From Brachionus manjavacas (Eukaryota; Rotifera; Eurotatoria; Ploima; Brachionidae), in the NCBI GenBank assembly GCA_019054805.1, contig JAHQIY010000006.1, forward strand, positions 3,534,001 to 3,598,000: a DNA stretch of 64,000 nucleotides, given 5' to 3'. Both the position numbers and the translations under genes were made by a program. Under the pieces are notes generated by a model. It worked only from the letters and a program-made list of their open reading frames with translations, was not told the DNA's origin and made no database searches. Every line of letters starts with the position of its first letter. Position 1 is the stretch's first letter. This document shows positions 1-64,000 of this stretch, one piece after another.

Positions 1-374
1 TTTTTCCTCGTTTTTTTTTTAGATAAATTTCTTAATTCGAATAACTCCAGGAGTCGAGTTAACAATAACTGACTGAGTCGAGTTAGAAGAAAGATGGGCA
101 AATTCAGTCAACGTTGGATGCGTTAGATAAATTTTGTCCCTTTTTTTTTCTTTATTTTTTCCGAGTTTCATGTTTCTTTTTGTTAGTAGGATTTCGTTAG
201 TTCTTGTAGGATTTTTCTGTAAGTATCGTTTTCAATATTTTCTAGGCATGTTCTTATTGAATCACTTATACCATTGTTACTTTTTTTCTAAATTTCTTTC
301 AATTTTAAGTTAAGCAGTGGTATTAGGACATCAAAATTAAGCTCATCACATTCTACATACTCAGCTATCTTCCT
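1..374. other. AT-rich non-coding stretch
   Basis: Low-complexity T-rich sequence with no supported gene. The only notable detail is a repeated gagtcgagttaa-like word near positions 50-85. Confidence 0.5.
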
Positions 375-701
375 TTAGCTTGATTTATTACTTAATTTTT
401 TAGTCTCACTATCCCATTTTTCTAGGATTTCCAAAATTTTTTTCGTTAAATCATTATTAGTAAGTCTTTTAAAGAATCCTAATTTTTCTTTCATCAGCTT
501 CTGTTCCATTTTTTCAAGACCAAGAGCCAAAAGGAGATTTGTAGAGCGTGAGTTTTTTTTTAAATTTATCATTCTTTTTATCATTGTGCTCTCCGTTGTT
601 TGAAGATTTTTTATATCCAGATTACTGAGTGCATAATTTTCTAGTCCATAAATCAGGACAGGCCTTAGAAATACGCTATTGAGGTGAATCTTTATTTTCA
701 C
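375..701 (-). pseudogene. LINE reverse-transcriptase C-terminal fragment
   Basis: A 108-codon open stretch resembles the part of non-LTR retrotransposon ORF2 just after the reverse-transcriptase domain. It starts with an RPVLIYGLE motif, as in the usual RPxLxYG, followed by LQTTE..MIKRMI and a leucine-rich helical tail. The palm motifs and the endonuclease are missing, so it cannot be autonomous. No start codon context, 3' tail or target-site duplication was found. The call rests on motif resemblance only, and the clade is unknown. Confidence 0.6.
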
Positions 702-1177
702 ATTTAATTTTTAATTTTCGGTTTGAAGAAATTTAATTGATGCTATCGATTTGAAAGCTGATTTTATACGACCATTTTTATCTCTTCATTGTACATTTTC
801 GGCTTACTCTCGTGCAATTTTGGTTTTTTTCCCGAATATTATAAACTGTTTTTCATCAGCATCAAATTTTATTTCGTTTTTAATTCCAAAATTAAAGAAA
901 TTAAAATTTTTTTTTATTTGAGATATAAATTTTTTTTCAACTTTCATCTTTTATCCTTTATGATCAATTGAAATATTTTGAAATAATTTCAAGACAAAAT
1001 TTAGCTTTGCTTGCCTGTAATTTATCTAATTGATTAAAAATTTAGAGAAATTTTTGAGTCAAAATTTGGTTCACTGCAAGTTTTTAAATTGTTCTTTCCG
1101 ATCTTTGTATTGATATTAATTTTGTCTTTAAAATATTTTAAGTAACTTTTTTATATAAGTGAATTAAAAAAAAAAAA
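702..1177. other. AT-rich non-coding stretch
   Basis: No supported gene. A 60-codon open frame at 789-971 is phenylalanine/leucine-rich because of base composition and shows no domain. Confidence 0.5.
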
Positions 1178-1452
1178 AGCATTGTGAATTTTCATACAAA
1201 TCTTCCAAAATTAGAAAAATTAAATTCTTCCTATTTAATTAATTTAAGTTGACAGAGAAATATCAATGATTAAATAAAATATCAATATTTTGAGATTTTT
1301 TTGCTGTCTCTATGATATTTTTCTAATCAAATTTTTCTTTGACAATTTTTAAATTCATTTTAATTTGATTTTAAAATGATGTCATCGCTCATTAATTTAG
1401 AAAAAGGTGGCTATAGTAAAATTTCATTTTTCAATTGGTTTACTAAACCAAT

Positions 1453-1481
1453 AAACATAAACAATTGAATTGTTTATGTTT
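1453..1481. repeat. Perfect 14-bp palindrome with 1-base centre
   Basis: The word aaacataaacaatt is followed by a single g and then its exact reverse complement. It lies just outside the conserved inner block of the left arm of the 1178-2875 inverted-repeat structure. Confidence 0.85.
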
Positions 1482-1659
1482 GAATTACAAAATGTATCCA
1501 ATGTTGAAATATGATTAAAAAAATGCGATGTTTAGAATTATTTTTTAAGTCTCAAATAAAAAAATAAATTTAAGTTAATATTGGAAGCATTACATATTTT
1601 AAATTAAACTCTTTAGTGAAATAGAATGAGTTTAATTAATGGTTAACTGGATGAGAACC

Positions 1660-1890
1660 GTGTTCGATGTTAACGTTTCGTACGTGCCATCCGCCGACAA
1701 TCCGGCGGACGCGCCTTCCAGGCGCATAACCCCATAAACGGAGCCTACGCCTTGGCACTTCTACAAACGTCTATAAATATACGCTGCTCTACGTATTACC
1801 GACAGTTTTCGCACTTTATTATTTTTAATTTCAATAAAAACGACTGACTCGTGGTCCAGCCACCGGTTGTGAACTATTAGTTTACGCAAT
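1660..1890 (+). repeat. GC-rich LTR-like repeat, copy A
   Basis: A GC-rich island in AT-rich DNA. Two perfect hairpins (tccgccg/cggcgga at about 1691-1710 and gcgcc/ggcgc just after) sit inside an outer pairing of gtgcca with tggcac. Next come a TATA-box-like tataaata near 1771 and a polyadenylation-like aataaaa near 1842. That order and spacing fit a small LTR, with U3 then R then U5. A related copy lies at 35275-35445 on the other strand, sharing ctacgccttggca, the TATA-like word, aataaaa and ctcgtggtc. Exact ends were not found. It could instead be a TRIM or a SINE-like unit. Confidence 0.55.
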
Positions 1891-2560
1891 TTTTTGTTCA
1901 AAATAGAATTAGACGAAAGATTTTTAGATTATGCGAACAAATTGAATAAAGCTCAAAATTTAATAGAATGCCTTATTCTCGAAACTGATTTAAAAATTAG
2001 TTAATAGTTTTTTAGGTTTTTTTTTTGAAGGAACTTTAGAAATAGCATTTGATATGATCTGGTTGACTTGGTATTACTCTTTCTCTTTCCATAATCCTAA
2101 ATACCTAAATGCGCTTTCTTCTTAAATCTTTGCCTTTCAGCATAAATAATAAAAATTAAAGAAAATTAAAATTAATTGTTCACCCAAAAGTTTGACTTTG
2201 GTGAACAAAGATTCATCTATTTCGCAAGTTTTTCCTACTCCGCGCAACTTTAAATTTTCTATGGAGTTATCTTTTCGATCTTATTTTTTATCATTACATT
2301 AGCTTTTTTAAATTAGGTAAACTAATAATTCATAAAACCTGAGAACAAGAATCGTTCCAGTAACAGGTGAACCATAGTTTATCTATCGGACTACACACGA
2401 AAAACTTTGTATTTTTCTTATAAAATTTAGACATAAGTGATAATTTACTTTCGTTTGGTGCTTTTTAACAAATACTCAATTGATAAAAAATGGAAAACAG
2501 AGGAAAATGGAATGGAATATTTTCATATGACAAAAATCATATGTATCATATCATATATAT

Positions 2561-2598
2561 GGGTTTGTAATATGATTTTGACATCATATCACAAACCC
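2561..2598. repeat. Hairpin (about 15-bp stem)
   Basis: The word gggtttgtaatatga pairs with tcatatcacaaaccc across an 8-base loop, with one mismatch. It lies inside the 1178-2875 inverted-repeat structure, near its right arm. Confidence 0.75.
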
Positions 2599-2875
2599 AA
2601 AGTCAAAATTCATAAAAAAACACCAAGTTTTCATGCTTGCAATATTAACTTAAAATTATTTTTTTATTTGAGACTGAAAAATTAATTTGAAACATCGCAC
2701 TTTTTTAATGTCATTTCAACATTGGATACATTTTGTAATTCAAACACAAAAAATTAAACCAATTCGAAATTAACATGCAATTTAATCAAAAATAATCAAT
2801 TTATTTAATATTTTTCTTTAAACTGAACTGTTAAATAAATTATTGTTTGGTTCACCTTTTAAAATTCACAATGCT

Positions 2876-4563
2876 AAAAAACCATGTAATTTGAAATATT
2901 TAAAATTAAATTTATAATAAAAAAAATAACAAATAAAGCATTAATTTTATTAAGATTTAATTAGGTGTTGATCATTTGGTCATCATTATGAATTACAATT
3001 AGATTTAAATTTTTTTTTTCGGCAATCTTTTCTGTTTGGATTTATTTGTTTGGTAGTACTTTTTTCATTAAAAGTTTGAACAATTGCCAAAATGAATGCT
3101 ATTTCGAGAAGATTAACAAAGAAAAAGAACTACAAGATGATCGCCACCTATAAGCTATAGAAAATGACAAAAATAGTGTCTTTTTTGTCTTTGTTCCGAA
3201 TTCTGTCGTCTTATTTTAAAGTAAAGTGCACAAAAAGAATTTTAATTATCTTTTCATTTACTTATTAGCTGTGATTTTTTTAATTTCGCTTTATCTATGA
3301 GGCTTAAAGATTTTAATTAATAAATCAAATAAAAAGCTGTTTCGAATATGATTATTTTTATGCTATATTTGTGTTTTAAATAATTTAGAATAATCGATTG
3401 AAAAATTAATTAAAAAATTTTCTTTTTCTTTGACTACAAAGCGGTTTGCTAAATAATTTTCTCTAGGTATTTTTCGATTTTTTCGGAAAATGAGATGATT
3501 GTGAGAATTCGTTGTCACAAAAAAATCAGAGTAAATGAAATCAACTTTCAAATTTTCATTTCCGTCTTTTAAACTATCGATAAAATAAATAAAATAACTT
3601 TTAGTTGAAACTTCTAACCTGTGGTCTGAACAAAAATAAATCTTAGCTTAATTGTATTTCCACGATTTGATTAATTCAGATTGCCAAATGGAACTTTATT
3701 ATTATTTAAGTGAATTTTAAAATTCAACATGTAATCTATAAAAATTTAAAAAAAACAATTATTTTCTTCAGGAGAAATAGCTTTAACTTAATGCAAAACG
3801 AAACTCAGTCTTTTCCTTAAATAATCTATTAGTAATTTTTAAATTTGAAGTGAGAAACTAAACAAGAAAGTTTTCGTGGTGAAAAATTATAAATCAAGTG
3901 AAAGGAAAAAAAAGAATTAGGATGAAATAATAATTTTATGGAAAAATATAGTATGAATGTCAAGTTGAAAAAAAATGTTCATAAATATTTACTTATTTCT
4001 ATCCTGTTACTGATTTATTTTCGAAATAAAGAATTGAAAAGACATAAAATTAAACGCAATCCGATTTTATATATCGATGGGAAAATAAAAAAAAATTAAA
4101 AAGTTCTTTAAATGTAATTTTATTTTATATAACATATACAGATAATGACTTATTATTATAATAATTAACAAAAATTAAAATTAATATTTGTTTTTATCGA
4201 TTGCAAAATAAACATAATATCTTATTTTCAAATCAAGAGAAAAATGCTATACAGATTTAAGTAAGAGTTTGCAAAATTAATTTAAAAAAATTATTGCATT
4301 TTGTAAAGTTTTAAGAAAAGGCTTAATTGAAGGAATTTCCAAAATAATTCGATTTTATTTTAAAATTTTGGATATCATATTTAAATTGAATGACAAAAAT
4401 TCTCAAATAATTAAAAAGATTTAATTCATTACTTTATTAATTCAAAATGATTAAATATTGCATGTTAACTAAATAAAAAAATTGACAAACTTATAACTTT
4501 CAAATTATCTTTGAATAAACATTAAATTTACAATATTTTATCATAATTAAACACTATTAAAAT
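2876..4563. other. AT-rich intergenic stretch
   Basis: No gene was recognised. Short open frames such as 3363-3551 (-) have no start context, splice partners or domain resemblance. Confidence 0.5.
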
Positions 4564-5006
4564 TTATAAATATTGCACACTTTTTTTTCTGGCAGTTTGC
4601 TTAGAAATGACTTTTTCGTTGGATTGGTATTCATAAAATTCGTCAATTTCTATATAAACAACAAAAAAATATAATAATTATAAAAATTAAAAAAAAACAT
4701 CTAATTACCTGTAACTATTTCATGTTTAAAACTATTTTTTAATTTAAGATAAAAGTAAGGCGAAGTGTGTTTTCTTGCAGTTTGTTTGGCTCTATTAGAT
4801 TTGATTTTATGGCAATTAGAATTGGTTTGATTTTTTTCCATTTCTAAAAATTTTCTGATCATTTTGCTAGTACTTTTTCGAGCAGTTTGCTTTGTTCCCT
4901 CAAAATTCAATTTTGGGTTCGAATCGTCATTACTATTTCTAGTAGGACTTGAGCAAGATGATGAAGAATCACTTTTTGGAGAACTAGGTAAAACTTGATC
5001 AGTCAT
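4564..5006 (-). CDS. Small protein with three histone H3 tail-like KQTARK motifs
   Basis: Two coding exons: 4709-5006 and 4564-4649, joined across a 59-base GT...AG intron. They give 384 coding bases, a 127-residue product ending at TAA. The start is ATG at 5006. The first 35 residues are rich in Ser, Asp, Asn and Pro. Three motifs follow: TKQTARKST at residues 38-46, AKQTARKHT at 73-81 and SKQTARKKS at 115-123. The first is identical to H3 residues 3-11, covering the K4 and K9 methylation sites and S10; the others keep both lysines and Q-T-A-R. There is no histone fold, signal peptide or membrane segment. I do not recognise the family. Mimicry of the H3 tail, and so binding by H3 readers or modification by H3 enzymes, is inference. 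The third motif appears only after splicing, in frame, which supports the exon model. Confidence 0.75.
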
Positions 5007-6130
5007 TTTAGGTTAACAAAAATAGTCTATAAAAAATGAAAAATTAAAAAATTATGATTATTGAAAAAGATGATGATAATGCAATTAAAATGCTTCATAA
5101 AAAATGTACAAAAAAATTTCCCATATTCAGTATTGAACAATTGCCTTAAGTCGGAAAATTCTCAAAAAAATTAAACGTGGTTTAAGAAAATATTTTTTGT
5201 CGGCTCAATCAAGTGAAAATGTTTATAAATTTCAACAAATGAATATAACAAATGAATAACACAAAGCCTCAGCTGAGTAACCCATCATTATTTAAAGTAT
5301 TGTTGAAATTTTTAACATTCATATTTAATTTGAATAAATTTGATCAAAAAAATTCTAAATAGATCTTGGAAAATTTTGAATTTTACCGAATTCAAATTTA
5401 AATTCAATGCTTACTTTTAACAAAGCTTTTTTTTTCAAAGTCTAATAAAATTTTGTTGAACTTAACTTAAACAAAAAACAAAAAAATTTCAATAAATGAA
5501 TTGATTATTGAGCTTTTGAATATTCTGATACAATTACTGAGCTTTTAGAGTCAAAGGCATCATTTGACCCATTAAAAAAATACTCAAAGTCTGTTGTCAA
5601 TTCAAATTACTCGTTGAGTTGTGAGAAATTCTAGTAAGTTTATTTTCAATTTAGCTCGTTTTTTTAAATCTTAAGAAAACAACCTCGCAAATCGATTTAA
5701 GAATTACACCTCTCGTTAAACTAGAATTCAAATTGCTAGAAATTCACAAGTTTTTATTAAAAGTACTTTACTTCCTTTTTAATTATTTAAAAATAGCAAT
5801 CAAAATTTTTTGATGAAAAAACTACTACATTGTAAGCTAGATTTTCATTCTACTGTTGAATGTTGCCTAATTAGTCTTGAATTTAATCGTATTTTGTTAA
5901 TAAACATTAATTCATATATTCAAAATTTATAACTCGAAATTTTTTTTTATCTTGATCCTCAAATTAAATTTTTAAATAAATACCTCAAAAATTATGTATT
6001 TTAAAATCATTGAATTTTATTCATAATTTTGAAAAATAATTTAAATCGAGATCTATTATAATAGGTTGGCTTTTTAGTTGTCAAGTTGACTCGATTTTGG
6101 CAAGCATTTATTCAAAGAGCTAGATATTTG
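5007..6130. other. AT-rich intergenic stretch
   Basis: This separates two divergently transcribed genes and should hold both promoters. No recognisable element was seen. A tttttatag acceptor-like site at about 5027 (- strand) could belong to a 5' UTR intron of the KQTARK gene. A tttttag near 6077 could precede an earlier exon of the downstream gene. Confidence 0.45.
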
Positions 6131-7078
6131 ATGTTGGCTAGCTTCTCAAATGACCCTTCTCAGTCCAATGTTGTATATGGTTTCAAAAATTATACTGAAT
6201 TGGAGCTCGGAAATTTAAATATACTGCTGAGTGTGCCACACGATGGCTCCTTACGACCGCAAGAAATTCTTAATAGAGAAAATGATTTGAATGGAAATTT
6301 TAAGAATGATAAAAATACGCGAAGATTTACCAAGTACTTGAAAAATGAACTCGAAATTTTGTTCTTTACCCGCCAAGAAATCAAATTAATTCCTTTCGTA
6401 TTATATAATAATTTACACAGGTAAATTTAACTTTGAAAAACTATATAAGCACTGAATGCTTCTTTTGATGTAATTTTTTTAAGAATAAAAATGGATCCAA
6501 ATCGAGATTTGGAAAATTGCTGCCATAGCACAAATCAAGATGCCCATACTGCTTACCAAGACTATCATTCCATGATTGAAATATGCTTCCGTAAAAATTT
6601 TGTCTTATCAAACAACTTTGATCAAGGCCTTATTTTGGATATTCATGGTAATTCACACGAAGAACAATGGGTCGAACTAGGTTATTTATTGAAAAAAAGT
6701 GACTTAGAAAATGATAAACTTTCGAATTCGTTGAACACTTCAATTAGATCTATGGCTTCAAAGAGTTTTCTTAGTCTTGAAGAAATGATTAGAGGTGAAA
6801 AAGTGTCTTTAGGTTCACTTATTGAATCTAAAAGTAACATTAAAGTGGTACCCTCACCTGGTTTTAAGTCTCCAAAAGGAGGAAATTATTATAGTGGTGG
6901 TTTCATTACAGAGTGCCACGGATCTTTTTATGACACATCTAAAAGACTGAATTCGATACAAATTGAGCTTCCCATGTGGATGAGAACTGATAAATATATT
7001 GAATTTAGCGCCAAACACATAGCAAAAGCTATTTTTGAATTTTATGAACTACATTCATTGAACTCTTTAAAAATTTAA
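6131..7078 (+). CDS. N-formylglutamate amidohydrolase-like protein
   Basis: Two exons, 6131-6420 and 6484-7078, joined across a 63-base GT...AG intron that splits an Arg codon. The product is about 294 residues. Conserved blocks appear in order: VPHDG (about residues 35-39), NNLHR at the splice junction, a DPNRD block, LDIHGN (about 149-154), VPSPG, and GGFITECHGS with IQIELP towards the end. These resemble the zinc-dependent N-formylglutamate amidohydrolase superfamily, in which His and Asp/Glu residues hold the metal. The animal members have no substrate known to me, so only hydrolase-like is claimed. The first ATG in the open frame is 6131; the frame is open from 6065 after a possible acceptor, so an upstream exon, for instance a signal peptide, may be missing. 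Confidence 0.7.
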
Positions 7079-7209
7079 TTTCCATTCAATTTTTAAAGTA
7101 AATTTAAGGAAAAAAATAGACAATTATTGTTAACGAACCGAAAAAAATTATTTCTTAAAAAATTTCAAAACAATTGTACCTGTATTGTTTAAATTTAAAT
7201 TGTCACAAA

Positions 7210-7215
7210 AATAAA
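7210..7215 (+). terminator. Polyadenylation signal AATAAA
   Basis: A canonical hexamer 132 bases after the stop of the amidohydrolase-like gene. It is the first clear AATAAA on this strand after the stop, though AT-rich DNA makes chance hexamers common. Confidence 0.4.
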
Positions 7216-7747
7216 ACAAATCATTTTTATTTATTTTAAAAATATAGCAAATTAAAATTTAATTTTCCATATTTTTTATCGGCCATAAGAAATATTTTTA
7301 GATGCAAATGCTTTGTTATCACTAAAAAAATAAGATTTTAAAATTTTTTATTAAATAATATCAAAATGCATTCATTTCTTATCTTACAAAGGTTTTACAT
7401 ATTTTATTTAATAATAATGATTCGTTACGGATTATGGACTTTAAATTGCTGAAATAAATTGAACAAATGCATTGAAGCTACTTTTAAAGTAATAATTCCA
7501 GCGCTCAACTTTAGCATAAAATAATTTATTTAATAGCAAACAAAAAACTCTAAGTTTGCCCACTATGCCCAAAAAAATCATTTTAATACGGTTTTTCTCG
7601 GTTTTAATATATTTTTACTCTTTAAATTAAACAAATTTAATTTATGAGTTGAATTGTTTCTAAGTTACTTGTGCCCTGCAAGAATTCTGATGACCCATCT
7701 ATTAAAAAAAAAAATTTAATTAGCCTTTTCATTTTTTAATTTTTTTA
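7216..7747. other. AT-rich convergent intergenic stretch
   Basis: This lies between the 3' ends of the amidohydrolase-like gene (+) and the first UNC-93-like gene (-). No gene was seen. Confidence 0.5.
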
Positions 7748-9540
7748 TTAAACATCATTCTGTTGAGTGTTTTTTTTTTCAAGTCTGTATTCCACAAAAC
7801 CATATCCGATCAATCCAACTGTCAGGTATATTAATAAAAGATACAATTTAATATTTGTTTGTATTAGATTTGAATAAGCAAACGAAATTGCGTATCCAAC
7901 TGATTGCCTTAAACCAAATTGAAATTCTTAATTTTAAATTTTAAATAAAAGCATTACCAAAGTTTTAAATTGGAAAATGCTGCTTCTTCCCTCGATTTAA
8001 AAACCAAACCATAGAATGCTTGGTCAAAAATTAAAATCTTTTATTTGTTTGATTATTTAATTTAATACCATTTATTTGAGTGTTCCACCTTTGAAAATAA
8101 ATTAAAAAAAATTGTATTTTTTTATTAAATATTACCCTGCATCAGTGGCTCCCCATACTATCGCAATAATGAATAAAACAAAACTTTCGTGAATTTTAGG
8201 CTCCCAGATTAGTTGTAATAGAATTGATGAATAATTAAGGAAAGCAAGTAATCCAAAGCCTATTTTTCGACCAACAAGCTTGACCATATAGCCAAACCAA
8301 TAAGAACCAATTGTCGAAGACACGCCATAAGTAACCATCACATAGCCAACAAAATTGACACCCTTGATGCAACTTACAAAAGACTGATAATTTTTTGACA
8401 ATAATTTCATTAAGTCGGTTTTTTTAAACAAATTTTACCTTGGTAAAATCTGCCAATAAGTAAGCTTGTTCAAAACCCAGCCAAGTAGTTAGTGGTATTA
8501 ATAAAATTTGATTTAGATGCTTCATATTTTTAAAAGTGTTGAGAATCATCTTGACTGGAGATTTTTTTTGTTCCTCCGAAGAACTAAGACCAATTTTTTC
8601 ATATTTATCAATAAATAAAATTATTAAAATAGAACCAATGATTGCTGAAAACACAAAAATGACACAAAGTATATAAACCTAAGCAAAATAAAGATTAAAG
8701 ATTCTTGAATAAAAAAATGGTAAATAAATGACTTAACCGATATTTGAGTCGGTTTTCTTATTGCTTCATTTGTGACAAATGGATGATCGTTTTTACCACA
8801 AAAGCTCACATTTTGTAAGGCATTGTCAATTTTTATATCGGATTTCAAAACAGTTGAAATAATTAAATTTCCCCATATTTGGGCTAAAATTAATGATTAA
8901 TTACTTTTAAAGAATTTAAAATGGCTTACAAGATTGGAATAAGGCATAAAAAATTCCAAAAAATCGATTGATAATAATTTCTGTTTTTTCACCGCTTAAA
9001 TTTGAGAAATACGAGCCGAGATCGGTCAAAAAAGTTGATTGAGCGGTCCAAAGTGGACCAGCTAATGTGTAAATTTAAATTTTTTTTTTTAATTTTCATC
9101 ATTACTAAATACCTCCTACTAATTTTAAAATTTTTTAAGAAACTTTTGATTTGAAAATAAAATTTACATCCAAGTAAAAAGGCCGAAGGGACCAAAGTGT
9201 AATACCGAGGATATATATTTAGTCCAATATAAAGAATGTAAGTGAGCTGAGAGACAAAAATTGTCCATTTTATTCCCAAATGTTTTATCAAAATAGTGGG
9301 CAGAAACAAACAGCTGAGAATAAATGCGACATATGTCACACTTAGGCCAACTGTTCCAAGACCAGCATCAGTATTTAAACTGCTTTGCAGATTGGCAATT
9401 GAATTGTATGCAGTAAACAGAAACATCCAGGAAAGACCAATGATAATCAAATTTTTAAAGACGCGTCTTTTTGAATTTTTGGTCTGATTTTGGCTAACTT
9501 CATCGATTTCAAGCTCTTCTAAAGATTTGTTCCTCACCAT
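7748..9540 (-). CDS. UNC-93-like multipass membrane protein, paralogue A
   Basis: Nine coding exons on the minus strand: 9168-9540, 9113-9118 (6 bases), 8930-9061, 8738-8883, 8439-8678, 8136-8383, 8069-8088 (20 bases), 7958-8018 and 7748-7907. Together they give 1386 bases, 461 residues. The protein has a cytoplasmic start of about 30 residues, then many hydrophobic segments. UNC-93 family signatures include NLQSSLN, the LGLGAGPLWTA block that exists only if the 6-base exon is used, INRFFGIF, GFEQAYLLADFT, and W-x-TQIN..YG followed by EAAFSN. The family has a major-facilitator-type fold; C. elegans UNC-93 regulates a two-pore potassium channel and vertebrate UNC93B1 chaperones Toll-like receptors. 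The substrate or partner here is unknown. It lies head-to-tail with paralogue B, 228 bases away. Confidence 0.88.
9113..9118 (-). other. Six-base micro-exon of UNC-93-like paralogue A
   Basis: On the minus strand TAGGAG is flanked by an attag acceptor and a gtattt donor. Splicing it in keeps the phase and adds two residues, completing the family LGxGAGPLW block. Without it the protein would read LGSGPLW. Confidence 0.75.
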
Positions 9541-9768
9541 TTTTCCAAACCTTAACTTTAATATATCTTCAATTATATAATGAATTAGAAATTAAAAAAT
9601 TCGCCATTTATCTAAGTCGAAATAAACTCTCTTTTTTTAGAAAATTCTTTTTATACGACTCAAAAATTTTGCAGATTATTTTTTGGAATGAAAAAAAAGT
9701 AAGTATTAGTTTAGATATTTTTATTTACAGAATATCATTTATAAAAAGCTTTTAATTGAAGATTATAA

Positions 9769-11489
9769 TTAGAATGGAGTGATTTGAACACTTTTTTGGC
9801 TTTTGAGTCTAAATTCTATGGTGCCGTATCCCAAAATGCCCACAGTTAGGTAAACTAGCAACAAATAAAGCTTTATCTGTACACAAAGATAATTTGAGTA
9901 AGCATATGCAATCACAAATCCGAGAGATTCCCTAAACAAAACAAGAATTGAAATTTGCTAAAAAATTAAAAAATATTACCAAAGTCTATAATTGGAAAAA
10001 GCAGCTTCTTCTGATGATTGGAAAATAACTCCATAAAAAGCATTAATCTGAGTTTGCCATCTTGTTAATTTAAAATATTAAAAAAAATTTCTAATCAAAA
10101 AAAACTTCGGTACACTGCATCAGAGAGACCCCATAAGATGGCGATTATGAAAAGAATATAGCTATTATCTTCATTTGGCTTCCAAAAAGTCATCAGCAAT
10201 ATTGTTCCATAATTTAGACCCGCCGCAATTAAAAAACATGGAATTCTTCCAATAAATTTTAATACATAGCCAAAGCCATAAGAACCAAGTGTATCAGAAA
10301 CACCATAGCAAATCATTATGTAGCCAACATAATCGACCCCTTTTATGCAGCTTATAAATGACTTAATTAACGATAAAAATTGTCAAATTTTAGTTAAATT
10401 AATGAAATTTATTTACTCTGGTAAAATCTGCTGATATAAATGCTTGTTCGAAACCAGACCACATTGTAAGTGGAATTATTAGAAGTTGGTTTTTATTTCG
10501 TAAGTGTCTTAGAGTATTAATTAATAATTTAATTGGATTTTTATTTTCTTCTTTGGAATGATTAAGACCAATTTTATCATATGAATCAATTAATGTGAGA
10601 ACCAAAAATGCGGCAAATAAGGCACAAGCTACATAAATGCCACATAGAATGTAAACCTTGGATAATATTTTAGAATTTTCGTTTAATTATTTCTTTAGAC
10701 ATACTGTCGATTTTTGTGCCTTCTTTATTTCTACACTTCCACTTCCTGGGCAATCATTTGATCCACAAAATGAAATGTTTGATACAAAAGTACTATTTTC
10801 AACCAATTCAGGTTTCAGAACAGTAGAACTAATAATATTTCCCCAAATGTTGCCAGACTGAAACATGGCAAAGAAAATTCCAAAGAATCTGTTAATTACA
10901 ACTTCAGTCGATTCGCCCGAATACTTGGCGTATTTATTTCCCAAATCAGTCAAAAATGTGCACTTAGCAGTCCACAGTGGAGCCGCTTTAATCAAACTTT
11001 AATTTTGAAAAAACATTTAAACAAACTTACCACCAACTTAAAAAAAAAATTAAGAAAAAATATTAATTGATTTTATCAAAAATTACGCCCGAGAATAATG
11101 GCACTTGGAACTAAAGTGTAGTATCTTGGAAATATATTTGCACCTATGTAGAGAACATAGGCTAACTGCGAAAAAAATATTGTCCATTTTACTCCTAGGT
11201 TTTTAATTAAAATTGAGGGCAAAAAAATACAGCTAAGGATCAAAGAGACGTAGATAGTGGATAAACTAACTGTTCCAAGACCATCGTCACTGTTCAAACT
11301 ACTTTGCAAATTTGCTATTGATGAATAAGCAGTGAACAAAAACACCCAACCTAAACCTATTATAAACAAATTTTTCAAAATTATTCGCTTCACTATTTTG
11401 GCTTCCTCAGGGTTTATTGTTTCACATAACTTGGCGTCATTAACGTCTTTGGCTTTTTCACTTTCGGCTTTTGCGATGTCGCTACTCAT
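9769..11489 (-). CDS. UNC-93-like multipass membrane protein, paralogue B
   Basis: Seven coding exons: 11087-11489, 11031-11036 (6 bases), 10705-10985, 10417-10656, 10114-10361, 9980-10060 and 9769-9931. They sum to 1422 bases, 473 residues. Exons of 240 and 248 bases are identical in length to those of paralogue A, and the family blocks recur: NLQSSLN, LGLGAAPLWTAK, INRFFGIFFAMFQSGN, GFEQAFISADFT, W-QTQIN-FYG and EAAFSNYRLW. B lacks two introns present in A: one after the LFQS/MFQS codons and one splitting A's 20-base and 61-base exons, which equal B's single 81-base exon. The acidic N-terminus (about 50 residues) is longer than in A. The pair is a tandem duplication. A TTTATT at 9720-9725 (AATAAA on the coding strand) lies 44 bases past the stop. 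Confidence 0.9.
11031..11036 (-). other. Six-base micro-exon of UNC-93-like paralogue B
   Basis: On the minus strand TTGGTG sits between a ttttaag acceptor and a strong gtaagt donor. Skipping it would leave LGAAPLW in place of LGLGAAPLW. It occupies the same codon position as the 6-base exon of paralogue A. Confidence 0.8.
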
Positions 11490-12779
11490 ATTTCGAAATT
11501 TTGAAATAAAAAGTGAAAAATTTTCTCTAAATAAAGCATATCTTAATTAGAAATAGTCTAATTGGTAAAGATTAGAATGAAAATCTAATCCTTTGGCAAG
11601 ATTTATATTGGTGCGCCTTAATATTTTATTGCGCCTTAATATGCAACGTTAGTTCAAATTAATTTTTTTTGTTTAACTTTTATTTACCTTTTCTATTTTT
11701 TATCTTTAATTAAGTATTTACTAGGCGTCTTATTTAGATTTATCACATTTATAATTTTATAGTCAATTTTCATCCAATTTACTACTAAGCAAACGATTTT
11801 GATCTATTTGAAAAAAAAAGATAAATTGATATTTGATTACAATTTACCAAAAGATTTAGCAAAATTTCTTTTCAACCATTATCAAATTTTACCGCTAAAA
11901 CAAGGTTGAACTTTACCAAAAAAGCAAGTTGAAACAAAAACTGCTATCGAAATATCAACAAATTCTAGAGACTAGATATTTTGGTTTTATAAATGCATTT
12001 TCTTAAAAAATTAAAAAAATTGTTTTTGTTTTGAAGCCAATTAGGGCTCATGTAATCTTCTTGGATAAAAGAGTCAAAAAAGCCGAATTAAAATAATTAC
12101 ATAACTGAGATACACTTGAAGTGTTTTTTAAACCTAAGTTTTACTTGATTGAAAAATTTAAACAAAAATAGAAAAAAAATTTCTTCAAATTAGAGTATTC
12201 TAAACCAAATCGGATATCTGAGAATGAAAAAAATTCAAAGACTTGTTTTTAAGAAATTTTTTAAATGAATTTTTGTTTATGATGTTCTTTATCTTTATTA
12301 TAAGGTCACCCTCATAGAATAGGAGTATGCATACACACAATATCTGTTTTGAAGCTATTTCATATTTTAAAAGATTAAAATTAGAAGTAATAAATTTTTT
12401 TAAGCTCTTATCATTTAAAAAAGACATAATATTTTATCGACTTGAAAAATAAATAAAACAATTGACCAAGAATAAATTCTAATTATATCAATTGAAAAAA
12501 AATTAAGCCTATGTGTTTGAATTCATGGTAATCTTTAAATTTTTGAAAAATAAAAAATATATCATCATCAAATTATGCGTTTAATTAATTTCAAGTATTC
12601 ATTTTATTATTTAAGCTTTGATTTTGTAATCTCAAATATTAAAGCTTCAATGACTTAATCTCGAATTTTTTTATAGATTTTTTTTTTATATTTTTACAAG
12701 TTTTAATAAAATTTAAAACTTAAAATCAGCACAGAGATATTTATTAATTATTTTTTAAATTTTAAATCAATTGATTTCG
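11490..12779. other. AT-rich intergenic stretch
   Basis: No gene was recognised. A 12-base word gcgccttaatat occurs twice at 11613-11645, spaced by 18-19 bases. The 75-codon minus-strand frame at 12200-12427 is Lys/Asn/Phe-rich and has no domain. Confidence 0.5.
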
Positions 12780-12789
12780 TTACCGAGTG

Positions 12790-13990
12790 TCTAAATAGAG
12801 AATTTGCAGTGGACATATTATTTTTAGACTTCATGAAAGCGTTCGACTTGGTCACACACCCAGAGTTAATTGTTAAATTGGAAGCTTTTGGATTTAAAGG
12901 CAAAATTTTAGGATGGCTGAAAGCTTTCCTTTCCAAAAGAAAACAAAGAGTAGTTCTCGATGGTCTATCGTCCGAATGGAAACCAGTTCTGAGCGGTGTA
13001 CCGCAAGGTTCAGTCTTAGGACCATTATTGTTATAATATTCATCAACGACTTGCCAAACGGGTTGTCCATTCTTTGTAAACTCTTTGCAAATTGTTTAGT
13101 ATAATCAAGAACCCTAAAGACCGTGAAGAATTCCAATCCAATATAAACAAACTGCTAGAGTGGACAGCTAAATGAAAGATGGACCTTAACCTTGGAAAAT
13201 GTAAGATCATGCACATTGGCAACAAAAAAATCCACCAAGACCACATGTATGCATTTGAAATCGACGACATGGCGTATGTTTTAGAGAGTACAAAATCAGA
13301 ACGAGATCTTGGAGTGAGACTACAAGACGACTTGAAATTGAAAGAACATATTTCCGAATCCGTACTCAAAGCTAACTTTGTACTTGGCAAGCTCAAAAAT
13401 CTTTTGTAAATTGGGACATTAGAACGTTCAAAACATTATTCACATCGTACGTGCGACCTATCTTAGAATACGGCTCGACAATATGGAATCCAAATCGAAA
13501 ACAAGATATTAAACAAATTGAAAATGTACAAAAGAGAGCCACAAAACTCGTACCAACCATTAGGAACAAAAGTTATGAGGATCGCCTGAAAATTCTAGGA
13601 TTGACAACTCTAGAAGAAAGAAGAAAAAGAGGTGATTTAATCCAATACTTTAAAATTAACAAAAATATTAATGTCGTAGATTGGTTTCATCCGCTCAACA
13701 ACAGCCCAAACTCAAACTGTTTAGGACCAGCTGGCTCTACAAGAGGGCATCACAAATTATACAGGCAAATTGTAAAATCTTGTCCTGCAAGACATAATTT
13801 CTTCACAGATAGGGTGGTACCCGCTTGGAACGAACTACCGGAGAACGTAAAAAATTCTGAAACAGTCAACAGCTTTAAGAACAAATACGACGAATTCTCA
13901 AATGGAAAGAAACATCTGCCATAGCTAAGAACGCTGGTACTTAGCTCCGCGGTTCATCCGTTGCAGATAATAATAATAATAATAATAATT
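12790..13990 (+). pseudogene. Broken jockey-like LINE reverse transcriptase with (AAT)n tail
   Basis: Successive open fragments at 12809-13036, 13179-13409 and 13451-13924 match the second half of a non-LTR retrotransposon ORF2. Motif A appears as FLDFMKAFD and motif B as SGVPQGSVLGP. Then come a frameshift, TKSERDLGV, the thumb-region RPILEYGSTIWNP and the common tail RRKRGDLIQ. The acidic ADD of catalytic motif C is missing: the LFA before it is followed directly by out-of-frame sequence, so the copy is dead. The 3' end is an (aat/ata)n run at about 13967-13989, a microsatellite tail typical of several LINE clades. The 5' half, including the endonuclease, is gone. Confidence 0.85.
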
Positions 13991-14209
13991 TCGAAAAATT
14001 TGAAAATTTATAATTCAAATATTTATATTTATATTTTATCTAACTATTTTTTTTAAATTTATTTATTCATTTAGAGAGACAACAAGATTTATACAAATCA
14101 GGAATTTTATAAATTTAATACATTGATTAAGTTGCTTGTTAAACAGATAGAAAACTAAACACTTGAAATACCGAGCAAATTTTGACTCTTGGGTCAATAT
14201 ATTGATAAA

Positions 14210-14480
14210 AACTAATTTGAAAAAGGATGTGAATGCGTTAGAGAAAGTGCAAGAACAGGCAAAAAAAATACCGGTGTTAACAAGAAAAACTTGAAACGAT
14301 TTCCTTGCTCAAATTAGAAACGATTTTGCTGCTGCTGTGAGCTCAAGACATGCTTTTTTCTCAAACAGGGTAGTGCCGTATTGGAATAAGTTGTCCAAAA
14401 ATGTGGTAATATCATAGTCAACCGTTAGATTCAAAGCGGCCTTAAATAGATTTAATGGAATCGTCTGCTAAAGCTTCACA
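14210..14480 (+). pseudogene. Decayed LINE ORF2 C-terminal scrap
   Basis: Translating across stops recovers KDVNALEKVQ, then SRHAFFSNRVVPYWNKL and a following VxxFKAALNRF. These resemble the conserved C-terminal region of the LINE reverse transcriptases elsewhere in this window (compare HNFFTDRVVPAWNELP near 13800). Several stops and frameshifts make it non-functional. Confidence 0.6.
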
Positions 14481-14559
14481 CTGCCAAATGGACTCGGACA
14501 CTCTACATTTTAGGTGTCGCACTAAGAAAGTAGTTAAACTGCAGTATAGATATTTCTAT

Positions 14560-15139
14560 CTATACCAACGCACTGAGGCGTTTAGCCTTATCTAGTGTAA
14601 GGCTTTGGCAGTCTTTGCTTCTCACTAATCCAAACACTTCTTTGTCAAAAGTTGCTTTGAAACTGTTGATTGTTTTCGCATTTATCGCATTTTTTGTCAA
14701 ACTGTTCCAATCCTTTGTCAAACCGATTAAACGAAGAGGTTCATCAAGTTTCAAAGCAACTTGATGAACCTCTTCGATTTATTTCACGGACAAGTCGTTT
14801 GTCATGTGGTCTCCTTAGGTTTATTGTGCTATTTTTAGTGTAGTTGATACCATTCATTAGAGATACTTTTTCTAGACCATTAAATATTTTAAACATTTGA
14901 ATTAAATCACCTCTCAGGCGACGATTTTCAAGGCTCATGAGATTTAAGTCTTTCAACCTCTCTTCATACGGTTTTACTCTGGTAGAATCTACAAGCTTTG
15001 TTGCTCTTCTTTGAACTCTTTCTATGATCTTTACATTTGCCTTTAAAAATGGGCGCCACATACTCACTACATACTCTAAGTGTGGTCTAACAAGTGAAGT
15101 ATAAAGGAGTCTCAGTGATATATATTGGAAAGTAGACAA
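14560..15139 (-). pseudogene. LINE reverse-transcriptase C-terminal fragment broken by an inverted duplication
   Basis: Reading on the minus strand, 15139-14744 carries the thumb-region block LVRPHLEYVVSMWRP, ERVQRRATKLV and RRLRGDLIQMFKI. 14754-14560 carries the final DWNSL...TINSFK block. The two are separated by a perfect 19-bp inverted repeat at 14732-14776, which introduces tandem stops in place of the usual RHNFF-x-NRV segment. The endonuclease and palm domains are absent. Confidence 0.8.
14732..14776. repeat. Perfect 19-bp inverted repeat with 7-base loop
   Basis: The word cgaagaggttcatcaagtt, the spacer tcaaagc, then the exact complement. It sits exactly where the LINE fragment's coding sequence breaks. 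Confidence 0.95.
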
Positions 15140-15470
15140 AAGTATTACATTCTATTTTAGAAAAACTTTTTTGGATGCTATAAATTTGAATTAAATTTAA
15201 AAAACAATGATGTTAATTTTTCATAAAAGGTATTTTAAAAGAAAATCTGAAATTAAAATATTGTCTGGTTTTGTATTCCATTCACATTTCTAAAATTCGA
15301 ATAAATGTCACAATTAAATTTCAATGAAAATAAAAATGGTTTTACTGATTTTTTGTTTTTTTTATTTAAATATTCTCACAAAGATAGTAAAAAATTTTTG
15401 TTGATTGTCAAAAAGCGCATTGTTAGTTCTTGAAAAAACTAAATAAAATTAAAAAAAAAAAAAACTGAAA
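15140..15470. other. AT-rich upstream region of the DRC2 gene
   Basis: No coding sequence was seen. It should hold the promoter and 5' leader of the following gene, which ends in an A-rich stretch just before ATG at 15471. Confidence 0.45.
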
Positions 15471-16778
15471 ATGGAGGAAGAAATATCAAACAACCAAATT
15501 AAAAAAGATGACAATTTTGAAACAATAAAATCAGCATTGATTACAAAATTCTTGGCCGAAAAGCTGAAAAAAGAGACAGAGCTTGTCAAATACAACAATT
15601 CAATTTTAAATGTAAAATATTTAAATTTGAGACGTAAGGAAAAAAGCGAAGAAATTTTGCAAAATATTAGTGAACTCAAGCACATAGCAGAAAAGTTTCT
15701 AAGTTTTAAATTTAAAATTGAATCGATATTCGAACAAAATTTTCAAAATGATCAAGAAATCAATTTGTTTATTTTCAGCAATTTCATTTTCATAAAAGAT
15801 GAATTAATAGCTAATTTTGTTCAAAGCATAGACATTCTGCGTCAAGACTTTGTCAAACGGGTACAAGAGATAAAAGTTCAATTTGAAATTGACAGAACTA
15901 GAATAGAAGATAGTTATTCTAACCATAAAAAAACTATAAATGATCAAATTGTGGCTTTGGAAGCAAATTTTTACTATGAAATGGTAGAAGATAAGAACAA
16001 ATTTATTAAAGCTAAAGAATCTCTAAATTGTGAACATTTGGATCAGGTGATTACATTGAGGGTTAATATGGAAAAAAAAATAGCCAATTTGCAAAAAGCT
16101 TATGAGGAAAATAAAAAATTAATTGAAAGCGAAATGTTTTATTTCAGCAAACCTGATGAAATAAGTTCGAAGAATGAAAAAATTGAAGCTGAAATTCAAA
16201 AAGATAGATTCAAAATTCGATCTTTAATAGATAAGTGTCAAAGTCTTAGGGAGGAGATTAATTTAATTGACATAAATTTTTTACTTTTAAATAAAAAAAA
16301 CGCCATTCATGAAAAATACAACCAATATGCTCAATTGAATCAGCAATTTGAACAGAGGAAGAAGAAAATAAAAGAAAAAATTCTAAATGTGATAAAATCA
16401 AGTAGTCAAGCTATGACTAAACTTCAATCTCAATCTGAAAAATGTCGCAAAATTTTAGCTTATTTCAGCATGTGTAGAAAAATGGAGACTTTAGAGGAAA
16501 AAGAGACTCTATTCTGTAAGTCTGATGTTGTTAGTGAAAATGTAGATTGGGAAGCTGTGCTAGGAAATGAAGACCAAAGTGAGAGTTCATTTATCAGGGA
16601 AATGTTGGAACAAGAGATAAATGATAATGGTTATAATTTTTATCTAAAGTATGCCAAAGTTAACATAGAATTAGAGTCATTGAAATTGGTCAAGTCCGAT
16701 CTAGAAAGAGAAAATTTTAATTTAAAAAACTATTTAAAAAATTATATTTCTAATATTGAAATAAATTGTTGCTTGTAA
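15471..16778 (+). CDS. DRC2: Dynein regulatory complex subunit 2 (DRC2/CCDC65-like)
   Basis: An uninterrupted 435-codon frame from ATG to TAA. The product is almost wholly charged, helical coiled coil without membrane segments, close to the size of DRC2/CCDC65 from other animals. Recognisable pieces are the N-terminal FLAEKLKKETEL..YN block, the central coiled coils, the CRKMETLEEKE segment (the family has a CxKxET-E motif), and the C-terminal KYAKVNIELESLK...LEREN-NLKNYLKNYI block. DRC2 is a structural part of the nexin-dynein regulatory complex that links axonemal doublets and is needed for normal ciliary beating. The reading ends NCCL, a little earlier than the vertebrate family. A gtaaat right at the stop could be a donor into a further short exon, but no in-phase partner was found. 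DCDC1 follows closely on the same strand. Confidence 0.8.
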   Translation: MEEEISNNQIKKDDNFETIKSALITKFLAEKLKKETELVKYNNSILNVKYLNLRRKEKSEEILQNISELKHIAEKFLSFKFKIESIFEQNFQNDQEINLFIFSNFIFIKDELIANFVQSIDILRQDFVKRVQEIKVQFEIDRTRIEDSYSNHKKTINDQIVALEANFYYEMVEDKNKFIKAKESLNCEHLDQVITLRVNMEKKIANLQKAYEENKKLIESEMFYFSKPDEISSKNEKIEAEIQKDRFKIRSLIDKCQSLREEINLIDINFLLLNKKNAIHEKYNQYAQLNQQFEQRKKKIKEKILNVIKSSSQAMTKLQSQSEKCRKILAYFSMCRKMETLEEKETLFCKSDVVSENVDWEAVLGNEDQSESSFIREMLEQEINDNGYNFYLKYAKVNIELESLKLVKSDLERENFNLKNYLKNYISNIEINCCL

Positions 16779-16942
16779 ATTGTTTAATGGTCAGAACTTT
16801 GGGCTTTGCCCTCATTTTAGAACTGAGATAATCAAGTGCTATTTGCTTTTGAGCTATGACAACAACTAAGACTTAATATAGATCAAGATTAGTCTTCAAT
16901 CCTCTCAGTAATTGCCTCAGACTTGACATGTATTAAATTGCT

Positions 16943-19900
16943 ATGAAGGTAAATTTTTACTTATCTCCATGACGATCGAGTTATTCTGAATAAATTTTTT
17001 TCAAATGGTAGCAAAATATTTGAATTTTTAAGTGCTAGAAAAAAAAATTTATCGGCTCTTCGGACCCTGCATTTAAAAAAAAAAATATGAATTGTCACGT
17101 TCTTCAGGGTGAACCATCACAATTGAGCTATGGCTCAAAAATAAATCCAAAAGAATTTTCTTACGAAGATGTTCTCATTGGAAAATACTTGGATGACTTG
17201 CGCAAAATAGAGTAAAGTATAAAAGACAAGCAAATTGATTTTATTAAATATTTCATTTAAAGAAGCAAGCCAAGAATTAGAACTCTAGAAATTTCTCCGT
17301 ACCTTCAAAAACTTCCAAGTTCAAATCCTACATTTCAAAACACAGGTTCACGAAATACAACAACTTCATTTGCAATTCAAAAGATACGAACAAATTCAGC
17401 AATCGGTTCTAGATCAAACTCAGCAATAAATATTGAGAAATTTTCACCATATATTGTTCCAGCCAGCAATCGATCCACCTCGAAAATAATAAATTTAGAT
17501 GATCCTTCATTTCTAAACTCAACAAGCAACATTCCCAATTTGAAATTAAGGAACAGACCTTCAAGCGCCCCCATCAAACGGTGAGGAAAACATCCCATTT
17601 TTACAGTTTAAAATAAGACAAAATCAAAATAGAGGCTAATTAGGGTTAAATGGAAGCCTGATTTGATCAAAACCTTAATCTATAAGTTCTTTTTGGATTT
17701 TATTTGAACTAATTTTTGTATTTGAAAACCATTTTTTATACTGATTCAAATAAAATATTCTTAGACAAAAAACATAAAGGAAAATTCCAGTAAATGGTAT
17801 TGCTATTTACCATGAATTAAAAATTAATTAAGAACAATCAGCTTGTTAATTAAATTTAATAATCTAAGAAACCAAATTTGTTTTGAAAAAAGAAAAGAAA
17901 AATTTCAATAATTTCTTATTAATGATTATTTTTCTAAAAAATTACCTAGTTACTAAAAAATGACCATTGGAATGTTAAGTCTTAATCTCATTAGGCTTAA
18001 ATTAAAGAATATAAGGCTTATTATTTAAATTGAGAATTTAAGAAATTATTATTATTTTTTTAATTTTAACTTAAGTTCAACTTCTAAATATTCAATCGGT
18101 TCGGTGAAATCGCGGAACTTGTATAAGTATCAAGCTTTCATGATAAAAGCAGTGGCTTATAGAAATGGAAGTAGAGATGTATGTGCTAACATTGCTGCAA
18201 AAAACATTAATGAAGTATTTTTTTTCTAAATTAAATTTCTTTCATTAAATAAAAAATTTAAAAGTTTTTGTCAATTGCCACTGACCGATTGCAATTGAAT
18301 CGTGCTGCTAGACGTATTTTTTTGGACAATGGAGATGAAATAAAAAGCGTAAACCAATTTTTGAAAAATTCCACCGTTTATGTATCATGTGGTGAAGAGT
18401 TTAAAGATCCATTTTTGAGAGCAAGGCATTTTCTAGAAAAGCAAAAGTCACTGGTTTGGACGTCAGATGGACTTCAGTTTATAGATCTCGAAAAACAGAA
18501 AGAAATCCAGAAGCAATTTAATGACGATAACAAATTTTCTAAAACAGTCAAATTGGAAAAACAAGACCGCTTCAGCCGCCACACTCGTTTGACCAAACGC
18601 TTGGTAGTCTATGCCAACGGGGTCGATTTTAACCCAACTCAAATTGTATTTGAGTATTTAAATTCAGTGAATAAAAATAGTTCTAATGAAGAAGAGATAG
18701 CTAAGTTGGAAAAAGAGTATTTGGATGACTTTCTTGATGCATGCACAAATAGAATAAATCTAAATGGAATTGCCAAATGTGTGTATAATTGGAATGGAGA
18801 ATTGGTAAAAAATTTGAACGACGTGCCTTTGTTGGATAAGTGTCTTCAAGCTTTAGTTCATGAGGTCGAGTACGCACCTGTATGGGTGAGCAAAGGTGAA
18901 GGGTTTGATTGCAATGGAAGCATAGTTTTTTTGGAAAATTTGATAAAATATTCCAAAAAAACTCGCAAAGAAATTGTCCATAAACGAAAAAAGGCCTTAA
19001 AACAAATGGAACAGTTAAATCAAGAATCAACTATTGAAAAAATGTCAACTAGAATTTTGGAATTAAAGATGAGTTTAGAGAATTTTGATAGTGAAATATC
19101 AGAATTGGAGAATTCGGTTTCTAATTTGGAAGAAATATTGTCCAATGTGCGCACCATGTCCAAATCGACTCTGTTCAACCACATTAAAGAGTTGAATACG
19201 GATGAAAAAATTTTTGGTGGCCGTAGTTCTAAAGGAGCCAAGTTGACTGTTTGCGTTAATGGCACAGATAAATCATTTGAAATGTTTTTTAACACAAAAG
19301 ATTGGAATTCTTCGGAAAATCGAATTTATCTTTTATTGGAAGAAGTAAACAGGGTTTATAGGAGAAACTTTGGATATGCTAATAAATTTACCAGAGTGTT
19401 TACTGAGAATGGTCAGGAGATAAAGCAAATACAAAAATTGGAGTTCAAAGATGTCATTTGGGTGTCTCAAGGTGAAAACTGGAAAGGAAAAAATGACGCT
19501 GTAATGGCAATGACAATCAGTTTTGGAAGTTTATTGGTGATGAATAATTTTGGACAAGCTTTGCAGAGTTCTGTGCAGAATGATGCAGAGGCGAATGAAA
19601 AAGAAAGTGAGCATGAGGAAATTCAGGAGAATTCAAGCTCAGACTCGGATATAGACGAAGATTTGAAAAATTTTTTCAGGCAAAAATCAAAAGCTTTGTC
19701 AAAAACTAGTTCAAAAAAAATTGTAGCCAAGGAATTTACGAGTTCTTATGAACCGCAACCAAACTTAAAGACTTACATTGAACCCATCAATTCCGTTTTT
19801 CTTAAAAAATATGATAGACCTGAGTTTTGGGACGTGCGAAATGAAAATGAGAGTTTGGAAATTTTGAAAGATGCAGCTGTGGAATTTAACCAAGAACAAT

Positions 19901-22900
19901 TGCAGGCTAATGATGAAATAAAAGAGATTGAGCTCAAAAAAGCTTCCAACTTGATTGTTCAAAATAATCAAGATGAAAGCATTTTATTAGCGCCTGTTTT
20001 GAAGATGTCGGAAAAAGAGAAAAAAAAATCAACTAAAATAGACTCCGTTTGGTTTCATGATTTTCAATTATGGAAATTTAGCAAATCAGGATACATTTAC
20101 AATCAATTTTTTCCTAAAATTTGTCTTTCGCTAGACACTTCAAAAGTGGTTCTACTTGAGCTCACTGTTAAAGTCAAGTCCGAAGATAAAAATATCAAAA
20201 AATCACAAGAGAGTCAGAGTGAAACAATTGTCAAGAATGGATATGCAGTAATTTTGGGAACAAGAGCTTTGAACGAGACTAGAAATGATTTGAGAGATAG
20301 TAATCAACAGTGGGCTTTTAATAGATATGGAAATATTTTAACCAAATGTTTGAATGAACAAATGGTTTTGACTAGTAGCAATAAGTTGTTAAAAGAATTG
20401 AACGCTGTTTACCAACAAAGTGGTAATTTGGAAAAATATGAACTTAAGTATTCAGAATCTAATTCGGAAAATTTTGTTGAATTAAATTGTGATGAAATTG
20501 GCCTATTTGTTTTAGAAAAGTTTGAGAGTATCACATTTTCGGCAAGCCAGCGCTGGGCGATTAAGCAGGAAAACTCGCGTAGTATTGGAGAATGGCGCTA
20601 TTCTGAGCTGTCCACGGCTTTGTGGCACAAGCTAGCCTACACATGGCCTGTTAATCACGAAGAAAAGCTTATCGAACAGTTTAAATGGCCCATAAGTGGT
20701 TACCTAATAGCTGGAGCGCCGCCTTTAAAAAATTTTAAAAATTCCGAGGAGAATCTGACATGCAGACTAAAAGTCTTAAAAAATGGATCAACTGATCTAA
20801 ACAGTGCAATCAGCTTAACCCGAACAAATGCCAAGCATTTTTTAAAGGACTATTTACATTGTTCAAGCTTAACTCCAAAACAATTCGAGTTTAACTCGTT
20901 TCTTAATACATGCACAATCAGCTTAAATTTGGCAAACGCAGCCAGGCGTTTATTTGACTTGAAGGGCATTGAACACTTTGAATTGAGTCATTTAAAAAAT
21001 GAAGAATATGTTTACGTAAGCTGTGGTGAGGCATGGATAGATCCCAAAGTGGTCAGAGATGAACAATCCAAAAAAAATATTCTCAGCAATCTTTACGAAG
21101 ATTTAAACAAGATTCTCTATTTATTAAAATTGAAAAATTGCAAAAATTTTGTCATCGAAACTTGTGGTCTGAGTATTCAGGATGGTGCCAAGCTTTGTCT
21201 CGGACCGTGCTGCTTAAGTGAATGTCAAATTGATCGGATCAAGCAGGGAGAATCGATTCAAAATGTGATCGAAGTAGACGTGAAAGAAGAAGAGATGAAT
21301 GGAGAGGAAAATATAAAGTAAAAAATTCTTTTTTATTTAATTTAATTTTAAAAAAATTCTTTTTTGAAAATAGAACTGCACACTCAATTAGCCATGAACG
21401 CACAGATGCTTTGTACTCACAGAAATTTCGCTGGCCTTGGGAAGTTGTAGTTAACAAGAGCATGGAAGGAGTATTTGAGAAAAAAACGGAAGAAAACGAA
21501 CACAAAGAAGAAAATATTAAAGAAGCTGAAGGTATGTCAAAAAGTCAGTCGTTTGATCAAGAGCTTGGCGAGCGATTTAAACCAAAGCCAAGAAGAAGCG
21601 TCAAAAACCGAAAATATTCTAGTCAAAAATTTGCCTACAACAAAATCCAAGGCTTTATCTACAGCATTGATAATCCAAATTATGTATTTGGGGTTCATGA
21701 TGTTGAAAATGCTCAGAGCGAAGTTGTTTTAATGAAAAAAAACGAAGATAATATCAACCAACGTTGGATCTATAGACCAGATGGTACAATTGCATGCAAA
21801 GCTCGGTCAAATCTAGTTCTTACAGTAAAGATACCACCTATTGAAAATAGTGATATAGACATCAATTTATTGGAAACTGATTCAAACTACATGCAAAAGT
21901 CGATAATCAAAGGCTCCCAAATAATAATACAGCAATTTGTTGATTTTGAAAATGGAAATGCTCACCAAAAATGGATGGTAGATGAAGAAATAGGCTTCAT
22001 TTATGCTTTTGCTACAAATAATGAAAATATCGGTATTTAAACTAATTTTAAATAATATTTATTTAAGACATTTTTTGAAGATATTACGGCTTCTAATAAA
22101 GCTGGAATTTGTAGTTACTATGTGACTTATGACAAAGAAATGTCACAAAATGTAATAATTGTTTTCTATTAATGTTAAAATAATGTTAGGTTGAATTTTT
22201 TTTCAAAGGGATATTACTGTGAGTTCATGGTAGAGAATAAGAATCAGCTGGGTCAAGCTGCATCTAAAATAGAAAAAAATCTTGTCTGCTTATCATGTGC
22301 TACAGCGACCCGCGGAAAATTTCGGCTTACCAAGTTGTCCAATTTAAAAAAATTTTCTTGCTTCATCGGAAAGTGTAAGTTTTTGTTTTATATTTAAATA
22401 AAATTCTATTGAAATCAGTGGAATGGAATCTCGTTCCTTTTCCGTCTCCTTTAAATCGTCTCAAAGGAACCTTGAAGTTCAAGTTTTTAGCATGTGAAGA
22501 ATAGAACAAAATAGTTGGAAAAATAATACAGCATTGAGAATTTTTGAACAAAAAACAAAAAAAAAATTTAAATTGAATAAAAATATATCAGCAAAATTTC
22601 CAGCTAACACGAACTCTGTAAGATCTAAATTAAGTATCTGCAAAGCACTATTTTTTATTTGAAATCATTAACATTAAATTGTAGAGTTATTGCAGAGACT
22701 TAATTTGGGCGATACAAAGTTTGCATCAACTGACACATTTTTAAGAATGAGTTTTAAAACAATAAAAGTTCATTATTCTGTGATTCACAAATAACATTTA
22801 TTATTTATTCTAATTTTTCATTCTTAAAAAATTAGAATTTATAAAAAATTTTTAGATTTTTTTTATTTTAAGTACTTTCAAATTTAAGCAGAATTTTTAT

Positions 22901-25900
22901 GAATTGATTATAACAAGCCATAATTAATAGTAGTAGTAATGAAAATTGCAATTTAGAAATGTCTTTACCAACGCAAGCTTACGCTTAGCCTTAATGGTCA
23001 CTACAGTCATTGCTGTTCACATTCCATTGAAACCGTTTTCACTTGTTCACTTTTTTCAATTATACTGCTTTTTCTTACAGACTTTTCCAATGTAACAACT
23101 TTCTATAAAAAAAAAAACTCATAACTTAAACTTATTACTTTCTTACTTATTTTTTTTTTTTTAAAGTTATACCTATTGGACACTCTTTTTCTTATTTCTC
23201 TGACCAAGCATTTGCCGTGGGATCTCCTCAAATTTAAAGACAAACTTTAAAAAGCTAATTCCATTGGCAAGCTAGATCTTTTCAACATTTTTGACAATTT
23301 TGTGCTTTTGAGTCAAACGCCTCTTATTTTTTCTATCTTCAAAACCGAACAAACCCAATTCGTTCAATCTCTCTTCATTCGATTTGTATTTGATTAATTT
23401 AAATTAGATTTGATTTAGATTTGTACTTTGGTGGCTCTTTTCTGCACTTGTTCAAGTACTTTTAAGTCTGCTTTAGCCAATGGAGACCACGCACTAACGG
23501 CATACTCCGAGTGAGCCCGGGCTAATGCAGTATAAAGTGGTTTCACAGTTTACATGTCCAAATACATGAATGAACTTGTAATTTTACCAAGAACACGATT
23601 TGCTTTTGATGCTGCAGATGAACACTGTTTGCTTCATTTGAAATCCGAGGACATTATCACCCTAAATCATTTTGCCGAGCTCTTTACCATTTAATCCAGG
23701 CATGGAGGCTTAAGTTTGAGAAACCACTTCATATTACCCTAAGGATTCTTTGGCTTTAATCCTTGCCAAGCTTACTTGATCGTATCTTCTGAGATTTACA
23801 TTTCTTTGTGTTTCTTAACTTGATTTTTACCAAAAATTTATTGATTTTAAATTCTTGGGACTTAAAATTTGATAATTATTCAATTTCGAGAAAATTTCCA
23901 CTGATAAATCCAATTTTTATTATAAAATTATTAAAATTTAAAATAAAATCAAGTTTAAATAAATTTCTTTTGTAAAACTAAATTTTTTTAATTAAAATGT
24001 AGCTAGCAATAAAAATTGGAAAAATTTTGACGGGTTTAAATTTTTGCATGACAAAGTCGATTTGAGCTCACCAGAAATCGAAAAGACATTTCTATCTTGG
24101 TACTCAAAATTAATCGGGTAAAATAGATAAAATTCTCAAGATTATAGAATATTTCATTGATTTAATAGATGGCGAAAGCTCACGAATGCTAAGACTGTAT
24201 TGAACGAGTTATCTTGTTCGAAAAATATCAATTTCATAAAAATCATGGCCTATAAAAATGGAGATGGTTGGACCAAACCGGGGGAATTAATAATAAGCTC
24301 TTCAGTTAACGGAGTACAATTTTTGAATCCTTTTTAAAATTTAAAATTAATTTAACATTTAAGTTATTGGAACAAGCAACTTCAAGACTTCAATTGACTC
24401 AAGCTGCTCGGAGACTTTACACTCAAGACGGAACCATGATTTTAGATGCTCCCGATTTAATCACTTGGCTAGTTGAGTTTTATCAAAAGCAATTAAATAA
24501 AAATGAATCGAACAAATTTGAAAAATTAGTGAACCAAGAAAAAACGAATTCTGATAGATCAGTTGAATCTAAAAATCTTTTAGAGAAAGTTGACTTCAAT
24601 GAAGACAATAATAAAGATAATTTTCGTAAATAAAAGGATATATTTTTTTAACTTAATTTAAATTTCAATTTAGAAAATTTATTCGAGGGATCATCAATAA
24701 TTCAAGCTTCAAGAAGTTCTAAATTGGTCAATGGACCGACTAAGAATGAACTTAGAAGAATATTGAATCAACATGACAGAACTGGTAAAGTAGATACCAA
24801 AAAGCTTCTTAAATGGCCTGTTGAAATTTGGATCTCATGTGGAGAACAATTTATTCCACCAAAATTACGCAATAAAATTGAAATTGAAAAAATGGCACAA
24901 AGAGAACAAATTGATAAAGCTGAGCATGAACTCGAAATCCAAACTCACATGCTGCGCCAGATGACAGGCCGACGTTACAATGCACAAAATTATGGTCAAT
25001 ACAAAGCAGTAAAAAATCCTGATATACCAGTAGTTAAAGAAGGGCATTGGTCTGAAATACCATACGAAGAACATGTCAAACAAGCCGAAGTTAATATGCT
25101 TAAAGTAAAACTATTCTAAATTCATTATTATTCTAAAAAATACTATTCTTATTTTTTATTTAGAATTATGTCGATGAAATTAAAAATCCAAATAAGAAAC
25201 AAACAAAAAAATTCATCAATAACAAGCAATTCGGAAGCCATCCTGTTACTGTAAAAAAATAAAATAATATACATATTTTAGTTAATTATTTTTTTTTTAA
25301 GAAACGAATGCTAATCTATGTGAATGGAGAATCACATGAAAAGGCTGTATACTGCTGGGCTTCGAATATGGATGAATTAAACGAGGCTGCTAAAATTAAG
25401 TTGAATTTGACCAAGTCAATTAAGTTTTTTTTTACTCAAGAAGGCCAAATAGTAATTAATTTTTTTAATCATATCTTAAAATAACTTGAATTTAGAAATA
25501 TTCTTTAAAAAAATCAACCTTCAAAAAAAATCAGAAATTGCTTCAACATCCTACAACTTTTTGCTAAAAAATTTCATTTAGATTTGTTAGGACTAGACTT
25601 AAGAAATTATTTTGTATAATAAAAAATTATTTTTTTAATTTCATTTATGAGTAAAGAAACTGATTAGTTCATTATTTTCATTTTTTAGATTTCAAGATTT
25701 GAGGATATAGCAAGGGATCAACAAGTGTGCGTAAGTACAGGTCGTGAATTCATCCCTGGTAAGACAACATACGATTAAAAAATTGATTTTTTGATTTTTT
25801 TAAATAAAATTTTTTAAAGCTGAACAACGAAACAAGAACGTTGAATTAAAAGCAAATTGGAATCGTGTCAAGAAAGAGGAAGGTTTCGATGCCACAAATA

Positions 25901-26307
25901 TAAAAGTAACTGCGCAGAGAAACCCAATAATTGATGTTGATCCATTCGGACCTCCACTCTTGAACAATATGAAAATAAAAACGACCTTGCCCATTGCAGC
26001 AACAGAAAAAAATGACCAAAAAATAAGAACCAAAGAAGAAGAACCAAATTATCAAAATAATAAACAAGTATTAGAAGAAGATAGACTTTCAAATAGACCA
26101 AAGACTGCACTGCCAAAAACCAAAACTAGAAAGCCAAAATCCAAATCTAAATCTCCAAAACGAGTACACATTTCGTCTGATCCAAAAGATTTACCTACAA
26201 AAAACTCAAATGAGAATACTGAAATTATAAAAAATGAAGATATCGAGAATTCGATTTATTCCAATGACAGTTTTATTGAAGAAGACTTATTAAATTTGCT
26301 TGATTAA
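16943..26307 (+). CDS. DCDC1: Doublecortin domain-containing protein 1 (DCDC1-like), 16 exons
   Basis: Exons: 16943-16948, 17108-17211, 17263-17580, 18076-18214, 18265-21317, 21374-22032, 22081-22151, 22209-22374, 24003-24117, 24169-24313, 24364-24625, 24674-25104, 25164-25250, 25302-25451, 25689-25758, 25820-26307. All are joined at GT/AG with compatible phases, 6264 bases, about 2087 residues. The order matches vertebrate DCDC1: an N-terminal RNRPSSAP motif (about 130-140); doublecortin domains at about 164-239, 298-404, 515-595 and 1022-1118; coiled coil 420-485; ricin-B-like QW repeats near 790-960 and 1300-1425; more doublecortin domains near 1565-1740 and 1853-1925; and a Lys-rich tail. 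Each doublecortin domain ends in a VSCGE/VSKGE/VSTGR motif. Doublecortin domains bind microtubules; DCDC1 is linked to midbody and ciliary microtubules. The 6-base first exon (ATG AAG) is the weakest part. Intron 8 (1.6 kb) holds LINE debris. Confidence 0.88.
23040..23660 (-). pseudogene. LINE reverse-transcriptase debris inside DCDC1 intron 8
   Basis: On the minus strand, translation across stops gives YTALARAHSEYAVSAWSP followed by LEQVQKRAT, the thumb-region signature of the jockey-like LINEs in this window. A further segment lies downstream towards 23300 (NGLGLFGFEDR-like, decayed). It is antisense to the host gene and accounts for the unusual length of this intron, whose neighbours are about 50-60 bases. 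Confidence 0.7.
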
Positions 26308-29300
26308 ATTTTAGTTTTATTTTTTAAATAATTATGTTTTTTTGTTGATTATAATATTGAAATTTATTGACACTCAAGAACTTTCTAATGGCATTAAGTT
26401 TAATTTTTTTATATAAAAGCATTTTTCTGGATTTTGAATCAACAAAGCTCTAAAAATAAACTATTAGTCTAATCAAAACCATTTACTATCTTAAACAATG
26501 CAAAAATAATTAATTAGATTTTATTTTGTATAATATTTTTCGTATGACTTCAAAAAATAATAATTAAAGTAAAACACATTTAAATAGTAAATTTTTTATT
26601 TAAAAATTGTATCATTTAGTGAGAGATGTTAGAAAATTTTAGCAAATATCATGTTCAGAAAAAAAAGAAAATTTTTTTTTTCATTTTTGTAGGAACCATA
26701 TCGTGATACCGAAAATTAATAATATAATAAGAAGCTTTGGAATATTCAAAATTATTGATTTTCCTTTTTTACAGTTTAAAACCCTTAATTTATGCTAAGA
26801 CCGATTAATAATCTATTTTTTGAGTAATTTTTTCTTTATTGATCTAATAATATAATTAAATGAATCAGAATCGTTTTCTTTATTTAACGAGAATCACATT
26901 TTTTTAAATGTTTTATGGACGCAAAATTGTTATTAAAAATCTATTAGGAAACAAATTGTTTGTCTAAATTTTAAACTAAATATCTCGGAATTTTAGGCAA
27001 AAGAAAATTAGATTAATTTTTTACGTCAATCAATGAGTTTTTCCATTTCTTATTTTTTAGAATTCTGGTATAGAAAATTGATGTGTCTAATAAGTTTTAA
27101 TTTTTAATTTAATCATAATAAGTGACATTCATTTCCTTAATGCCAATTTTATTTAATTCTAAATTTGTTTTATAGTCATTTTTGCCCAGAATTGTTTTTA
27201 ATTTTCCTAATTTGCATAAATAAACTTATTAATTATTAAAGTTAATTTAAAAATTTAGACAAAACACAATTTTCAATTTAAAAAAATCGATTTTTCAAAA
27301 TTTAACAGACAAATAGTAAGAAATCATTTATTTTTAATTCCAATAAGCTAATAATTTTATTTAAATTTACTTTTTTTTTAATTTTAAAAGAATTTCTTTT
27401 TATTTGTGATGGTAGTCAACTGTTTAATTATTACATAATTTAGGCTAGAATTTGAATTTATTGTTTGATATTATTAATTTTAGTTTATTGAATCACATAA
27501 ACAATTAAGTAAAATAAATTAGAGTATTAAAAAATTAAAATACACCTACAAAATAGAATAAAAAAATACAAAAATTATTGAAAAATTGAAAGCTTATAAT
27601 ATCAGTAAATGATAACAATAATAAGCTACAACAGGATTTACCCGTAGAGCATGGCCCGAAGGCTTCACTACGGCAGCAAAAACGAGTTTACAAATAAATT
27701 GTTTTATTTTTTATTTTTTGCATGTTTTTAATTAGATTTTAATTAAAGAACAAAATAGTTATTAAGAAAATTTTTAACAAAAATTGATCAAAGTTAGATA
27801 TCTTTATTTAAAATTTGTATTTTATAATATTTTTTCCAAAATTCGAAAAAACGCTTCACTGATAGAAAAAATTCTGAGAAAAAATCAAATGCCAAAATAA
27901 TTGAATATTCCACAGACTAATTAAGCTAAAGTTAAAAATAAATTTTCTGATTATTAATATCCCTCCATCCATAAATAATTCAATTTTAATTGATTTAGAT
28001 AAAGAGTTTCATTTAAAAAAATATAACCGTCATTTACATAGTTATCTTTTTTTCAAGTAATTATAAAAAAAATTATTTTAGACTCTCCAGCTTTATAAAT
28101 CAAGTTAGTCTGTCTCAAAAATTTAATGAACTATTTTATGGCAGTTGAATATTTAAAATTAATTGAATTAAAAAACAAAATATTCTTATTTGAAGCTAGC
28201 ATAAAGAATCAAAATGTCAAGTAAAGATATTAGAGAAGAATAAGACCACATTAAGTCTAAATAGCATTTGGAAAATTAATAATTAACCCTCGAAAATTTC
28301 GATGCCAGCTAGAAATTTTTCGAAATCTGACTTTTAAGAGATCAAATCATGAGTAAATATTTAATACATAATAAACTTATTTTAACTTTGTTTTGAATCA
28401 AAAACTCATTTTTAAAAGTATTAGCTAAAAAATCATCTGGTTGATACGGCACGTTTGACAATTAAAGGTGAATAAAATAATTTTTTCCCTAGAGTATTAT
28501 GAATGTTGAATCAATTATTTAAATCAATCAAAAAAAGAAAAAATTTTATTCAGAAATTTTCCTAAAATAAATCCAAGATTTCAAAATTTATCGGTTTTTA
28601 GATTAATCATGATTTGTATTATTTATGTTTTTAAAAGATCATTTTTTTTTAAATAAATAAAACATTAAATAAGGAAATTAAACTAAAATAATATGATTAA
28701 TAATACGTTTATAAAGGTTTATTATTCTTATTTTAGAGAGCAATACATTTTATAAAACTTTATCAAAATCATATTTTACTTAGTTTGAATTAAGAGAAAA
28801 GATTTTTTTAAAAATTAAAGTGATATCTTAATCATTTTCTTTAAAATAAATGTAAAATGAAATATTCATGCATCTTTTTGTATTTTTGATTATTCCAACA
28901 ACAACAAAATTATTCATTTGAAATTTCATTAGTAATTTTTTAATAAAAAAAATTCACATTTTAAATATTTTTTATTTTTTTCTAGTTCCGATCAAAAGCT
29001 CTATTGACAAAAGATTTTTTGTTAGAATTCCATGAATAAATGAGTCTTAGTTTTCCTTCCTAAGGCTTTTTGTTAATTTAATGAGAAATCGATTAAGATT
29101 ACTTCGATTTTTTAAAAGGTTAGATGGGCTAACGCGAACTTTTAAAATATTCGGTTAAATTTATTTTTGTAAACAAATATTATTTTTTTAAATAAATCAT
29201 TTGACGCCTGTTTTTTGTCTAAAGTCATGTCAAAAATTAATTCATTTTCAAACAAGTACAAAATAGTGTTATGGGATATAGAATGGCACAAAATTATTTT

Positions 29301-32300
29301 GTCGATTTCCTCTTTTAATACGAAGAATCACAAAAATCAATACACAGAAGCTAAATTGAAAATGATTTCTAATTAATTTCGTGAATCATGCTCGGATAAG
29401 TACTATTCTTTATTATTGAAAAAAGCTTACTAGAATCGCAAGTCGGGATAAAAATTAATAATACCTGAGTAAATTTTGTTTTAAATTTACTTAGACAATT
29501 TTATAAAATATGGGGAAAATTTTGATTTATTTTCTGTTGATAAAAAGTTATTTATATTAATTGCAATGATTTATGATAAATGTCAGTTTTGTGTTTTTTT
29601 AAACGTTTCCGTTTTATAATGATAATGCTGATTATTTGAATTATGATAATTAAATTTAAGGAATGGAAAAATTTAAATTAATTGCATTTTGTTTTGTTGT
29701 TCAAGGGGTGTTTTGCGCGCTGCTAGAGGAATCGAAGCTTTATTTATATCAAATGCTAATGTTTTTCTTTTTAGAGAGAATTTTCTATACGTGAGTTTAT
29801 TCATTTTCTGGATTCTGAAAAAAAAATTAAAAACTAAGTGCAACTTGGATGATTTTGTTAGAATGCAAAAATCTATCGATACATATATCATTCACAAAGA
29901 TCACACAAACTCAATTAGGAATATTTCAAATCTTGCCCCGAGATCTTTTACTAAAAACTCGAAAATAACCAATTTTCTGAATCATTGGAATAGCTCAACT
30001 TAGCAACCAATTGTTTATTAAGTTGAAAATAAATTAGGCGCCTTCTCTATTAAGAATAAATATTTAGTGCGTCGTATTTACAAATTTCATACACAATTGA
30101 CTAAAACTAGCTAAAGAATAAATCATGTTTTCTTGAGCAAGCATAAGTAATTGATTTTTTGGTTTAAATCTGCTAATTTTTGGACGATCACTTAAGACAA
30201 ATGGATAAATTATTAGAATTTTAATGATGGAAGACTTTTAAATGAAATTAAATTTGGAAGCCTTAAGATTCCTGTCAGAATTAGGAGAAACATTAGTTTT
30301 TAATTCATTCAAGCTAGTTTATGAACTGAAAATTTTATGAAGGCGTTTTGAACTAATAAATTAGATGCTAGGCTTAGTCCTCAAATTAGACAAGGTCTTA
30401 AACTGTATTGCTAATTAATTTTACAGACTTTTTTTTATCTATATCTGTCCATTTAATCTAAAATGGAATATTTTTTTGGGCAAAAAGAGAATTTTAAGCG
30501 AAATTCGATTTTATCTCATTATTTGAAATTATTTATGTATTGCTTCTAGGTCTGCAAATGGTTTCAAAGCGAACAATTTTTGCTCTCAGATATTCATCTA
30601 GCGTTTTGGAATAATTTTTTGTTTACTATACTTGTTTTATTTAAATTTTTAAAGATAATTTTTTCAATTTTTTTATCAGATTTTATAGTAAATTGTATTC
30701 AAGTTGCATAAAAAAAAACAAATTGCAGACAATTTTTAATTAAAAAAGAAAAGAAACACAAGAAATATATGAAGATAACTTTAAAGAAAAAACCAGTTAA
30801 ATTGGAGAAAGTTTATGTAGCATAAATTGAATCCATCAAAATTGGCGTTGTTTTATATCAAATGAATTTTTTTAAATATCGTTCAAAGTTTTGAATGGAC
30901 TTTTGCCTAGTCAGTCGAATAGACTATCTTTATCAAGAACAGTCAGAACCTAATTTATTAGTTTTGTTGAATTAAGATTTATCAAATTTTTACTAAATAT
31001 CACTCGATTAATCAAAAACAAAAGTAAGGCTCATTTTTTTTATAGAATTTTTGTTGTTGTTGATAAGATTATATTCTTTTTTGTTAATTAAGGTTTAAAA
31101 AGAGAAGAGGGTTACCGGAATATTTAAGAATTTTGAAAATAAATCTCATCAAATCGCTTCCGATTAGATTTTCATATTTTTGGCTATTTTTCTAATTGCA
31201 ACAACCGGAGAAAGATTTTAGTAATTGGCATCCGAGAGCGATTGAGTCAAGTTAAAGATCAAATTTTTCATTTATTTAATTAAGTACAAATGGAAGTTGT
31301 TTATTAAGCGGTAAAAATACGATTAATGTAATTTGTCTTTAAATGAGTGGGAGTTTTTCTTAATAATAAATTAGTCTTGTTAGAACCTAGCTAAACTCTG
31401 GGGTAAACAAATATAAAATAAACCATAATTATTTTTAATTTAAATTTATTTTAGACTCTAATTTAGGACTAATAAATATTAGATGGAAAAAAATTATAAT
31501 TGATAAAACATTAGATTTTTTTATTGTTATTTGAATTTAGAAGTAACGATTGTTTTTTGCTGGATGTTGTTCTTGGCAATTATCGCTCTTGTTCTTCCAT
31601 AGCGTATACGAGTTGAAAATTTTTCAAATCTATATTCTCTTTATCTATTGATAAAATTTTAGGCAAGCGAGAAAAATTAAGTTTTGACAAAATTTTGAAA
31701 AAAAATTCTCAAAGCGTGATAAATTTTCATGCTCTAGTTGGGGATGATTTTAATTTTTTGAAAAATTAAATTTTTAGCCCCAATTAAGTAAATGATAATC
31801 AGTTTTCGTAGATCAGAAATTATTCAATTAATTTATTACATATTTAGTATTCATACCAAGTTGTTTTAAATAATAGATTAAATTTCATTTTTAAAATCTA
31901 AACATAATTATTGCCATCTCTGAATCGTTATAATAATGTTATAATAATTTTTTTTTAATATTTATTTGTTCAATTGTGTTTAAAATTTGCATTATCATCA
32001 GGTAAATTTTTCAAGTGAATCCAGTGAATTATTAATTCAGGCAAAAAAGGGAAAAAAAGGGGGCCAATGCATCAATTCGATGCTTAGTTTATCAGAGCCA
32101 AATTTTATCTTTCCCTTGGTATTTACTTCATTAAGTAACTTACTATCTGAATATTCAAATGCTAAATTTTAAATTTCTAGAACTAGAATATCCAAAACTA
32201 TGATATATCTTTTTTTCCTAATTAGCTTGGAATATAAATTTCCATGGTTATTAAAGATAAATTTTATCAATCGACAAATTAATGACGCCATTTGGCAAAC

Positions 32301-32963
32301 CACTGGGTGATACATCAAATTTTGACTTATACATTCTGTAAGATTTAAATTACAGTGGATCCATTTGCTGCCGCTGCTGTTCTCTATTTAAGAGCGGCAT
32401 AATCATAGATTTAATTAACGGGGGGGATTAAGAATCGAAAAGATGATTAGTAGCCTAGTAGTGTTCATTTTTGCTCTTTTATTTTATTTTAGTAAATATA
32501 AATTACAAAATTAAAAGATAAATTTTTATTTATTTTTTTGCTACCAATTCAGGGAGAAACTCATTGTGTATCTCAAGTTTCAATAATCAAAGAGAAAAAA
32601 AAGCTAATAAAATGACATAAAAATCCTAGTTCAAATCTTGATACTTGGTATCATCAAATTAAAATTTATATTTAAATATACGCTTTGAAATTTGGTTTCA
32701 ATTTAAAAAAAAAAGTTTAGATTTAAGAAAAAAAGTCGCATCTGAGCGAGCAGCCGTCATTGTCATCCAACTAGTGATATTTGGTGGAGCAGCCAGCAAT
32801 AAACTAATAAAAACCATAAAAAAATTACCTGTTTTATTTCGTTTTAGATCAAAAAAAATTAGCTTGCTATTTATTATTATTGTAAAAAAAAAGTATAGAA
32901 AAATTTTTGAAGAAAAATTTTATTTTATATGCTCAAACAAAAACATAGTTGAATCAATTGAAA
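26308..32963. other. Long AT-rich intergenic region (about 6.6 kb)
   Basis: No gene can be supported. Open frames at 29673-29891 (-) and 29689-30003 (+) overlap on opposite strands and match nothing I recognise. A GC pocket at about 27615-27690 is listed separately. A 7-bp hairpin (tgccgct/agcggca, about 32368-32398) and a run of seven G near 32422 lie about 550 bases upstream of the PKA gene and may belong to its promoter region. Confidence 0.5.
27615..27690 (-). repeat. Partial copy of the GC-rich LTR-like repeat (copy B)
   Basis: On the minus strand it shares TCGTTTTT and a GGTA..TCCTGnTGTnGCTTAT block with the 5' part of the copy at 35275-35445. It lacks the TATA-like and AATAAAA parts. 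An internal ccgtag/ctacgg pairing replaces the hairpins seen in the other copies. Confidence 0.4.
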
Positions 32964-34136
32964 ATGAATTTCGAGATACCAGAAGGTCTTACCGATTTAC
33001 TCCAGGACTTTACAGTCGAAGTTTTGCGCAAAAGACCGGCTGATCTGCTCCAATTTGCGGCCCAATATTTCGACAGTCTCCTGGAGAAACGAGCAAGTGA
33101 CAACGCCAAAAATTTGCTTTCCAAACTCAGCACAGCCAACCATCTGGAGAACAACCATGTCGATGAGGACGACGTGTACACGGATGAAGACGAAATGGGC
33201 GAGATGCCCGAGCTTCCGAAGGCCCGGTTTGCCGCGGGCGGCCGACGGCATTCGGTGGCCGCCGAAAAATACAACCCCGAGGAGGACACCAGTGAAGAGC
33301 CGGCCATCGTTCATCCCAAGACTGACGATGAGCGCCACTATCTTCTCAAAACAATCGGCCACATATTCATTTTTCGCTCTCTAGAGAAGAAGCAAGTGGA
33401 CAAAGTCATCGATGCAATGTTCGGCAGGCACGTCGATCAGAATGATGTGATCATCGAGCAAGGAGACGATGGTGACAACTTCTATGTTATCGAATCGGGA
33501 AAATATGATATCTATGTGAATAAGCAAAAAGTGGGCGAGTACGACCAAAAGGGCTCATTTGGAGAGCTTGCTTTGATGTACAACATGCCCAGAGCGGCCA
33601 CTATTGTTGCTGCCTCGCCCGGAAAACTCTGGGCGCTTGATCGCCTCACTTTTAAGAGAATTGTGCTGAAGAGCGCCTTTGAAAAGCGAAAAATGTACGA
33701 ACAACTGCTGGACAATATGCCCATGTTCAAATCGCTGAATTCGTACGAGAGAATGAATGTGGCTGATGCTCTCTTTTCCAAGTCGTTCAGAGATGGCGAA
33801 AGCATCATTAGACAGGACGAAGAGGCCCAGTGCATGTATTTCATTGAGCACGGAATGGTGCGAATAGTGAGGGAACAAGATGGACAGTCCAAAGAGATCA
33901 AGATGTGCCAGAAGGGTGACTACTTTGGCGAGTTGGCTTTGTTGACCAAAAATCCGAGGGCCGCCAGCGCCTACGCTGTCGGAGATGACACCAAATGTGC
34001 CATTCTAGACGTAGATGCGTTTGAGCGACTCTTGGGACCTTGTGTTAAAATAATGCAAAAAAATATACCTGACTATGAAGAACAGCTGAGGAAGTTGTTC
34101 GGCGACAAATTTAGCGTAGCAGATATTGAAAAATAG
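32964..34136 (+). CDS. cAMP-dependent protein kinase type II regulatory subunit
   Basis: One uninterrupted 390-codon frame. ATG at 32964 is chosen because [26 protein letters not shown] sequence aligns with the family's start. Residues 1-43 form the RII dimerisation/docking domain that binds A-kinase anchoring proteins. An acidic linker follows, then the inhibitor site RRHSV at 94-98; its phosphorylatable Ser97 marks type II, since type I has Ala or Gly there. Two cyclic-nucleotide domains follow with intact phosphate-binding cassettes: [15 protein letters not shown] (199-213, Glu201, Arg210) and [15 protein letters not shown] (321-335, Glu323, Arg332). All key residues for cAMP binding are kept. 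The gene has no introns and is clearly GC-richer than its neighbours, so a retrocopy origin or strong codon selection is possible. It holds catalytic subunits inactive until cAMP binds. Confidence 0.95.
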
Positions 34137-34258
34137 CTATGAGACAATTTGAATTCTCTTTTATTTTGTTTTAAGTATAATTTTATCTCTTATGTACTTT
34201 AAGATTTACTAGGATACACACTTTAACAGATCGACCAAATAATATTTTTTTTATATTA

Positions 34259-34264
34259 AATAAA
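34259..34264 (+). terminator. Polyadenylation signal AATAAA
   Basis: A hexamer about 120 bases after the PKA regulatory-subunit stop. It is the clearest signal in the 3' region. Confidence 0.5.
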
Positions 34265-35274
34265 GCATTATTTAAACGTTATGAATTATTTGTTTTACAT
34301 TCTAGCAAGCTGATTATAGTTTTAGATTTTGTTTTGGGTTAATAAAGTTTCTGAGTGTCTAAAACAGACGACTTATAGCAAGCAGTTTGAAGTTTTATTT
34401 AACCTGGTAGTTGACAATTAAATTGTATTTTTTCATTTTTTTTTAATTCAACATTTGTATTTATCTGCTCATATTTTTTTGGTTATAATTTTATTTAAAA
34501 TTATTAAAATAAAAGTATTTTGATCAATTTTAGTTTTTTTATATTTATCTGGCCTAGCAAACTAGCTAATTTAATAAAAGGTTGGTAATAATTGAAAAAT
34601 TTCATTCAAGCCATTTAACTTTTTTTTCACATTGAATGATTTACCTAGAATAAATAGCTTATTAAATCAGCCAGTTGATGTTTTTCTATGAAAAAGTTTT
34701 GATAAATGCTCATTTAAATTGTTAAAAAAGGTAACCAAACAAATTTTTTGTTTTGACAAAAAACAGAAAGAATTTAAAATGAAAGTTTTTCAGAAAAACA
34801 AAATATCTTGTTTTGATATCGCATACCTTTTTGCTTTTACATTAATCTCTATTTTTCAATAAAAAAATTGAGCTTAAATTTTATTTGAAAACTAAAAAAA
34901 CACAGTAAATTTATAATCTTATTCATAATTTGAAATTTAAACAAAATAAAAGCAGAAATTTTAAAGATTATAGCACTTCACAGAGCTAATGACAACTGAG
35001 ACAATTTTTTTATAAATCAAAGTAAAAAGGAAAGTAAATAATTTTGTATAAATGCATCTTTAGCAAATCAATCAAATAATTTTGGCTAATTAAAATTTGA
35101 TTTATTCAATCAGATGATTAAAATTTCTGGCATTATTACTTAAAATATAATTAAAATAAGTTAACTTTTAGTCGTTTTCAATTTTCAAAAACACTTGCGA
35201 CATAAAGCTGTAATAACTTCAAACGAAATAATAAACAGGTAATAATAATAGTGATTAGCTAAAAGTAAAAATGT
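34265..35274. other. AT-rich intergenic stretch
   Basis: Nothing beyond simple A/T-rich sequence was seen between the PKA gene's 3' end and the LTR-like repeat. Confidence 0.5.
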
Positions 35275-35445
35275 TTGGCTGACCGGTAGATGACCACGAG
35301 CCAGTCGGTTTTTATTAAATTAAAATAGAAAAAGTTTCGAAAGCTGCCCGGTATACGGAAAATAGATATATTTATGGTGGTCGTGACGTTGCCAAGGCGT
35401 AGTGATAAGCCACAGCAGGATACCTGCGGTAAAAAAAACGAACTT
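35275..35445 (-). repeat. GC-rich LTR-like repeat, copy C
   Basis: Read on the minus strand it contains, in the same order as copy A (1660-1890), a hairpin (gcagg/cctgc), ctacgccttggca, a TATA-like ataaatata, aataaaa, CGACTGGCTCGTGGTC and ACCGGT. The segment from ctacgcc to gtggtc aligns well by eye with copy A. The upstream hairpins differ between copies. A solo LTR or another short structured retroelement is the likeliest explanation. Confidence 0.55.
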
Positions 35446-35724
35446 GCTTGAAATTGAAATCATAGAAATCAAGATATTATCAAGTCAATATAAATTATGA
35501 CTTGTTTAGTAGCTTATTTCCTCTTTACTATGATAAATAAAAGAATGATTTAGGAAAATTAAAAATGGCGTTCCACTCCGTTCAGGACTCTAGAATGCTT
35601 CGAAGTGCAAAGATCTTATCAATGCATCTCATTCATCTTCTAAACCAGATTTGTTATTTTGCGCAAGCATATAACGATAAGGAAAAATTATTGTAGATAA
35701 TCCTGCAAGTCACAAAATGCATAA

Positions 35725-35925
35725 TTGAATGAAAACAAAGTAACGCCACGACAAGTTAAAACATTCCTAGAGATCACTCTTCTTTGGTTATCTGGCAATG
35801 TGACCTTTCGATCAACCATTTGGAACTTTCTCTTCGATCCAGATTTTGAAAATTCTTCAAATGTTACAGATACTGGTATGTTCTTTCTTCAACATCCCGT
35901 CCTGGATTGTATCTTGCCCTGTTAA
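35725..35925 (+). pseudogene. Possible MULE-type transposase scrap
   Basis: A 66-codon frame starts MNENKVTPRQVKTFLE. The PRQVKTFL word matches PRQVRTFL in the MULE-like remnant at 36385-37273. The rest of the frame is not recognisable and the strand differs from that remnant. Confidence 0.3.
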
Positions 35926-36384
35926 CAGTCATAACCAAAATAATGTTTCATCGAGGAATTAGCGAAGTTCAACGATAAATCATCAAATAATCCACTGATT
36001 TTACGATGAGACTATTAAATCCCCAATCAGAAGTCATATTGTTGTTAGATACTAACAAAATATTAAAAAAATAGGAGAAGTCACTATTTGAACCTTGCAT
36101 GAACTTTGAATCTATGTTTGAGTAATATTTAGAAAGCATATACGCTTTAAAAAATCAGTCATTAATTTTTATTGAGTATTGTGATTTTATAATTAATATA
36201 AAGGAAAATCATTTTTAAATAGATACATTAATATTGATTATAAAGACTTTTATTCGAAATTAAATAAGTTTTTAATATAAACAAATGAAAAATTATTTTT
36301 ATAAAGAAAAAAATACTAAATTAAAGATAATACTATTTTGTTATATAATTTCATAAAGTGAGTAAATGAAAAAAATGTTTTTAT

Positions 36385-37273
36385 AAAGTAAATAATATTT
36401 ATCTAAATAGCCAATTTTATTTCTTGTTAATGCACCAGTATTTGATTTTGTTGGTCTACCTCGTCTTTTAATATGAATAAATTCTCTTTCATTTTCTCCA
36501 AATGGATGATTTGTTAACTTACAAAAAGCAATATAATGCTTACATATAGCATATTCTAAAAAATGCATACAACTACAATATTTTGGGAAAATTTGTATGT
36601 GATATTTGTATGTATTGTTATATAATCTGTAACCAGTATTTAAATCTTGTATAAAAAAATCAGTTGAAGTTAACTTATCAGCTTCTTTTATTAGACAAAG
36701 AAGCTGATATTAGGAAAATATAAGTGGTCAGCTAAATATCTTTCAACATCTTCTATTTTGTTTTTCCTTGGTGCCATACTTTGTTTATATCTATAAAAAT
36801 ATGACGTAATTTGGTTAAACTCATATGCAATATCATCAATACCCAATTTGGTTGCATTGTTATTCAAAAAAGTTCTGACTTGTCTTGGTATTAGTTTAGG
36901 ATTAGTGTCGACCAAATTTTTGACAAAAACTTTAACTTTTTCTGGTAAACCATTATAATTATTCTACTCTTGATCAACAGCATGGTTATGGTCATGTTTT
37001 AGAAATATTGTTTTTTTTGGATAATAATACATTATATTTAACTGGATATTGTTCATGACTACATTGCCTTAGTTGTTGTTTCATTTTATGTTTTGAAAAA
37101 TCCAAACAAAAACGACAATTCAAATCATGATTTGTTTGATCAGCTTTGGATATTGGTATTGCAATATTAATGTATTCACTCACATCTTCTTCACCAACGT
37201 TTTCAATTAGAGTTAACCATTTAGAATTACTTGAGCCACTTGATGAATTGGATGAATCATCAAAATTTTCCAT
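36385..37273 (-). pseudogene. Remnant of a MULE-like transposase with SWIM zinc finger
   Basis: On the minus strand three pieces lie in order. 37273-36992 has an acidic/Ser-rich start and a C-FC...H zinc-binding pattern with QCSHEQYPVKY. 36915-36700 has NPKLIPRQVRTFL. About 36690-36385 has a SWIM-type CSC-(n)-CKH finger followed by RRGRPTKS. The catalytic DDE core between the second and third pieces is missing. At that join sits a perfect 13-bp inverted repeat (36676-36709). The order and motifs resemble FLYWCH/SWIM MULE transposases; the element is internally deleted and inactive. Confidence 0.6.
36676..36709. repeat. Perfect 13-bp inverted repeat with 8-base loop
   Basis: The word tatcagcttcttt and its complement lie at the deletion junction of the MULE remnant. 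Confidence 0.95.
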
Positions 37274-37800
37274 TATTTATTTTTTGAATGTAATTTTTTA
37301 GAAATCAAATGAAATTGCTTTAACAAAAAATGAATCCTTTTATAATGCTAATAACTTTCTATAGAAAAAATTAAAACTCTTTAGGATTCTATCCTTCTCT
37401 TTATGTTTGTATTTTTTTCTTTAAGTTAGTATTTTTTTTCTATAAATAAATATTAATTCCTTTAAGCTTTATATCTTTTTCTATAGTAAAATATTTTTTG
37501 TCTTTATATTAATTAGGGAGCCGAGTATTGTAGTTTATTTCTATTAAACACGCAAGTAGTAAATTTTAATTGAGTCATTCATCGATTATTTGTTAGGCAT
37601 ACTCAATTTCTGTTAAGATTCGTTAATCAGAGTTATTCAAAAATCTTAATCAAAGCTAAAGTCACTGTTTTTAAATTTTTTTGAAGTTAATCTTATATTA
37701 ATTTGCAAAAGCAATTCTAGAAATATTTTTTATTTTTCCCTTTCCGTCGATCAAAAATTCAAGATTATTTAAATCAAGTAAAAAATTGGCTTTAGTGACT
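37274..37800. other. AT-rich stretch
   Basis: No gene was seen. The word ctttat/ctttaa with tatttttt recurs several times at 37370-37510, a degenerate tandem-like pattern. Confidence 0.4.
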
Positions 37801-39431
37801 TTTGCTTAAAATTGTGACTTAAAAAGGTAAAAAAGAAAAGAAAAAACAACAACTAAGAAAACACACCAAAATATAAGCACACGTAAGCCAAAAGTAAGGA
37901 AAAAAGCACAAGTAAGCCAAAATAAAATAAAAAGCACGCAGTTTTTGTCAAATGGACTCAAATTTTTTGCTTGAAACAAACTGGCCAACGTTTGGACAGG
38001 GAACCGTATCTGGGCATTCAAAAACTTTGCATGAATGGTGCGGTAATGTTTCGAAATTCGTCCTGGAGCTTTCAAATCATGTGAAACATCTAGAGGAAAG
38101 AGAAATTGAGAAAGACACTGAAATAAACAAACTGAAATCTGAATTGGCAGCAGCAAATAAAACAGCAAACTCATCCAACATCAGTAGTCAGTGGGTTCAA
38201 GTTGTAAAACAAGGGACAAAAAATGCAAAAAAACCAGCCGACCAGATAGCTGTACAAATTTTGACCACTATTGGAAAAGGTGATGTCAAGCCAACGTATT
38301 CAAGACGCTTGAGATCGAAAGGCCAAAGTAAACCAGGCCCAATTCTAGTAGAACTCAAAGAAGAAGCAAACAGAAATCCACTACTCCTAGCAGCCAAAAA
38401 GTTGCGAGATTCAAATAATTTCAAATCTATTTATCTTAGTCCAGATTTGACTGAAACCGAAAGAGCTTTAGACTATGAATTGAGGAAACAAAAAAACTAA
38501 GCAAATAATGGTCTTTCACAAGACTCGTCCTTTCGATGGAAATCCGTGGAAATCAGATCGTCAAAATCAATAAGATGATACAAAAATATTCTCGCAAACG
38601 GTATCAGAAATATGCGCAGTGAAACTTCAATCAGATTTAGATTTAATTTTCAAGTGGACTCAAGATTGGCTTCTTCTCTTCAACACATCAAAATGTGTGG
38701 TTATGTATTACGGTCATAAAAACAAAGATTTCACTTATTCTATTAATGGTAAACAGTTATCAACGTCTGAAACCGAAAGAGATCTTGGAGTTATCTTCAA
38801 TACAAATCTCAAATGGAAAAACCAAGTGATAGAGGCTACAAACAAAGCAAATCAAGGAAATCATTCGCTCGTTTTGATTGTAAGTTATTTAGATCATTGT
38901 ATTTAACTTTTGTTCGTCCACTTTTGGAATTTGCTGTGCCTGTATGGTCTCCATTTCTTAAGTCGGATTGTGAGAATCTTGAGAGGATTCAATGCAGAGC
39001 TACGAAATTTGTTTCTTCAATTAGAAACAAACCGTATGAAAGCAGATTGAAGGCTTTAAACATTCCAAATCTGGTGGAAAGAAGAAAAAGAGGTGATCTA
39101 ATTCAATTATACAAGTTCATGCATGGAATAGAATTGGTTGAAAAAAGCAACAATTTTAATGTCACCAAAATCCAAGGAAGAGGTCACTGCTTCAAATATC
39201 ACAAAGAAATTTCGAGGCTCCAACATAGAGATAACTTTTTTTTCAACAGAACCGCTAACATATGGAACTCACTGCCAAATCAATTAGTTGAAGCCCCTAA
39301 TGTTAACAGCTTTAAAGCAGGCATTGATTGCTGGATGAGCAGCAATCAATCACATCAGCTGTCATAGTGTGCCTTATCAGCACACTCGCTGGCTAGCCAG
39401 CTACAGTCAAAACTACTACTACTACTACTAA
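37800..39431 (+). mobile_element. Internally deleted jockey-like LINE with ORF1, RT tail and (ACT)n end
   Basis: 37952-38500 is an intact 182-codon ORF1-like frame: MDSNFLLETNWP start, a coiled coil at about residues 47-70, and a basic C-terminal half, as in gag-like ORF1 proteins of LINEs. About 115 bases later, 38565-39367 is the end of ORF2. It has a DDTKIFSQ stretch (motif C), TERDLGVIFN, then after one frameshift FVRPLLEFAVPVWSP, RRKRGDLIQLYKF and the FFFNRTANIWNSLP tail. The endonuclease and most of the palm are deleted between the two. The 3' end is (act)n at about 39411-39430. A gag-like ORF1 directly joined to an ORF2 tail makes this a non-autonomous derivative. Confidence 0.75.
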
Positions 39432-41417
39432 AAACAAGCCTGGCCGAAATATCATCATCATTAAAAATAGCAACCATCTTTTTTCTGACAAATTAGACTT
39501 TGCTCAATTAACTAATTTAATTAATTAGTGATTTTTTTTTTAAAGATTAGCCTAAATTAATAGAGAAATAGATTTCGGAAAAAATGAGTTATGGACATAA
39601 TCATATATCGGAATCGAATACTTGGACTATTAAAGTCAACGACAAGCTCTGGTCTAGTTGAGACAAATTCAACAACTCAAGTTAACCGTGGTCAAAAAAG
39701 CAAAATCACACGACTAGCGATGCCGACTTTAATAAGTAGTTCAATACGGCAAAGAGAACTATAAAATTATTGTTAAATGATGAGAAACCATAAACCACAA
39801 TTTTATAACAGTTTTTGTCAATAATATTAGTTATAAAATTTTTTTCTTAATTTTTTAATGAAAATTGTATATTTTATTTACAAAGTATAATTAAACTAAT
39901 TTTTTTTTTATGAGAATTTTTTTAAACAGGCTTGAGTATTTTATTATTTTTTTTCAAAAATATTTTATAAATTAAATTAAAACAAAGAAATAACAATTGA
40001 TAAATTACTTTTAAATTTATTTTAACTCAAAGAAAAAAAATTTATTGAAAAATATAAGAAAAACCGATGAAATTTAGTGTTGGATGCTAATTTTACACAT
40101 GGCATCCACAAATTTTATACTATTAAACTTAGCTTGAAAGTTTTCGTTTCGTATTTGATTCTGTAATTCTTGCTAATTATGCTTAAAGTAAATTACAATT
40201 TATATTTTCCTCAATGAAATTGTTGATTATTAGGCTTTTCTTCAGTTACTCTAGTTTATTCCAGAACCATTTATCTATTAATTTGATGTATTTGATTCAT
40301 ACCGGATTTATTTGCAAACTGCAATGAACAAGTGGAAAATTATAGATATTAATGTTTTTTTGATGCTTTCCTGTGTCAATTTAAGTCCCTTTATTCCACC
40401 ATCTGGTTCTTAAAAGAATTCTGAAAAATATGTTCTCGTTTTTTCTTTTTTTGAGACAAAAGTTAAATATATACTTCTAGCCATCATTTACTCTATTTCA
40501 TCTGAATCTTAATGCTAAAAAAGGCTTTATATTTCCTACTTGATTTGATAAATGATCTTGTAAATTGTTTAAAAATTGGTTCTGATTTTTCAAAAATTAC
40601 ATTTAATCGAAAAATTAGCTGACATTTTCCAGCCTGTTCGAATTTAGGGTTTAAATTATTCAATGGTTTTAGAAGTTATTTAGAGCTAAATTATTTAATT
40701 CGTATTTACTTTAGTAATTAGGACGAGTAGGGAGGTTCTGCTTCTTTAATAAATTATTCATTAAAATAAAAAATTCAATGTAATTTAAATGCGTTAAGTA
40801 CTGGTTTGAGAATATTTAAATAAATTGATGAATTGTTTTTGAGTCCATGTCTTTAGGCAAGACTTAACATAAGAATTTAAAAAATAATGATTAGCTTTTT
40901 TATATTCTTCTCACTAGTTTAGTTTAAACTATTAACATTTTCTTCTGCTCTTTTTTGCCAAATATCTCAAAATTAAATTTTCTTCAAAATTTTAACTAAT
41001 TTTTTTGTCATCCTAATTTTAAAATTAAAAATAATATTATTTCTGCCCATATAAGTTATTTTATATTCTTTTTTTTTTTAAATAATTAAAAAGTAAGTTA
41101 GACAAGTATGATAGTCAGTTAATTAGGTTTTTATTCAGAAAAATTTTTGTTGGCTAAAAAAGGAAAAAAATGTGTTTTTTCTAGTTTAAATCGTATCTCC
41201 TCCGAGAGATCAATTATGAGTCCACTTCTTTTTTTTTTTTAAATTTAGACATAATTCTGAACAAATCTGTGGTTTTACTTTTTTACTTTATTGCTTAATT
41301 TTTCTTAAAAAATCTCTTCAAATCATGCAATTTTTAACATATATTAATATTCTATTGATATTTTTTTTCTAAATTTTACTAAAAACTTACCTAAGTATAA
41401 ATAAAATTTCGTGAAAA
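39432..41417. other. AT-rich intergenic stretch (about 2 kb)
   Basis: No gene, RNA or repeat could be recognised by eye. Confidence 0.5.
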
Positions 41418-41675
41418 ATGCCTAAAAAATCAAAATGCAATCAATCTCGTGTTAGTAACCTTGGAGTTTTCGGCCAAAAAAAATTTATTGAAGAGGAAGA
41501 AGATGAGGATGATCATATTGAAATAGACGTTTTACCCGATATAAATAATGATTACCATGATTTTTTACTTCATCTGAATCTTAATCGGGGTTGTGAAGTT
41601 CGTTTCAATTCGATCATTTCAATTCAGAAAAACTTGAATAACTTTTTTACTAAAAGAGATAATTCAGTTCTGTAA
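41418..41675 (+). CDS. Hypothetical 85-residue frame, acidic, entering a fold-back repeat
   Basis: ATG at 41418 opens MPKKSKCNQSRVSN, followed by an acidic run (EEEEDEDDHIEID) and an Asp/His-rich middle. The last 30 codons lie within the left arm of the 41582-41946 inverted repeat. The basic start and acidic core look less random than other short frames here, and might be an exon or the start of a transposon protein. I do not recognise it, and no splice partner was found. Confidence 0.25.
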   Translation: MPKKSKCNQSRVSNLGVFGQKKFIEEEEDEDDHIEIDVLPDINNDYHDFLLHLNLNRGCEVRFNSIISIQKNLNNFFTKRDNSVL

Positions 41676-41946
41676 AATGCTTAATTATATGCAAATTTGC
41701 TTAATGCAGTAAAATAAGTCTGCAAAATACTATGCAATTTTCTGCATTTTGCACCCCATTAAATAGTATTCCAATCAAGTGTGCAACTAGATTGCAGAGT
41801 TTTTTCAGACATATATTTTTGGATTAAGCAAAGTTGCTTTACCATTAAGCATTTTACAGAACTAAATTATCTCTTTTAGTAAAAAAGTTATTCAAGTTTT
41901 TTTAAATTGAAACGATCGAATTGAAATGAACTTCACAACCCCAATC
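41582..41946. repeat. Fold-back element with about 105-125 bp arms
   Basis: The left arm, 41582-41708, and the right arm, 41822-41946, are near-identical inverted copies. Examples are ggggttgtgaagttc against gaacttcacaacccc, and ttttttactaaaagagataat against its complement. A spacer of about 110 bases separates them. The structure can form one long hairpin. No transposase or clear target duplication was found. Confidence 0.85.
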
Positions 41947-42027
41947 AATAGCTTGTTATTTAAATTATTAATTTTTAATGTTGAATAAGGTAAATTTCGA
42001 AATAATGAATTAAAAATACATTAATGT

Positions 42028-42035
42028 AATTAGAT
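42028..42035. repeat. Left 8-bp target-site duplication of the hAT-like element
   Basis: aattagat immediately precedes the cag terminus; the identical word is at 42918-42925. Confidence 0.85.
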
Positions 42036-42917
42036 CAGACTTGTTTTTAAGTCACAGTTTTAAGTCTAAGTCACAAAAATTAAAGTCAAAGTCATGACTT
42101 AAATTTTTTTTTTTTTTTTTAAGTCAAGTCAATGACTTAAAAATGACTACAACTTTACTACCATTATATCTACTACTACTTTACTTCTATAACTACTACT
42201 ATAACTACTACTAATATAACTACTACTACTATAACTACTACTAATATAACTACTACTACTATAACTACTACTAATATAACTACTACTACTATAACTACTT
42301 TATTAACTACTACTACTACTACTTCTTTACTACTACTTTACTACTTCTTTACTACTTCTTTTCTTCTTCTGCTATTTTACTACTACTTCTACTTTAAACA
42401 AGTTAAGTAGTGGGAGGAATGGGAGTATTGTTGTTAGTGGTTGTTGTTGATTGTTGGTAGTGGTTGGCCGTTGGCCGTAGATATTTGTTGGTAGTTGTTG
42501 GAAGTTGGTAGTGGTTGAAAGTTAGTTGTATTGTTGTTGGTAGTTTTTTGAAGAAAGTTGTTGGATGAAAGTTGTTTGTAGTTTGGGATTGTTGGTATTT
42601 TTTTATTTTTTTAATTAAAATATGTATTTTTTTTAAATTAATAAACATATTTTATTATCTTAAATTTTTATTTTTTTATGATCTTTTAACCTCTTTTTTT
42701 TCAGCCTGGCAGTCCAAATTTCTGGCTGCCAAGCTGAACGGCTAAATGACCGCCCGCCACAATGTTCACCGTATCTTTGACTGCCCGCTTTATTTTACCG
42801 ATTTTTTAAACGGTCCAAAATGTCAAGCTGACCGGCTTGACTTAGCCTTTTTCCTAAAAAAAAAGTTAAGTAATTGACTTGACTTGACTTAAGACTTGTG
42901 ACTTAAAAACAACTCTG
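42036..42917. mobile_element. Non-autonomous hAT-like transposon (MITE), 882 bp
   Basis: The ends are inverted: CAGACTTGTTTTTAAGTCAC on the left against CAGAGTTGTTTTTAAGTCAC at the right end read inward. Related aagtca-rich sequence continues for about 60 bases on each side. Identical 8-bp duplications flank the element (aattagat, 42028-42035 and 42918-42925). An 8-bp duplication with CAG-starting termini is characteristic of hAT transposons. There is no transposase. The interior holds a 30-bp minisatellite at 42211-42300 in a longer tact-rich tract, a TTG-rich low-complexity tract (42410-42600) and a GC-rich, hairpin-forming block (about 42700-42850). Confidence 0.88.
42211..42300 (+). repeat. 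30-bp minisatellite, three copies
   Basis: The unit ctaatataactactactact + ataactacta is repeated three times with almost no change. It is flanked by further act/ctt trinucleotide runs out to about 42390. Confidence 0.9.
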
Positions 42918-42925
42918 AATTAGAT
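42918..42925. repeat. Right 8-bp target-site duplication of the hAT-like element
   Basis: aattagat directly follows the terminal ctg of the element and is identical to 42028-42035. Confidence 0.85.
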
Positions 42926-43335
42926 CAAATTGAACATAGCTTTACTTTTTGACTATCTTATTAATCTTATTAATGTGGCTATTCTAGTGAGAATTTTGGT
43001 TAAAAAAGTGTTCTCAATTTATAAGACACCTTTCAAAACAAAATTCAACTTTCAAAAGGTTTTGTTCTCCATTAATATTTGATGTCTTAAGTTTAATTTA
43101 AATGACATGACTGCGATATTTTTTAAAAATATTAAGCATTATTTTGACTGACAATTTTCAAAATTTAAAATCTAATGGACATTAATATTGCCTCATAAAA
43201 TAAGGAAAATCCATAGTTTGGATATCAAATCTCAATTTTTTTAAATAGAAATTCTTCTAAATAAGTAATAGTATTACTTAATGAAAATAAATGAATTTTC
43301 TGTGTTAGTTAAAAATTAATAACAAAATAAAGCAT
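42926..43335. other. AT-rich stretch 3' of the receptor gene
   Basis: No gene was seen between the hAT-like element and the receptor's polyadenylation region. Confidence 0.5.
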
Positions 43336-43341
43336 TTTATT
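43336..43341 (-). terminator. Polyadenylation signal AATAAA (minus strand)
   Basis: tttatt on the plus strand, about 33 bases past the stop of the nicotinic receptor gene on its coding strand. Confidence 0.5.
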
Positions 43342-43373
43342 AAAAATAAAAGCATCATTTCTCCATTAGAATA

Positions 43374-46300
43374 TTACCGTGGAAACATCAGAATAAATGA
43401 AACAATTATGGCAATAATATACAAATAAAACAATGTTCTGTCCAAAACTAAAGCAACTTGTTTCCACTCATTGGTTTGTTTGGTTTTTGCATCAGTGTTT
43501 TCCAATTTTTTACGAGTGTGTCTCAAATAGTCACGAATTTCTTTGATATCATTTTCAATTAAACTAAAGCTCAAATTAAGGTCATTGGTAAGGTTGTTGG
43601 TGTATTGTATTGAATTGATTTGATTGAATTGCTGATGATTTTGAACTGTAGGATACTTTGATCCCTGTGATGGTAATGTTTGATATATTTGGGGATTATT
43701 GAAAGCTTGATGACCTAAAATTTCACAGTGCCCTATACCAGCATAATTTGCCTTGTAAATTTGATCATTTGGATAAGGTTTATTCATATAATTTTTTATT
43801 TCTTCATTGGCATTTAGCGCTGTACAGCTTTGACTATTCACTTGAGTTTGATTGCTAAGCGTTTGATAAACTGGAACCTTATTGACATGATGAAGAAGGT
43901 TACCATTCGATTGATTACTTGTGTTATTGACCGAAGTGATTATGGTTGCAGGAGTTTCTAATTTTCGAGATTTTTTAACTGGTGCTGGAGGCAAAGCTGG
44001 TGGAGTAACCATGCAAAAGATACGAGCCAGAAATTCCAGAAAAACTTTTCTGATTATATATGGCACATGACCTTGTCCACGAAAGAATATATGAACTACA
44101 GCTGTGCATGAGCAAGTACTTGTGGCGATCATTACCATATTTAGACAATAATAAGCACCAATTACAGGTATGTTGTCACTTGCTGATGGCACATTTTTTG
44201 ACAAAAGAAGCAACAGTACAAAAAATGAGGTAAATATGTTCATACCGAGGACCATTTTCGCCGGAGATTCAGGTGGCAACCAAAACAAAATCTAGAAAGT
44301 TAAGTAAATAGGGTTTTTCCAAAAGTTAGATGATATTAACTAATCCGCAGAAAGTGAATTGGTTTTTAAAATTATCAGTTTTAATTCTTATTTATTAGCT
44401 TTTAAAACGCTATGTGAGATGACCTAACCAGGTGACCTATTTTTAAAATAATTTAAATTTAAGCAAACTAAGGTTAGAAAATTCGAAATCTGATCACTTA
44501 ATTTGCCCCAAGATTTTGACTCGCCCATATAAACTAATCGGTTAACCGGGTGAGGGACAATTGGGTTTATACGGTTTACCTAATTACCCAATTTTTAGTA
44601 GGATTGACCCTCATATTAACCCGGTTAGCCGGATTTTCACCCGATCACACCAAAAAACACGATCACGGGTTAAAATCTGTGCAAATCGGTTAAATGGGTT
44701 ATTTTGGAGTTAATGAGTTGAATTTTCGGAATAATGAGGTGAAACCCTATTTACCCCTTAACCCCAAGAAATCACCCGGTTAAAGATCAGCACCTTGATT
44801 ACTGACAGCTGTTGTCTTTTTGTTTTATTTAGATGCTTTAACTCAAGATAAGTTGGCAGTCTAATTAGGTTTGTTTGGAATAAACTTTTATGATGGTCAA
44901 AATCGGCCAAAATCTAATTTCAAATTTGACTAGATCTCACTAATTGCCCCTGGTTTTTTTTAAAGTCATTTTTCAGCCTCAAAAAGGTAAGAACATATCA
45001 AGCAAAAAAAACTTTTTTTTCTACGAACTCTCTATTGTATAATTATTTAAAAAAGTTTAAGACATCTAACGTTAATGAGATAAAATAAACACTTATTATA
45101 AGTTGTCACCCGATTTACACATAATATCCCAATCTTACAAAATATTTTTTTATTTTTAGATGTTTTATTTCAAACTTTAACTTCATTATTTATTAAATAA
45201 ATAAAAACGAATAAAGAGAAAATAAATATTTCAATCACTTTTTCATATCTGTTTTCAAAACTTAATATACGATATCTATAATGAAGATTTAGCTAAAAAT
45301 ATTTGAAAAAGTCATTGAAAGAAAGGGTTGAATGGATTAAGTTGCGCCCAAAAAATCAAGAAAATTAGTTCAAAAATTTGAAAAATTAATAAAAAATTGA
45401 CCTTTTTTTATCGAGGGTTTAAACATTTTTGAAAAAAGGAGCATTCAAAAGCCGAATCTTTAAACTTTTTGGATCTTATTTGATAGTATCTGTCATTTTT
45501 TTAATTGAATTGCCGTAAATATTGTAAAAGATAATGGGTCGGTGATGGGAATTTATGAATTCAGATAATGGTCAAGTTTTAAATCATCTAACTCTCAATT
45601 AGTAGATAAAAAATATTTTTTACTGTTGTCAAGCATGATAAAAGAACACATGGTAAAACTAGAATGTAGTTGTAAAAGCCACCTTTACGTTTCATTTTCA
45701 AAAAAAAGGTTCTAAAAAATTTAAAATTAAAAAAAATAATCAATTTTTTTCCATTTTCTAATTTTACATGTCTGGGAATATTTCTTTACAGCATTCATAT
45801 TTAATCTCACTACGTATTCCTTTTGCTGAAATAATATCCCATTCATTTGATTCTGTGTATTGATTTCGATTTATTTCTTCCAATCCCTCATAAAATTTTA
45901 TATCAATCGAATCTCCATTATAAGTCCAACTTCCTTTTTAAAATTCTTCAAAGTTACCCATTGGTAAACAAAATTGTCTTACCAAATTTCATAGAGCAGT
46001 TCTGTTCATCATAAGGAAATTTTTGTATGTTTATTTGACATGTTGATTTGAAAATACTTGGAGGTCGCCATGTTACAGTACCATCAGGCTTGACTATTGC
46101 CAACACTTCTCGTTTCTCTTCAAGACGTGCGTCAGCATAGTTGTACAAAACGATATCTTTGACATGAAAAAAAATCTTAAACCAAATCTTAATTTTTGAT
46201 AGTTACCTGGTGTCCAAATACGATTAACAGGTAGTCGTATATCGAAAACGGCACCATATTGAGAAATGTTCCATTTTAATGCATTATCTTTCCATTGCTT

Positions 46301-46774
46301 AAAGAACGGTTTTAAGATTTTTATTAATTTATTTTTTTAAACTATACATATACTGAATGAACATTAGTTACTAGAACTTGATTTTTTTCATCCTATTAAA
46401 TTCATTTAATAAAATAAAATCTTTTAAATTTTAAAATCGTACCAAATCTATCAATTGAATGAGATATAATCCAAAATAAACAACTACTTTTTCACTCATG
46501 TTATTCACAGGTCTTCCAAATTTGACTTGGTAATTTTTTAATAAATCATCAATCAGACGCTTTTCATTATTTAGCTGTACTGGTCCCGAGTTGTTAAAGA
46601 TTATGGACTTCACTGACTGAATATTAAATAACATCATGAAACCAATCAATGCTAAACAGAATTATTAGATAGTCGGTTTAATTTCCGGGAATCTATCAAA
46701 AGGAAGAAATTCACCGGACTTAAAAAACAAGCTTTACTTATGGCCCAGAATAAACTGATCAACTGAGACAGCAT
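43374..46774 (-). CDS. Nicotinic acetylcholine receptor alpha-type subunit with PAK pore motif
   Basis: Eight exons: 46738-46774, 46443-46651, 46348-46392, 46207-46297, 45983-46156, 45768-45933, 45624-45711, 43374-44291. They sum to 1728 bases, 575 residues, all in phase. A signal peptide (about residues 1-24) is followed by an NEKRLIDDLL start and a DEKNQVL block encoded by a 45-base exon, the size I recall for this exon in other nicotinic subunit genes. The Cys-loop is C167-C181 (13 residues between). Vicinal Cys233-Cys234 (YECC) define an alpha-type agonist loop. TM1 is about 252-270, TM2 283-303, TM3 about 312-335, then a roughly 215-residue Asn/Gln-rich cytoplasmic loop and TM4 about 552-573. 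Before TM2 the sequence is PPESPAK (Pro280-Ala281-Lys282), not the GEK of cation channels. Such PA substitutions mark anion-selective Cys-loop receptors, including molluscan acetylcholine-gated chloride channels, so chloride selectivity is inferred. The last intron (1.3 kb) holds repeat-like DNA. Confidence 0.92.
44540..44790. repeat. Repeat-like block with inverted ACCGGGTGA words in the receptor's last intron
   Basis: The word ttaaccgggtga at about 44550 recurs in inverted orientation near 44770 (tcacccggttaaa). Further cccggtta and tcacccgat words lie between. The outer parts also pair loosely (tttggg/ccca-rich stretches). It is GC-richer than its surroundings. A degenerate MITE is plausible, but no ends or target duplication were identified. 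Confidence 0.45.
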
Positions 46775-49700
46775 TGTATCGATTTTAAACTAATCGTCTG
46801 ACAGTTAATAGAAATAATTAATTTTTTTGAAATTTTAATGATTCATTTGAATTTTTCTCTTGTGACTTTTTTATCTAAATAAACAAAAACATTTAATTAA
46901 AAATCTTTCGATTTGTTTATTCAATTTTAAAAATTTTATTTAAATTTAAAAACTTGAAATTTTGAATGACATTTTGCCTTTAACCTTTTTAAGATTAGAT
47001 GGAAATTTGAAGGAATTTATTAAAGTTTTGCGGCTGAAATTGTTTAATTGGTTAAATATTAGTATATCCCAGAAAAGCTAATTCAATTTTCAGCAAAAAT
47101 AAACCAAACTAAAAGTTCCTGTTATTTGATTTTATTAATTTTGAATAATAGTTTTTTTTAATAACAAATTCTGTTTAACAAAATCAATAAAATATTTTTT
47201 TCATTCATTTTCAATAAAAAATTGTTTTTCATTCTGGGGCTTTGAAAATTTTTCTTTATTGTTTCATTAGTTTTAGTTGTAGTTATAGTTTGGCTTAATT
47301 TCTCTTGCTTCAAGTACTTTATATCTCATTATCATAACTAAAAACTCAATTCATCTTCCGACAATGACAATTATAAATTCAAACATGGACCCAAGGGAAT
47401 ACGGTCCACAAGCATAAAAGCGTTCATAATTACTTTCAAGCTTTACCTAAAAAATTTGATTAATTTTCTAAGTATCTAAGAGCAATGAATTTCCTGAGAC
47501 CAAACACTTATTTAAAACAGTATGAAGCTCATGCTTCTTTGAAAATATCTTATGAAATCTCATAATGTAAAATCTAATTATATTTAAGGTGAACGTCATT
47601 GCCAAGAAAAAAGCTAAATCAAATTAGTTCTATTTTTCTGACTTTTTAGGTTTATTTGTTCTTGAATTATTTATAAAGATGAAGAAAAAGAGAAAATTTT
47701 CAAAATTTTCAAAATGTGCCTGCACATAAAACTTAAAAGCTACATCATGAGAATAAGTTGTGTCTTCAAGTTTAAAAATTTTTAGGCTTTAATAAATATT
47801 ATAAAATAAATGAGTTTCCGTTTCTAATGGAAATAAGAAAATACAATTTCTATTTTCGTTCTTTGCTCGAGTCTTTTTGATAAATCGATATGAATTTTTT
47901 GTTGACTAGTTTTGATAAGTTTTGCAGAAAATTGGCAAAGATCGAAACAATCATTAGCCATTAATAGGAAAAAATTCAACTTCGTTTAAAAATGAAATTA
48001 TTTAAGATTTTTAATTCTGTCAAAAAATATCCTTTTTTCGTTCTTGAATTTCAAATAGAAAAATAATTGCTTTCTCCAAAAAAAATTGATCTGTTGATTT
48101 TTTGCCGTCGTCATTCTACATTTTATAATTTAAAACAAATAATCACATCTTTTAAAAATTTATAAAGAAAAAAATTATTATCGAACGATGTTGGTATAAA
48201 CCCTAAATTATGAGTTTCTCTTTTTTAGTCTTTATAAGTTCTTAATGAAAAATTAAAATTGGGAATGTATTTCCGCCTATTTTGCATTCAATTTTTTGGT
48301 TAAATTAATTTTGAGAAAATTTTGCTTTGAATAATTGAATCCTCAAATCGACAATTCATTTGATTGATTTTAGAAATAATTTCATTTCGAAGCTAAATAA
48401 ATTTTAACAGAAAACTGTAAAAGATGGTGTAATTAACCAAATTTGGCGAGATGTCATGCAATATGTGATTATCTCTTGTAGAAAAAATTTGAACAATTTT
48501 TTTGACAAATGTGTCACCGTAATTGTTTTATTATTCATTAATTACATTATTTTAAAAAGAATTTAACTATTTCAATTAAAATTAATTTGAAAAAGTAAAA
48601 AACTTTTGTGTTAATATAAAAAAAGATAAGAAAGCATCAAAGAAATTAATTAGGATTCGTAAAATTTATTTTGAAAGCGAGGTAAACAGAAGCACTTGTT
48701 TAACCAATGCATAAATAAACAAAATAAAAATATACAAATATAAATAAAATTAGAATTTTCTTTTAAGTTTTTATTTAACTCGTTATTTGGGAAATTTCAT
48801 TTTTCTCTACTCAAACTTTCAATCTATTCTGATTAACTGCCTAAAAACTTTTTTATACTAATCGATTTTGAAAGAAATCGGAAAATCCACTTACAAGCAA
48901 GTTTAGTGATTTGTAACTTTATTTTTTGTGCTCAAAGTCATTTCTTATTTTTTTCAAAACAGAAAAATTTGAAGGTTTATTTAACAAAAATATCATCTTT
49001 AATTTTCTTTTTCCTTCTTTAACTTTTAATTATTGCAAATATTTAAAGCATTCTTTTCAATTTTTTAAAATATTTTTTCTTTATTAAATAAAAAAAATAC
49101 TAAGCATTAGAAATAAAATTGAACTAAGTTCCAGTCTACAATATTTGCTTGTTATATCTGTATCTAATAATTCAAGAACAATTCTCGTTATAATAAAAAA
49201 ATCTGCCCATTTTCAATCCTAGCGGATAATAGCAGAGACGCTCATATTTTTATATGTACTTTTTTGAGAAACGACTCCCAAGTGATACTTTATTCTTATT
49301 TTCATTCTCGGTGCACTAACTAATCTCGTTGCTGGCTATTAATTAATTAACTTTGAATTACTATGTAAGATATTTCAATTATTTTGGATATTCAAAAAGT
49401 TTCATAATTGACTACAAAAGATACTTATTTTAATTTTACCTTATAACGACTAACAGCTGAGTCTCATTTCAAACCTAATCATATTTTTAATTAATAATAA
49501 AATAAAGCTTGATGACATTGAGTTAAATTGTAATTTTATTAAAATTTAAATTCTTGAAATTCTTTAGTTAATTGTATCTTTTATTGATTTTCACAATAAA
49601 CACTCATTAGTCCAACTAATTTATTTGATAATTAATATTTTGTGCTTTTTAGAATTTAATGAAAATATTATTAAAATCCACTAGTGTCATTAGAAATTTT

Positions 49701-51319
49701 TATTCTACCGTAGGAAGTGCATTTGGTAAAAAATTTAAGCGATTATTTTTCTTTGCTTTCAAAAATAATTTCAATTATAGAAAAGAAAATTAATAAAGCA
49801 ATGTCTGTACTCTTTAATTCATTTAAAATTTCCGACTTTCTTAATCCAATATAGACTTTTCTAAGTAATTTTCACAAACAGCATATTGAATAACATAGTC
49901 ATTAATATACTTATCGACATGTAGTGTTAAATAATTATTAGAAAGCATTTTCTATACATTTTATTTTAAATTAAATATAAATAAGGAAATATTATCCATG
50001 CACCTTTTAGAATTGTTTTCCAATTACATACATTTTTAGATCCAAAAAATTCGATCTAAATTAACATGAACTGCAAAATTTTTTAATTAAAAAACAGATT
50101 TCCTAAGATTTCTTTTTTTCTTTTATTTAAAAGCGTTTTTTAAAGTAAAGGAAAATTAGATAGCTAATTCAGAAATAAATTTAACTTGGTTTCTTTGGTA
50201 TACCAATATAAAATGGACTTTTAAAAGTGTAGTTACGCCAAAATAAACAAAAATCAGCCACTGTTGAACTTTATAATAGTAATCTAGCTTCAATGATTAA
50301 TTAGACAAATGCTTGTCAGTGCATCGAAATTTTTTAAGAATTTTTGGCTGGAAATTATTGCAAATAAATCATTATTAAGATAGTGGAAAAACGAAACAAA
50401 TGAGTAGAAATTTTGATTTAAAATTAAAAAAAATAAAATGAAAATACAAAAGAATTTATTACGATAATTATAAACTAGCTACATTTTTTTAAGTATCCCA
50501 TAATTGTGAAAAAAAAACATCAAAAGACGCTGATTAAATTTAATGTCATTAGCTATGATTAACTTTGTAAAAGTCAATCAAAAATCTCTGAGAATCGTTT
50601 CTAATAAAAGCTTGCAGCGTCAATATCGATTTATCTTGTAGAAAAATTAAAATTTCTAATTCTTTTTATAACCTTTAAATTAAATGTTACTTCATTTAGA
50701 AAAAATAAATAAACTGCTAGTTAAAATGAATAAAGAACTTTGCTATTAGATTAAATACATCTATCTTAGAATTAAAATAAAAGCAAACTTCTAATTTCAG
50801 TGACAAATGCTTTGCCAAAATTTAGAAAAAACGCTCCATTAGTTAAATAAAAATCTTAAGATTAATCCTCGAGTAAGTTATATTAGAAAACAAAATAATA
50901 TTATTATGTAAGCTTAATGAAAAATAAAAATGATATTACCGGTTTTGTTTAATTCTAAATAATAATCAAAATTATAAAAATTTACTATTCAACCTACAAA
51001 CGAAAAATGAAGCATTCATTTTTGTTTTGCCAGATTTTTGTATAGGGTTACCTTTGCAAAGTAAAATTTTGTATTTAAACTGTAAATTTAATTTCATCGC
51101 CAAATTTTAACTTTTTAAATATTTATTTTTAAATTTTAGAAAATGATTATAATCTCTTTATTTTATTCTTAACACTTTCACCAAAAATTTATTACAAAAT
51201 GAATTGTTCTTAGCAAAAAAATAAAATAAAATAAAAATTGATACTTAGAAGCAATTTTACATAAAATGAAAAATTCAAATAAAATCCTGTAGTAGGAGTA
51301 ATAATAAAAAACCGCGGCA
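46775..51319. other. Long AT-rich intergenic region (about 4.5 kb)
   Basis: No gene, RNA or transposon could be recognised on either strand. The first few hundred bases should contain the promoter of the receptor gene. Confidence 0.5.
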
Positions 51320-53165
51320 TGAAATTAATCATGCGGAGCGCGTCAACAGTAGATGATGCCCTGTTGCGGTGGCGAGATGCTTGTCGAAGTTGTTCTTGAA
51401 TGAGTGGACTGTAGTTGAGTAAATGATTTCGTCTGGTAGGACGTACCAAAGGTTAGCAGTTCTATTATTGAAAAAATTGTGCCTTGGATAACAACATCTT
51501 ACTATTTCACACCTGAAAAATCCTCTATGACCCCCTCGCGGCTCCGAGCGTAGCGGTTCTGCGTACCAGTTTATGTGCACTAAATTTTATTTAAGCTTAA
51601 ATTTCTGTATTATATCTCCGCGGATATGCCTTATTGTTAGTGTAGTTAGCCCTAGTTTGCTGCATCGATCTTCGTTGTTTAAGCTCTTGAACTCATGTAT
51701 GTCGTGGCTTCGTGGCTCTGTGTTGTACTTTTTCTAGCAATTTTATTTCTTTCTGTGTCTAACGAGAGCTGAAAAATGCGTTTTAAGGGAAGGGCGAGCG
51801 TGTTAGCGCATTCTTGAGGATGGATACCGTCCGTGCAGATTGATTTATGGGGGTTTAGTTGGCTAAGAATCAGTTTAACGTCAGAGGCTGTTACTTTTAT
51901 TGTGGAGATTGAGTTGGGTGTTCTCGAAGCGAAAACTGGCATTCCATCGAATGTGTCCTCTTGAACGAATACGGAGTTAAAGTGTTGGTTTAAAATGTTC
52001 GCAATCGTGGTTTTGTCTTGTTGAGCTATTTCTTGTTCATCTTTCATAAAATTGAAATGAGGTTAACCTTTTGCTTGCTGTTAACCTATGCATACAGTCG
52101 TTTCGGGTTGTTTTTGTCTGATGCTAGCTTGTATTCGTAGTTTCTAGTAGCCTCGCGAATTTTTTTTCTACTTCAAGTTTTGCCTTAGTGTATCCAAGTT
52201 ATGGCTGACGATTTTATCTACCTGAGGCTCTAACTTTGTTCCAGCTAGATTATTTTTTCATTATTAATTGTTTTAGTTCTTGGTTCATCCACGAAGCTGT
52301 TTTTCTAATGACTTTGTGGTGTTTTATTTTCGTAATAAAAGTGTCGCATGCTCAGTTATATAAACTAATGAATGAATTGTAGCAGCAGTTAAAGTCCTGT
52401 TCAGAGAAAAGTTTGTCCCAGTAGTGATTTCAAAGGCTTTGTTCAGTTTTTCATCCTCGCCCTGGTTGTACCTGTACCTATAGCTTTTTGATACCTTTGA
52501 TGTGCAGGTAGGAAGTTGGTACTCCCATGTTAGCTTAATGTGTGCTTGTTCTCGCGCTCCGAGCGGAGCAGAGTCGTTTACGTAGTGTATTCGATAGGGT
52601 GAGTCAGTAATAATGAAGTCGAGAATGTTAGACAAAATTCCGTTGGCTTTGCGAAATGTAGGCTTGTTTACGTGCTGGTAGAGTGATTCATCGTTTAGCA
52701 ATAAATTTGCTTCCTGGACTTTCCTCGTTCCCAAACACAGACACGGACCCGTCGTTGAGCCTTTTTACGTAGGGGAAGTTGAAATCCCCGGCGATAAGTA
52801 ATCCTGTGTTTCTTGTGGTGTACGGCTGATTTGGCGGCTCTCAAGGCTAAGTTTATTTCGTTTTCGACTAGGGAGTTAGCAGCTTAGTTATTTCCTAGTG
52901 GTGGGCGGTATATGCAGCCTACGATTACAGTTTCCTTTTTCAAGTTGATTTGACACAAGAGTTGTTCTAGTTGTGTTTGTATTATTGAGATCGTTACTGA
53001 TGTATATTGCTACTCCGCCTCCGTGAGTAGACCTGTCATTTCTGGACACGTGGTAGCCAGCTAATGATGAGTTGGAGACGTTAGTAAACTAAGTTTCTGT
53101 GATAAGGATAACGTGCGAACGCTCTTGAGCGATTCGGGCCTCGAAATTTGTATTACAGTTCAAAA
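51320..53165 (-). pseudogene. Decayed LINE: endonuclease and reverse-transcriptase parts
   Basis: Read on the minus strand from 53165. An endonuclease-type (EEP) segment includes VILITET and GGGVAIYIS. At 52734-52324 a fragment holds ILSNILDFIITD, typical of the C-terminal endonuclease, and the linker before the RT. At 52047-51679 is the pre-RT region with QLNPHKSICTDGIHP. Then 51580-51329 holds the tail with YPRHNFFNNRTANLW. Most of the RT palm is missing and there are several frameshifts and stops. It is GC-richer than neighbouring DNA. The 3' end runs into tattattactcctactac on the coding strand, a possible microsatellite tail. Confidence 0.72.
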
Positions 53166-53249
53166 ATTTGTAAAATTTAGTATTATATGAAATAAGATAA
53201 CAATAAATAATTTAGGATATTTTTATAGATTATCAAGTCAGAATTATCA

Positions 53250-54140
53250 AGGCCATCTTAAAAAATTCAAGGTTTTGCTGTGGATGTAGTCTTTACGGAT
53301 TTGGAATGGACTTTTATAAAGTTTCTCTTAGAAAATTCTTGTACTAGCTTAGATTTTTTTAGCCTAGGACAAAGAATTATTGAGTGGATTCGTTCATTTT
53401 TAACTGAAAGGTCACAAAGACTCGTTTTTGGTGATGCGAGTTCTAGTTGGGTTAATGCACTTTCAACATTCCATAGGGCTCAGTTTTGGATCCTCTTCTT
53501 TTTGTCATCTGCATTAACGATATGTTAAAGATCATTTCAAATAGTTTTGAAGCATATGCTGATGATACAAAGATTTTATCAGTTGCCAAAAATTTTTATT
53601 CAAGTTTGTAAGTGGTCCGAACATTGGTATACTCAGCATGATGTTGAAAAATGTATAGTTGTTCATATAAGCAACATCAATAAAAAGTTTAATTATTCAA
53701 TTTATTCTCAGGTACTAAAGAAGTCTAATTGTGAAAAGGACTTACTTAGGAATTTACATTTACGATGGTTTGAAATGGGGCACTCAAATAAAAAACGCAG
53801 CGTCGAAAGAAAATTGTTTATTAGGAATGATTAGAAAATTGATTATTTGACCGATTTAATTGGGTTACTGTATTGTTCACTTGTCAGACCGCACTTAGAA
53901 TAGGGGATTAGCTCTCGGTGTCTATATTTTGAAAAAGATGTGAATGCGCTGCAAAAGCTACAAAGAAGAGCGACTAAATTAGTTCTTGAAATGCGTTAAT
54001 TTGACTACTCGGAAAGACTATTAGAGTTGAATTTGCCCGACTTAAAAACAAGAAGAGTATCTGGCGACCTGATTCAAATTTTTAATATAGTTAATGGTAT
54101 TGAGAATGTAATTTTACCAGCAGGATCAATTAAAGTTTAA
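53250..54140 (+). pseudogene. Decayed LINE reverse-transcriptase fragment
   Basis: Starting with AVDVVFTDLEWTF (motif A decayed), it carries IEWIRSFLTERSQRLVF, a trace of the DD motif and NCEKDL. Then come SLVRPHLE, LQKLQRRATKLV and the TRRVSGDLIQIFN tail. It includes many stops and frameshifts. It is in the opposite orientation to the LINE at 51320-53165 and abuts the Gypsy fragment at about 54140. Confidence 0.75.
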
Positions 54141-54144
54141 ACAC

Positions 54145-55036
54145 CAAGTAAAAAAGAAAAACGGCAAAATAAGATTATGTATTGATTACAGGCAACTGAA
54201 TAAAGTAACAAAGAAAGACATCTATCCAATACCAAGATTAGATGAAACAACAGACAATTTTTTTGGAATCAAATGCTTCAGCACTCTGGATATGGCTAGT
54301 GGATACTACCAGATAAAATTGGACCCAAAAGATAAAGAAAAAACGGCTATTACGACACCTTTTGGACTTTACCATTTTAAAAGGATGCCATTTGGATTGA
54401 CAAACGCACCAGCAACTTTTCAGAGAATGATTGATAAAGTTCTAAAGGATATTATTGGAAAATTTTGCTAAGTATACCTGGATGACATAATTGTTTTTTC
54501 TAAAACCGTGGACGATCATATCATACACCTTAAAATAATCTTTGAGAAATTGAAAGCTGCAACGTTAAAATTAAACAAAGAGAAATGCTTCTTTATGAAA
54601 GATGAAGAAATATATATGGGACATGTTATAAATCAAAATGGATCTTTGCCCTGTGAAGAAAAGGTTAAAGCAATTAAGAACTTTAAATAACCTAAATCAG
54701 TCAAACAACTTCAGAGTTATCTCGGGATCTTAGGTTTTTATCGGAAATTTATTGAAAACTATGCAAAAAAAGCCCAACCTTTGTTTGCTTCATTTAAGAA
54801 TAAAAAAAATTTCGAAGAACATTTTGATCACAAATGTTGTAATTTCTTTGATCTTCTTAAAGATAAAATAACAAGTTAAAATTTTCTTATTTTTCCGAAT
54901 TTCGATGAAGTTTTCAAGCTGGAAACGGACGCAAGTGATGTTGGTATAGCAGGTGTACTTTCTCAAAAAAGAAATGGTGAATGGAAACCGATTGCATATT
55001 GGAGTAGACAGTTGACTTCTGCAGAAAGAAATTATT
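54145..55036 (+). pseudogene. Gypsy-type reverse transcriptase and RNase H fragment (inverted block)
   Basis: Gypsy pol signatures in order: CIDYRQLNKVTKKDIYPIPR, LDMASGYYQI, FGLTNAPATFQ, then VYLDDIIVFSK with the catalytic YLDD after an in-frame stop. The connection follows as LGFYRKFIENYAKKAQPL and the RNase H start as [16 protein letters not shown]. It stops at SAERNY. Several in-frame stops inactivate it. It lies opposite in direction to the gag-protease part at 55037-59476, with which it should be co-linear, so one block has been inverted. Confidence 0.85.
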
Positions 55037-55345
55037 GAAAGTCGTCGATCTGATGCATCGTAAAATTACAACAACCAAGTTCATTCATTGATTTAGCAAA
55101 TATATCCTCGTTTTCAGATAAAAATGAATCTATTCTCTTTTGTTCTTCTTTAGAAAATTCAACTCGATTTAGTGCTTTGTTTTTTCTGTCTTTTACTACT
55201 TCTTCCCCACCTAGTGAACTATAAATTTCTTTAAGTTTATCCCTAGTTCCTTGTACCTAACCCATATAGTCGAGACCAATTAAGCAATCATGTTGTAAGT
55301 CCACTGCCACATAAACATCAAGTTTCACTTCATTAGTACCAATTC
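54827..55345. repeat. Segment duplicated at 63385-63904
   Basis: The segment is nearly identical in the same orientation to 63385-63904, with only a couple of base differences seen by eye. It spans the inverted junction near 55036, so the rearrangement came before the duplication. Confidence 0.9.
55338..55345. repeat. Left 8-bp target-site duplication of the MULE
   Basis: accaattc, identical to 57704-57711. The intact word occurs once at the unoccupied site near 63896-63903. Confidence 0.9.
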
Positions 55346-57703
55346 GGCATCCAATAGTTTCACAGCAAATTATTTAGTAGCAAAGACAAGTTTAGAAGCG
55401 AAACGTGTTAGATGCATTATTAAGAAGCAATTATTACGAAGCAGTTCTTTGAAGCAAATTTATTAGGTGCGATTTTTTCATAGCCAAAAATTATTAGTAG
55501 CAGTTTTTTAGAAGCTAATTTTTTGCATGTATGTTTATTTATAGCACGAATTTTTTATAAAGAAAATTCTCTCGTTTTTTCTTGTTCTTAAAAAAGACTG
55601 CTCAAGTCAATCAAATTTCCTATTTTTATTTTCTTTAAAAATGAACTTGATAATTCAAGTATTTTTATGCTCTAATAAATTTTTAGATGAAAAAAAAAAC
55701 AAGTAATCAACAAAAAGTAAATTACGATTCACCATTGCGTTTACGAACGAAAAATGTACCACGTAGTCATCACCTAACACTGGACAGTACAATTGAACCG
55801 AACCGTAATAAACCGTGCTCAAGTAATACTCAAGAAACGTCTAGTAATGAACCGTGCTCAAGTAATACTCAATTAAGTTGCATTGAAAGCTTATCGAATT
55901 TATCTTTGTATGATACAGTCGACGATCAGGTTGAAGACGACGATTACTATGACCCAGAATTGTGTTTTGAGAATGAGAATGACGATAAGATAGTCGAAGA
56001 ATACGAAGAAGAAGAATCCATTGAACCCAAAAAGAAATTAACAGTTACATCAACAAAATTTGGGAATCCAAAATTATGCCATGAAGGGTATTTTTATACT
56101 ATTGATCGTCAAACTGGTGTGTTTCCAAATAATAAAATAGAATGGAAATGCGAGAGAGTTGGTTCAAAAAAAGACAAATGTAATGGACGAGTAGTGACTA
56201 TTGGTCATTTAGAGCCAGTTAAAGAGGTTACTTCCCATAACCATTTACCAGATCCAGCTAAAACTGAATGTCTATTGGCTATGGAAAAGTTGAAACAATT
56301 GGCTCAACAGTCTTCGCAAAATCCACGCTCAATAATAAAAAAAGCTCAGCTGAACCTTAGTGAAGAATCAGCTGCAAAAATGACACGTGCAGTAAATTTA
56401 ACTCAAATTGTAAAACGAATACAAAATAAAAAAGTCGACAGTGGTGATACAGCAAAAGATAGGACTGAGTTAAACATACCTGACAGTTTATTATTATCTT
56501 ATGATGGTGAAAAATTCTTGTTGGAAGACACAGGACCAGATGATCCGGAACGTATTTTGATATTTTGCACAAAAGAGAACTTGACTTTGTTAAACTCAAA
56601 TTGGGATTGGTATTGTGATGGCACTTTTGCTGTTGCGCCGAGTTTTTTTTACCAACTTTTCACCATTAATGTGATTTTGAAAAATAAGAATCTTCCAGTC
56701 GTGTACGCATTACTTCCAAATAAAAGTCAAGAATCTTACATCCGTTTTTTTAATTTGCTTATAGCTAACATCGAAGTCCAGCCACATAACATACTTAGTG
56801 ACTTCGAAAAGTCTATACATATCGCTATAGAACATTCTCTCCCCGGGACTCGTGTTATTGGCTGTTATTTTCATCTAGTTCAAAATTTGTGGCGTCACAT
56901 TCAATTAAATAAATTAGTTAAAACTTATGCAGCTGATCCAAAGATCAGAAAGTCGTTTAAATTTATTCAGTCACTAGCTTTTATACCAAAGAAAGACGTA
57001 ATTTTTTGTTTTAATAAGTTAAGAGAGTTGGCTCCAGTTAAATTTAAGTGCATGCTAGATTACTTTGAAAAATATTATATTGGAAGCTTGAAAAAAAATA
57101 GCAATACAATTCGATCTATTCCTATGTTTCAAATACATTTATGGAACATAAACGAACGTATTTTGAACGATTGTCCAAAAACAAATAATTCCTTAGAGTC
57201 TTGGCACAAACAATTTGAAATCGACGCCAAAAAACACCAAACGACTTATAAATTAATTGAACAATTTCGTATTGAGCAAAAGAACACAGACGTTTTAAGA
57301 ATACAGATTCAAAGTGGGGATGAATTTAAGAGAAAGAACAAAGAGGTACAAAAAGACGAGTTAATCAAAAGAAGTTTAAAAGATTTCAAAAGAGATAATT
57401 TCGAGAAGTGGGCTGAAAATTTTATTTTATTATTATAATGAACAAAAAAAAATAACTTTAAATTTGATTCGACACTTTTTTTTTATTGACTGAATAAATT
57501 GATTTGCATCGAACTTTTTTTTTTTTATTTACTTCTAAAAAATCGCTTCTAAAAGTACGCTATATAACTTGCTATGAAAAAAAGCGATGAATTAATTGCT
57601 TCTAACATTGCTACTAATTGACATTTACCTGAAAAATTTTCTTCGAAAAATTAGCTGTTAAATATTTGCTACGAAAAAAATTGCTATATAACGACCTAGT
57701 GCC
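55346..57703 (+). mobile_element. Complete MULE transposon (2358 bp) inserted in the Gypsy element
   Basis: It is bounded by an 8-bp duplication (accaattc). The ends are inverted and start GGCA, with shared AGCAA and GTAGCAAA words in the first 45 bases. Both subterminal regions are packed with short repeats of the type (g)aagca..tttt on the left and their complements (gcttctaaaaa) on the right, likely transposase-binding clusters. It encodes one intact transposase. The second copy of the Gypsy segment (63385-64000) shows the same sequence without the insert, which fixes the ends precisely. Confidence 0.92.
55687..57438 (+). CDS. MULE transposase with FLYWCH zinc finger
   Basis: An uninterrupted 583-codon frame inside the MULE. 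Residues 1-115 are Ser/Asn/acid-rich, with a short direct repeat of PCSSNTQ. Residues about 118-190 form a FLYWCH-type zinc-finger domain (LTVTSTKFG, GYFYTIDR, WKCERVG, C-NGR, SHNHLPD). The catalytic core follows, with a first Asp in WYCDGTF, a second in LSDFEKS and the CYFHLVQNLW block. A downstream NNSLESWH probably supplies the Glu, giving the DDE set of MULE transposases. It should excise and reinsert the element by DNA binding and strand transfer. All motifs look intact, suggesting a recent or still active copy. The SWIM finger seen in some relatives is not evident. Confidence 0.88.
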   Translation: MKKKTSNQQKVNYDSPLRLRTKNVPRSHHLTLDSTIEPNRNKPCSSNTQETSSNEPCSSNTQLSCIESLSNLSLYDTVDDQVEDDDYYDPELCFENENDDKIVEEYEEEESIEPKKKLTVTSTKFGNPKLCHEGYFYTIDRQTGVFPNNKIEWKCERVGSKKDKCNGRVVTIGHLEPVKEVTSHNHLPDPAKTECLLAMEKLKQLAQQSSQNPRSIIKKAQLNLSEESAAKMTRAVNLTQIVKRIQNKKVDSGDTAKDRTELNIPDSLLLSYDGEKFLLEDTGPDDPERILIFCTKENLTLLNSNWDWYCDGTFAVAPSFFYQLFTINVILKNKNLPVVYALLPNKSQESYIRFFNLLIANIEVQPHNILSDFEKSIHIAIEHSLPGTRVIGCYFHLVQNLWRHIQLNKLVKTYAADPKIRKSFKFIQSLAFIPKKDVIFCFNKLRELAPVKFKCMLDYFEKYYIGSLKKNSNTIRSIPMFQIHLWNINERILNDCPKTNNSLESWHKQFEIDAKKHQTTYKLIEQFRIEQKNTDVLRIQIQSGDEFKRKNKEVQKDELIKRSLKDFKRDNFEKWAENFILLL

Positions 57704-57711
57704 ACCAATTC
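57704..57711. repeat. Right 8-bp target-site duplication of the MULE
   Basis: accaattc, immediately after the terminal gtgcc of the element. Confidence 0.9.
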
Positions 57712-59476
57712 TTAGAGATGCCGTGTAAGGTCCAATAACATTCAACGGTTGACCATTCGCAGTCGTAAAGGAACCTTTTGTTTTTTGTAATTCTTTACAT
57801 CCTAGTTTTCTCCAGATATTTTTACTAATTAACGTCTTCACACTTCCTGTGTCTAATAAGCATCCTATCTTCTCTCCATTTAAGTACCCGAAAACATATT
57901 TCAAGTCGTAATTATCTGACTCTTCATTTATGTTATTGGTATTTGCAGAAAAATGGTTTCTTCGATCATTTCTGATTGTTGCCATTGGTGTCGATCTATT
58001 CAATGAACTAAATTGGCTATCATAACCCAATCGATAATATTGATTGTACATATTTCTAATCCCATTAGGACAATTCCTCTTAATATGTCCTTCCTGATTA
58101 CACAAAAAGCATCTCATTGCTGGTTTTTGAACTGGATAATTTGGCATATAATTCCTGCTTGTTGAATTAAGATACGATCCAACGTTTGAATTATTTAGCA
58201 ATTTTGAATAATTAGACATATTTGACAAGTAAGCATTTACAAAACTATTATCATAACTATTCCTTATTGTCTCAACGTTGTTTTGTGAATTTCCATAATG
58301 TTTATTCTGATTTTGAAACATTATATTCGACTCTAACTTTGGTGTTATTAAGTTTCTGATTTCTCCTTCTGTAATCTGTCTTCTTGTTCCTTGATTAAAC
58401 ATATTTCTGCGTCGCTCTCTAATCCCACTAAATCCAAAAGGTAAACCTTCGTCTTCTCTTGCTCTGAGTACCAACATCTCTAAGTTTTCATGATCCAATA
58501 CAGCTAATCTTTCAGCCATTTCTCTGTCACGGACTCCTGCTAGAAATTGACCTCGAAGATAAATATCTAGTTCCCTAAGATTTAAATCTGGAAAATCTTT
58601 TCGTCCTAATTCCTGCAGTACAGCCGCATACTGAACTAAGCTTTCATTTAGCTCCTGGCCTCTTCCAACAAAGGTATGAAGGTAAACATGTGCAGAATAT
58701 TCTGGTCTACTAAAAAGAGCTCTAAATTTGTTTTTAACTTCATCATATGACCGTTCATTTATCAAACTATCGACCAATTTAAACGTTGTATCATTCAAAA
58801 AAGATCCTAACACATTTATCTTATCTCTATCTCCAAAAATTCTGTTTAATTCTAGATAATTATCAAATCTTGCTAGCCATATATCCACATTTGTATCCAA
58901 ATTAAAAACCGATGGGGCTCTTAAGCTATGGTTTGCCATTTTAAATTTCTTTTGGCCTATGCCTTTTCCTTTCAAACACTTTGTTGTTTCAGTTTCTTTA
59001 TTCTCTGAATGGAAAATTTGATGTTTCCAAATATTACTAAATGAAATATTTTTCTTGTTGTTGAATGAAATTGTATTCTTCCATTATCCAATTTTTTCGC
59101 TCATATTTATAATCAAACTTTTGGCTTTATATTTTAAAAAATCACGCGTTGAAACATCACTCCACGATCTTTCCAAAAAATCTCGTGTCTCTTTCTTCTT
59201 TTCATTGCTAAATAAGCTAGATTGAAACAATGAATTATTCACTGACTTCACTGAAACATCTCGTGCTATATTATTCTCCTCGCTATTGTTCAAAATCGAC
59301 TGAAACAATGAATAACTAGAAGCTTTTTCTTTTCTTCCAGTGAACAGTTTAGCATTTCCAACCATCTTGAACACTTTACTTTTGGCTTACCACTAAAATC
59401 AACTTTTCAACACACTTGATACCACGTTTTATTTTTATTTTAGAAATCAATCTAATAGCTTAACCGCTGCCACCAA

Positions 59477-59618
59477 TGTAGTACAGGCCGAGTGAGTGAA
59501 TAATAAGCTTAGTATTTAGTTAAACACTTTATTTTAAATAAGTTTAGAAATATAATAACAACTTCTACTTTTGAAATAACAAGTAATATTTATAGTCTGT
59601 TCACGTCACCATACTACA
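59477..59618 (-). repeat. 142-bp LTR of the Gypsy element
   Basis: On the minus strand it starts TGTAGTA and ends TACTACA, a 7-bp terminal inverted repeat. It contains a TATA-like actataaata and an AATAAAG polyadenylation-type signal. Directly inside is tggtggcagcggttaag, in the position of a tRNA primer-binding site. Directly outside is the purine tract aaggagggaggaa, as found before a 3' LTR, and 59619-59690 translates as the end of an integrase-type frame (FEEIEDNFQ). The LTR is therefore shared by the tail of another copy, suggesting a tandem or LTR-LTR recombination product. Confidence 0.82.
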
Positions 59619-60359
59619 TTCCTCCCTCCTTAGATTGGAAATTGTCCTCAATTTCCTCAAATGTTAATAAAGTAGTGACCAAACGGCAAAAAAAAGAAAT
59701 AATTAAATATTTTCCGAATTTGAATGGATCGATGAATCAATTCCTAAAATTCTTAATTCTTTATCTCGAAAATCAGAAAAATCTTTTGCTAATAATTTGA
59801 AAAATCTTAAAATACCGACAGCATATTTCGACATTTTTAATTCCTGAAATCATTAGTCATAAGTCCTAGCAAGTATTGAAAATAAAATTAAAAACTCAAT
59901 GTTTATCATACAGCTAGTTAATGGACATTGCCCAGAATACATTCTGCCACAAGGGGAGTTGATTGATAATAAATTTAAGTTTGGCGAATCTAAAATTAAA
60001 AGTTTTTTCAAATATTTAAATAATACTAATCGAAATATTTAATCTTTCATGATTGCTGTTAGTGACGAGGACAGTTTCATCATTAGGTTTCTTGGCGCAA
60101 TGTTTTTTGAAAAAAATTAAACAATAAACCAAAATTCACCCAGTTATAAAATTATGAAGGTTTTTCTTTTTAAATTAAAAATAGAGAATAGAAGAAGATT
60201 TTGAATTAAAAATAGATTTTTCAATTGTGTTAAAAGAAGTTACTTAAGTGATAAAATCAAGTGATCGCAATGATCTTCATACAGATTATCTATTTTATAA
60301 GAAGGGCCACAAAATTCAAGCGAAGAAATCGCATAGAATTTTGGGGAAAAACGGGTGTA
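59619..60359. other. Gypsy 3' scrap followed by unrecognised AT-rich DNA
   Basis: 59619-59690 is a purine tract plus the last codons of a Gypsy pol frame on the minus strand. Beyond that nothing could be recognised up to the mariner element. Confidence 0.5.
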
Positions 60360-61547
60360 GAATAAAAAATGGCATCATAAAAATTTTTTATTTAACAAAG
60401 GCTTTAAATTTTTTTTAAAATTATAACTGAACCCTCCAATTTTGAAAAAAATAAAATCATTTAAGATATTGATCTCCATGACGAAGAATGATGTCGAGCT
60501 TAGAGCGAACAGTTTTGGCATGGTTTTGTACAACCTTTGGGTCCATATTGCTCGAGCAAGTGCGAATTTTGTTTTCAATTTGCTTAAAATTTTTGGCCAT
60601 GCAATCACCCTAATAAACTTTAGCTTTCAAATTTCCCGAAAAATCTTCGATTGGTACGTTTGCTTGATTTACTTTTTTGGCACCATACCTTATATTTTTA
60701 TCCAACATATAATTCTGTACCATATTGGCAAAATGAGATGATGCTTAATTAGTCCAAAATACATAATTGCTTTCCTGTTAATATCATTAGTTCAAGTCGT
60801 TTCTTAATACACTCTCTAAGAAAGACATGTTGATTGACTGCTTAACCACAGGTACAAAATACGGTTCGCTTATTCCGCGTTGTAAAATTGCCAATTAGGC
60901 CATATTTTTCTCAAAAATTTTTAACACACTTGTTCTTTACACTCTCCGGCGTCTTGCTAACGTTAATGCTATAAAGAATATTATATCCTGACAGAACGTT
61001 TTCAAAGAGTAAAATATGATTCATCATCAATTAAAAATGCATATTTGTTATATTTTGAAAGCATTCAATGACATTTTGGCCTGGCTGTCTCCTGGTTAGC
61101 ATTTAAATATAGTCTCTTGTATTTTTTATACTTTTTGATGTTTTTTTACTTCTTTACTTCTTAAAAATTTCCGATATTTTTCTGAAATTATTCCGAAAAA
61201 GAAAAAGGCTCTAAGTTTACTTTCAACGCAATTTTAGCAGATCTAGCACTTAATTTTTTTCTCTTGAAAGTTTTTTCTCTTCATAAACGAACGTTTTTTG
61301 TATCCAAGACCGGTAAATCGCCTTACAACTTCTGCTTTTTGCAAATTTTGGTTACTTTTTACAAAGATGTACAAATCTTTTTTGATGGTTTCAATATTAA
61401 AAACTTATCGAAAACTAAATTTTATGATATATTTTTTATTTTTATTAGAGCTGGGATCAGCTTGATTTTAAATTTTGAAAAAAATTGGAAAAGGTTTTGT
61501 CAACTCTTAAAGTAAATTAAACAAAAGTGTTGCGCCATTTTTTATTC
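60360..61547 (-). mobile_element. Mariner-family element with decayed transposase
   Basis: The ends are GAATAAAAAATGGC on the left and its complement at the right, each next to a TA dinucleotide (60358-60359 and 61548-61549), as expected of Tc1/mariner insertions. The length, about 1.19 kb, is typical. On the minus strand, the C-terminal transposase region can be followed across stops and frameshifts. It includes a YMLDKNIRYV block, AKNFKQIENKIRTC and NMDPKVVQN, ending with SKLDIIRHGDQYLK. It is heavily mutated and inactive. Confidence 0.8.
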
Positions 61548-62235
61548 TACATCCGTTATTATAATATAACTTAAATAAATAAATCTTTAGAAAATTTATC
61601 TTTAAGAGAACACCGTTAATCTTGTGCCTGTCATAAACTTTGCTGAAAAGTATTATTTAGACACATTCTACCATATGCTCTATAATTAAAAAAATTAATA
61701 ACTCAAATTCAAAATTGAAGTTATATAAATTTGAATAGAAGCTTTCGAATGTAAAATGCCGATTTAGATTAGATAAAACCGGTTAGAGATCTATAATTCA
61801 TGAATCTGTCAAAAAATCTTCAAAATATCTCTGCAATACGGGGCGAATTTTTAAACCTCTTTCATCATAAAATATGGGGGGACCAGTCTCTACAGGGTAA
61901 TAATTACAGTGTAGAATCTACACCACAATCATCTACACTGTAGATGATCAACTCGATGCAGTAGCCTCTGTGTCAGATCGTAGCCGTTGCACAAAAAGGT
62001 ATTCGAAAATGAGATGAGCGCCTCCCCATTATTCACTAGGATAGAATAGGGTCAATTATTTACCATATTTTTTTAGTTAAAAAAAATTGTTTCAGTTCAT
62101 TTATACTTTCGATTGCTTCTTTTGAGTTAATCACTTTTTTATTTGCATCTTGTTGCTCTTCAATTTCTATATCACAGTCTTGCTCTAATGAATTGTTTGT
62201 TGCTATTGTATCGACGTTTTCTGCCTTTGAGAGCT
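61548..62235. other. Unassigned stretch with a perfect palindrome
   Basis: It contains atcatctaca-c-tgtagatgat at 61928-61948 and a neighbouring gtgta/tacac hairpin in a GC-richer patch (about 61860-62040). No gene was recognised. The patch may be the end of a degraded repeat. Confidence 0.45.
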
Positions 62236-62239
62236 TTCT

Positions 62240-63384
62240 GCGTGAACTCAGTCAAACTGAATCTTAAAAAGTTGTAGAAACCAGTTAATCACAAAACAAT
62301 CTTTAAGCAACTCCAATGTGTACTCAGAGACTCTGAATTTAAAGAAATTACAGCAATCTACAATGCATCGAAAGTTTTTGAACGTTCAATCGAAAATAAT
62401 TGTGAATTTTTTTAGATTGAAGATGCAAACAAATTGTGGGTGACAAGAAGATACTCGATACTTAGGTTTCACTATCTCCCAGAAGATTTCAACAAGGAAT
62501 TACTTCGAGACTTTTTCGATGCTGTTAAAATCAATGGTCTCAAAGTTGAATAATTTTAAGAAGAAACATTCAAAGAAAGTCAAGTTAAAAACGGTGTGAA
62601 ACGAGAAAAGTTTCCTTCCGAAAGAATCAGTACAATTAGTTAGAAATTCGACTGGTCCAACAGTTCTATACGGTTTAGAGTGCATAATTGCTGGACAGAA
62701 ACAAAATTGTTTTTTTTGTAATGGTGAAGGGCACAATATTGCTAGATGTCCTGTTAAGAACCAAGCTTGCAAAAACTGTTAATCAAAAAGGACATTTGAT
62801 CCAGAAGTGCTCTTAAGCTGAGAGGCTTAAATCGATTGAACGAGCAAAAATAGACTTTGTGAAACAAGCGGTTCAAGAAGATGAAGAAGAAATTTCTCAA
62901 ATAGAAACAAGCATGATAACCAAAAATCCAGAGTTCCCAAATTACGAGTCAGCAAATAAGGAATCTCTTTTGTCGTCACAGTCCAGTTTAAAAAAGAATG
63001 CAAACTCCAGTTCTATCAGTTAATCTTGATAAAGATTCTGAACAAAAAACTGCTCAAATTTCGCAAAATTAAGGGATCAATCTATAATGTCAACAAAAAT
63101 ACCTTGTTACCAATGTTCAAACAAGTAAGCAAATCAAGCGCGTTTCAGATTCCGACAATTTAAAAACAGATGAATCAACAAACAAAAAGATCAAACTAAT
63201 GATAAGGAAAACAATAAATTAATAGCGTATATCTAGACAATAATATTGGACAGAATTCAGATGAAATCAACAGCTATTTTATACAAAACCAGTCTAACTC
63301 AAACAAACAATGATGAAAAATCTATCCAGTCTTTCCTATCAGAACAGGTTAGTAATTACACACTGGAACTGTCTTCACTTACCC
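62240..63384 (+). pseudogene. Degraded gag-like ORF1 with two CCHC zinc knuckles
   Basis: Following the frame across shifts: a region with LPEDFNKELLRDFFDAVKING, then NSTGPTVLYGLECIIAG. Two zinc knuckles follow, CFFCNGEGHNIARC near 62705-62750 and C-KNC...KGH-LIQKC near 62780-62815, then an acidic Glu-rich tail. This arrangement is that of ORF1 proteins of jockey-like LINEs or of retrotransposon gags. Stops and frameshifts break it. Its right edge is the sharp border with the duplicated Gypsy segment at 63385. Confidence 0.65.
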
Positions 63385-64000
63385 ATCACAAATGTTGTAA
63401 TTTCTTTGATCTTCTTAAAGATAAAATAACAAGTTAAAATTTTCTTATTTTTCCGAATTTCGATGAAGTTTTCAAGCTGGAAACGGACGCAAGTGATGTT
63501 GGTATAGCAGGTGTACTTTCTCAAAAAATAAATGGTGAATGGAAACCGATTGCATATTGGAGTAGACAGTTGACTTCTGCAGAAAGAAATTATTGAAAGT
63601 CGTCGATCTGATGCATCGTAAAATTACAACAACCAAGTTCATTCATTGATTTAGCAAATATATCCTCGTTTTCATATAAAAATGAATCTATTCTCTTTTG
63701 TTCTTCTTTAGAAAATTCAACTCGATTTAGTGCTTTGTTTTTTCTGTCTTTTACTACTTCTTCCCCACCTAGTGAACTATAAATTTCTTTAAGTTTATCC
63801 CTAGTTCCTTGTACCTAACCCATATAGTCGAGACCAATTAAGCAATCATGTTGTAAGTCCACTGCCACATAAACATCAAGTTTCACTTCATTAGTACCAA
63901 TTCTTAGAGATGCCGTGTAAGATCCAATAACATTCAACGGTTGACCATTCGCAGTCGTAAAGGAACCTTTTGTTTTTTGTAATTCTTTACATCCTAGTTT
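63385..64000. repeat. Second copy of the rearranged Gypsy segment, without the MULE
   Basis: It matches 54827-55345 and then runs straight on as 57704-57800. It repeats the end of the RT-RNase H block (plus strand), the inverted junction and the protease-RT linker (minus strand). One accaattc stands where the other copy has the MULE flanked by two. It continues beyond the window. Confidence 0.92.

Follow-up and report, generated by a model that had tools for sequence, protein, structure and literature searches.

Histone mimicry is known mostly from enzymes, cofactors and viral proteins that carry a single motif. Substrates of the G9a, WIZ, LIG1 and ATF7IP type carry one motif or a few in larger proteins with other domains, influenza NS1 and SARS-CoV-2 ORF8 are viral non-histone proteins with a single short copy of the H3 tail, and the mimic of Swi6/HP1 is an 'ARK' loop. 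In the available text of the reports on such systems, peptides of G9a and H1 are bound by HP1 family proteins (PMC3325965, PMC9768651, PMC10611923), methylated ATF7IP recruits MPP8, an H3 mimic sequence in Swi6/HP1 regulates HP1 (PMC7192584), and EZHIP, a histone mimic inhibiting PRC2, is as a rule confined to the germline and evolves under diversifying selection in primates (PMC12713659). The specificities of the H3K9 enzymes and readers are described, in the portions of the papers at hand, as follows: 1) the minimal site of G9a is TARKSTG, in which R8 is indispensable and K9 is preferably followed by a hydrophilic residue (PMC8541646); 2) SUV39H1 reads K4 to G12, demands R8 and takes R, K, S or T at +1 (PMC8303541); 3) CBX3 requires Ala at -2, with a methyl-sized pocket, contacts S/T at +1, and binds methylated H3K9, H1K26 and G9aK185 peptides with comparable affinity (PMC3325965). 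The mimic of G9a itself is read by HP1, a recognition that Aurora B can prevent by phosphorylating the residue that follows (PMC9768651), and H3S10 phosphorylation inhibits the readers of H3K9me3 (PMC5348760). The methylated peptide of the ARKS motif of ADNP is reported, in the part of the paper available, as not binding HP1 (PMC3022755), and the motif alone is thus no proof of chromodomain binding.

The locus described here lies in a window (the whole stretch of 64,000 nucleotides analysed) from the rotifer Brachionus manjavacas and encodes a small protein with three KQTARK boxes. We surmise, with a probability of about one half, that this protein is a multivalent H3K9 mimic, which serves H3K9 methyltransferases and/or HP1-type chromodomains as substrate or ligand. 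The features of the gene and its product are these:

5006-4564, minus strand: gene of the putative H3K9 mimic, two exons, 127-residue product
5027..5028, minus strand: possible acceptor AG (TTTTTTATAG), 20 nt 5' of the ATG, from reading the sequence
4709..5006, minus strand: exon 1, with start codon, serine-rich segment and boxes 1 and 2, aligned to P0001-P0005
4986..5000, minus strand: N-terminal box D-Q-V-L-P, residues 3-7, with Q-x-L-P in 10/10 relatives of alignment A4
4875..4892, minus strand: box 1, TKQTARKST, with KQTARK at residues 39-44, from protein and DNA pattern
4770..4787, minus strand: box 2, KQTARKHT, with KQTARK at residues 74-79, from protein and DNA pattern
4755..4775, minus strand: RKHTSPY, end of box 2, fitting the PY-NLS consensus, from a pattern search
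4650..4708, minus strand: intron, 59-base GT..AG, phase 1, after codon VT, same junction in relatives
4564..4649, minus strand: exon 2, with box 3 and stop codon, read from the sequence
4585..4602, minus strand: box 3, KQTARKK, with KQTARK at residues 116-121, in exon 2, kept in P0001

The boxes have the same H3K9-like A-R-K-[S/T] core as the G9a/GLP automethylation mimic (ARKT, G9a K185), WIZ, LIG1, ATF7IP and H1 K26. Unlike the G9a-type substrates, the rotifer proteins, which are orphans of roughly 105-230 residues, have two to four near-exact QTARK copies that account for much of their conserved part. The viral mimics NS1 and ORF8 are likewise short H3-tail copies, but they are viral and have a single copy. 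With Swi6/HP1 the family would share an H3 mimic that regulates HP1; Swi6, however, acts in cis inside HP1, whereas in the rotifer protein no chromodomain is recognised, and its action would be in trans. To our knowledge there is no sequence link between the rotifer family and EZHIP, which differs in mimicking the region around K27, with methionine in place of the lysine, and in targeting PRC2. EZHIP, found in placental mammals, resembles the family as a protein that is restricted to its lineage, evolves fast and carries an H3 mimic motif, as far as the available text on it goes (PMC12713659). A full-text literature search, judged by title and start of abstract and mostly covering papers outside subscription, yielded, among the papers listed, none that deals with an H3 mimic of rotifers.

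The coding sequence is 384 nt on the minus strand, stop included, and the intron begins with GTAATT and ends with TATAG. Coordinates, reading frame, intron and the three KQTARK motifs all agreed with the description in the earlier note, and a conserved gene with a shared splice junction gained support, at the level of sequence comparison, from an orthologue in B. plicatilis and from other relatives. This orthologue, P0001, shares the splice junction, retains the three motifs, and is 84% identical to the window protein in the first protein search and 87% over alignment A1. The junction VT|EIDE is read across in the annotated proteins of B. plicatilis (P0001) and B. calyciflorus (P0005), and P0002, P0003, P0004 and P0010 continue into other residues at the place of the intron, as unspliced predictions would (VTGN or ITGN in P0002, P0003 and P0004; an apparent in-frame read-through in P0010). 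Judged from this protein comparison, which is the whole of the support for the intron, its position appears to be common to the window gene and six relatives, two of them annotated as spliced and four being unspliced predictions. The AG at 5027..5028 is possibly the acceptor of a leader intron or a trans-splice site. At the other end of the gene, the residues after box 3 are KSVQYL in the window vs. KASNIYKY in B. plicatilis, a difference that fits a one-base length change in the A8 run at 4581-4588 (T8 on the plus strand) and would be either a real change or an assembly error.

A chance repetition in a non-functional open frame, for which the AT-rich region and the serine-rich stretch could be cited, is extremely improbable and was rejected on comparative grounds, namely the orthologues, the shared junction, the synonymous-only differences between boxes and the rarity of the motif across the genome. 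Given the composition of the protein, KQTARK is expected 1.6e-5 times per protein, and the chance of three is ~7e-16 in a crude model that takes overall composition and ignores local composition. In the 114-Mb, 61-contig assembly, a degenerate DNA pattern for KQTARK had 20 matches vs. 6 for the reversed control pattern; three of them fall in the mimic gene, eight in canonical H3 genes (seven of these loci were read and the eighth, C17:1784714, was assigned), two in a divergent H3 pair and seven elsewhere. Since two of these seven are KQTASK and the other five lie in very short frames, KQTARK outside H3 and the mimic gene is at control level. The three boxes differ from one another at 3/18 nt, every difference being synonymous, and their DNA flanks are alike at 7-14/30 positions on the left and 7-11/21-30 on the right. 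A fresh or recent DNA duplication was rejected, because the flanks are not alike while the differences inside the boxes are synonymous.

The divergent H3 pair consists of neighbouring genes at 790589 and 795350 (L013, G000:C16:789000-797000). Their product begins MARNKQTARKST, but its tail is unlike that of canonical H3 (SQTALKKLASKTAKKSLRSS...), and a 90-residue stretch of one of them matches Pfam Histone at E 1.7e-12. By sequence the pair on C16 is a candidate for the centromeric or variant H3 of the rotifer.

Ten of the 15 proteins found were taken as family or near-family, and P0007, P0009, P0013, P0014 and P0015, which have H3-tail words and no N-terminal [DE]QxLP box, were excluded from all counts. 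In the Brachionus-type group, P0005, the B. calyciflorus protein, has two motifs and a degenerate third (NETSRK), P0010 has two and a degenerate MKQTATNK, and P0002, P0003 and P0004 have two each, with box 3 not visible. The more distant P0006, P0008 and P0011 (four TARK motifs each) and P0012 (three) carry the N-terminal [DE]QxLP box ahead of their motifs. When the boxes were masked in a comparison of 11 sequences, the window protein still matched P0001 to P0005 (E 3e-53 to 3e-6) and P0006 matched P0001 at E 0.0017; with the same masking, P0010 was linked through P0005 (E 3e-15), and P0006, P0008 and P0011 matched one another (E 1e-11 or better). Outside the boxes, the kinship of the four distant proteins to the Brachionus group appears weak, as evidenced by: 1) E-values not significant alone, of 1.2 and 4.8 for P0006 and P0008 in the second protein search and of 0.04 and 0.37 for P0011 and P0012 in the third; 2) a profile of 7 masked Brachionus-type sequences, which did not rank the distant proteins above 1000 shuffles (P0012 at rank 47 and P0011 at 714, with P0006 and P0008 not listed). 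The query of the third search already included P0006, P0008, P0005, P0001 and P0003, whose low E-values there arise by construction, and the later two protein searches scored only the 8000 candidates with most shared words. Common to both groups are the N-terminal [DE]-Q-x-L-P box, the H3K9 boxes and, in most members, a serine-rich stretch. The two groups may be distant homologues or convergent arrays, the weak similarity outside the boxes leaving room for an independent origin of similar arrays. In the rotifer's own genome no paralogue rose above chance (the third match had E 1.2 at 22% identity, and the other search gave one match at E 1.35), and a single viral-contig scan, with 36 matches of two family peptide patterns, yielded no confirmed viral relative.

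Among the excluded proteins, P0014 and P0015 are apparently unrelated and have two RTKQTARKST copies each; judging by these, there may have been more than one origin of multiple H3-tail mimicry. P0013, of 170 aa, matches Pfam Histone at E 3.9e-14 and has a tail with five ARKST copies, the first in MRTKQTARKST. It would be an H3 variant in which the K9 segment has been multiplied. This is the mimic family's arrangement in reverse, and a possible clue to the origin of that family.

In alignment A4 of 10 relatives, every residue of Q-T-A-R-K is kept in 10/10 members in both box 1 and box 2, the K4 position in 9 and 8, T11 in 9 and 8, and S10 in 4 and 4, and the equivalents of A1-R2 are not kept. 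Boxes 1 and 2 are present in all ten relatives, the absence of the motifs from close relatives being what the earlier note had named as the finding that would count against it, and the motifs stay while the linkers change, a pattern that the note had proposed to look for. Box residues vs. all others identical to the window number 18/18 vs. 91/109 in P0001, 12/12 vs. 49/86 in P0002, 12/12 vs. 43/101 in P0003 (p 9e-5), 12/12 vs. 42/91 in P0004, 12/18 vs. 32/109 in P0005, 17/18 vs. 23/98 in P0006 and 17/18 vs. 25/90 in P0008. One-sided p-values for these seven of the ten relatives, those in alignment A2, run from 0.051 to 1e-8 and are <=0.003 in 6/7; the 0.051 belongs to P0001, because this protein is 84-87% identical overall. 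The search worked with 5-residue words, often lying in the boxes, and would miss distant relatives devoid of boxes, so that, together with the 8000-candidate limit, the conservation of boxes in distant relatives is partly ascertained. This bias should not apply to P0001, which shares long stretches elsewhere. With that ascertainment in mind, the seven relatives tested and the synonymous-only differences between boxes point to selective conservation of the motif. The protein had been presented as a triple mimic, which does not hold as a fixed property: there are two, three or four boxes depending on the relative, and box 3, kept in B. plicatilis, has degenerated in P0005 and P0010 and cannot be seen in P0002-P0004.

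We collected 31 boxes from eleven sequences by TARK, which is therefore invariant by construction; among them the Q5 position has Q in 27, the K4 position K in 26 and the T11 position T in 23, while the S10 position is S in 9, H in 9, L in 5, K in 3, A in 2, Q in 2 and R in 1. Box 1, TKQTARKST, is exactly H3 3-11, as first described, and the lysine equivalent to K4, found in 26/31 boxes and in 9 and 8 of ten relatives at boxes 1 and 2, would suit a decoy of the H3 tail for N-terminal, lysine-4 readers or writers. Most H3K4 readers, however, need a free N-terminus, contacting the free amino group of A1 as well as R2. Neither A1 nor R2 is kept, and no copy of the motif is N-terminal: in place of the N-terminal ARTKQTARKSTGGK of H3, KQTARK is internal and no A1-R2 stands at the N-terminus. 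Within these TARK-collected boxes, TARK also stays where K4 is replaced (by R, V, T or C). A lysine-4 decoy is very unlikely in our view. The invariant Q-T-A-R-K, the unkept A1-R2 and the variable S10 indicate, as far as the aligned sequences go, that the boxes are a lysine-9 and not a lysine-4 mimic. Of the H3K4/K9 mimicry originally proposed, the K9 part is hence upheld by the invariant core Q5-K9, and the K4 part falls with the loss of A1-R2, the replaceable K4 and the internal position of the motif. As read from the sequence, the box core matches the minimal G9a site and the ligand of the HP1 chromodomain; the protein has the A-R-K core of the H3K9 recognition site in a non-histone protein, as an H3K9-type mimic does.

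The S10 position, listed among the modification sites at the outset, is not generally such a site: in 22/31 boxes it is H, L, K, A, Q or R, and we surmise that a phosphorylation block is impossible there. The same count bears on whether a mitotic or other kinase uses the boxes as an array of substrate or docking sites (through the equivalents of T6, T11 and S10), or whether they are some other short linear motif outside the H3K9 type. T6 is invariant in boxes 1 and 2, T11 is present in 23/31 boxes and S/T-P follows box 2 in several members, all of which such an array would explain, but the lack of S/T at most S10 positions speaks against it, and the invariant A7 and the match to the G9a/HP1 footprint would be left unexplained; we consider it unlikely. 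On the side of the lysine-9 mimic, the +1 residue is L in 5/31 and H in 9/31 boxes, outside the stated preference of SUV39H1 for R, K, S and T, and given this and the contact of CBX3 to S/T at +1, not every box need be a good ligand.

With respect to protein class, no Pfam family was found at cut-off in any of the five members scanned, and a Pfam Histone match was missing at E 1 or below in all five. A charge-hydropathy calculation classed 6/6 tested members as disordered, and the AlphaFold model of P0001 (ten sequences) has a mean pLDDT of 58, a pTM of 0.13 and one short helix at 53-63, without a confident fold. Both of these predictions agree with the disorder first suggested for the protein, and the missing Histone match and predicted fold bear out that it is not a copy of H3; a histone pseudogene or H3 copy was rejected on the same grounds. 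A profile of the ten relatives matched mostly H3 chains or peptides in the PDB, weakly, with a best E of 0.055 among 60 of the 129 matches, and the two profile alignments shown both run through one box. GGK does not follow box 1, 2 or 3 of the window protein, and the loose PxVxL chromoshadow pattern is missing in 10/11 members, the window's included, with two matches in P0012.

The consensus of the PY-NLS is [RKH]-x(2-5)-PY, and the boxes could be nuclear-import signals, either H3-type or PY-type ligands of karyopherins. The pattern formed by box 2 and the PY that follows is found in the window protein and 6/6 Brachionus-type relatives, but in 0/4 distant members. Going by the available text of a study of H3 import, the H3 tail is a cargo of Kap123 and Kap-beta2, but recognition by Kap123 relies on K14 and K23 of H3, and nuclear localisation of the reporter was dramatically reduced by K14Q and not by K9Q (PMC5677370). 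An import function would also leave the strict T-A-R-K unexplained, and as the explanation of the boxes it seems to us quite unlikely.

We return to the multivalent H3K9 mimic. In this model a small, disordered nuclear protein would present several H3 lysine-9 segments (Q-T-A-R-K, usually then x-T), and K44, K79 and K121 would be substrates or pseudo-substrates of rotifer H3K9 methyltransferases. Once methylated, these lysines would become ligands for HP1-type chromodomains, and with two to four sites and neither a histone fold nor a recognised DNA-binding domain the protein might gather such factors or titrate them off chromatin, as a soluble scaffold or a sponge. Where the S10 position holds H, L or K, a box would have no phosphorylation off-switch. 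The retention of at least two copies in related rotifers suggests that the protein is made to engage the machinery of gene silencing. The observations behind this model are the gene structure, the conservation, the motif core, the predicted disorder and the fact that the genome encodes HP1, Pre-SET and SET proteins; we infer that the mimic protein is expressed, nuclear, methylated and bound, and likewise which way it acts.

The genome encodes an HP1 chromodomain (L023) of which 55/57 residues align with a PDB chain of CBX5 and 53 with one of CBX1, and has three chromoshadow-domain matches, a Pre-SET exon above cut-off (L053), which we take to be SETDB1-like, and a SET-domain exon (L054) with a Pre-SET match below cut-off. 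In B. manjavacas, according to the available text of one study, H3K9me3 has been measured by antibody dot blot, and in Brachionus its levels were lowered with an inhibitor (PMC12571253). An alternative use of the boxes is competitive inhibition of an H3K9 methyltransferase in the manner of EZHIP, the protein being neither substrate nor HP1 ligand. The rotifer family likewise keeps its motif while the rest drifts; however, its lysine is invariant in boxes 1 and 2 whereas EZHIP has an H3K27M-like methionine, which makes plain inhibition less expected, and we judge this alternative rather improbable. A more specific proposal, which we hold only tentatively and regard as doubtful, is that the family is a soluble multivalent sponge for HP1 or other chromodomains, with two to four methylatable H3K9 mimics, many of which have S10 replaced and would thereby hold HP1 whatever the Aurora-type phosphorylation; it could tune heterochromatin or decoy the chromodomain-bearing integrases of retroelements. 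A family of small animal proteins with an H3K9 array as its main conserved feature would show that cells can build multivalent soluble H3 tails, and the residues that occur naturally at the S10 position lend themselves to testing how the methyl/phospho switch can be bypassed, in a genus, Brachionus, that is a culturable model.

There are 79 chromodomain matches in the genome, and by eye 15 of the 17 best-scoring loci that were read (L024-L037, L039) look like integrase ends, several of them being followed by a membrane or envelope-like segment; these 15 look like chromodomain retroelements and not HP1. In the window, two adjacent open frames at 6065-7078 on the plus strand adjoin the mimic gene and have no Pfam match; they are perhaps exons of one gene and presumably resemble N-formylglutamate amidohydrolase-like proteins. 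No Rfam family reached its gathering score within 1-64000. At 55687-59083 of the window, a MULE transposase/FLYWCH frame lies opposite in strand to a frame of gag-type protease/zinc-knuckle kind, and the two appear to be mobile-element genes or their remains.
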